The notes under the pieces: generated by a model | Seen by the model: the letters and a program-made list of their open reading frames with translations, nothing else | Databases searched by the model: none | What the model was told of the DNA's origin: nothing | Shown: piece after piece, positions 1 to 32,142 of the stretch | Layout: each line of letters opens with the position of its first letter | How positions within the stretch are numbered: position 1 is the first letter of the stretch | IMG/VR virus record: IMGVR_UViG_3300042914_000508 | Span: 1-32,142 of that record | DNA: 32,142 bases | Strand: one strand, 5' to 3' | DNA from: a virus | Program-made: the position numbers and the translations under genes

Positions 1-128
1 TGTCTATATATGGGATGTATATAGGCAGTTTACAGAGTAGTTCTTACTTACGTTTGCCGTTAGTATACGGTGGGTTCATAGGTAGTATAGTATCAATTTT
101 AAATCTTTTAAGTTATGCGATCAATTAG
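1..128 (+). CDS. 3' end of a membrane-protein-like gene, cut by the window start
   Basis: An open frame runs in from the left edge (codons from base 3) to TAG at 126-128. It encodes about 41 residues with a hydrophobic stretch (VYGGFIGSIVSILNLLSYAI). It overlaps the next start codon by 14 bases, the tight packing seen throughout this genome. If the window ends are joined, the frame continues exactly from the truncated gene at 31887, giving a 127-residue protein. Function is not recognised. The membrane segment beside a cell-wall hydrolase could suggest a role at the envelope, but that is inference. Confidence 0.45.
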   Translation, partial: SIYGMYIGSLQSSSYLRLPLVYGGFIGSIVSILNLLSYAIN

Positions 129-585
129 CATTTGGGTGATTGTCATATTGACAACATCTTTTATTCCTGGTCCTACCTTACAGAAGGTAGTTAATGTAAA
201 CAAGGTTGTTTACTATTCAGCGATTGATGATTTAGAGTTTTCTGAAGAAAACTTAATGATTGTGATAAAGAGGATGGGCATAAGATTTGCCGACATTGTT
301 TTAGCTCAGGCTAAGTTGGAGACTGGCAACTTTACATCTAAGTCTTTCACTATTCATAACAATTTATTTGGCATGAAGATCCCTAAGTCTAGGCTGACTG
401 TTGCTACTGGAGAGCGTTTTGGTCATGCTAGTTATGAGCATTGGACATATTCAGTTATGGACTACGCATTGTTTCAGAGTACGTTTGCTCGGAAGATCAG
501 GACGCGCAAAGGATATATGCGTTATTTAAGTCGTAATTACGCTGAGGACGAGAATTATATAAATAAGATAGGTAAGTTATTATAA
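115..585 (+). CDS. Glucosaminidase-family cell-wall hydrolase with N-terminal membrane segment
   Basis: This 156-residue protein carries the FlgJ/LytG-type glucosaminidase signature: AQAKLETGNF with the expected catalytic Glu at about residue 69, then NNLFGMK at 82-88 and a YE(H)W..SV.DYA.F segment. The family cleaves N-acetylglucosaminyl linkages in peptidoglycan. Residues 5-17 are hydrophobic and could be a signal or membrane anchor, so the enzyme may act in the periplasm. It is shorter than bacterial FlgJ-type proteins and looks like a single catalytic domain. It lies far from the M15 peptidase at 28867 unless the genome is circular, where it would be about 3.4 kb downstream. It could be a second lysin or an entry or early-gene wall enzyme. 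Confidence 0.8.
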   Translation: MRSISIWVIVILTTSFIPGPTLQKVVNVNKVVYYSAIDDLEFSEENLMIVIKRMGIRFADIVLAQAKLETGNFTSKSFTIHNNLFGMKIPKSRLTVATGERFGHASYEHWTYSVMDYALFQSTFARKIRTRKGYMRYLSRNYAEDENYINKIGKLL

Positions 586-608
586 GTTAAATTCTAAATT
601 AGAGTAAG

Positions 609-749
609 ATGTGTTTTATATTAGGAATGTTTATTGGGGCATGTATTATGTGGGTTATTGCTAAAATAATCCAGATTGAATGGAAAAAAGATTTAGAAAG
701 ATTAAAAGATTTTGAGATATGGGAAGAATGGAAAAACAGACATCAATAG
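609..749 (+). CDS. Small membrane-anchored protein (46 aa)
   Basis: The ATG follows the glucosaminidase stop by 23 bases. The first 22 residues are hydrophobic (MCFILGMFIGACIMWVIAKI), followed by a charged Lys/Glu/Trp-rich tail. This is consistent with one transmembrane helix and a cytoplasmic tail. The 3' end overlaps the next gene. No known family is recognised. Such one-helix proteins are common among early accessory genes of phages. Confidence 0.5.
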   Translation: MCFILGMFIGACIMWVIAKIIQIEWKKDLERLKDFEIWEEWKNRHQ

Positions 750-952
750 AATGGTTGGTTGAGCAATGGCCAATATTAGAATCACAATTACCACAACAGT
801 TAATTAAACAAGCCAAAGAAATGGAGAAAAACAATATATGTGATGCTTGGGATAATGGATATGATAAAGGAACAAGAGATAGGATTGAAAAAATATCAAA
901 TCCAGTTGGCAATGCAGAACAATACTACAATCAAACCTATAAATCGGAGTAA
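728..952 (+). CDS. Small EQYYN-type protein, left copy
   Basis: This is a 74-residue protein starting at ATG 728; an in-frame ATG at 719 would add three residues. The 728 start is preferred because it lines up with the starts of the related proteins at 3509, 31139 and 31371, which begin MKT/MKQ and then an A..W segment. It has an amphipathic N-terminus, an AKEMEK helix, and ends in AEQYYNQTYKSE. The C-terminal half is nearly identical to the protein at 31371, because the DNA itself is repeated. Function is unknown. The ending is a recurrent feature of small Bacteroidota phage proteins. Confidence 0.65.
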   Translation: MEKQTSIEWLVEQWPILESQLPQQLIKQAKEMEKNNICDAWDNGYDKGTRDRIEKISNPVGNAEQYYNQTYKSE

Positions 953-1033
953 GATGAAAGAAGATAAATTTTTAATAAAATCATTGTTGTTAATTATAAT
1001 CTCAACAATATTAGGAGGGTTAGTTTATTCGTT
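809..1033 (+). repeat. 225-bp direct repeat, left copy
   Basis: This stretch matches 31467-31691 (offset 30658) with about four differences by eye. All four lie in the codons just before the KSE stop. It covers the 3' half of one small gene and most of the following 32-residue membrane-peptide gene. In a circular genome the copies would be about 1.5 kb apart in direct orientation. Confidence 0.9.
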
Positions 1034-1052
1034 GTTATTTAAAAACTATTAA
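954..1052 (+). CDS. 32-residue single-span membrane peptide, left copy
   Basis: The start ATG lies one base after the preceding stop. The peptide is a short charged head (MKEDKF) followed by one strongly hydrophobic helix (LIKSLLLIIISTILGGLVYS). The copy at 31612 differs only in the last residues. Conservation of the reading frame in both copies supports real translation. Function is unknown. A membrane-active or superinfection-related role is possible but not shown. Confidence 0.55.
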   Translation: MKEDKFLIKSLLLIIISTILGGLVYSLLFKNY

Positions 1053-1053
1053 G

Positions 1054-1218
1054 ATGCCAGATATAGCAATGTGCAAGAATGAGACTTGCAAACTAAAAAA
1101 AAAATGTTACCGATATATGGCAGAACCATCTAAATATTGGCAGACATACGCAGACATAAAGCCTAACGAAAAAGGCGAATGTGATTACTTTATAAAATAT
1201 ATAAAACCAAAAAAATGA
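1054..1218 (+). CDS. Small cysteine-rich, probably zinc-binding protein
   Basis: This 54-residue protein starts one base after the previous stop and its stop overlaps the next start (ATGA). Cysteines at 7, 12 and 18, and a fourth at 43 in GECDYF, are spaced as in a small metal-binding fold. The pattern MCKNETC..K..CYR...P...Q.Y....P...G.CDYF resembles small proteins common in Bacteroidota phages and prophages. The exact role is unknown. Confidence 0.65.
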   Translation: MPDIAMCKNETCKLKKKCYRYMAEPSKYWQTYADIKPNEKGECDYFIKYIKPKK

Positions 1219-1634
1219 GTTACTCACTAAACAATATAAGAAACACAAAAAAAACATTCGGTAAGAACAAACGCTTTCTATTTGATGATTTCCTTATAGC
1301 TTGTCCATTTTCTATTGAATACTTGAGACAGAAGAATAGAAAAGCTGAAGTGATGCAATGGCGACAAATAGGTATGAGCTGGTATGCTATGGAGTTTAAT
1401 TCTCTTACACAAGCTGGAGAGTTCTTTAATCACGATCATTCAACTGTTATACACGCTTTGAAATGTATTCAGGATAGAAAATGGAATCCGTCTTTAGATG
1501 AAAAAGTAGATAAAATTCTAAATTTAATAGAACAAGAAATAGAATATAGCGATGAGATAGGAATACGTGAAGTTAATTCGCTTATGTATCTTGAAAAATT
1601 AATCAAAAAGAAACTTGCTTTTGTGGAAAAGTAG
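1215..1634 (+). CDS. DnaA domain-IV-like DNA-binding protein
   Basis: This 139-residue protein lacks the AAA+ ATPase of DnaA. Residues about 25-88 resemble the DnaA C-terminal DNA-binding domain: ..R.AEVMQWRQIGMSWYAME...LTQAGEFF and then DHSTVIHA at 74-81, the family signature loop that contacts the DnaA box. It probably binds an origin or operator. It could recruit host replication or act as a DnaA decoy; both are inference. It directly precedes the recombination and replication genes and ends with TAG, showing TAG is used as a stop in this genome. Confidence 0.8.
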   Translation: MSYSLNNIRNTKKTFGKNKRFLFDDFLIACPFSIEYLRQKNRKAEVMQWRQIGMSWYAMEFNSLTQAGEFFNHDHSTVIHALKCIQDRKWNPSLDEKVDKILNLIEQEIEYSDEIGIREVNSLMYLEKLIKKKLAFVEK

Positions 1635-1642
1635 TATATTTA
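1615..1642 (+). promoter_or_regulatory. Putative Bacteroidota promoter ahead of the ERF gene
   Basis: TTG at 1615-1617 lies 17 bases before TATATTTA at 1635-1642, close to the Bacteroidota TAnnTTTG element but with A at the last position. The following leader (AAACAATTAAA, then AACACTATGAAA) closely matches the leader after the promoter at 30188-30219. This suggests two co-regulated early promoters. Confidence 0.5.
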
Positions 1643-1664
1643 CAAACAATTAAAAACAAACACT

Positions 1665-2198
1665 ATGAAAAATTTATTTAAAGCGTTGGCTGATTTCCAA
1701 CAAGAAGTACCTGTAATTTTCAAGGCTACAACAGCAGGTAGCGGTAACTTTGCTTACCAGTATGCAGATCTACCTGCAATCTTTAATGTGATAAATCCGC
1801 TTCTACAAAAACACGGATTAGGATTCACGCAATTAACTAACCACAAAGAAGGTATTGACTATCTTACTACGGTAGTATTCCATGTAGAAAGCGGTGAGAC
1901 TTTAGAGACATCGCTACGTTTGCTTCCTGAAGTAGAGTTGAAAGGTCAGAATATATTTCAGTCTTATGGTAGTCAACTTACTTACTTTAGACGTTATGGT
2001 ATCAGTCAGATTTTAGGACTTGTAACTGACAAAGATACGGATGCTGTAGGTGAGACTACAAAGAAAAAGCCAAAGATTGACAATGATAGACTTGAAAAAG
2101 CTATTGCAGCTGTTAAAAGTGGTAAATATGAATTAGCTGATATACCGTTAAACTTTGATTTAACTGATGAGCAAATAGAAATACTTGGAAAGGTATGA
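1665..2198 (+). CDS. erf: ERF-family single-strand annealing protein
   Basis: This 177-residue protein shows the ERF-superfamily layout: N-terminal FKALADFQQEVP, then F.Y.YADLPAIFNVINPLLQKHGLGFTQL, then QSYGSQLTYFRRYGISQILGL. ERF proteins anneal complementary single strands and work with a partner exonuclease in phage recombination and genome circularisation. The partner is very likely the YqaJ-type nuclease at 2829, from which it is now separated by an HNH gene and a structured RNA. The C-terminal 40 residues are a variable, charged tail, as usual in the family. Confidence 0.85.
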   Translation: MKNLFKALADFQQEVPVIFKATTAGSGNFAYQYADLPAIFNVINPLLQKHGLGFTQLTNHKEGIDYLTTVVFHVESGETLETSLRLLPEVELKGQNIFQSYGSQLTYFRRYGISQILGLVTDKDTDAVGETTKKKPKIDNDRLEKAIAAVKSGKYELADIPLNFDLTDEQIEILGKV

Positions 2199-2238
2199 AA
2201 GTAAGATGTTCAGCAATAGGGAAAGTATAATTTTTTTG

Positions 2239-2246
2239 TATATTTG
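2239..2246 (+). promoter_or_regulatory. TATATTTG promoter element ahead of structured RNA
   Basis: This is a perfect TAnnTTTG box 2-6 bases before the structured RNA begins. No clear TTG is seen at the expected upstream distance; only a T-run ending in TTTG lies directly upstream. Confidence 0.45.
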
Positions 2247-2247
2247 C

Positions 2248-2315
2248 AAACGAGGATAGAATGGGTTGATCTCCATTTGAAAGCCGAAGCGTTTACGGTT
2301 TCCTCGTTTCTTTTT
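2248..2315 (+). ncRNA. Putative three-way-junction RNA or leader upstream of the HNH gene
   Basis: An outer 9-bp perfect helix pairs 2248-2256 with 2301-2309. It encloses two hairpins: 2260-2264 with 2273-2277 (5 bp, 8-nt loop), and 2281-2286 with 2296-2301 (6 bp with one G-U). A T-run (TTTCTTTTT) follows directly, so the whole could act as a small RNA with its own terminator or as an attenuating leader of the HNH gene. The TATATTTG box just upstream would start transcription at its 5' edge. No known RNA family is recognised. Confidence 0.55.
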
Positions 2316-2341
2316 AAACGCAATTATTAAAACGCAAAAAA

Positions 2342-2839
2342 ATGCAAGAACAATGGAAGCCAGTAGTCGGCTATGAAGGATTATATGAAGTATCAAATTT
2401 TGGTAGAGTTAAAAGTTTACCAAGATACAAAACAATAAAATCAGAAAAAATTTTAAAGCAAAATTTAAAATCTGAATATTTTTATGTTAGACTTTATAAC
2501 AAATCTTTATATCAAGATATAAAAGTACATCAATTAGTTTCAATGTCTTTTTTAGGATATAAAAGAAATGGATTGCAAGATGTAGTTGTAGATCATATTA
2601 ATGAAAATAAACTTGATAATAATTTAAACAATTTGCAATTAACAACTCAAAGGTATAATTCATCTAAATCTAAAATTAGTAATACAGGAATTACAGGTGT
2701 TTATAAAACTAAATACAATAAATTTAGAGCAAATATAAAAGTGGGTTCTAAACAAATTCATTTAGGATATTTTAAAACAAAAGAAGAAGCACATTTAGCT
2801 TATCAAAACAAATTAAAAGAAATACAAAATGGAAGATAA
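2342..2839 (+). CDS. NUMOD4/HNH homing endonuclease with AP2-like DNA-binding domain
   Basis: This 165-residue protein has three segments. NUMOD4 (residues 3-25) reads W....GYEGLYEVSNFGRVKSL. The HNH nuclease has VHQLV at 62-66, VDHIN at 83-87 and DNNLNNLQLTT to 102. The C-terminal AP2-like domain, about 115-160, reads GITGVYK....KFRANI....K..HLGYFKTKEEAHLAY. These are free-standing homing nucleases that nick DNA to spread their own gene. It sits between the ERF and exonuclease genes, where it splits a usual functional pair, and overlaps the latter by 11 bases. Confidence 0.88.
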   Translation: MQEQWKPVVGYEGLYEVSNFGRVKSLPRYKTIKSEKILKQNLKSEYFYVRLYNKSLYQDIKVHQLVSMSFLGYKRNGLQDVVVDHINENKLDNNLNNLQLTTQRYNSSKSKISNTGITGVYKTKYNKFRANIKVGSKQIHLGYFKTKEEAHLAYQNKLKEIQNGR

Positions 2840-3512
2840 AATATTATTTAGAGCAAGTTCAATAGGTGACTTAATGACTGAAAGTAGAACTAAATCAGAA
2901 AAATTAAGCAAAACAGCAAAAGCGTATATTCAGAAAGTATTTAAAGAAAGAGAATTTGGATACTATGAGAATATAAATAGTAAGGCTATTGATAAAGGAA
3001 TAGAAAACGAAGATGAAGCTATACAATTAGCGTCTGAAGTTTTAGGGTGGGATTTCGTAATTAAAAACGAAGAGAAATATTCAAATGAATATGTAAATGG
3101 AACTCCTGATGTAATTACAAAGGACTTACTTGCAGATATTAAGTGTAGTTGGAATATGGGTACTTTTCCTATATTTGAAGAAGAAATACCAACTAAAAAT
3201 TATTGGTGGCAATTACAATGCTATATGTGGCTTACTGGACATTCTACCTCTGAATTGGTTTATGTACTCACAAATACACCCGAACAAATAGTTGAAGACG
3301 AAATAAGACGTATGCACTGGAAGTTAAATAAAATTGACGAAGATTTAGACTTACGTGAAGCAGTACAGAGCCAACACAACTTTAATCACTTACCAAACGA
3401 ACTACGCATTAAAAGATTCATCGTAGAGAAAGACGAAAAAGCTATTGAGCAGATTAAAGAAAAAGTAGAGATAGCAAGAGACTATTATGAAACGCTAAAA
3501 AGTATATTATGA
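2829..3512 (+). CDS. YqaJ-like viral recombinase exonuclease
   Basis: This 227-residue protein matches the lambda-exonuclease/YqaJ fold. KGIENEDEA (54-64) gives the acidic helix. NGTPDV (90-95, Asp94) and ADIKCSW (102-108, Asp103 and Lys105) are the PD-(D/E)xK metal-binding residues. YWWQLQCYMWLTG (125-137) is the usual QLQ.YM helix. It should degrade 5' strands of linear duplex DNA to load the ERF annealing protein. Its stop overlaps the following start (ATGA), indicating coupled translation. Confidence 0.85.
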   Translation: MEDKILFRASSIGDLMTESRTKSEKLSKTAKAYIQKVFKEREFGYYENINSKAIDKGIENEDEAIQLASEVLGWDFVIKNEEKYSNEYVNGTPDVITKDLLADIKCSWNMGTFPIFEEEIPTKNYWWQLQCYMWLTGHSTSELVYVLTNTPEQIVEDEIRRMHWKLNKIDEDLDLREAVQSQHNFNHLPNELRIKRFIVEKDEKAIEQIKEKVEIARDYYETLKSIL

Positions 3513-3718
3513 AAACGGCAATGCAGGAACTAATTCATATTATGAGTAATAGTGTTAGTTTAGAAAACGGATTTGAATGGAAGAGGGTAGCTAATTTATT
3601 ACTTGAAAAAGAAAAAGAGCAGATATTAAATGCTTTTGAAAATGGAGAGGTCTGCACATTATTTAAAAATGAAGATACTTCAGAACAATACTATAATAAA
3701 ACCTTTAAATCAGAGTAA
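3509..3718 (+). CDS. Small EQYYN-type protein, third family member
   Basis: This 69-residue protein begins MKTAMQE and ends SEQYYNKTFKSE, so it shares its termini with the proteins at 728 and 31371. The middle is unrelated at the DNA level. The last about 45 bases, through the next gene's first codons, are close to the repeat copies, so only the gene end was shared or exchanged. Function unknown. Confidence 0.6.
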   Translation: MKTAMQELIHIMSNSVSLENGFEWKRVANLLLEKEKEQILNAFENGEVCTLFKNEDTSEQYYNKTFKSE

Positions 3719-3719
3719 G

Positions 3720-3920
3720 ATGAAAGACACAATAGTAGAATCCGTTATTAAGCAATTTAAAGACCGCTCAGACGTCGGAATAGCTAAATACGGAGTAACA
3801 CTTAACAGAGAAGATTTAAGCACGTTAGAATGGATAAATCATGCGCAACAGGAAGCTATGGATTTCTGCTTATATTTGGAGCGTTTAAAACAAGAATTTA
3901 ATAATCAAAAACAAAAGTAA
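3720..3920 (+). CDS. Small helical phage protein, possibly MazG-like fragment
   Basis: This 66-residue protein starts one base after the preceding stop. The sequence VIKQFKDRSDVGIAKYG..L.......EWI.HAQQEAMDFCLYLERL resembles a small conserved phage protein whose EE/QEA.D helix recalls MazG-like nucleotide pyrophosphohydrolases. The usual full EExxE/ExxD pattern is incomplete, so enzymatic activity is uncertain. Confidence 0.6.
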   Translation: MKDTIVESVIKQFKDRSDVGIAKYGVTLNREDLSTLEWINHAQQEAMDFCLYLERLKQEFNNQKQK

Positions 3921-3926
3921 AATGAG
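3897..3926 (+). repeat. 30-bp gene-junction repeat, copy 1
   Basis: This covers the end of one gene (...FNNQKQK stop) and the start codon of the next (TTTAATAATC then A-rich, then TAAAATGAG). It matches 4120-4149 with one difference. Confidence 0.8.
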
Positions 3927-4143
3927 AATACAAGATATATTACATTCAACAATAAAAAATCAATATAAAAATAATATTGATAAAGTAATAGAATATAAAA
4001 CAGAAACAATATATGTGAAAACTACAAAAACAAATAAGAAAATTCTTTGTGATTTTTGTAATGAATTACAAATAAGTCAATCAGAATTTATTTCTCTATG
4101 TATTGAAAATATTAAAAGATTTAATAACCAAAAACAAAAGTAA
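3922..4143 (+). CDS. Hypothetical protein, 73 aa, flanked by junction repeats
   Basis: The start ATG follows the previous stop by one base. The central segment KKILCDFCNELQISQSEFISLCIENIKRF looks like a ribbon-helix-helix or short HTH-like DNA-binding helix pair, but the match is weak. Its last seven residues (FNNQKQK) are identical to those of the preceding gene because both ends lie in a 30-bp direct repeat. This suggests the gene was inserted, or can be lost, by recombination. Confidence 0.55.
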   Translation: MRIQDILHSTIKNQYKNNIDKVIEYKTETIYVKTTKTNKKILCDFCNELQISQSEFISLCIENIKRFNNQKQK

Positions 4144-4149
4144 AATGAG
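4120..4149 (+). repeat. 30-bp gene-junction repeat, copy 2
   Basis: Second copy of the repeat at 3897-3926, exactly 223 bp further on. Together the pair brackets the 3922 gene. Confidence 0.8.
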
Positions 4150-4390
4150 TTACGACAACACGAACACGGCAGTTATTTTTAAGAATAACAAGAAAGAAAA
4201 CGAGAAACATCCTGACTACCGAGGGACTATTAACGTAGACGGAAGAGAATTAGAAATAAGCCTATGGATCAAAGAAGGTAAAGCAGGTAAATTCTTTTCG
4301 GGTAAGATTCAAGAACCATTTAAAAAAGAAAAAGAATTAAAAAGTTTCTCAGAAAAGATTGGTAAAGATTCTTCAGGTTTGCCATTTTAA
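4145..4390 (+). CDS. Putative ssDNA-binding / DUF736-like small protein
   Basis: This 81-residue protein starts at ATG 4145, one base after the previous stop. The pattern NTAVIFKNNKKENEKHPDYRGTINVDGRELEISLWIKEGKAGKFFSGKI is typical of small OB-fold-like phage proteins (DUF736 type). In these, alternating strands follow a K.....P.Y.G.I...G.......W.K....G..F. framework. Its place between recombination and replication genes fits a single-stranded DNA-binding role. That function is inferred, not shown. Confidence 0.6.
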   Translation: MSYDNTNTAVIFKNNKKENEKHPDYRGTINVDGRELEISLWIKEGKAGKFFSGKIQEPFKKEKELKSFSEKIGKDSSGLPF

Positions 4391-4414
4391 AACAAAAACT
4401 AAAGAAAAAAGTTA

Positions 4415-4422
4415 TATATTTG
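4415..4422 (+). promoter_or_regulatory. TATATTTG promoter element of the structured RNA
   Basis: This is a perfect TAnnTTTG box ending six bases before G4428, where the structured RNA begins, which is a good distance for a start site. No TTG at the usual upstream spacing is visible. Confidence 0.5.
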
Positions 4423-4427
4423 TAAAA

Positions 4428-4526
4428 GGTTTGCTCTCACACTATAAAACCTAAAAAAAATTAGTTTGTCCTGATTAACAAGTAGCGAGGTGAGAGCCGT
4501 GAAAGTTGGTCGGGACTTTTTATTTT
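4428..4526 (+). ncRNA. Putative pseudoknotted small RNA with own promoter and terminator
   Basis: Four paired elements are visible. P1 pairs 4428-4432 with 4447-4451. Helix A pairs 4433-4440 with 4490-4497 (8 bp, perfect). Helix B pairs 4468-4474 with 4510-4516 (7 bp, one G-U). A and B interleave (A, B, A', B'), so together they form a pseudoknot. The 5' arm of A lies in the loop of P1. B' is followed by TTTTTATTTT, like an intrinsic terminator. A competing local hairpin, AAAGT (4502-4506) with ACTTT (4515-4519), is possible. The RNA could be a free small RNA or a switch controlling the replication genes at 4539-6275. No known family is recognised. Confidence 0.6.
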
Positions 4527-4538
4527 AAATTATTTATC

Positions 4539-4727
4539 ATGTATTACAAATCAACAAACAATTACTATTTAATTAGCTGCAAAATTATTGATGATCCAGT
4601 TTCTGGAATATTAGGAATAGATGCAACATATTCAAATGGATTAATAGAACGAACTGAATATTTTAATATAGGTGAAAATATACCTACAATTCTTAATAAC
4701 GATGGCAAAAGAATTACCTTACTATAA
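4539..4727 (+). CDS. Hypothetical protein, 62 aa
   Basis: The ATG at 4539 is preferred over an in-frame start at 4506 that would lie inside the RNA's terminator. The sequence is beta-rich (YYLISCKIIDDP..GILGIDATYSNGLIERTEYF), likely a small soluble fold. It overlaps the next gene by 26 bases. Function unknown. Confidence 0.5.
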   Translation: MYYKSTNNYYLISCKIIDDPVSGILGIDATYSNGLIERTEYFNIGENIPTILNNDGKRITLL

Positions 4728-5340
4728 GCACGAACCTTCTGAATGGTTAGAAGGAGAAATACAAATTTGTTCAGATGAAGCTATTGTATGTTTTATTAAT
4801 TTATGTTCAGGATATTGGTTGAAATTAGGATGCATGAGTTATGCATTTGCATTGCAAAAGTATTGCAGACGTAATGGAAATATATTGCAAGAGTTAGTTG
4901 ATGCTGGTATGGTTGATTTAAATAATGAAAATATTTCAATAAAATTCCTTGACAAACAGCTTTCAGAGTTTAATAATGTTAGCGAAAAACGCAGTAAAGC
5001 TGCACAAAAGAGATGGTCAGATGCAAATGCATTGCAAGTGCAATCCAAAAGCAATGCTATAAGAGAAGATAAGATAAGAGAAAAGAATATATTTATACCA
5101 CCTACATTTAATGATGTTTTAGAATATTGTATGCAAAGAAAAAATAATGTAGATATAAATAAATTTATAGACTTTTATGAATCTAAAGGTTGGATGATTG
5201 GTAAAAATAAAATGAAAGATTGGAAAGCATGTATTAGAACATGGGAAAAAACTTCGATAGAAGCTCCTAAACAACAAGCTAAATCTGAAGATCAAATAAG
5301 ATACGAACACGTAATGAAACAAATGGAACTGAACAAATGA
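4702..5340 (+). CDS. Replication initiator / helicase-loader-like protein (DUF4373-type N-terminus)
   Basis: This 212-residue protein starts MAKELPYYKHEPSEWLEGEIQ. The opening E/K-LPYY-x-x-x-P-SEWL-x-G-E/D-I is typical of the Lin1244/Lin1753-like (DUF4373) winged-helix domain of phage replication proteins. A variable linker (NVSEKRSKAAQKRW) follows. The C-terminal segment FIDFYESKGWMIGKNKMKDWKACIRTWEK is typical of helicase-loader or replisome-organiser proteins. It precedes the replicative ATPase with an ATGA overlap, so it probably helps open the origin or load that helicase. Confidence 0.7.
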   Translation: MAKELPYYKHEPSEWLEGEIQICSDEAIVCFINLCSGYWLKLGCMSYAFALQKYCRRNGNILQELVDAGMVDLNNENISIKFLDKQLSEFNNVSEKRSKAAQKRWSDANALQVQSKSNAIREDKIREKNIFIPPTFNDVLEYCMQRKNNVDINKFIDFYESKGWMIGKNKMKDWKACIRTWEKTSIEAPKQQAKSEDQIRYEHVMKQMELNK

Positions 5341-6275
5341 TACTACAAAACGGACATAGCACACAATATCTAAACGACTATAAAAACGGGAAGATATCTC
5401 AAGGCTTGGGTATAGGATGCGTATTAGATGAATATATCAGATTTAAACGTAAACAACTCAATATCGTTTTAGGACATGATAACGTAGGTAAATCATATTG
5501 GATGGAATGGTATTTCCTTGCGTTAGCTACTAACCATGATTTAAAAACTGTTGTTTGGATGGGTGAGAACTCAAGTGGTCAAGTAATGCGTGATTTGATA
5601 CAGATGTACTCAGGCAAACATTTTAAGGATTTAACTTACGATGAGATACGCAAACACGAATCATTTATTGAATACTATTTTAAATTCTTAAGCAATGAAA
5701 AATTATACAAACCAAAAGAGGTTTTAGATATAATTGGTTCTACAGATGCTGATGTAGGATTTATTGACCCATTTACAGGATTAGATAGAGGTATGCAGCA
5801 TTCAGATAACTATGAGTTTTTAAATACAACACGGCAATTTTGTAATCAAACTGGAAAGACTTTATATGTATCAACACATCCTAATTCAGAAAGTGGAAGA
5901 AGTGGTATGTTATACGGAGATGATTTTCCTGAATGGAAAGGACATTTAAAACCACCACTTAAAGCTCATATAGAAGGAGGAAAACCTTTCTTAAATCGTT
6001 GTGATGATATGTTAATCATTCATAGATTAGTTAAACATCCTACAATGAAATATTCTACAATGATAGATATAGAAAAAATAAAAGACAGAGACACTGGTGG
6101 ACAGTGTACTGAATTAGGTGTGCCATTACTATTTGATTTCAATAGTGGGTTAGGTTTTAAGATTGGCGGTATTGACCCTATAAAAAGACGAAATAATCCG
6201 ATTAATAACGAAACACAATCTTTTTACAGGATATTAGAACAGAATGCTAACTTTGACGATCAATTACCTTTTTAA
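5337..6275 (+). CDS. RecA/DnaB-like replicative ATPase (helicase)
   Basis: This 312-residue single-domain ATPase has Walker A GHDNVGKS at 46-53 and Walker B-like DADVGFIDP at 138-146. A conserved STHPN lies at 179-183, about where RecA-fold enzymes sense nucleotide. It lacks the N-terminal primase-binding domain of full DnaB, as do several phage replicative helicases. It should unwind DNA at the fork, loaded by the protein encoded just upstream. The last residues (NFDDQLPF) form an acidic-aromatic tail of the kind seen in proteins that bind SSB partners. Confidence 0.8.
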   Translation: MILQNGHSTQYLNDYKNGKISQGLGIGCVLDEYIRFKRKQLNIVLGHDNVGKSYWMEWYFLALATNHDLKTVVWMGENSSGQVMRDLIQMYSGKHFKDLTYDEIRKHESFIEYYFKFLSNEKLYKPKEVLDIIGSTDADVGFIDPFTGLDRGMQHSDNYEFLNTTRQFCNQTGKTLYVSTHPNSESGRSGMLYGDDFPEWKGHLKPPLKAHIEGGKPFLNRCDDMLIIHRLVKHPTMKYSTMIDIEKIKDRDTGGQCTELGVPLLFDFNSGLGFKIGGIDPIKRRNNPINNETQSFYRILEQNANFDDQLPF

Positions 6276-6284
6276 ACACGAACT

Positions 6285-6548
6285 ATGGTAGATTACACAT
6301 TAGCATTAATAAACATAGACCTAACAATAAACAAAATGTTGTTCAGGCTAAAATTAGAGGATTTAAGCGACAAAAAAAGAAAAGGAATACAAACTATCAT
6401 CAAAGACTTAGAAAAGGCTTCAGAAGTCATTAAAATGCAAAATACAGAGATAGAATACCAAATACAAACTAACTCGAAATTGTATTTAGAGAATCTAAAG
6501 CTAAAAAGAATGATAGAAGAACTAACAAAAACAGGACTTGAATTATAA
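6285..6548 (+). CDS. Small coiled-coil protein, 87 aa
   Basis: Residues 30-85 are rich in Leu, Lys, Glu and Ile with heptad-like spacing (LEKASEVIKMQNTEIEYQIQTNSKLYLENLKLKRMIEEL), indicating a coiled coil. Its stop TAA at 6546-6548 lies inside the left end of the first attC-like site. Function unknown. Confidence 0.6.
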   Translation: MVDYTLALINIDLTINKMLFRLKLEDLSDKKRKGIQTIIKDLEKASEVIKMQNTEIEYQIQTNSKLYLENLKLKRMIEELTKTGLEL

Positions 6549-6637
6549 CGTTTTGCGTATATGTGCAGTACGCATAGATGGAACTTTAAATTAACAACAA
6601 ATGCCGAAAGCGTATTGCACATATACGCTGTTAGGCG
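6542..6637 (+). repeat. attC-like imperfect palindrome 1
   Basis: Left arm 6555-6573 and right arm 6610-6628 are complementary at 18 of 19 positions. The site opens with TTATAAC overlapping a stop codon and closes with GTTAGGC at 6630-6636, which fits the integron core GTTRRRY. About 36 bases separate the arms. Expected crossover is between G6630 and T6631. Confidence 0.65.
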
Positions 6638-6993
6638 CAGTTAAAATTATGGAAACGAAAGAAATAATAAAATTGATGTTGAAATCATCAGACCACAACC
6701 CATACACAGGGATGTTATCAAAGAAAGACAATTTAATCGCAGCGATTGACTTGGCTAAATTGTGTAAAGACTTTGCAGATAAAGGACAAATGGACGAAGC
6801 AATGAACATTGAAAGTGAACAATGGGTTGTGGTCATTTCTGAACTCGAAGGTATGTCGCTTAATTGCGCCTAACGTTTTGCAGATAAGCGAAGGCAAAGA
6901 TTTAGAAACTAAAATTTTAACTTTAAAACAAATTTAATTATGAAAACGAGAACATCAATTTACCACAGAACCTTTGCTTTTGCTTATGTGCTG
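6631..6993 (+). mobile_element. Integron-like gene cassette 1 (363 bp)
   Basis: Boundaries are the G|TT crossover points of palindromes 1 and 2. The cassette holds one gene (6649-6873) followed directly by its own palindrome. The left end (TTAGGCGCA after G6630) and the inverse core at 6865-6874 (TGCGCCTAAC) are perfect complements over 10 bp. This is what known integron cassettes show for their own recombination site when circular. No integron integrase gene is in the window. Confidence 0.6.
6649..6873 (+). CDS. Cassette-borne small helical protein, 74 aa
   Basis: The start ATG 6649 (METKEIIKLMLKSSD) is preferred over an in-frame ATG at 6601 that would lie within palindrome 1. The protein is mostly helical and acidic; no motif is recognised. 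The stop codon TAA (6871-6873) is part of the inverse core site GCCTAAC of palindrome 2, as in many integron cassettes where the gene ends in the attC site. Function unknown. Confidence 0.6.
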   Translation: METKEIIKLMLKSSDHNPYTGMLSKKDNLIAAIDLAKLCKDFADKGQMDEAMNIESEQWVVVISELEGMSLNCA

Positions 6994-7001
6994 TTATAAG
7001 C
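6868..7001 (+). repeat. attC-like imperfect palindrome 2
   Basis: It opens with GCCTAAC (6868-6874), a perfect integron inverse-core pattern RYYYAAC. Arms 6880-6899 and 6972-6991 are complementary at 17 of 20 positions. It closes with GTTATAAGC (6993-7001), which departs from GTTRRRY at one base. The roughly 70-base centre is AT-rich. Crossover is expected between G6993 and T6994. Confidence 0.65.
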
Positions 7002-7933
7002 TGGCTGCGGATTATTAACTAAAAAATTAAATTGAAGCACTAAACAAAAGAATTAAAAAAAAGAGGGATGGAAATAAATAAAATATACAACGAGAATTGC
7101 CTTGATACAATGGCTAAAATGCCTGATAATTTTATTGACTTAACTGTTACTTCACCGCCTTATGACAATTTGAGAACTTATAATGGCTATTGTTTTGACT
7201 TTGAAAATGTAGCTAAGGAACTTTACAGGGTGACTAAGGAACAAGGTGTTTTGGTTTGGGTAGTAGCTGATTCTGTGATAGATGGCTCTGAAAGTGGAAA
7301 TAGTTTTAGGCAAGCATTGTATTTTAAGGAACAAGGATTTAACCTGCACGATACAATGATATATCAAAAAAACAGTTATCCGTTTCCGCCTACAAACAGA
7401 TATTATCAGCAATTTGAATATATGTTTGTTTTTAGCAAAGGAAAGCCTAAAACTACTAATTTACTAAAATGTGAAAGCGGTAACAAAAAGCGTAAATCTA
7501 CACAAAGGAATAAGGATGGAACGACAAGTTCATTTACATCAGAAGGTAACAAAGAAAGGATAATGGACAATGTTTGGATTGAAGATACTGGATATATGAG
7601 AACGACAAAAGACAAATACGCATTTAAGCACCCTGCAATGTTTCCTGAAAGTTTATGTGAAAAACACATACAAACTTGGAGCAATGAGAGTGATTTGGTT
7701 TATGATTGCTTTATGGGAAGCGGGACAACCGCTAAAATGGCAATTTTGAATAATAGAAAATATATTGGAAGTGAGATTTCAGAAGAATATTGTAAGATTA
7801 TCGAAACTCGTATTAAAGAGTGCGGTGGGCTTTTTTTTTAATTCTTTTGAAACGAAATTGTCAAACGAAGCAGGAACGTAGCAGCTTGCTTATAACACAA
7901 AAGCAGGCGCAGTATTATTGCGCTTGCTGACTG
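6994..7933 (+). mobile_element. Integron-like gene cassette 2 (940 bp), carries DNA methyltransferase
   Basis: It runs from the crossover point of palindrome 2 to that of palindrome 3. The left end TGTTATAAGC (6992-7001) and the inverse core GCTTATAACA (7888-7897) are exact reverse complements, again the pattern expected for one cassette's own site. The single gene in it is in the same direction as cassette 1 and the phage genes. Confidence 0.6.
7068..7841 (+). CDS. DNA methyltransferase, beta-class N4-cytosine/N6-adenine type
   Basis: This 257-residue enzyme has the catalytic motif TSPPY at residues 28-32 and the S-adenosylmethionine-binding motif FMGSGTT at 215-221. That order (motif IV before motif I) marks the beta class. 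HPAMFPE at 189-195 is the usual segment before motif I, and RKYIGSEISEEYCKI at 230-244 follows it. SPPY is shared by N4-cytosine and some N6-adenine enzymes, so the base is undecided. No restriction enzyme gene is adjacent, so it is an orphan that could mask phage DNA from host restriction. It is the cargo of cassette 2. Confidence 0.88.
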   Translation: MEINKIYNENCLDTMAKMPDNFIDLTVTSPPYDNLRTYNGYCFDFENVAKELYRVTKEQGVLVWVVADSVIDGSESGNSFRQALYFKEQGFNLHDTMIYQKNSYPFPPTNRYYQQFEYMFVFSKGKPKTTNLLKCESGNKKRKSTQRNKDGTTSSFTSEGNKERIMDNVWIEDTGYMRTTKDKYAFKHPAMFPESLCEKHIQTWSNESDLVYDCFMGSGTTAKMAILNNRKYIGSEISEEYCKIIETRIKECGGLFF

Positions 7934-7942
7934 TTAGAAAGC
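7888..7942 (+). repeat. attC-like imperfect palindrome 3 (short)
   Basis: It opens with GCTTATAAC and closes with GTTAGAAAGC. The inner arms 7903-7911 and 7919-7927 pair at 8 of 9 positions plus one G-U, with a 7-base loop. It is shorter than the other two palindromes and its right half would derive from the sequence present before cassette insertion. Crossover is expected after G7933. Confidence 0.55.
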
Positions 7943-7974
7943 CGTTTTAATGGCGTAAAAATTAAACTTAGATT

Positions 7975-8499
7975 ATGAAAAAATGCCGTAACTGTCAAGA
8001 AAGATTTAATCCTATACGTTCAACGCTTGAAAAGTATTGCCAAAAAGACGAATGTATCAGAGCAATGGTCTGCGAAACAAAAGCGAAACTCTGGAAGCAG
8101 AATAAGAAAAAGATGAAAGAGGATATAATGACTGTTCAAGACTACATGAAAGTAGCACAGCAAACTTTTAATAAATATATCCGTCTTCGTGATCAAGGAA
8201 AGAATTGTATTTCATGTGGCAAAATCCCAAAGAAAGAGAACGCAGGACATTTCTATTCAGCTGGAACACACACAGCAGTAAGGTTTGACGAACGAAATGT
8301 ACATTTACAATGTGAACACTGTAATTCATATTTGAGCGGAAACTTATTAATGTACAGAGACAACTTATTAATTAAGTTGGGATATGAAGAATTTGAACGT
8401 TTAACAGTTGAAGCTATGTTAACACGAAAATACACACGAGAAGAATTAAAAGAAATAATTAACACATATAAGTTAAAAATAAAATCGTTTAAAAGTTAG
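7975..8499 (+). CDS. ninG: NinG-like recombination nuclease
   Basis: This 174-residue protein has a zinc-ribbon start (C4, C7, C22, C27) and a central HNH-like zinc module. C78 and C81 are followed by NAGHFYSAG (89-97), VRFDERNVHLQCEHCN (102-117) and YLSGN. These are the signature segments of phage lambda NinG (Rap), an endonuclease that resolves branched recombination intermediates. A role with the ERF/YqaJ pair is likely. It ends in TAG. Confidence 0.87.
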   Translation: MKKCRNCQERFNPIRSTLEKYCQKDECIRAMVCETKAKLWKQNKKKMKEDIMTVQDYMKVAQQTFNKYIRLRDQGKNCISCGKIPKKENAGHFYSAGTHTAVRFDERNVHLQCEHCNSYLSGNLLMYRDNLLIKLGYEEFERLTVEAMLTRKYTREELKEIINTYKLKIKSFKS

Positions 8500-8518
8500 A
8501 CTATATAAACAATAAAAC

Positions 8519-8526
8519 TATATTTG
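8519..8526 (+). promoter_or_regulatory. TATATTTG promoter element
   Basis: A perfect TAnnTTTG box lies 16 bases before ATG 8542. The leader ends AACACTATGAAA like those at 1665 and 30243. No clear TTG is present at the usual spacing. Confidence 0.45.
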
Positions 8527-8541
8527 ACAAAAAATAACACT

Positions 8542-8850
8542 ATGAAAGATTACGACAGCTTTAGAATTTATGACTTTACTGGATTCGAGAAAGAGTTTGA
8601 GTTCAGCATGAAAGTAGACGGAAAGTGGCAAGATTTTACCTGTACTGCTGACTTCCGCGTTGTATATGATACACCTTCAGATAATTTCAATATGATCTTG
8701 GATAAGGCAAAAGTGACGATGTACGATGCAACTAAAGAAGATTATGTGAACTATAGCCTAAATAAAGACGAATTCGATACCTTACAGGCTTGGATGCATG
8801 ATTCAACTCATTGGGATGAGTATTATGAGTATATGAACTATAACGATTAA
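8542..8850 (+). CDS. Hypothetical protein, 102 aa
   Basis: The ATG at 8542 is chosen rather than an in-frame TTG at 8524, because the TTG is part of the promoter box. The protein is acidic and aromatic-rich, with predicted alternating strands (FEFSMKVDGKWQDFTCTADFRVVYDTP) and a helical end. No family is recognised. It opens a run of small genes leading to the sigma factor. Confidence 0.6.
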   Translation: MKDYDSFRIYDFTGFEKEFEFSMKVDGKWQDFTCTADFRVVYDTPSDNFNMILDKAKVTMYDATKEDYVNYSLNKDEFDTLQAWMHDSTHWDEYYEYMNYND

Positions 8851-8853
8851 GCT

Positions 8854-9018
8854 ATGTTTTTATATTTCTTAGTAATATCCTATTTGTCCTTAGTGTTTTC
8901 ATATATTTCATATAAGACAGAAAATATTATCTTTGCGTGTATCTTGTTAATCATAGCAGGTTTAAATTTAATTTGTTTAACTATATCTTGTTTCGATGGC
9001 GGTGACTATAACATTTAA
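8854..9018 (+). CDS. Small two-span membrane protein, 54 aa
   Basis: It begins three bases after the preceding stop. Residues 1-19 (FLYFLVISYLSLVFSYIS) and 25-46 (IIFACILLIIAGLNLICLTI) are hydrophobic and separated by a KTEN turn, giving a helical hairpin in the membrane. It overlaps the next gene by 23 bases. Holin-like in shape, but it lies outside the lysis cluster; function unknown. Confidence 0.5.
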   Translation: MFLYFLVISYLSLVFSYISYKTENIIFACILLIIAGLNLICLTISCFDGGDYNI

Positions 9019-9217
9019 CGACGAAGACCACAAAGAAGCTATAAACGCATTGAAAGTTAATGATTTTATACACTGTATGTGGGAGCTTGACCAATGGTTA
9101 AGAGCGGAATGTAAGTATAATGAAAAGCGAACAGAAAAAGAGATTGATGCTTTATATGAAGCAAGAGAAAAGCTCAATGACTTACTATACGAAAACGGAT
9201 TAAAGCTATATGAATAA
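8996..9217 (+). CDS. Hypothetical protein, 73 aa
   Basis: An acidic, helical protein with two likely helices around DFIHCMWELDQWLRAECKY and EKEIDALYEAREKLNDLLYENG. This pattern is common among small Bacteroidota phage proteins of unknown role. Both ends overlap neighbouring genes. Confidence 0.55.
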   Translation: MAVTITFNDEDHKEAINALKVNDFIHCMWELDQWLRAECKYNEKRTEKEIDALYEAREKLNDLLYENGLKLYE

Positions 9218-9350
9218 GAAACAATACCTTCAACTACTACGTGAATACAGGGCGCATCGACGGTCAAAAGACTGGGTGCGCTCTTGGTTTTTTACGTCGG
9301 ATCAAACTTATCCGTATTTACAGTTTATAAGGCTAAATCCTGAGGAATGA
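9210..9350 (+). CDS. Small basic protein, 46 aa
   Basis: It starts within the end of the previous gene and ends in TGA overlapping a following ATG. It has many Arg/Lys and aromatic residues (LLREYRAHRRSKDWVRSWFF), suggesting nucleic-acid contact. No family recognised. Confidence 0.45.
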   Translation: MNKKQYLQLLREYRAHRRSKDWVRSWFFTSDQTYPYLQFIRLNPEE

Positions 9351-9421
9351 GAAAGATTTATAAGGCTATAACTTTAATTTGGCTATATGTCATCAATAGA
9401 ATTTACAGAAAGGTCGACTGA
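9347..9421 (+). CDS. Possible 24-residue leader peptide
   Basis: The ATGA overlap with the preceding gene suggests a coupled start. The peptide (MRKIYKAITLIWLYVINRIY then RKVD) is hydrophobic and basic. It overlaps the sigma-factor start and may only serve translational coupling. It could equally be chance. Confidence 0.25.
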   Translation: MRKIYKAITLIWLYVINRIYRKVD

Positions 9422-9947
9422 TTGGCTTAATAAAGTAGCTAAACATCATAAATTTTTTGTTGATGTTGTAGAGGGATTCGGAGAGAAATTCTACGCTGAA
9501 GATATAGTACAAGAGATGTACATAAGATTACATAAATACACTACATGGGATAAGATAGTAAAAGACGGAGAGGTTAATAAAGGCTTTATTTGGTTTGTGC
9601 TTCGTAATATATATGTGGATTTCTGTAAGCAAAAGAGTAGAATTGACAAGTGTGATTTAAACGAAGCTATATATGTATATGATGATAAGCAAGAAAAAGA
9701 CGAATCAATAGCTAAAAACGAAATAGATTGCAAGGTAGAGAAAGAAATAAATAGATGGCATTGGTACGACAAGATGTTATTTGAGCTTTACAGAGATTCA
9801 GGAATGAGCATGAGAGAAATGGAATCAGCAACTAAAATAAGTCTTACATCTATATTTCATACGATTAAGCATTGTAAGCAAAGATTGAAAGAATCGGTAG
9901 GTGAAGACTACGAAGATTACAGGAACGGAGATTTTGAGTTATTATAA
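9387..9947 (+). CDS. Phage sigma-70-family (ECF-like) RNA polymerase sigma factor
   Basis: This 186-residue protein shows region 2 as YAEDIVQEMYIRLHKY (about 32-47) and GFIWFVLRNIYVDFCKQKSR (about 66-85). Region 4 is LYRDSGMSMREMESATKISLTSIFHTIKHCKQRL (about 132-165), a helix-turn-helix for the -35 element. The acidic linker between them is short, as in ECF factors. It lies just ahead of the terminase and structural genes, so it probably redirects host RNA polymerase to late promoters. The target sequence is not known; the tandem repeats at 12821-12902 are one candidate. Confidence 0.75.
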   Translation: MSSIEFTERSTDWLNKVAKHHKFFVDVVEGFGEKFYAEDIVQEMYIRLHKYTTWDKIVKDGEVNKGFIWFVLRNIYVDFCKQKSRIDKCDLNEAIYVYDDKQEKDESIAKNEIDCKVEKEINRWHWYDKMLFELYRDSGMSMREMESATKISLTSIFHTIKHCKQRLKESVGEDYEDYRNGDFELL

Positions 9948-9948
9948 T

Positions 9949-10116
9949 ATGTACAACGAATATTACAGCAAAGACGAAGCTCGTGAGCTTATATCTTATT
10001 TGAAGCGTGAGATTGAAAATATATTACGTGATCATAATGAGTTGCTAAATAAACACGAAGCCTTACAAGAGGAATTTGAACAACTAAAAGAAAGATATGT
10101 AAATTTGGCACGATGA
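9949..10116 (+). CDS. Small coiled-coil protein, 55 aa
   Basis: Starts at ATG 9949, one base after the sigma-factor stop. Residues 12-53 form a heptad-like helix (LISYLKREIENILRDHNELLNKHEALQEEFEQLKERY). Its stop overlaps the next ATG (ATGA). Probably a small dimeric coiled coil; role unknown. Confidence 0.55.
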   Translation: MYNEYYSKDEARELISYLKREIENILRDHNELLNKHEALQEEFEQLKERYVNLAR

Positions 10117-10295
10117 AGACAATTAAAGCGTATTTAGAAAATCAGAAGGAACTTGCGTATATTGGATATGCAAACAGCCTACAGAAAGAAAGTGTAAATT
10201 TATTAGATAGTAAGCACTTTTTAGAAAGAATAGTACATTTAGAATTATTGTTAAAAGAGTTAAATAATGGAAAAGAAAAGAGGGAGAAAGCCTAA
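10113..10295 (+). CDS. Hypothetical helical protein, 60 aa
   Basis: ATGA overlap with the previous gene. Charged and helical throughout, with no motif recognised. It overlaps the next gene by 29 bases. Confidence 0.45.
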   Translation: MKTIKAYLENQKELAYIGYANSLQKESVNLLDSKHFLERIVHLELLLKELNNGKEKREKA

Positions 10296-10650
10296 AGCTA
10301 AAGGATTAGGTGATACTGTTGAGCAAGTATTAGAAGCTACGGGAGTGGCTAAAATAGCTAAGTGGGTACTCGGTGAGGATTGTGGATGTGATAAGCGTAA
10401 AGAAAAGTTAAATCAAATGTTCCCTTACAGAAAGATTAACTGCCTAACGGAAGACGAATATGTAATACTTGATACATTCTTTAGCAAAAACACGATAGAG
10501 ATAAACCCAAGCGATCAACACGCCTTACTTAAAGTTTACAATAGAGTACTTAATGTAAAGCAAGAGCCTACTTCATGTGGTTCATGTTGGAGAGATATAG
10601 TAATGCAGTTGAGAAAAATATATAACGAGTATAACGATGCCAATTCCTAA
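10267..10650 (+). CDS. Conserved Bacteroidota phage protein with CGCD and CxxC motifs
   Basis: This 127-residue protein begins with a basic stretch (EKKRGRKPKAKGLGDT). It then has VLGEDCGCDKRKEKLN (about 34-49), RKINCLTEDEY (about 55-65) and SCGSCWRDIV (about 103-112). The paired cysteine motifs suggest a metal-bound fold, and the basic start suggests DNA contact. Similar proteins sit near terminase genes in related phages, so a part in packaging or late gene expression is possible. The function is not established. Confidence 0.65.
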   Translation: MEKKRGRKPKAKGLGDTVEQVLEATGVAKIAKWVLGEDCGCDKRKEKLNQMFPYRKINCLTEDEYVILDTFFSKNTIEINPSDQHALLKVYNRVLNVKQEPTSCGSCWRDIVMQLRKIYNEYNDANS

Positions 10651-10819
10651 GCCAAGCGGATCAGAAACGGAGAAAGAATTTATCAAACGCTGCATGGCTG
10701 ATGACAAAATGGTTAGTGAGTACACTGATATAGACCAAAGGTTTACTGTGTGCGTATCAAGTTTTAACGAAAACACGAACGATGTTAAAGCAGCCGAACA
10801 AAATACAGGTGATAACTAA
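10637..10819 (+). CDS. Small phage protein of the MPIPKPxxxE..FI.RCM type
   Basis: 60 residues starting MPIPKPSGSETEKEFIKRCMADDKMVSEYTDIDQRFTVC when read in two parts. This RCM..D..M..E(Y/F)....QR..VC pattern occurs both as a small protein and as a segment joined to phage prohead proteases. Here it stands alone near the terminase. A role in packaging or head assembly is inferred. Confidence 0.6.
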   Translation: MPIPKPSGSETEKEFIKRCMADDKMVSEYTDIDQRFTVCVSSFNENTNDVKAAEQNTGDN

Positions 10820-10997
10820 TTACTACATAGTGATTATTAACCCTGAGTTACATTTAAAAACATGGAATGCAATAAAGCTAATGTTAGAAGTAGCAGAAGC
10901 AGAATACACTTTGTACCATGACCACGAAATTACCCTAATCCACATGGAAGAGATAAGCAAAGAAGACTTTGAAGTGTATAACTATTCATTGAACTAA
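10782..10997 (+). CDS. Hypothetical protein, 71 aa
   Basis: The ATG start 10782 overlaps the previous gene by 38 bases; a GTG at 10830 is an alternative. The sequence has beta strands then an acidic helix (EVAEAEYTLYHDHEITLIHMEEISKEDFE). No family recognised. Confidence 0.45.
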   Translation: MLKQPNKIQVITNYYIVIINPELHLKTWNAIKLMLEVAEAEYTLYHDHEITLIHMEEISKEDFEVYNYSLN

Positions 10998-11008
10998 AAC
11001 ACGGACAA

Positions 11009-11440
11009 ATGGGAAGACCTAATAAGATACACAGCCCTGAACATCTATGGGAGTTATTCCAAGCGTATAAGAAAAACACGAAAGAGAATCCTTTTATTGT
11101 AAAAGACTATGTAGGTAAAGATGCCGAAATGGTATATAGAGAGAAAGAAAGACCTCTGACAATGGAAGGGTTGAATAATTATGTTTTTGACATGGGTATT
11201 ATTCATGGATTAGATAACTATTTTGCTAACTCGAGAGGAAGATACAAGAAATTTTCAAGCATCTGTCGCGCAATTAAAGAACAAATACGACAAGATCAAA
11301 TCGAAGGTGGCATGGCAGGAATGTATAATCCATCTATCACGCAGCGTCTAAACAACCTTGTAGAAAAGACACAGACTACAATAGTTGAACAACCGCTTTT
11401 TAATTTGGAATCAGAAGAGGAGGAAGAAAACGAAGATTAA
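11009..11440 (+). CDS. terS: Terminase small subunit (GP3-like)
   Basis: This 143-residue protein follows the plan of the DNA-packaging protein GP3-like family of Bacteroidota phages. SPEHLWELFQAYKKNTKENP comes at the start, RPLTMEGLNNYVFDMGI in the middle as a helix-turn-helix, and then IKEQIRQDQIEGGMAGMYNPSITQRLNN. A very acidic tail (ESEEEEENED) ends it. It binds the packaging site and feeds DNA to the large subunit, whose gene begins three bases after this stop. Confidence 0.85.
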   Translation: MGRPNKIHSPEHLWELFQAYKKNTKENPFIVKDYVGKDAEMVYREKERPLTMEGLNNYVFDMGIIHGLDNYFANSRGRYKKFSSICRAIKEQIRQDQIEGGMAGMYNPSITQRLNNLVEKTQTTIVEQPLFNLESEEEEENED

Positions 11441-11442
11441 AT

Positions 11443-12645
11443 ATGTTTAAAGTAACTACATCAATTAGGAAGATTCTCGCCCTGAAGAATCGTATTAAGA
11501 TTATACAGGGTGGAACTTCCGCTCTTTAGTCCCCTCTGAAAATAGTAGGAGGGGACGACCATGCAGGTAAGACGTTCGGTATTCTACCGATACTCATAGA
11601 CAAAGCAGCAAGGCATTCAGGACTTGAGATAAGTGTAGTAGCTGAAACTATCCCACACTTACGTAGGGGTGCTTTAAAAGACTTTCTAAAGATAATGAAG
11701 TGGACAGGTAGATACAATGATGAACACTTTAATAAATCACTTTTAAGATACGAATTTGGAAATGCAAGTATTATTGAATTCTTTTCGGCTGATGATAGTA
11801 GTAAGCTACGTGGTGCTCGTAGGGATATTTTATATATTAATGAGTGTAACAATGTCACTTTTGAATCGTATAACGAACTTGCTATTCGTACTAAAAAAGA
11901 AATTTACTTAGACTTTAACCCAGCTAATGAGTTTTGGGTGCACACGGAATTGAAAGACGAACCTGATTCAGATTTCATAATTCTGACCTACAAGGATAAC
12001 GAAGCCTTAGATCAATCCATAATAGACCAAATAGAAAAGAACAAGGAAAAGGCGAAGACCTCAGAGTATTGGCGTAATTGGTGGAATGTTTATGGATTAG
12101 GATTGGTAGGAAGCCTTGAAGGAGTAGTTTTTAACAACTGGAAGTTAATAGATACCATACCTACCGAAGCAAGGTTGATAGGAATAGGCTTAGACTTTGG
12201 TTATAGTGTTGACCCTACGGCAATAGTAGCTATATATACATACAACGGTTTACGAATTGTAAAGGAATTAGTTTACAGAAATGGAATGTTAAACACAGAT
12301 ATAGCAAGAGAATTGCCTAAAAATGTTGCTGTATATGCTGATAGTGCAGAGCCTAAAAGTATTGAAGAAATAAGAAGACAAGGAATAACGATAAAAGGCG
12401 TTACAAAAGGTAAGGATTCTATCAACTACGGGATAGACGTAATGCAAAGACAAGAGTATTTAGTAACGTCAGACAGTACTAACCTCATCAAAGAGCTTCG
12501 TTCGTATTGTTGGGACACTGATAAGACAGGAGTGAGATTAAATAAACCAGCGGGAGGGAACGATCACATTATAGATGCACTACGTTACCACGAGATGGAA
12601 ACTTTAGGATTAAATTCAAGTTATGGGACATACGCCATCCGTTGA
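11443..12645 (+). CDS. terL: Terminase large subunit, gene interrupted in the Walker A motif
   Basis: The frame from ATG 11443 reads 27 codons to GGTSA, then hits TAG at 11527. It resumes in the same frame with GKTFGILPILIDKA. Removing 42 bases (11524-11565 or equivalent) gives one 386-residue protein with a complete Walker A, GGTSAGKT (residues 23-30). Other motifs in that product are Walker B DILYINE (114-120), the coupling segment YLDFNPAN (141-148), and nuclease residues in LDFGYS (Asp237), YADSAEP (Asp286) and NDHIIDALRY (Asp360, Asp364). The enzyme cuts concatemers and pumps DNA into the prohead, so it is essential. Bypassing, splicing, mutation or an assembly fault could explain the break. 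The gene ends overlapping the next by 23 bases. Confidence 0.85.
11524..11562 (+). other. Putative translational bypass element or micro-insertion with hairpin
   Basis: These 39 bases separate GCT (11521-11523) from GCA (11563-11565), both Ala codons. They contain in-frame TAG at 11527-11529. A perfect 8-bp hairpin pairs 11529-11536 with 11549-11556 (12-base loop), and its stem takes in the last base of the stop codon. AGGAGG lies at 11547-11552, before the candidate landing codon. These parts parallel the T4 gene 60 coding gap: takeoff codon, stop, hairpin, SD-like signal, synonymous landing codon. Unlike gene 60, one codon (CTT) lies between takeoff and stop, and the takeoff and landing codons are synonymous, not identical. 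Confidence 0.5.
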
Positions 12646-12799
12646 GGAAATGATAGCAGTTGTACAAGCGTACATTAAGGAACGTACAGGAAGGAATGTG
12701 CGTATAATATTTGATAACCCTATGAATCTTAGAAAGCATTTGATAATGCTAAATGAAGCATATAACCACGTTATGGCACAACAACAAAAAGAGCAATAA
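12623..12799 (+). CDS. Small protein paralogous to the one at 31712, 58 aa
   Basis: Starts inside the last codons of the large terminase gene. The sequence VEEMIAVVQAYIKERTGRNV and then RIIFDNPMNLRKHLIMLNEAYN aligns with the gene at 31712 (TGRKVNIVFNNPFHMHEHIEMLRDAY). This confirms that a frame too short for routine calling is real. It is an alpha-beta mini-fold; function unknown. One copy is with late genes and the other with early genes. Confidence 0.65.
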   Translation: MGHTPSVEEMIAVVQAYIKERTGRNVRIIFDNPMNLRKHLIMLNEAYNHVMAQQQKEQ

Positions 12800-12820
12800 G
12801 ATGCACTTTTAATTATATTT

Positions 12821-12902
12821 TGACGTATAAATCATTCAAAAACCTTTAATATTATATGTAATGACGTATAAAATATGCAAAAACGTTAAATTTATATGTA
12901 AT
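12821..12902 (+). repeat. Two tandem imperfect 41-bp repeats, candidate operator or late-promoter region
   Basis: Units at 12821-12861 and 12862-12902 share TGACGTATAA, CAAAAAC and TTATATGTAA at the same spacing, with a one-base shift in the centre. TTATATGT followed by ACGTATAA across the unit junction forms an imperfect palindrome. The 153-base gap 12800-12952 holds nothing else that I recognise and lies ahead of the tail genes. It may bind a regulator or RNA polymerase with the phage sigma factor, or be a packaging site. Confidence 0.6.
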
Positions 12903-12952
12903 TGCATATTCTAATTGACACTACAGAAACACGAAATAAAAGTTAGAATACT

Positions 12953-13639
12953 ATGAAGTTAGAATTATTAATACCAACAAGTTTAGATGAGATACCATTA
13001 AAAGCCTATCAAGAGTTCAGAAAGACGGTTGAAGGTTCTAATGATGAAATATTCATATCTGAAAAGATGGTATCACTATTCTGTGGTATAGAGCTAAAAG
13101 ATATAGTAAGAATAAAAGCCACAGACCTATCAGATTTGGTAGAGCATTTCAATACATTATTTTCTCAGAAAAGTAAATTTAAACAACGCTTTAAGATTAA
13201 TGATGTTGAGTTTGGATTTGTTCCCAATTTGGAAACAATATCATGGGGCGAGTATATAGATGCAGAAAAGTATTTATCAAGCTGGGATAATATGCACAAA
13301 GCTATGGCTGTGCTTTACAGACCTATCATAAAGACGAAAGGTGATAAGTACGAGATCATGGAATATGAAGGTACTGCTGATTTTGCAGAGCTAATGAAAC
13401 TAACACCTGTAAGTATAGCACTTGGCGCATCGGTTTTTTTTTGGACTTTAGGACTCGAATTGTTGGAGGCTTTAGCGCATTATTTGGGGAAGGAGACGAA
13501 GAAGATGAGCAAAACGACTGGAGCGAACAGTCACAATTTGGAAAGCAGTGGGGATGGTATCAATCAATCTATGCAGCAGCTAAAGGAAACATTCTTGAAT
13601 TTGATAGAATCACAAAACAACCACTTATTAAAATGTTAA
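12953..13639 (+). CDS. Tail assembly chaperone, short (frame-0) form
   Basis: This 228-residue protein resembles the tail chaperones of Bacteroidota siphophages. It has MKLELLIPTSLDEIPLKAYQEF at the start (read as two parts), an F.P.LE.ISWGEYID.EKY segment near residues 90-108, and YRPII.....YEI..Y at about 122-140. After the slippery T-run the frame-0 tail reads WTLGLELLEALAHYLGKETKK and on to residue 228. Chaperones of this type coat the tape measure protein during tail assembly. It is the shorter of two probable products; see the frameshifted form. Confidence 0.7.
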   Translation: MKLELLIPTSLDEIPLKAYQEFRKTVEGSNDEIFISEKMVSLFCGIELKDIVRIKATDLSDLVEHFNTLFSQKSKFKQRFKINDVEFGFVPNLETISWGEYIDAEKYLSSWDNMHKAMAVLYRPIIKTKGDKYEIMEYEGTADFAELMKLTPVSIALGASVFFWTLGLELLEALAHYLGKETKKMSKTTGANSHNLESSGDGINQSMQQLKETFLNLIESQNNHLLKC

Positions 13640-13713
13640 CTTTTCTCACATTTGAGAAGCAAAAGACGGAAATAGAAATTAGACAGATTAAAAAACAACA
13701 GCAGAAATGGTAG
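12953..13713 (+). CDS. Tail assembly chaperone, -1 frameshift (GT-like) form
   Basis: A -1 slip on the T-run at 13434-13442 (frame-0 codons GTT TTT TTT) joins residues 1-163 to a 90-residue extension starting at base 13441. The result is a 253-residue product. The extension (GEGDEEDEQNDWSEQ, then WGWYQSIYAAAKGNI and KMLTFLTFEKQKTEIE) has the acidic then WY..(L/I)Y.LA.GDI look of the chaperone C-terminus in related phages. It has no good start codon of its own. The gene is directly upstream of tail genes, as in the lambda G/GT arrangement. A homopolymer error is the alternative. Confidence 0.65.
13434..13442 (+). promoter_or_regulatory. Slippery T9 site for -1 ribosomal frameshifting
   Basis: Nine T residues read as G TTT TTT T in frame 0 allow tandem tRNA-Phe slippage by one base. 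The -1 frame is open from here to TAG at 13711. No stable downstream hairpin was obvious by eye. Confidence 0.55.
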
Positions 13714-14162
13714 GATTTTATAGTGTATTAGATAAATTAAAAGCGGAACTTATAGCAAGTCCATTCGTAAACACAGTCACAGAGGGAAGCATCTTTGAAG
13801 TAGACTTGAATAAACAAACGATATTTCCTTTGTCGCATATTATGGTTAACAATGTGACAGTAGATCAGACTGTACTTAGATTCAATATAAGTGTAATCGC
13901 TATGGATATAGTGGATATTTCTAAGAGCGAAACTACAGACGTATTTAGGGGTAATGATAACGAGCAGGATGTGTTAAATACTCAACTTGCAGTATGCCAA
14001 AGATTAGCTGCTTCGATGTATAATGGTGCGCTTTCTGATTTAGGATATGAGATAGAAAGCTCTCCAAGTTGTGAGCCTTTTACAGAACGCTTTGAGAATT
14101 TACTTGCAGGATGGACAATGACTTTTGATTTGGTAGTTCCTAACGAAATGAGTATCTGCTGA
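13707..14162 (+). CDS. Tail completion / terminator-like protein
   Basis: This 151-residue protein overlaps the end of the chaperone frame. The sequence ASPFVNTVTEGSIFEVDLNKQTIFPLSHIMV, MDIVDISK, GNDNEQDVLN and CEPFTERFENLLAGWTMTFDLVVPNEM is characteristic of a conserved Bacteroidota phage family in tail modules. It is probably the counterpart of lambda gpU-type tail terminators. Role inferred from context and length. Confidence 0.65.
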   Translation: MVGFYSVLDKLKAELIASPFVNTVTEGSIFEVDLNKQTIFPLSHIMVNNVTVDQTVLRFNISVIAMDIVDISKSETTDVFRGNDNEQDVLNTQLAVCQRLAASMYNGALSDLGYEIESSPSCEPFTERFENLLAGWTMTFDLVVPNEMSIC

Positions 14163-14695
14163 TGCAAAAAGACGAAGTACAAAAGGCTTTAGAACGCTTT
14201 AGAGATCATGTAGTAAACCAAGCTAAACGAAACCTTACACAAAAGGATAAAAACGTTTCTAAGAAGCTGCATCAGTCTATTAAGGGGGAAGTTAAAGCAA
14301 TGCCTAATTCTATTGGTATGTATTTCTCAATGGAGGAATACGGGGCTTATCAAGATCAGGGCGTACGTGGTAAACGATCAAATGCTAAAGCTCCTAATTC
14401 ACCTTTTAAATTCGGAACAGGAACAGGTAAGAAAGGTGGACTAACCGAAGCTATGGAAAAATGGGTGCAAAGACGGAGGATTCAATTTAAGAATAGAGAT
14501 ACAGGAAAGTTCATGAGTTACAAATCTACTGCGTGGATTATGACCAAGAGCATATATTCAAAAGGAATAAAGCCAAGCCTATTTTTTACTAAGCCATTTG
14601 AAGCAGCATACAAAAACTTACCTAACGAGTTAATAGATAAATACGGAATAGAAGCGAGTAAACTATTTTTTGATATAATTAAACAACCTAAATAA
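14162..14695 (+). CDS. HK97 gp10-like head-tail or tail component
   Basis: This 177-residue basic protein follows with a one-base overlap. The opening helix (VQKALERFRDHVVNQAKRNL), then LHQSIKGEV, YGAYQDQGVRG and the late SLFFTKPFEAAY, match HK97-gp10-like proteins. These help connect the tail terminator and head or complete tails. Many Lys/Arg residues are typical. Confidence 0.65.
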   Translation: MQKDEVQKALERFRDHVVNQAKRNLTQKDKNVSKKLHQSIKGEVKAMPNSIGMYFSMEEYGAYQDQGVRGKRSNAKAPNSPFKFGTGTGKKGGLTEAMEKWVQRRRIQFKNRDTGKFMSYKSTAWIMTKSIYSKGIKPSLFFTKPFEAAYKNLPNELIDKYGIEASKLFFDIIKQPK

Positions 14696-15771
14696 TGGCT
14701 AACATATTTGCGAGATCACCTTTCATAGTAGAAATAAACGAGACTAATCAAATAGAAACGAAGATTGAATTGTTTATATGGAATGGTTATACTGCTGCAC
14801 CTGCATCACCTACTTATACTATAAGTAAATTAATACCAAGCACATCAAATAGACAGACGTTATATAATATATCGCCATATATAAAAGAGTTCTTCACACA
14901 TGCTATATTTCAAAATCTATACAACGCATATACAACTGGATTAAATACAAGTGAATGGTGTAATGTAAATATAAAGTTATACAAAAAGACGAGTACTACA
15001 TTTTCACAAGTTGGATCAACTTTAAGCTACAAGGCATTCGATGGGTATAGTCTATACACACAAGGAGTGAACGAAGACTTGGGTGATTACCTATTAGACG
15101 AAGATACCTACCTATATTGGTATGATAGTTCAGCTAATTTAGCTACTCAAAGAAATAAACGAGCAGGATGTGTTTCATTTATAGGGAATAATACTGACAA
15201 GGTAAAATACACAAACTTAGTAAGTGGCACAAGCATAACTCAAACACTAACACAATCACTTGTCTATACTGTTCCGAGAGTTCATCATACATATATGGCT
15301 TCTGGTAATAAATTAGAGATATTAAATGCTTCAGATACAGTATTATGGACTGGCACATTTAAGCCACAAGTTGAATGTAAATATACACCTGTTGTGATTG
15401 ACTTTATAAATAAATACGGAGCGTGGCAGCGTGAGTTCTTTTTTAAAGCAAGTAAAAGCACCATAAATACTACTAACTCAACTTATAATTTATTGCAAAA
15501 TAATATATATGGGTACAATGTTTTAGAAGGTCAGAGAAAGACGTTTAATCATGTCATGTTAGAAAGTATTACTGTCAATTCAGATTGGCGTAATGATTCA
15601 TATGCGGAAGTGATAAGACAATTATCTATTAGTGATAGAATACTATTAAATGAAAGACCTGTTATTCTAAAAACTCAAAGCATAGAGCTTCAAAAGCAGA
15701 TTAATACTAAGATGATTAATTATAGCTTAGAATTTGAATATAGTAGTGATATTAATAATACTGTGGTATAA
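14695..15771 (+). CDS. Minor tail / distal-tail-like structural protein
   Basis: A 358-residue, beta-rich protein starting MANIFARSPFIVEINETNQ, with E.KIELFIWNG, LYNISPYIKEF and WQREFFFKASK segments typical of a tail-tip protein family in Bacteroidota phages. Its one-base overlap with neighbours and position ahead of the large tail protein support a place at the tail tip. The exact subunit is not certain. Confidence 0.55.
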   Translation: MANIFARSPFIVEINETNQIETKIELFIWNGYTAAPASPTYTISKLIPSTSNRQTLYNISPYIKEFFTHAIFQNLYNAYTTGLNTSEWCNVNIKLYKKTSTTFSQVGSTLSYKAFDGYSLYTQGVNEDLGDYLLDEDTYLYWYDSSANLATQRNKRAGCVSFIGNNTDKVKYTNLVSGTSITQTLTQSLVYTVPRVHHTYMASGNKLEILNASDTVLWTGTFKPQVECKYTPVVIDFINKYGAWQREFFFKASKSTINTTNSTYNLLQNNIYGYNVLEGQRKTFNHVMLESITVNSDWRNDSYAEVIRQLSISDRILLNERPVILKTQSIELQKQINTKMINYSLEFEYSSDINNTVV

Positions 15772-18143
15772 TGCGCAAGGTACAGATATACATTGAGGGT
15801 CAAAGAATAGAGCTATTTCAAGACGAAGAGATACAGATTACTTCAAGCATTCAAAACGTACAGGATATAGCCAAAGTATTTACTGATTTCTCACAATCTT
15901 TTACTGTTCCTGCATCAGAGTATAATAATCAAATATTTCAGCATTTCTATGAAAGCTCTATTGATGGAGCGTTGAATTATCAGATACGAAGAAATGCAAG
16001 GATAGAAATAGATTTAATACCATTTCGTACTGGAAAAATTCAGCTTGAAAAAGCAAATATGAAAAAGGGTATGGCTGAAAGCTATACTATTACTTTTTAC
16101 GGAGATATAAGAACGCTTCAAGATTTATTCGGAGATGACAAGCTAAATTCACTTAGTTTAGATGCGTATTCTCATGTGTATAATGGCACGGAAATAAAAA
16201 CACGGATTACTTCAAGCGCAAGTTATGATGTTAGATACCCTCTAATTAGTTCAAGCCGTTTGTGGCAATATGGTGGAGGAGGTCAGCAAGACATAAGCCA
16301 AAACTCACACCATATACATTATACAGAATTATTCCCAGCTCTAAGAGTTAGTAAAATATTTCAAGCCATAGAGAATAAGTATTCAATAGATTTTCAAGGA
16401 ATATTTCTAAATGATAAGCGGTTCACTAATTTATATCTATGGTTAAAAAATAAGAATGTATATGACAATAATTCTGAAAAAGCATTTCCATTTAATAGCG
16501 AGGTAAGAACCTCAGGAGCATCAGTAGGAATTGAAATAGATACCAATTTAGATAACTTTAATATCCATTATAATAATTATAGTGCAGGTATTATTGATTA
16601 TGGGGTTGAAGCATCGGGGCAGCCGTCTACTATGCACAAATTTAGAGTAGTGGTAAATAAAACAACTGTTCCTGCAATAAGCGGTGATTTTTGGCTTTTA
16701 GTTTATCGTAACGGAACATTATTAACAACTGTCTCAAACACGGAGGATGATTCACCATCTATAACTAATATTTTAGATTACACTTATTCAACACCTAACA
16801 CACCATCATTAAACGAAACTTTTAATTTCGTTGTAAGAAGCTCTATAAACGAAACATTTAATTGTTTTATACAATATGAACTAAAGACATCAGACGATGT
16901 AACTATATTAGAGACGGCATCAATAAACGTTCCTACCGATTCAATAACGTTTACAAATAATGTGAATCTTAGTGGTAATATGCCCGACATGAAAGTCAAT
17001 GATTTTGTAGCTGGGATATTAAAAGTATTCAATCTTACTTGTTACGGAATTACGCCTACTACATTTCAGGTAGAGCCTTTAGAGAATTGGTATGCAAAAG
17101 GACGGATAGTAGATGTTACTGAGTATACTGATATTGACAGCGTTGATATACAAAGAGTTCCGCTTTATAAGAATATAACTTTTAAATATCAAGATTCAGA
17201 ATCATTTTTAAACCAAGAGTTTTATAATACTTTCAATCGACACTATGGTTCTTTAGAGCAGACTTATCAATTTGATGGAGGTGATTATAAGATAGAGCTT
17301 CCATTCGAGACTTTTCATCATCAAAAATTTACAGGAACTAATATTCAAGTAGCTTATTCTTTAAATACAAATTATGAGCCTGTAATACCTAAGCCTGTAT
17401 TGTTATATATGAATGATCATGTAAGTACAAATGTGTCTTTTTATTATAATGACGGATCAACTACATCGCATATTACGCAATATATGCCATTCGGTCAGGA
17501 TGTAATTTATAATTCAACACCATATTCATTGAATTTTGGTTATGATATTTCAACATATTTTCTAGAGGTTATAAATAACAATTTATTTTCTATTTATTAT
17601 TATAATTATCTATCTAATCTATACCAAAGAAAAAACAGATTATTTTATTATAAGGCTATTTTACCCACTTCTATATCTACAAGTTTAAAATTGAATGATA
17701 GGCTGAAGATTAGGGATAAAAGATATATTATAAACGAGATAAAGACGAATCTAAACACAGGTGAAGTTGATTTGGTTCTATTGTTAGATTTCAGACCTAT
17801 TCAAAACAATAGCACACCTTTAGTTAAAAAGAATATATTAACTATAAGAAATGAAATATTATTCCCAGACAGAGCTGTTTCTGTAAATATAAATACAGGA
17901 GCAACAGCAATTATTGCAACTCCTAATAGCTTAACATCAGAAGGTGAGGTGATATTTACACTTCCGTCTTTAACTCCAAGCTATACAATAATAGCTGAAA
18001 ATTCAGATGACATAATCACGGAACAATTTGAATATATAAGGTCTGAGGAAAATAATAATATAACATATCAGATAGCACTTGAATATCTTTTTGAAGACGG
18101 TAGCAACGAAGCACAACCTTTTTATATAATACAAGAAGCATGA
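15771..18143 (+). CDS. Large tail-tip / baseplate hub-like protein
   Basis: At 790 residues it is the largest protein here. The N-terminus (VQIYIEGQRIELFQDEEI, then SIQNVQDIAKVFTDFSQSFTVPAS) is conserved among Bacteroidota phage tail proteins. A central region (about 395-420) reads MPDMKVNDFVAGILKVFNLTCYG, resembling hub proteins. The C-terminal 100 residues look like an immunoglobulin-like domain. It probably forms the tail-tip hub through which the tape measure passes. Functional assignment is by context. Confidence 0.6.
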   Translation: MRKVQIYIEGQRIELFQDEEIQITSSIQNVQDIAKVFTDFSQSFTVPASEYNNQIFQHFYESSIDGALNYQIRRNARIEIDLIPFRTGKIQLEKANMKKGMAESYTITFYGDIRTLQDLFGDDKLNSLSLDAYSHVYNGTEIKTRITSSASYDVRYPLISSSRLWQYGGGGQQDISQNSHHIHYTELFPALRVSKIFQAIENKYSIDFQGIFLNDKRFTNLYLWLKNKNVYDNNSEKAFPFNSEVRTSGASVGIEIDTNLDNFNIHYNNYSAGIIDYGVEASGQPSTMHKFRVVVNKTTVPAISGDFWLLVYRNGTLLTTVSNTEDDSPSITNILDYTYSTPNTPSLNETFNFVVRSSINETFNCFIQYELKTSDDVTILETASINVPTDSITFTNNVNLSGNMPDMKVNDFVAGILKVFNLTCYGITPTTFQVEPLENWYAKGRIVDVTEYTDIDSVDIQRVPLYKNITFKYQDSESFLNQEFYNTFNRHYGSLEQTYQFDGGDYKIELPFETFHHQKFTGTNIQVAYSLNTNYEPVIPKPVLLYMNDHVSTNVSFYYNDGSTTSHITQYMPFGQDVIYNSTPYSLNFGYDISTYFLEVINNNLFSIYYYNYLSNLYQRKNRLFYYKAILPTSISTSLKLNDRLKIRDKRYIINEIKTNLNTGEVDLVLLLDFRPIQNNSTPLVKKNILTIRNEILFPDRAVSVNINTGATAIIATPNSLTSEGEVIFTLPSLTPSYTIIAENSDDIITEQFEYIRSEENNNITYQIALEYLFEDGSNEAQPFYIIQEA

Positions 18144-18295
18144 TTAAGAACATATTAGACTTATTAAAAATTGATGATTTCTACGGAAAGACGGAATTCA
18201 TAGACATCGCTAAGGGTCGTAATGAAATACCAACTACAATTAAGGCAGCGTACAAACAAGGCAAACGTAAGTTAAAAGAAAAAGACTATAAGTAA
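18140..18295 (+). CDS. Small basic protein, 51 aa
   Basis: Starts by ATGA overlap with the hub-like gene and ends by a TAATG overlap with the tape measure gene, so translation of all three is probably coupled. The C-terminal half is strongly basic (KQGKRKLKEKDYK). No family recognised. Confidence 0.55.
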   Translation: MIKNILDLLKIDDFYGKTEFIDIAKGRNEIPTTIKAAYKQGKRKLKEKDYK

Positions 18296-20127
18296 TGGCT
18301 GAAAAGAAAGTAATAGAACTCGAAATAAAAACGGAATCTGTAGGTTCATTAAAATCTCAGCTTCGTCAAGCTCAAGCAGAGGTAGCTGCTTTATCTGAAA
18401 AGTTTGGAGCAACATCTCAGGAAGCTATTAATGCGGCAAAGAAAGCAGCAGAGTTAAAAGATGCTATTGGAGATGCTAAAGCCTTGACTGATGCGTATAA
18501 CCCTGATGCTAAATTTAATGCGTTAGCTACTTCTATTGGAGGTGTTTTAAATGGATTCCAAGCCTTTGAGGGCGCATTAGGTTTAGTTGGCGTTGAAAGC
18601 GAAGCTGTACAGGAACAGTTATTGAAAGTACAGTCTGCCATGGCACTTGCTGAAGGTGTCAATGGAGTTATGGAATCTGTTGAAGCGTTTAAGAATTTAG
18701 GCGCACAGATTAAGAGTGTAACTATTGTTCAAAAGCTACTGAATTTAGCCATGAAGGCGAATCCAATAGCATTACTTATTGCAGGTATTACAGCTTTAAT
18801 AGCAGTAGGATATAAATTGGTTTCATGGTGGTATGAATCAGCAGCAGCAACCGAAAAGGCGAATGCAAGTTTAGACAGACATACCAAGGCTTTAGAACGT
18901 CAAGAGAAACAGCTTGAACGATCATCTAAAAGACTTAAAGATGCTAATCAATACCAATATGATTATGCTGCTGCAGCAGGTGCTTCATCTGAGCAATTAA
19001 GAAAATTAGCTCTTAAACATCAAGAAGAAGAGTTAGCACTTGCCAAAAAGAATCTTGAATTAGCTAAGTCTACATATTTACGTGAACAGGATATCCTAGC
19101 TTCTTACAGAGCAAATGATGCAAGTGAGGAATTACTTGAAAGACAAACAGAAATAGTTAAAAAAGCAAGGGAAGCCACAACTAATGCCCGTGAATCATTA
19201 ATTCAAGAATATGATGCTTTAAAAGCATTACGAAGACAGCAAAAAGTAGAGATACGTCAAGAAGAAACAGATGCTAATAAAGAAGCAAAAGATAGAGAAA
19301 AAGAAGCTTCTGATAAAAGACTACAGGCTCAAAAAGATGCTGCTGAAAAAAGAAAGGAAATAAGACAAAATGAATTAGAAGATCAGAAAAGAATTGCTGA
19401 TGAGAAAGCAAAATTTGAATTAGAACAAATTGAACTTGATGAAACAAGACAAGAACAAGCATATCAAAGAAAATTAGATGCAGCCGAAAAAGCAGCTGAA
19501 GAAGAAAAAGCACAAGAAGATAAATATAGAGCTGAAAAGTTAGCTCAAGAAGAAGCTGATGAGCAAAGACAAGAAGCGGCATGGAAAAGAGAGCAAGAAG
19601 GGATTGAAAAATTACAAGAATTAAAATATCAAGCAGTATTACAGGGATTAACGTTAATTAGTGATTTATCTGAAGTATTTGGTAAGAAAGGAGAGAAACA
19701 AGCTAAGAAAGCATTTCAAATACAAAAAGCTGCAAGTATAGCAAGTGCATTAATTTCAACTTATCAAAGTGCTGTCAGTGCTTATCAATCTCAATTTGTG
19801 CCACTACCTGATCCAACATCTCCTATTCGTGGAGCTGTTGCGGCTGGTATTGCTGTTGCAGCAGGTTTAGGTAGTGTTGCTAAAATATCATCTCAAAAGT
19901 TTGAAGGTGGTGGTGGTTCTGCTGGTGGTGGTGGCGGAAATATAACTGCTCCTGCTGGTGGCGGTTCTGCAATAACACCCAATTTTAATATAGTAGGCAA
20001 TGCTCAAGCTACTAATCCACTTGCAGGTTTAGGAGGTCAGCCTTTACAAGCCTATGTCGTGAGTGGTGAAGTCACAACAGCTCAGAGTTTAGATAGGAAT
20101 AGGGTTAATTACGCAACGTTTGGTTAA
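18295..20127 (+). CDS. Tail tape measure protein
   Basis: 610 residues with the usual tape measure plan. An N-terminal helical region (LKSQLRQAQAEVAALSEKFG) is followed by a hydrophobic segment at 157-178 (ANPIALLIAGITALIAVGYK). A long Lys/Glu/Gln-rich coiled coil spans about 185-450 and is followed by a Gly-rich region near 540-570. It sets tail length and helps DNA entry through the cell membrane. By the family rule of about 0.15 nm per residue the tail would be near 90 nm. Confidence 0.88.
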   Translation: MAEKKVIELEIKTESVGSLKSQLRQAQAEVAALSEKFGATSQEAINAAKKAAELKDAIGDAKALTDAYNPDAKFNALATSIGGVLNGFQAFEGALGLVGVESEAVQEQLLKVQSAMALAEGVNGVMESVEAFKNLGAQIKSVTIVQKLLNLAMKANPIALLIAGITALIAVGYKLVSWWYESAAATEKANASLDRHTKALERQEKQLERSSKRLKDANQYQYDYAAAAGASSEQLRKLALKHQEEELALAKKNLELAKSTYLREQDILASYRANDASEELLERQTEIVKKAREATTNARESLIQEYDALKALRRQQKVEIRQEETDANKEAKDREKEASDKRLQAQKDAAEKRKEIRQNELEDQKRIADEKAKFELEQIELDETRQEQAYQRKLDAAEKAAEEEKAQEDKYRAEKLAQEEADEQRQEAAWKREQEGIEKLQELKYQAVLQGLTLISDLSEVFGKKGEKQAKKAFQIQKAASIASALISTYQSAVSAYQSQFVPLPDPTSPIRGAVAAGIAVAAGLGSVAKISSQKFEGGGGSAGGGGGNITAPAGGGSAITPNFNIVGNAQATNPLAGLGGQPLQAYVVSGEVTTAQSLDRNRVNYATFG

Positions 20128-20145
20128 AATAAAAGTTAATAGGTC

Positions 20146-21057
20146 ATGAGAATTATAGAATTAATAATAGACGAGAAAGACGAAATGAGCGGTATCGAAG
20201 CCGTTAGTGTAGTTTCATCCCCAGCAATAGAAGAAAATTTTATTGCCCTAAACAAACAAGAAATACAACTAAAAAAGATAGACGAAGAGAAACGTATCTT
20301 GATGGGTGCTGCTTTGATTCCAAATAAACAGATTTACCGAGTTAACGAAAAGAAAGAAGAATACTATATCTTTTTCAGTGAGCAAACTGTGCGTAAAGCA
20401 TCTGAATTATTTTTAATGCGCTCAAATCAGAATAACGCTACCTACGAACACAAAGACAAATTAGAAGGTTTAAGCGTTGTTGAGAGTTGGATAATTGAAG
20501 ACGAGAAATCGGATAAATCCCGATTATATGGCTTTGATTTACCAGTAGGTACATGGATGATTTCAATGAAGGTGAATAACGATGAGGTATGGGGAGACGT
20601 AAAAGAAGGCAAGGTTAAAGGTTTTTCTATTGAGGGATACTTTGCTGACAAATACGAAATGAGCCTTATTGATGAAAAGACGGAAGACGAAATTCTACTT
20701 GAAGCAATTAAAAAGATTATAATAGATGCCGAAAGACAAGAGTTACGTTCATATACAGACTACCCTAAAAAAGCAGTAGAGAACGCAAAGATAGCTATTA
20801 GATATGCTGAAGAAAATGGATGGGGTTCTTGTGGCACTTCTGTAGGTAAACAACGTGCTAATCAATTAGCCAATAACGAACCTATATCTGAAGAAACTAT
20901 TTCACGAATGGCATCATTTGAAAGACATAGACAAAACTCACAAAAAGAGTTAGGTGATGGATGTGGAAGATTAATGTGGTTAGCTTGGGGTGGCGATGAA
21001 GGTGTAGAATGGGCGCAACGTAAACTTCAACAGATAAGAAATGGCGAAGCAAACTAA
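20146..21057 (+). CDS. Capsid maturation protease (XkdF-like) with extra C-terminal domain
   Basis: 303 residues. The N-terminal half carries the XkdF-type serine-protease framework: IEAVSVVSSPAIEENF (17-32), RILMGAALIPN, NNATYEHK (about 100-107), VESWIIED and LPVGTWMISMKV, ending in VKGFSIEGYF. The C-terminal domain (from about 200) contains AENAKIA-like and SCGTSVGKQRANQLAN, IS..TI.RM.SF.RH, and W.AWGGD, a separate conserved domain found fused to phage head proteins. It probably processes scaffold and capsid proteins encoded just downstream. Confidence 0.75.
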   Translation: MRIIELIIDEKDEMSGIEAVSVVSSPAIEENFIALNKQEIQLKKIDEEKRILMGAALIPNKQIYRVNEKKEEYYIFFSEQTVRKASELFLMRSNQNNATYEHKDKLEGLSVVESWIIEDEKSDKSRLYGFDLPVGTWMISMKVNNDEVWGDVKEGKVKGFSIEGYFADKYEMSLIDEKTEDEILLEAIKKIIIDAERQELRSYTDYPKKAVENAKIAIRYAEENGWGSCGTSVGKQRANQLANNEPISEETISRMASFERHRQNSQKELGDGCGRLMWLAWGGDEGVEWAQRKLQQIRNGEAN

Positions 21058-21178
21058 CATTACCAACTTTCTTAAGAAGCCAAGAGTAAAACGTAAGGGC
21101 GTTCATGCAAAGAGTAAGACAAGCAAAATAAAGTCGAGTAAAAATTATGTTAAAGTTTATACAAGACAAGGTAAATAA
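21041..21178 (+). CDS. Small conserved basic phage protein, 45 aa
   Basis: Overlaps the protease gene end by 17 bases. Very basic; RKGVHAKSKTSKIKSSKNY, then YTRQGK, is a strongly conserved signature of Bacteroidota phage proteins in the head region. It may bind DNA or be a minor head component; unknown. Confidence 0.65.
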   Translation: MAKQTNITNFLKKPRVKRKGVHAKSKTSKIKSSKNYVKVYTRQGK

Positions 21179-21185
21179 AATAAGT

Positions 21186-21371
21186 ATGGCAAAGAAAAAA
21201 ACAGTAAGCAAGACCTCACCTAAAGGCGGTAGACGTGGATGCCTATGCGAAGACGGAACGTATAAGGCAGAATGCTGTGATGGAACACTACAAGCGCAAG
21301 GTGTAGGAAGCACGGTAAATCAGGTTACAAGCAATGTCGTAAACACGAATACAGTAAGACAGATTAACTAA
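21186..21371 (+). CDS. Small cysteine-containing head-region protein, 61 aa
   Basis: The ATG at 21186 is chosen over an upstream in-frame ATG at 21147 inside the preceding gene. After a basic start it has GCLCEDGTYKAECCDGTLQAQG, split here as GCLCEDG and ECCDG, four cysteines in two pairs. It matches a small family found next to capsid genes in related phages. Function unknown. Confidence 0.6.
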   Translation: MAKKKTVSKTSPKGGRRGCLCEDGTYKAECCDGTLQAQGVGSTVNQVTSNVVNTNTVRQIN

Positions 21372-21409
21372 AAAATACAACAGAGTAAATAACCAAAAGT
21401 TAATAAGAT

Positions 21410-22033
21410 ATGAAAACAAATGTATTAACACAAATTAAGCAGCTTCTTGGAATGGAAGTGAAGCTTGAAATGATGAAGCTTGCAGACGGAATGACAATGA
21501 TTGAAGCTGATTCTTTTGAACCTGAAATGGCTGTAGTTATCGTAACTGAGGACGAGCAAAAAATCCCTTTGCCTGTAGGTGAGTACGAATTGGAAGATGG
21601 TCGTATTCTTGTTGTTGCAGTAGAAGGTATCATTGCAGAAATCAAAGAGAAAGAAGAAGAAGCTCCAGAGGTTGAAATCGAAGTAGAAGCACCTGAAGCT
21701 GAGATGCCTCAAGTAGAAGTTGAAGCAGAAGCTGAAGTAGCTACTCCAAAAAAGACGGTTGAGTCAATCATTAAAGAAACATTCTTTAGCGAGATGGAAG
21801 CGTTGAAAGCTGAGAATGAAGAGTTAAAAGCTAAATTGGAAATGTTTTCAAAAGTTGAACCTACTACAGAAGTTACTACTGAAGAAACTACTGAAGAGGT
21901 TAAGGTCGAACTTGAAGAGGTAAAGCCTATTACTTTTAACCCTGAGAAAGAAAATAAAGTGGAAGGATTCAAATTTGCTTCTAAAAGAGCGAGAACTACA
22001 ATGGATTCTATCCTTGAAAAATTAAATAAATAA
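21410..22033 (+). CDS. Probable scaffold protein
   Basis: 207 residues, very acidic, with long Glu/Val repeats (about 80-120), a helical coiled-coil segment (FSEMEALKAENEELKAKLEM, about 125-145) and a basic C-terminus (FKFASKRARTTMDSILEKL). This charge layout, and its place between protease and major capsid genes, are typical of scaffolding proteins. Their C-terminus binds the capsid subunit and they are later digested by the protease. Confidence 0.7.
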   Translation: MKTNVLTQIKQLLGMEVKLEMMKLADGMTMIEADSFEPEMAVVIVTEDEQKIPLPVGEYELEDGRILVVAVEGIIAEIKEKEEEAPEVEIEVEAPEAEMPQVEVEAEAEVATPKKTVESIIKETFFSEMEALKAENEELKAKLEMFSKVEPTTEVTTEETTEEVKVELEEVKPITFNPEKENKVEGFKFASKRARTTMDSILEKLNK

Positions 22034-22058
22034 ATATTAACTAATAAATTTTAAAAAA

Positions 22059-23012
22059 ATGCCAACAACAACATCAATTACTACTACTTATGCTGGCGAG
22101 TTCGCAGGTAAGTACATTGCTGCGGCACTTTTGTCTGCACCAACTTTAGAGCAAGGTGGTTTAACTATTCACCCAAATGTTAAGTACAAGCAAGTTATCC
22201 AACGTGTTGCTACTGACGGAATCGTTAAGAACGCTACTTGTGATTTTGACGCTACTTCAACTTTAACTCTTACTGAAAGAGTATTGAATCCTGAAGAGTT
22301 CCAAGTTAACCTACAACTTTGTAAAAAAGACTTCCACCAAACATGGCAAGCAGCAGAAATGGGTTACGGAGCATTCGATGTTCTTCCTAAATCTTTCGCT
22401 GATTTCCTTATCGCTCACGTAGCTGAGAAAGTTGCTTCACATATGGAAGGTGTTATTTGGGAAGGTAACAACGCTTCTGCAGGTGAGTTCTCAGGAATTA
22501 TGCGCCAATTGGCTGTAGATGCTACTTTACCAGCTGCACAAGAGGTAGCAGGTACTACAGTAGATGCAGGTGACGTTATCGCTGAACTTGGTAAAATCGT
22601 AGATGCTTGTCCATCACGTTTGTACGGACAACCAGATTTGAAATTGTATCTTTCTTCTAACATCGTACGTGCTTATATCCGTGCTTTGGGTGGATTTGGT
22701 GCATCAGGTTTGGGTGCTAATGGTACAAACGCACAAGGTACTCAATGGTATACTAACGGATCACTTTCTTTCGATGGTATTCCAATCTTCTTAGCTTACG
22801 GTCTTGATGACAACAGAGGTCTATTAACTCAGTCTTCTAACCTACACTTCGCTACAGGTCTACTTTCTGACTTGAATGAAGTTAAAGTTATTGATATGGC
22901 TGACCTTGATGGTTCTCAAAATGTACGTGTAATCATGCGTTTCACAGCTGATGCTAAGTATGGTTTCGCTGGAGACTGTGTTACTTACGGAGTTACTAAC
23001 TCTGCTAACTAA
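22059..23012 (+). CDS. Major capsid protein
   Basis: 317 residues, with the codon use and protein stability profile of a highly expressed structural gene, directly after the scaffold. The N-terminus (MPTTTSITTTYAGEFAGKYIA) leads into beta-rich segments such as LTIHPNVKYKQVIQ, FDVLPKSFADFL (read as P domain) and the C-terminal FTADAKYGFAGDCVTYG. These fit HK97-fold capsid proteins of Bacteroidota phages. A terminator follows the gene. No separate long N-terminal delta domain is seen, in line with a separate scaffold. Confidence 0.85.
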   Translation: MPTTTSITTTYAGEFAGKYIAAALLSAPTLEQGGLTIHPNVKYKQVIQRVATDGIVKNATCDFDATSTLTLTERVLNPEEFQVNLQLCKKDFHQTWQAAEMGYGAFDVLPKSFADFLIAHVAEKVASHMEGVIWEGNNASAGEFSGIMRQLAVDATLPAAQEVAGTTVDAGDVIAELGKIVDACPSRLYGQPDLKLYLSSNIVRAYIRALGGFGASGLGANGTNAQGTQWYTNGSLSFDGIPIFLAYGLDDNRGLLTQSSNLHFATGLLSDLNEVKVIDMADLDGSQNVRVIMRFTADAKYGFAGDCVTYGVTNSAN

Positions 23013-23033
23013 TATTAACTGACTTAATTAACG

Positions 23034-23063
23034 GGGAGGGCGGTTATTCTCCCTCCCTTTTTT
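23034..23063 (+). terminator. Rho-independent terminator after major capsid gene
   Basis: Perfect 7-bp stem GGGAGGG / CCCTCCC (23034-23040 with 23051-23057), a 10-base loop, and six Ts. Its GC-rich stem stands out in this AT-rich genome. It may thin transcription to downstream genes. Confidence 0.85.
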
Positions 23064-23085
23064 ATAACATTTAATACTTAAAATT

Positions 23086-23634
23086 ATGTCATGCGATATT
23101 TCTAACGGCGTAGCTGAGCCATGCAAAAGTAGCATTGGAGGACTTGATGCTATCTACCTAATCAATTATGGTGATTATACAGCTAATGATATTACTTACG
23201 ACAACACGAATACGGATCAGATTAATGATATAAATGGTGTTGCTACTGTTTATAAGTTTGATTTGAAAGGAGCTAACAGCTTCGAGCAAACAATTACTTC
23301 AAGCCGTGATAACGGAACTACCTTTGTTGAGCAAACTTTAACTGTTAGCCTTAAACAACAAAGCGCAGTTAAGCATAAATTGGTTAAATTATTAGCTTAC
23401 GGACGTCCTCACATCGTGGTAAGAACTCGTGCAGGTCAATACTTCCTTGCTGGTCTTGAGCGTGGAATGGATTTGACTACAGGTGTTATTTCTAACGGAA
23501 CGGCAGCTGGTGACATGAATGGTTACACGCTTACTTTTGTAGGTCAAGAGAACATTCCAGCTAATTTCTTGAATTGTTCAACTGAAGCAGGACTTGTTAC
23601 AGTTCTTTCTTCAGCTACTATTGTCACTTCATAG
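23086..23634 (+). CDS. Major tail (tube)-like structural protein
   Basis: 182 residues. The start MSCDISNGVAEPCKSSIGGLDAIYLINYGD, read in parts, then FDLKGANSFEQTI, RDNGTTFVEQTL, LLAYGRPHIVV and FLAGLERGMDLT, is a widely conserved Bacteroidota phage structural protein. It is usually interpreted as the tail tube subunit. It is bracketed by two terminators, as expected for a product made in large amounts. It sits between capsid and portal genes, away from the other tail genes. It ends with TAG. Confidence 0.65.
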   Translation: MSCDISNGVAEPCKSSIGGLDAIYLINYGDYTANDITYDNTNTDQINDINGVATVYKFDLKGANSFEQTITSSRDNGTTFVEQTLTVSLKQQSAVKHKLVKLLAYGRPHIVVRTRAGQYFLAGLERGMDLTTGVISNGTAAGDMNGYTLTFVGQENIPANFLNCSTEAGLVTVLSSATIVTS

Positions 23635-23658
23635 TGTTTCTTTCATAGTGGTTAGTTT

Positions 23659-23687
23659 AGGGAGGCTTAGGTCTCCCTTTTCTTTTT
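23659..23687 (+). terminator. Rho-independent terminator after tail-tube-like gene
   Basis: 6-bp stem AGGGAG / CTCCCT (23659-23664 with 23673-23678), an 8-base loop, and a T-rich tail (TTTTCTTTTT). Confidence 0.75.
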
Positions 23688-23721
23688 CAAAACAATTTAG
23701 ACACATTCAAGTTAATAGAGT

Positions 23722-24054
23722 ATGATTATCTTACAAGAGACAGGATCAGCGCAGAGTTTTAGTTTTATTCCTCGTTCGAGTGCGTATAATACGCTACAAA
23801 TTACGGATGAGCAGACAGGCGTTACTACAAACGTTACTATTACGTCAAGCGTTACAGGTAGTTACTATGATACTATCACGGCTACTTTTTCTTTAAAGCA
23901 AAATCACTTTTATACTTTAACACTTAAGCAAAACACGGACATCGTTTACAAGGATAAGATATTCTGTACTAATCAGGCTATACCAACCTTTAGCGTAAAC
24001 AATGGTCAATATATAGTGAATACGTCAAATAACGACTTTATTTTATATGAGTAA
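23722..24054 (+). CDS. Small structural-module protein, 110 aa
   Basis: Beta-rich sequence (FSFIPRSSAYNTLQITDEQTG, TATFSLKQNHFYTLTL, YKDKIFCTNQ) that recurs beside portal genes in Bacteroidota phages. It overlaps the portal start by 8 bases. It could be a decoration or connector protein; role unproved. Confidence 0.55.
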   Translation: MIILQETGSAQSFSFIPRSSAYNTLQITDEQTGVTTNVTITSSVTGSYYDTITATFSLKQNHFYTLTLKQNTDIVYKDKIFCTNQAIPTFSVNNGQYIVNTSNNDFILYE

Positions 24055-25927
24055 TATACACGTACTTAAACTGGCGCAATACGAACCGCCTGTAGTAGAA
24101 GAAAGTAAAAAACACGAATGGGTGACGTATGGTGAGAATAATTCTTACTATACTTTCCTCATGGAGCGTTATAAAAACTCTACTACAAACAACGCTATTA
24201 TAAACAACATCTCACGCCTAATCTACGGAAAAGGCTTGAGTGCTACCGATGCTAACAAAAAGCCTAACGAGTACGCTCAGATGAAAGCTATGATCAGCGC
24301 AGAAGATTTGCGTAAGGTAGTGTTAGACTTTGAGATGTTAGGACAAGCAGCGTTTCAAGTACATTACACAGCTGATAGAAAGAAAGTACAGAAACTTTAT
24401 CATATACCTGTGCATTTGTTAGCACCCGAAAAGTGTAATAAAGACGGAGAAATTGAAGCTTATTACTACTCAAATAATTGGGAAGATATAAGAAACTATG
24501 CACCTGAAAGAATCCCTGCATTTGGATTTAGTCAAGATAAAGTAGAGATACTAATCGTTCAGCCTTATTCTGTAGGGATGAAATACTTTAGCTACGTAGA
24601 CTATCAAGGAGGTATCCCTTATGCAGTTTTAGAAGAAGAAATTTCTAACTACCTTATCAATGAGGTTCAGCGTGGTTTTAGTGGTCGTATTGTAGTTAAC
24701 TTCAACAATGGAGTTCCAACACCTGAAGAGCAAGACATAATCAAAAGCAAGGTTCTAAGCCAACTTTCAGGAACAGAAGGGCACAAAGTAATTGTAGCGT
24801 TTAATAACAACTCTGAAAGCAAGACTACGGTTGATGCTATGCCTGTCAATGATGCTCCAGACTTGTATAACCAACTGAGTGAGGAATGCATGCGTAAGAT
24901 CATGCTTTCTCATAACGTTACTTCACCACTTCTTTTTGGTATTGCTACGACTACAGGATTTAGTTCTAACGCTGATGAGTTAAGAAATAGCGCAGTCTTG
25001 TTTGAAAACATGGTTATAAAGCCTAAACAAGAGATTATTTTAAAATCAATAGACACCATTTTAGCTTATAATGGCGTTGCTTTAGACCTTGAATTCATAG
25101 GTTTGAACCCATTGGATAGTGAGGGAGATTTGACCACAGGAGAATCAGCTACAAAAGTTATAGAGGGAATCAACTCACTTTCTCCACTTGTGGCAAATAA
25201 GGTACTTGAATCAATGACACCTAACGAGATTCGTTCTTTGGTAGGTTTACCAGCAGAACAAGGAGGCTCAAACCTTGCGCCATCGGCTACGGAGTTAAGC
25301 GCAGAAGCTACAGACGAAGAGTTAGACGTACTATTAAACGACCTTGAGGGTGAAGTATTAGGAGACGAATGGGAGCGTGTTACAGAGCGTGAAGTAAAAG
25401 CGGACAATATAAGTACTGAAGAGTGGGTAAATAATGCGTTAAATCCAAAGAAAAGCGTATTAGCGAAACTTGCTTCTATCATTAAATCTGAGCCGAGTAG
25501 AGAATCTAATTTAGACAAGTCAGTTTATAAGGTTCGTTATGAATATTCAGAGCGTTATTCTAAGCCTAATTCAAGAGATTTTTGTGTTAAGATGATGTCT
25601 CGTACTGCGAGTGGAGTGGTATATCGCTTAGAAGATATTGATAAGGCAAGTAGAGCAGGAGTTAATAAAGAGTTAGGACATAAAGGACAGGCATACGATT
25701 TGTTTAAATTCAAAGGTGGAGTTAATTGCTCACACTATTGGAAAGAGGTTCTTTATAAACTTAAGCAAAAAGACGGAAAGTATGTAGAGGATAAGTCTTT
25801 GAGTTCTTCAAATGAGGTTAGTTCAATACCTAAATCATACCAACCAAGACCTACAGGAAACGCACAAAGCAAAGTAGCACCTATTGATATGCCTAACAAT
25901 GGGCATCACCCTAATTACGGAAAATAA
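24047..25927 (+). CDS. Portal protein with C-terminal extension
   Basis: 626 residues. The N-terminal two-thirds follow the portal plan of Bacteroidota phages: W..YG.NN.Y..FL...Y..S.TN.AII, LIYGKGL, FEMLGQAAFQVHY and NLP-like SGTEGHKVIVAFNNN. The clip/wing-type NVTSPLLFGIATTTGFSSNADELRNS follows. After an acidic linker (about 400-450) comes a separate domain (about 485-590) with RYEYSERYSKPNSRDFCVKMM, DI..AS..GVN..LG and GGVNCSHYWKEV. The portal forms the DNA channel and docks the terminase. The extension may be a MuF-like processing domain. Confidence 0.8.
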   Translation: MSNIHVLKLAQYEPPVVEESKKHEWVTYGENNSYYTFLMERYKNSTTNNAIINNISRLIYGKGLSATDANKKPNEYAQMKAMISAEDLRKVVLDFEMLGQAAFQVHYTADRKKVQKLYHIPVHLLAPEKCNKDGEIEAYYYSNNWEDIRNYAPERIPAFGFSQDKVEILIVQPYSVGMKYFSYVDYQGGIPYAVLEEEISNYLINEVQRGFSGRIVVNFNNGVPTPEEQDIIKSKVLSQLSGTEGHKVIVAFNNNSESKTTVDAMPVNDAPDLYNQLSEECMRKIMLSHNVTSPLLFGIATTTGFSSNADELRNSAVLFENMVIKPKQEIILKSIDTILAYNGVALDLEFIGLNPLDSEGDLTTGESATKVIEGINSLSPLVANKVLESMTPNEIRSLVGLPAEQGGSNLAPSATELSAEATDEELDVLLNDLEGEVLGDEWERVTEREVKADNISTEEWVNNALNPKKSVLAKLASIIKSEPSRESNLDKSVYKVRYEYSERYSKPNSRDFCVKMMSRTASGVVYRLEDIDKASRAGVNKELGHKGQAYDLFKFKGGVNCSHYWKEVLYKLKQKDGKYVEDKSLSSSNEVSSIPKSYQPRPTGNAQSKVAPIDMPNNGHHPNYGK

Positions 25928-26427
25928 TGGCAGAAGCTTTATTAATAACGAGAACAGATATAGTTAAGTTTACTGCGGTAAATGGTAACGTTGATACAGA
26001 TAAATTTATTCAGTTTGTAAAGATTGCTCAGGATGTACACGTTCAATCTATCTTAGGAACTGATCTATTAAACAAGATTAAAGCTGACATCGTAGCAAAT
26101 ACATTGAGTGGGAACTATCTTTCTTTGCTTACAAACTATGTTAAGCCACTTTTGATACATTGGGCAATGGTTGAATATTTACCCTTTGCAGCTTACACAA
26201 TAGCTAATAAAGGCGTATATAAACACGAATCTGAAAACGCTACTACAGTAGATAAAGTGGAAGTTGATTTCTTAGTTGAAAAACAGAGGCAGATTGCTCA
26301 ACACTACACACAACGCTTTGTGGATTACATGAGTTTTAACAATAACCTATTTCCTGAATACAATTCTAATTCTAATGGAGATATGTACCCAAGAACGGAT
26401 AATAACTTTTCAGGCTGGATACTATGA
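25927..26427 (+). CDS. Head-tail connector / adaptor protein
   Basis: 166 residues starting one base before the portal stop ends. Helical: F..IAQDVHVQSILGTDLLNKI, LLTNYVKPLLIHWAMVEYLPFA, and QRFVDYMSF. This is the common head-tail adaptor (gp6-like) family following portal genes in Bacteroidota phages. It would bind the portal ring and the tail. Confidence 0.65.
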   Translation: MAEALLITRTDIVKFTAVNGNVDTDKFIQFVKIAQDVHVQSILGTDLLNKIKADIVANTLSGNYLSLLTNYVKPLLIHWAMVEYLPFAAYTIANKGVYKHESENATTVDKVEVDFLVEKQRQIAQHYTQRFVDYMSFNNNLFPEYNSNSNGDMYPRTDNNFSGWIL

Positions 26428-26531
26428 AAAAATACAAACCGAAAGACAACAATATAAAGAAGTTAAAGTTATACTTACAGAAAGTAGAAAAAGATGGCGA
26501 ACGACATAGGATGGGGAGCAGCAGTAAGTAA
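26424..26531 (+). CDS. Small basic protein, 35 aa
   Basis: ATGA overlap with the connector gene; very Lys-rich (MKKYKPKDNNIKKLKLYLQK). The following gene starts inside it in another frame. Coupling and similar tiny genes in related phages make it plausible, but evidence is thin. Confidence 0.4.
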   Translation: MKKYKPKDNNIKKLKLYLQKVEKDGERHRMGSSSK

Positions 26532-26712
26532 TTTAATCGGATGGGGTAAGCCTTCGGAAGATGGTGATAACTTTATCAATGAAACCACTACCGATTTAAT
26601 AGAAACTGAAACGGATGAATTTCTACTTACTGAAGCTCCATCTGTAGATATTGTTGGATGGGGTGAGTCATACGATTATTCATACTGGGGAGATACAATA
26701 CCTGAAAGATAA
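26494..26712 (+). CDS. Small structural protein with IGWG repeats, 72 aa
   Basis: Contains three IGWG/VGWGE motifs spread over 72 acidic residues, with a YSYWGDT ending. Proteins with this pattern are common next to fibre genes in Bacteroidota phages and are likely virion components. Exact role unknown. Confidence 0.6.
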   Translation: MANDIGWGAAVSNLIGWGKPSEDGDNFINETTTDLIETETDEFLLTEAPSVDIVGWGESYDYSYWGDTIPER

Positions 26713-26722
26713 AATATAAAAA

Positions 26723-27349
26723 ATGGCAGAAAAGAAAATAAGTCAATTAACAGCGAAAGGTGCTACTATTGCAGACACGGATTTAGTAGTCATCTCTGAA
26801 AGTGCAGGCGGTGGTTCTTATGTAAGTAAAAGCGTAACAGGTGCAAATATCAAAGCATTGGTTACTGATGCTAATCTAACTACTACAGACATCACTACAA
26901 ACAACGTAAGCACAACAAAACACGGATTCGTTCCTAAAGCTCCAAACAATACTACACAATTCTTGAGGGGTGATGCTTCTTGGGCTTCTCTTCCAGCTGA
27001 ATTAGTTATTGCAGCGAGTGATGAGACAACTGCTTTAACAACAGGAACTGCAAAAGTAACTTTTAGAATGCCATACGCAATGACTGTTACTTCTGTTCGC
27101 GCTTCTCTTTCGACTGCTCAGGCTTCAGGCTCTATTTTTACTGTTGATATTAACGAAGGTGGAACTTCAATACTTTCTACAAAACTAACAATAGACAACA
27201 CCGAAAAGACTAGTACAACTGCTGCAACTGCCGCTGTAATTTCTGACAGCTCACTTGCTGATGATGCTGAGATCACAATAGACATCGACCAAATCGGCAA
27301 CGGAACAGCTAAAGGATTGAAAGTAATATTGATCGGTACAAGAGCATAA
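26723..27349 (+). CDS. Tail fibre / stalk-like protein
   Basis: 208 residues. The N-terminus (MAEKKISQLTAKGATIADTD, then LVVISESAGGGSYVSKSVTGANIKAL in parts) is the usual virion-attachment segment of Bacteroidota phage fibres. TTKHGFVPKAPNNTTQFLRGDASW follows, a fibre shaft-to-head junction motif. The last 110 residues form a beta-sandwich-like head (TTALTTGTAKVTFRMPYAMTV). Confidence 0.7.
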   Translation: MAEKKISQLTAKGATIADTDLVVISESAGGGSYVSKSVTGANIKALVTDANLTTTDITTNNVSTTKHGFVPKAPNNTTQFLRGDASWASLPAELVIAASDETTALTTGTAKVTFRMPYAMTVTSVRASLSTAQASGSIFTVDINEGGTSILSTKLTIDNTEKTSTTAATAAVISDSSLADDAEITIDIDQIGNGTAKGLKVILIGTRA

Positions 27350-27353
27350 AGTT

Positions 27354-28172
27354 ATGAGCTTTATTATTAATCCATATCAAGTACAGCCAAGCGTTCCTGC
27401 ATTTAGCTTTTTGCTTGACACATACACAGGAGCTGCTGGTGCGTATTCAGTTACAAGAAGATTATCATCTACTTATACTGGATCATTAATTCGTGTTCGT
27501 AGAAGCTCAGACAACACAGAGCAAGATATAGGATATACTACAGGTAACTTATTGGATGAATCTGCATTAACTTCTTTTGTTGGGGCGAATAATGGTTTTG
27601 TAACTAAAGTATATGATCAGAGTGGCAATACAAAAGATTTGACTCAATCAACAGCAGCAAGCCAACCACAAATCGTATCATCAGGAACAATATTAACGCA
27701 AAGTGGAAAGCCTAAAATGTCGCTTGCATCTAATAAATGGATAACTGCTGCAATACCTACAGCAACACGAAGAGATACATATTTTGTAACAAATAATGAT
27801 TCCGATACAGCATGGTTATATCCAGATGATTTTGGTGGAAATTCCGCGTATGGATATGTATCTGCCAATGGGGATGGTTCAACGAATTTATATTATAATC
27901 CAGCAAGTACACCATCTTTATACGTGAATAATTCACTTCAATCACCTACTACAAGATCACAGGTGTATTCAGCATTGAATGGGTATAAATTAGTTGGACA
28001 TGAGAATTTTTGTACGAATACAGGTGTCGTTTGGTTAGCTTTCAATTTAGGAAAATATAGTGGATATGAATATGGCGGTTCATTTCAAGAAATAATAATT
28101 TACAATTCAGACCAATCCTCTAATCGTTCAGGAATAAATAGTAATATTAACACATTCTATTCAATCTACTAA
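27354..28172 (+). CDS. Receptor-binding protein with arabinofuranosidase-B-like fold
   Basis: 272 residues. AYSVTRRLSSTYTGSLIRVRRSSDNTEQDIGY, read in parts, then FVGANNGFVTKVYDQSGNTKDLTQ, match the N-terminal signature of alpha-L-arabinofuranosidase B (ArabFuran-catal, GH54-type). The family occurs in many Bacteroidota phage tail proteins. It probably recognises or trims host surface glycan. Whether catalytic residues are kept cannot be judged by eye. It lies between the fibre and lysis genes. Confidence 0.7.
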   Translation: MSFIINPYQVQPSVPAFSFLLDTYTGAAGAYSVTRRLSSTYTGSLIRVRRSSDNTEQDIGYTTGNLLDESALTSFVGANNGFVTKVYDQSGNTKDLTQSTAASQPQIVSSGTILTQSGKPKMSLASNKWITAAIPTATRRDTYFVTNNDSDTAWLYPDDFGGNSAYGYVSANGDGSTNLYYNPASTPSLYVNNSLQSPTTRSQVYSALNGYKLVGHENFCTNTGVVWLAFNLGKYSGYEYGGSFQEIIIYNSDQSSNRSGINSNINTFYSIY

Positions 28173-28408
28173 TGGAAATTACAGGCTATAAATACTACAC
28201 AGAACAAGCAGTTATTGATGCAAGAGAAGCGTGTGATGCTTATTATGGAATTCCTGTTTCTACAGATGATGTTACACAAAATTGGGTTGATTATCAAATG
28301 GCTGAATTTAATGATCCTATTTTTTGGTATATAAGATATGATGATTCACTTGATGTAGTATTAGGTACACCTGAAATATTTGATATTGAAATACCACCAT
28401 TAAATTAA
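28172..28408 (+). CDS. Small conserved protein following receptor-binding gene, 78 aa
   Basis: Starts on the last base of the previous stop. YKYYTEQAVIDAREACDAYYGIP, then VTQNWVDYQMAEFNDPIFWYI, is a conserved pattern found right after fibre genes in related phages. It may be a fibre chaperone or small virion protein. Confidence 0.6.
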   Translation: MEITGYKYYTEQAVIDAREACDAYYGIPVSTDDVTQNWVDYQMAEFNDPIFWYIRYDDSLDVVLGTPEIFDIEIPPLN

Positions 28409-28418
28409 TTTTATAAAC

Positions 28419-28685
28419 ATGACTGCCATAGCAATAATTGAAGCTACTAAAAAGAACGGTATTTCGGTGCTATTGGCATCTGCTGTGATTTGGCTTAATG
28501 GGCGTTTAAGCGATATTGAAGAAAAATATGCAGCCGTAGAAATGCGGCTGTATGATTGTTTAGAAGACAAGTCACAATCTTCATCTGTAAATCATAATAT
28601 AAAAAAAGAATATATTTACGCAATACTACCGAAAGAAGAAAACTATGGAAGGATTAAGAGAAAGATGGAAAGCAAAAACTCCTGA
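28419..28685 (+). CDS. Single-span membrane protein, putative lysis factor, 88 aa
   Basis: One N-terminal hydrophobic stretch (about 14-27, GISVLLASAVIWLNG) is followed by a coiled-coil-like segment (LSDIEEKYAAVEMRLYDCLED) and a charged tail. This plan is that of one-span phage holin-like or spanin-like proteins. It overlaps the next membrane protein by 41 bases, which supports a lysis pair. Confidence 0.55.
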   Translation: MTAIAIIEATKKNGISVLLASAVIWLNGRLSDIEEKYAAVEMRLYDCLEDKSQSSSVNHNIKKEYIYAILPKEENYGRIKRKMESKNS

Positions 28686-28848
28686 GTTCTGGAAGAAAAT
28701 ACAAAAAGTTGGAATAATTGCAGGAGTTATAGGGGGTGCTTTACTTAGCTCACCTATTAGCTTACCAACAGCAATAGCTACAGGAGCGACATATTTAGTT
28801 GTAATAGGAACAACTACTGCTACGCTTAGCCAACTTACCAAAGAGTAA
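28645..28848 (+). CDS. Putative holin, 67 aa
   Basis: Two hydrophobic helices (about 22-38, VGIIAGVIGGALLSSPI, and 44-62, AIATGATYLVVIGTTTATL) follow a basic amphipathic N-terminus. Gene size, membrane topology and place directly before the M15 endolysin fit a holin that times pore formation. Confidence 0.65.
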   Translation: MEGLRERWKAKTPEFWKKIQKVGIIAGVIGGALLSSPISLPTAIATGATYLVVIGTTTATLSQLTKE

Positions 28849-28866
28849 CTTACCAAACAGTAAACT

Positions 28867-29322
28867 ATGAATTTATCTAAACACGTAACACGTGCGGAAT
28901 TTGAACGCAGTGAAACAGCCATAAATCACGGCATCCCTAATTTCATGAATGAATTTGAAATCCAAAGAGCTATATTATTATGTCAAAATGTATTTGAGCC
29001 TATACGCGCTTATGTTGGCAGACCTATACGAATAAACTCAGGATTTAGAAGTGCAGCATTAAATAGGAGAATCGGAGGCGCATCCAGTTCGCAGCATTGC
29101 ATGGCTGAAGCTATGGATTTAGATTTACATGACAGACAGTTGTTTGAATGGATTTTGGATAATATAGAGTTTGATCAAGCGATATTTGAAGGCGGAACTG
29201 AAGAAAAGGCGGATTGGTTTCATATATCATACAGAAAAGGTCGTAACCGCAAACAGGCTTTAAGAATGATAAAGAAAGGCGGAAAGACTACATACGTACC
29301 TTACAAAAGAAAGAATGCGTAA
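28867..29322 (+). CDS. Endolysin, peptidase M15 family
   Basis: 151 residues. The zinc ligands His77 and Asp84 (SSQHCMAEAMDLD) and His119 (DWFHISY) mark the M15 (VanY/D,D-carboxypeptidase-like) family; INSGFRS (57-62) is the usual preceding segment. The enzyme cleaves peptide bonds in peptidoglycan. No signal peptide is seen, so it needs the holin to cross the membrane. Confidence 0.87.
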   Translation: MNLSKHVTRAEFERSETAINHGIPNFMNEFEIQRAILLCQNVFEPIRAYVGRPIRINSGFRSAALNRRIGGASSSQHCMAEAMDLDLHDRQLFEWILDNIEFDQAIFEGGTEEKADWFHISYRKGRNRKQALRMIKKGGKTTYVPYKRKNA

Positions 29323-30082
29323 AAGACTATTTTTTGATATTGAGACCTCATTTAATATTGGTTTCTTTTGGCGAAGTGGATATAACCAAACTATTACACC
29401 TGAACAGATACTTCACGAACGAGCAATTATTTGTATATGTTGGAAGTGGGAAGGAAAGGATGAGATCCATAGTTTAACATGGGATAAAAAGCAGTCTGAT
29501 AAAGGGCTGCTTTCTGCTTTTATTAAAGAGTTAAACAAAGCTGACGAGATAGTAGCACATAACGGAGATAGGTTCGACGTAAAATGGCTACGCACACGCT
29601 GTTTAAAACATGGTCTTGATATGTTCCCCTCATACCAATCTATTGACACGCTTAAAACGGCTAAAAAACTGTTTAATTTCAATTCTAATAAGTTGGATTA
29701 TATAGCCAAGTTTTTAGGTGTCGGTGAAAAGATGGATACTGGCGGGTTAGATTTATGGAAAAAGATAGTATTTGATAAAGATCAAGAGGCTTTAAACCAC
29801 ATGGTAAAATACTGTTTACAAGATGTAGCTATTTTGGAAAAAGTATTTAACATTATAAACAAATATGAAAAACCTAAAGTTAACTATGCTACGCTTCATT
29901 ATAACGAGAAGTATTCATGCCCTGAGTGCGCATCTACCAACATACAACTCAGAAAAACTTACACTACTTCTATGGGGACTATACGACATAATATGAGGTG
30001 TAAGGAATGTAAAAAACCTTATACAATAAGTCAAAAAATTTATTCTGATTATATAAAAGATAGGTTACGAAATAAATTGTAA
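29315..30082 (+). CDS. DnaQ-like 3'-5' exonuclease with C-terminal zinc ribbon
   Basis: 255 residues. Exo I motif FDIET (Asp8, Glu10), Exo II region IVAHNGDRFDVKWL (Asp85, Asp88) and Exo III YCLQD (Tyr166, Asp170) mark a PolB-exonuclease/RNase-H-fold nuclease. The last 60 residues carry C202, C205, C229 and C232 as a zinc ribbon. It overlaps the lysin gene by 8 bases, an unusual neighbour for a DNA enzyme, and a terminator follows. It could process phage ends or degrade host DNA. Confidence 0.82.
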   Translation: MRKRLFFDIETSFNIGFFWRSGYNQTITPEQILHERAIICICWKWEGKDEIHSLTWDKKQSDKGLLSAFIKELNKADEIVAHNGDRFDVKWLRTRCLKHGLDMFPSYQSIDTLKTAKKLFNFNSNKLDYIAKFLGVGEKMDTGGLDLWKKIVFDKDQEALNHMVKYCLQDVAILEKVFNIINKYEKPKVNYATLHYNEKYSCPECASTNIQLRKTYTTSMGTIRHNMRCKECKKPYTISQKIYSDYIKDRLRNKL

Positions 30083-30121
30083 CTTTGCTTATCATAAAAT
30101 TTTTGTTAGGTCATAGTGTTT

Positions 30122-30147
30122 AAGCCCTCTTCGGAGGGTTTTTTTAT
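30122..30147 (+). terminator. Rho-independent terminator closing the late operon
   Basis: Stem AAGCCCTC / GAGGGTTT (one G-U pair) with a TTCG tetraloop at 30130-30133, followed by a T-run. It separates late genes from the early promoter 40 bases downstream. Confidence 0.9.
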
Positions 30148-30187
30148 TGTCAACAATCAAGTGTTAATTATTTTTTTGTTAAAAAAC

Positions 30188-30219
30188 TTGCAGTTATTAA
30201 CAGAATGTATTTATATTTG
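30188..30219 (+). promoter_or_regulatory. Bacteroidota-type early promoter
   Basis: TTG at 30188-30190, 21 bases of spacer, and a perfect TATATTTG at 30212-30219 match the Bacteroidota housekeeping promoter pattern. The leader that follows resembles the one ahead of the ERF gene. It should drive the small-gene run from 30243 onward. Confidence 0.75.
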
Positions 30220-30242
30220 TCGAAACAATTAAAGAAAACACT

Positions 30243-30482
30243 ATGAAAAAACAGTTAAAAGAAGCTCAAATGCTTATCCTAAGAGCAAGTCAGCTTTTAG
30301 AAATTTGTGAAGAAGCACAAAAGAAGGTTGATTATATGTGTAGATGGAATGTAGAAACAGCAATTCCTAACGGATTTGATATTCATTCTGACGAAGACAT
30401 AGAATTCCAACAAAAAGTAGTAGAACGTATTTGGAGAAGCTACAAAATCTTAGTAACTAAAATTAATGAGACAGCACTATGA
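30243..30482 (+). CDS. Hypothetical early protein, 79 aa
   Basis: First gene after the promoter. Helical and charged (AQMLILRASQLLEICEEAQKK, then QQKVVERIWRSYKILVTKI). No family recognised. Its stop overlaps the next ATG (ATGA). Confidence 0.6.
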   Translation: MKKQLKEAQMLILRASQLLEICEEAQKKVDYMCRWNVETAIPNGFDIHSDEDIEFQQKVVERIWRSYKILVTKINETAL

Positions 30483-30670
30483 AATCAATTAATCCATTCA
30501 AGAAGGTAACAGAGGCATTTAATCAGCATATAAAGCCTACTATATTAGAAAACGAGTTCATACCTAATAACGGAGTGAAACACGGAGACTTAAAAAGGTA
30601 TTGGAATAATTACAATGCTCAGTTAGTAAACAGAATTTCAGAAATAAAAAGCTATGAAAAGACACTTTGA
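30479..30670 (+). CDS. Hypothetical early protein, 63 aa
   Basis: ATGA-coupled to the previous gene; mixed charged sequence with GVKHGDLKRYWNNYNAQLVNRI. Overlaps the next gene by 17 bases. No function recognised. Confidence 0.5.
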   Translation: MKSINPFKKVTEAFNQHIKPTILENEFIPNNGVKHGDLKRYWNNYNAQLVNRISEIKSYEKTL

Positions 30671-30863
30671 ACAAATTACAGAATTAGAAGAAGCTGAATG
30701 GAATTTAGCATTATCAAAAAAACAATATGAAAGGTGTAAGATTGCTATTGAAACAGGAAACTGGGAAGGTTATCCTGAATCTTTAAAAGGAAGAAAACAA
30801 ACATTATCAATGCTAAAAGAAATTATTGAATTATTAGAACTTAAAATAGAAAAATTAAAATGA
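30654..30863 (+). CDS. Hypothetical helical early protein, 69 aa
   Basis: Two helices likely (ELEEAEWNLALSKKQYERCK and SMLKEIIELLELKIEKL). The stop TGA overlaps the next ATG. No family recognised. Confidence 0.5.
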   Translation: MKRHFEQITELEEAEWNLALSKKQYERCKIAIETGNWEGYPESLKGRKQTLSMLKEIIELLELKIEKLK

Positions 30864-31012
30864 AAAAAATACTACATTTTTTCGGTTTAGAAACTCGTGA
30901 AGAAATTATGGAGTTTAAACAAAGAAGAGCAGCAAAACCTTTTTTAATGATGCTTAAAAGAATTACTGAATTAGAAAACAGAGTTAAACAATTAGAAGAT
31001 GAAAAGCTATAA
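30860..31012 (+). CDS. Small coiled-coil protein, 50 aa
   Basis: The ATGA overlap with the previous gene fixes the start. N-terminal ILHFFGL then a helix ending in ITELENRVKQLEDEKL, a short leucine-heptad coiled coil. It overlaps the next frame by 14 bases. Confidence 0.5.
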   Translation: MKKILHFFGLETREEIMEFKQRRAAKPFLMMLKRITELENRVKQLEDEKL

Positions 31013-31142
31013 AATAACGTACAAGGTAAAAGTAAAGGAGTGGGAAACTCGCTATTTAATAGTAAGAGCCTATACAAAAGACGAAGCTAAAGAACGCTTC
31101 ACAATGTGGAAAGGATTAATAACAGATATAAACGAGATATGA
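30999..31142 (+). CDS. Small protein, 47 aa
   Basis: Starts within the previous gene's last codons and ends in an ATGA overlap with the next gene. The layout YKITYKVKVKEWETRYLIVRA then YTKDEAKERF recalls small beta-beta-alpha proteins common in Bacteroidota phages. Function unknown. Confidence 0.5.
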   Translation: MKSYKITYKVKVKEWETRYLIVRAYTKDEAKERFTMWKGLITDINEI

Positions 31143-31369
31143 AACAGACAGCAGTACAATGGTTATGGTTGCAAATTGGAAACTTTCCAACAATGGAAAA
31201 TCTCAGGACAAATATTGATAAATTGCTTGAACAAGCCAAAGAAATGGAGCAAGTAGAAAAGATTAAGGCACAGATTGAAGCAGTCAGAGCAGTAGATACT
31301 TATGGTTTGATACACATGCTTAAATATTATGAACAACAACTTAAAGAATTAACCTTAAAAAATAAGTAA
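31139..31369 (+). CDS. Small protein with EQYYN-family N-terminus, 76 aa
   Basis: The start at 31139 (MKQTAVQWLWLQIG) is set by the ATGA overlap and by likeness to MKTALQW at 31371; an ATG at 31106 is rejected. It shares the LLEQAKEMEQ helix with its neighbours but lacks the EQYYN ending and instead ends KYYEQQLKELTLKNK. Function unknown. Confidence 0.55.
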   Translation: MKQTAVQWLWLQIGNFPTMENLRTNIDKLLEQAKEMEQVEKIKAQIEAVRAVDTYGLIHMLKYYEQQLKELTLKNK

Positions 31370-31370
31370 G

Positions 31371-31610
31371 ATGAAAACAGCATTACAATGGTTTATTCAA
31401 CAAATAAAATATATAAATATAATTGTACCAAAAGAAAATTCAGATAAACTTTTATCAATGATGCATCAAGCCAAAGAAATGGAGAAAAACAATATATGTG
31501 ATGCTTGGGATAATGGATATGATAAAGGAACAAGAGATAGGATTGAAAAAATATCAAATCCAGTTGGCAATGCAGAACAATACTACAACGAAACCTTTAA
31601 ATCAGAGTAA
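31371..31610 (+). CDS. Small EQYYN-type protein, right copy
   Basis: 79 residues. MKTALQWFIQQI opens it; the half from QAKEMEK to AEQYYNETFKSE is nearly identical to the protein at 728, while the N-terminal half differs. The identical half lies in the 225-bp repeat. Function unknown. Confidence 0.65.
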   Translation: MKTALQWFIQQIKYINIIVPKENSDKLLSMMHQAKEMEKNNICDAWDNGYDKGTRDRIEKISNPVGNAEQYYNETFKSE

Positions 31611-31691
31611 GATGAAAGAAGATAAATTTTTAATAAAATCATTGTTGTTAATTATAATCTCAACAATATTAGGAGGGTTAGTTTATTCGTT
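31467..31691 (+). repeat. 225-bp direct repeat, right copy
   Basis: Match to 809-1033 with about four differences by eye. The repeat spans the 3' half of one gene and most of the membrane-peptide gene. Confidence 0.9.
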
Positions 31692-31710
31692 ATTGTTTAA
31701 ATATTCATAA
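31612..31710 (+). CDS. 32-residue single-span membrane peptide, right copy
   Basis: The same peptide as at 954 except the last two residues (FKYS instead of FKNY). A short charged head and one hydrophobic helix. The repeat ends within its last codons and the frame still closes, suggesting it is translated. Confidence 0.55.
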   Translation: MKEDKFLIKSLLLIIISTILGGLVYSLLFKYS

Positions 31711-31711
31711 A

Positions 31712-31900
31712 ATGAAAGATAAACATGCGATAATTTTAATACCTCCAATAGGAATTATGGTTAAGGAGGTCGAGATGTATATATATATGAAGACCGGACG
31801 AAAGGTAAATATAGTTTTTAACAATCCATTCCACATGCATGAACATATTGAAATGCTGAGGGATGCATATAAAATTATTAAAACAGATGAATTCAGGTGA
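31712..31900 (+). CDS. Small protein paralogous to the one at 12623, 62 aa
   Basis: After a hydrophobic start (IILIPPIGIM) it reads VKEVEMYIYMKTGRKVNIVF and NNPFHMHEHIEMLRDAYKII, aligning with the 58-residue protein that overlaps the end of the terminase gene. Function unknown. Overlaps the next gene by 14 bases. Confidence 0.6.
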   Translation: MKDKHAIILIPPIGIMVKEVEMYIYMKTGRKVNIVFNNPFHMHEHIEMLRDAYKIIKTDEFR

Positions 31901-32142
31901 CAAAGTGATATGCATTGATGATAGTATCAGAGTTGATGTAATGCCAACTATAGTTAAGTATTATAAAAACTGGGTAAATAAAGATCAGGTATATACCGTT
32001 AGGCATGTCGTTGACAACGATGGAATTGTAGATGGAGTGCTACTAGAGGAGATACATAATAGTCCTATTTACATCGAGCTTATTGACAAGAATCAGGAGC
32101 CAGCGTTTGGCATGTTCAGATTTGCATTGCTACAGGAAGATA
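31887..32142 (+). CDS. Small protein of the GDKVICIDD type, cut by the window end
   Basis: Starts MNSGDKVICIDDS, continues with KDQVYTVRHVVDNDG and FRFALLQED, and has no stop before the edge. The GDKV.CIDD....G..YTVR pattern is a small beta-barrel-like protein common in Bacteroidota phages. Joined to base 1 the frame stays open to TAG at 126-128. Confidence 0.6.
   Translation, partial: MNSGDKVICIDDSIRVDVMPTIVKYYKNWVNKDQVYTVRHVVDNDGIVDGVLLEEIHNSPIYIELIDKNQEPAFGMFRFALLQED

Follow-up and report, generated by a model that had tools for sequence, protein, structure and literature searches.

The window, by which we mean the whole stretch of DNA analysed, is a viral record of 32,142 bases with the gene order terminase, portal and tail. 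A block of 42 nt interrupts the Walker A motif encoded by its gene for the terminase large subunit (TerL; Table 1). Frame 0 from position 11443 reads KIIQGGTSA, followed by CTT and TAG, and GKTFGILPILI appears again from 11566, where the second part begins, encoding the rest of the ATPase and the RNase H-like nuclease domain. Within the block, 5 nt precede a hairpin of 8 bp (a ninth closing pair, U.G, is possible) with a loop of 12 nt, and 6 nt and the triplet GCA follow. A first-pass annotation of the sequence had described the open frame, its stop and resumption point, the hairpin and the AGGAGG motif, and re-reading the sequence confirmed every position given. It had also noted that deleting 42 bases yields GGTSAGKT and that synonymous alanine codons (GCT and GCA) sit at the block edges; both observations are correct, the restored motif being that of the closest block-free homologue (L002, TerL approximately 96% identical), which is ungapped at this site. 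What it missed were a strong 5' stem-loop in the preceding coding sequence and the out-of-frame block lengths found in the family. A scan of the window identified the TerL block as its sole site combining a hairpin, matched codons and a frame break. Elsewhere in the window, a 255-bp direct repeat (809-1063 and 31467-31721, 95% identical) with duplicated small ORFs lies near the ends of the record, and a run of nine to ten T at 13433-13445 (GGTTTTTTTTTGG), a possible slippage or frameshift site, is found where ORF 12953-13639 overlaps ORF 13441-13713, which is in another frame.

Table 1. Features of the terminase region of the window, numbered from its first base
Feature	Position	Strand	Basis or remark
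Terminase small subunit, directly 5' of TerL	11009..11440	+	phrog_606, Pfam GP3_package
TerL (terminase large subunit), whole	11443-12645	+	start ATG 11443, stop at 12645
TerL part 1, MFKVTTSIRKILALKNRIKIIQGGTSA, last codon is the putative take-off codon	11443..11523	+	aligns with block-free TerLs
5' stem-loop within the TerL coding sequence, end adjoining the take-off codon	11468..11520	+	MFE -23.6, z -5.79 against synonymous recodings
Pairs of the 5' stem-loop	outer GGAAG 11468-11472 / CTTCC 11516-11520; inner 11478-11484 / 11506-11512	+	
Putative take-off codon GCT (Ala)	11521..11523	+	sequence; comparison across carrier blocks
42-nt gap including the landing triplet	11524..11565	+	missing in close homologues; recurrent in carriers
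In-frame TAG, second codon past take-off	11527..11529	+	not conserved in all relatives
Block hairpin, 8 perfect bp, GTCCCCTC 11529-11536 / GAGGGGAC 11549-11556	11529..11556	+	100% paired in 15 distinct relatives
AGGAGG in the block	11547-11552	+	sequence
Putative landing triplet GCA	11563..11565	+	first two bases are those of take-off GCT
TerL part 2, GKTFGILPILI... to stop, 359 aa	11566..12645	+	Pfam Terminase_3, Terminase_3C

Searching with the protein gave 80 close TerL relatives, most of which have an ungapped GGTSAGKT or GGTSASKT; a block of the window type is present in L003, L004, L005, L023, L024 and L025, and a diverged one, with the stop at another place, in L047 and L048. Of 80 relatives sampled irrespective of the block, 14 carry it. 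The homologue alignment that the first-pass annotation had proposed thus has a clear outcome, the block being absent in most relatives, present in some, and variable in sequence and length. Pattern scans extended this set to 147 loci among the matches listed (some contigs counted twice), with 41 distinct blocks at the TerL site; the motif was in part a precondition of these scans, and carriers that are related do not count as independent. The first of them, for any insertion of 26-56 nt at the GGTSA/GKT motif, yielded at least the listed matches and further types, and a second scan added more. In a bacterial genome collection the same pattern gave 45 matches, one being a true TerL carrier (L215, a Chitinophagales MAG contig) and the rest chance; as only this one was a TerL, the pattern rarely matches by chance. 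Scanning for the element only, we recovered TerL genes of two families plus three chance sites: the same block is present in a second TerL family with the Walker A YGGAA|GGGKS (L373, L374 and L379, take-off GCC, landing GCA) and in a TerL with GGTSA|SKT (L370). An exact match search, which is too strict for this purpose, found no copy of the window block in other contigs. Among isolated phages, blastn with the window TerL gave no match, short blastn with the block gave chance matches only, and tblastn revealed no split P-loop among the best 25-60 of approximately 1000 relatives (joined TerLs) or, for the second TerL family, among the best 28; no carrier isolate was found, the carriers being metagenomic. 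When 2.1 Mb were scanned generically for blocks of this kind in other genes, many chance matches came up, mostly in unrelated GC-rich contigs, and nothing convincing outside TerL was present among the matches listed.

This recurrence bears on the simplest explanations, namely a null mutation, a micro-insertion carried by part of the population or an assembly chimera. Such events are what a stop codon within an essential gene usually indicates, and the first-pass annotation had kept the latter two as alternatives while judging a null mutation less likely. Recurrence in dozens of independent contigs and samples rules out the chimera and the micro-insertion and, together with compensatory changes in the stem and a conserved downstream ORF, refutes this group of explanations, leaving it practically no probability. 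A partial duplication of the P-loop, also suggested earlier, does not hold either, as block sequences differ and the blocks of other carriers are not copies of the P-loop. The TerL block is far beyond chance and is no artefact.

Net block lengths of 32, 35, 36, 37, 39, 40, 41, 42, 43 and 44 nt were found, covering all three frame classes. The block is thus not translated in frame, and some means of skipping it is required. The hairpin family of the window itself (loop GAA..AGTA) occurs at 42, 43 and 44 nt (L187, L159, L370 and L373 having 43 or 44 nt), and the multiple of three remarked upon in the first-pass annotation, true for the 42 nt of the window, is therefore incidental in the family. 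Joining over the block restores a full-length TerL in all block types. The protein is under purifying selection on both sides of the block, with dN/dS values for the downstream ORF of 0.042 (32-nt type), 0.034 (35), 0.113 (36), 0.025 (40) and 0.043 (43); behind the out-of-frame 32-, 35-, 40- and 43-nt blocks this ORF is still intact. Differences per site within the block amount to 0 in the 32- and 36-nt types and 0.006 in the 35-nt type, compared to a gene dS of 0.49-0.74, and this near-invariance indicates that the block is selected and not decaying. Translation of the block by stop readthrough or by a reassigned TAG would be conceivable for the window, where the block is in frame and would leave GDDHAGKT as an alternative Walker A. 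Since the downstream ORF is conserved behind out-of-frame blocks, readthrough is no general answer: blocks of 32, 35, 37, 40, 41, 43 and 44 nt refute it for the family, the element family of the window is itself found at 43 and 44 nt, and the type and position of the stop change between relatives, so that we attribute to this explanation a negligible probability. An intein was rejected as well, as the inserts carry stops and their lengths are not divisible by three.

The stop itself is a variable feature. Among the 41 distinct blocks it is the second codon in 21, the first in 3, a later one in 16 and absent in one (L159); the first-pass description of a stop following the take-off site thus stands for the in-frame TAG of the window, with the amendment that among carriers it is usually the second and not the first codon. 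That most blocks have an in-frame stop close to their beginning could also mean a split gene, with the N-terminal piece terminating there and the remainder being made as a second polypeptide after re-initiation. This is very improbable, because GGTSA before and GKT directly after the block are conserved as a single Walker A, in the window no ATG occurs in the downstream ORF before 11695, which is past the P-loop, several blocks have no early stop, and the matched landing triplet would be left unexplained.

Two RNA structures accompany the block. In 15 distinct 42-nt blocks all 120 of 120 pair cells of the block hairpin are standard, and three of its eight pairs show double-sided changes (GC/UA/AU; CG/UA; AU/CG/GC/UG), giving a covariation of 0.458 (slid controls at most 0.081; 0 of 500 shuffles). 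The hairpin is maintained through compensatory changes. Other block types have GCAA or GTAA tetraloops, and GNRA-type loops are present in many. The second structure, the 5' stem-loop, ends in the carriers at the take-off codon or one codon earlier. Measured against synonymous recodings, the mean folding z-score of this region is -2.67 for 34 carriers and -0.14 for 53 block-free relatives (p 1e-11), and the score is 0.12 in the block-free neighbour L002 as opposed to the value for the window in Table 1. When placed on the tree, presence of the stem-loop agrees with carrier state in 9 of 12 independent pairs and opposes it in none (p 0.004), and within the window subfamily 10 of 14 carriers and 0 of 39 non-carriers retain the complete set of 11 core pairs. 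Shuffling indicated no more than moderate covariation in it, since changes in most pairs are confined to one side, and the contrast between carriers and non-carriers is the stronger test. The N-terminal peptide of carriers is the same as in block-free relatives, therefore the 5' stem-loop reflects selection on the mRNA. Downstream of the block, where a 3' stem-loop would lie at the beginning of the second ORF, folding did not differ between carriers and block-free relatives.

The codons flanking the block are matched. Blocks of the Ala type are preceded by GCN, and their last triplet is GCA, GCT, GCG, GTA, GTT or, once, ATA; this landing triplet is GCN in 24 of 33 such blocks, GTN in 8 (in approximately five lineages) and ATA in one (L215). 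Blocks of the Gly type come after GGN and have GGA as their last triplet (GGC in L271); GGN was paired with GGA in 8 of 8 cases, a count to be read with the GGN landing imposed by the search pattern in the two main scans, two unconditioned scans providing the fair Gly test, and with the landing left unconstrained the sole addition was GGT...GGC. A GTN landing instead of GCN might be accommodated by a G.U pair at the middle of the anticodon of tRNA-Ala (UGC), and GTN and ATA landings would need relaxed pairing. The spacing from the take-off codon to the stem is 5-6 nt in 39 of the 41 distinct blocks; between the stem and the landing triplet there are 1-8 nt.

These observations can be confronted with removal of the block from the mRNA as a minimal intron, with a nuclease of the host or the phage excising the hairpin and the ends being ligated. 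Such a process would give the same protein, agrees with block lengths that are not multiples of three, and would fit the conservation of the hairpin and the flanking coding structure as RNA. We know of no splicing of such hairpins from bacterial mRNA. Moreover, 32-44 nt is far below the size of known self-splicing introns, no Rfam family matched in the window, and neither the matching of the triplet at wobble level nor GTN as its main exception is predicted by splicing; we consider it improbable, although less so than the other alternatives. A self-splicing or catalogued intron was rejected on the absence of an Rfam match in the window and the 42-nt length. Translational bypassing is favoured because it predicts both re-pairing at a matched triplet and a structured upstream mRNA, neither of which is needed for splicing or excision.

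Taken over all frame classes, the purifying selection, the codon match and the conserved RNA structures, ribosomal bypassing, as put forward in the first-pass annotation, is the best-supported reading, and the TerL block is very probably a programmed bypassing element. We infer from comparative sequence evidence the hop itself, the order of its steps and the passage, whether looped-out or sliding. Ribosomes would translate TerL codons 1-27 up to the take-off codon, GCT here and GGN elsewhere, where they would meet a stable hairpin 5-6 nt ahead and, usually, a stop as the second next codon. The peptidyl-tRNA would then release the take-off codon and the ribosome would get past the hairpin, while the upstream mRNA, on emerging, may refold into the 5' stem-loop and so favour forward movement, in line with T4 gene 60, in which the ribosome is driven to slide forward by mRNA that folds behind it (PMC11194080). 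Subsequently, the same tRNA would re-pair with the landing triplet 3' of the hairpin, being GCA, GGA in the Gly type or sometimes GUN (through G.U, for tRNA-Ala), and decoding would restart at GGT AAG ACG to give an uninterrupted Walker A, GGTSAGKT. Points that count against bypassing are that carriers have no obvious special nascent peptide, whereas T4 bypassing needs one, that the L159 block is without any stop, and that the GTN and ATA landings call for relaxed pairing.

Described precedents for bypassing are T4 gene 60, the byps of Magnusiomyces, a claim for Prevotella and a candidate in Streptomyces phage Hau3 (PMC5009743), and a review from 2020 states that bypassing was observed only in T4 (PMC7576135). 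Nothing on the TerL block family was found in the open-licence literature. The gap in T4 gene 60 comprises 50 nt in the coding sequence of a topoisomerase subunit, so that gene and element sequence both differ from those described here. Alike are the non-coding gap with two gene halves encoding one conserved protein, the matching take-off and landing codons (not in every Ala-type block) and a 5' stem-loop upstream of the take-off site, which is stronger here by the same measure. Conversely, in T4 the take-off codon GGA lies inside the stem and the stop adjoins it, while in the TerL blocks the stem begins 5-6 nt downstream of the take-off codon and the stop is neither adjacent nor obligatory. 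Unlike in T4 gene 60, we found no 3' stem-loop signal, the landing triplet lies 1-8 nt past the hairpin, and the tRNA would be that of Ala or Gly. The upstream peptide, shared by carriers and block-free relatives, shows no evident sign of a dedicated nascent-peptide signal. T4 gene 60 is a single case, the TerL blocks a large, diverse and patchy family. The parallel with T4 drawn in the first-pass annotation accordingly survives for the bypassing-like operation and the matched codons and breaks down for the stop codon, which is dispensable. By its sequence features, the TerL block would be a variant of programmed bypassing that resembles T4 gene 60 in operation and is distinct from the T4 element, because it departs from the latter in the adjacent stop and the take-off codon within the stem and shows no 3' stem-loop.

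The mitochondria of Magnusiomyces capitatus reportedly harbour 81 mobile-like bypassing elements, the byps. These are likewise inserts of tens of nucleotides that are bypassed, with codons matched (sometimes imperfectly) and a patchy, mobile-like distribution; they occur in mitochondria and in many genes per genome, as opposed to one conserved TerL site in phages with ordinary bacterial hosts. In Streptomyces phage Hau3 bypassing was also proposed in a phage terminase gene (PMC5009743), and this candidate is set apart by its description, which links it to a UUA codon and to decoding by the host and includes no family of hairpin elements. Inteins of mycobacteriophage TerL share the insertion at the Walker A P-loop and the homing endonucleases (PMC5050341), but are translated and removed as protein, whereas the TerL block has 32-44 nt, includes stop codons and often has a length that breaks the frame.

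On the TerL tree, 12 or more changes of carrier state fall on branches with good support, and the block family is patchily distributed and probably mobile. A patchy distribution would also be expected if the block were removed at the DNA level, so that TerL would be expressed by those particles whose genome has lost it. A scan of the collection for the excised junction of the window block type returned only distant block-free relatives and no carrier copy without its block; close block-free relatives differ at many synonymous sites and are thus separate lineages, and the block, the 5' stem-loop and the matched codons are under selection, which together make such removal extremely improbable. 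A homing endonuclease gene was found upstream of TerL in 11 of 32 carrier groups compared to 1 of 49 block-free groups, not adjacent in the latter; in a looser search, an adjacent HNH-like stretch was also seen in three block-free loci (L039, L301 and L310). In L024 the endonuclease is free-standing (HNH_3+NUMOD4+NUMOD1) and its stop overlaps the TerL start. The window itself contains a NUMOD4/HNH_3 homing-endonuclease gene at 2342-2839 (+), which does not adjoin TerL; related HNH genes abut TerL in many carriers. In L249 and L215, the ORF directly 5' of TerL, at the HNH position of other carriers, encodes a small protein that is GIY-YIG-like by eye, with no Pfam match. In the L092 group (G37), HNH similarity without an intact ORF lies approximately 650 nt before the Walker A site while the block is still intact, suggesting a decaying endonuclease gene. 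In L132 and L051 a DNA methyltransferase-like ORF (DPPYG) adjoins TerL on its 5' side.

The block might spread or persist by breaking the recognition site of a homing endonuclease that targets TerL and is often encoded next door. Such a nuclease-immunity origin appears plausible by analogy, because of the HNH neighbours, the proximity of T4 gene 60 to the HNH gene mobA, with the proposal that its gap protects from a homing nuclease (PMC5009743), and the position of the block at the Walker A motif, the commonest intein site of mycobacteriophage TerL1 (PMC5050341). The full picture would be that of a widespread, mobile family of bypassing elements of bacterial viruses at the TerL Walker A, spreading with free-standing homing endonucleases, in which the block spoils the nuclease target and the ribosome erases the block by means of mRNA structure and matched Ala or Gly codons with no special nascent peptide; to this picture as a whole we give even chances.

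As long as efficient bypassing was almost confined to T4, its rules could not be learned by comparison. With dozens of natural variants in take-off codons, gap lengths, loops and landing triplets, these rules would become directly testable. Our results further suggest that gene callers miss or mis-split TerL, a key marker gene of phages, and that the ribosomes of ordinary bacteria may tolerate hopping as a routine way of hiding inserts.
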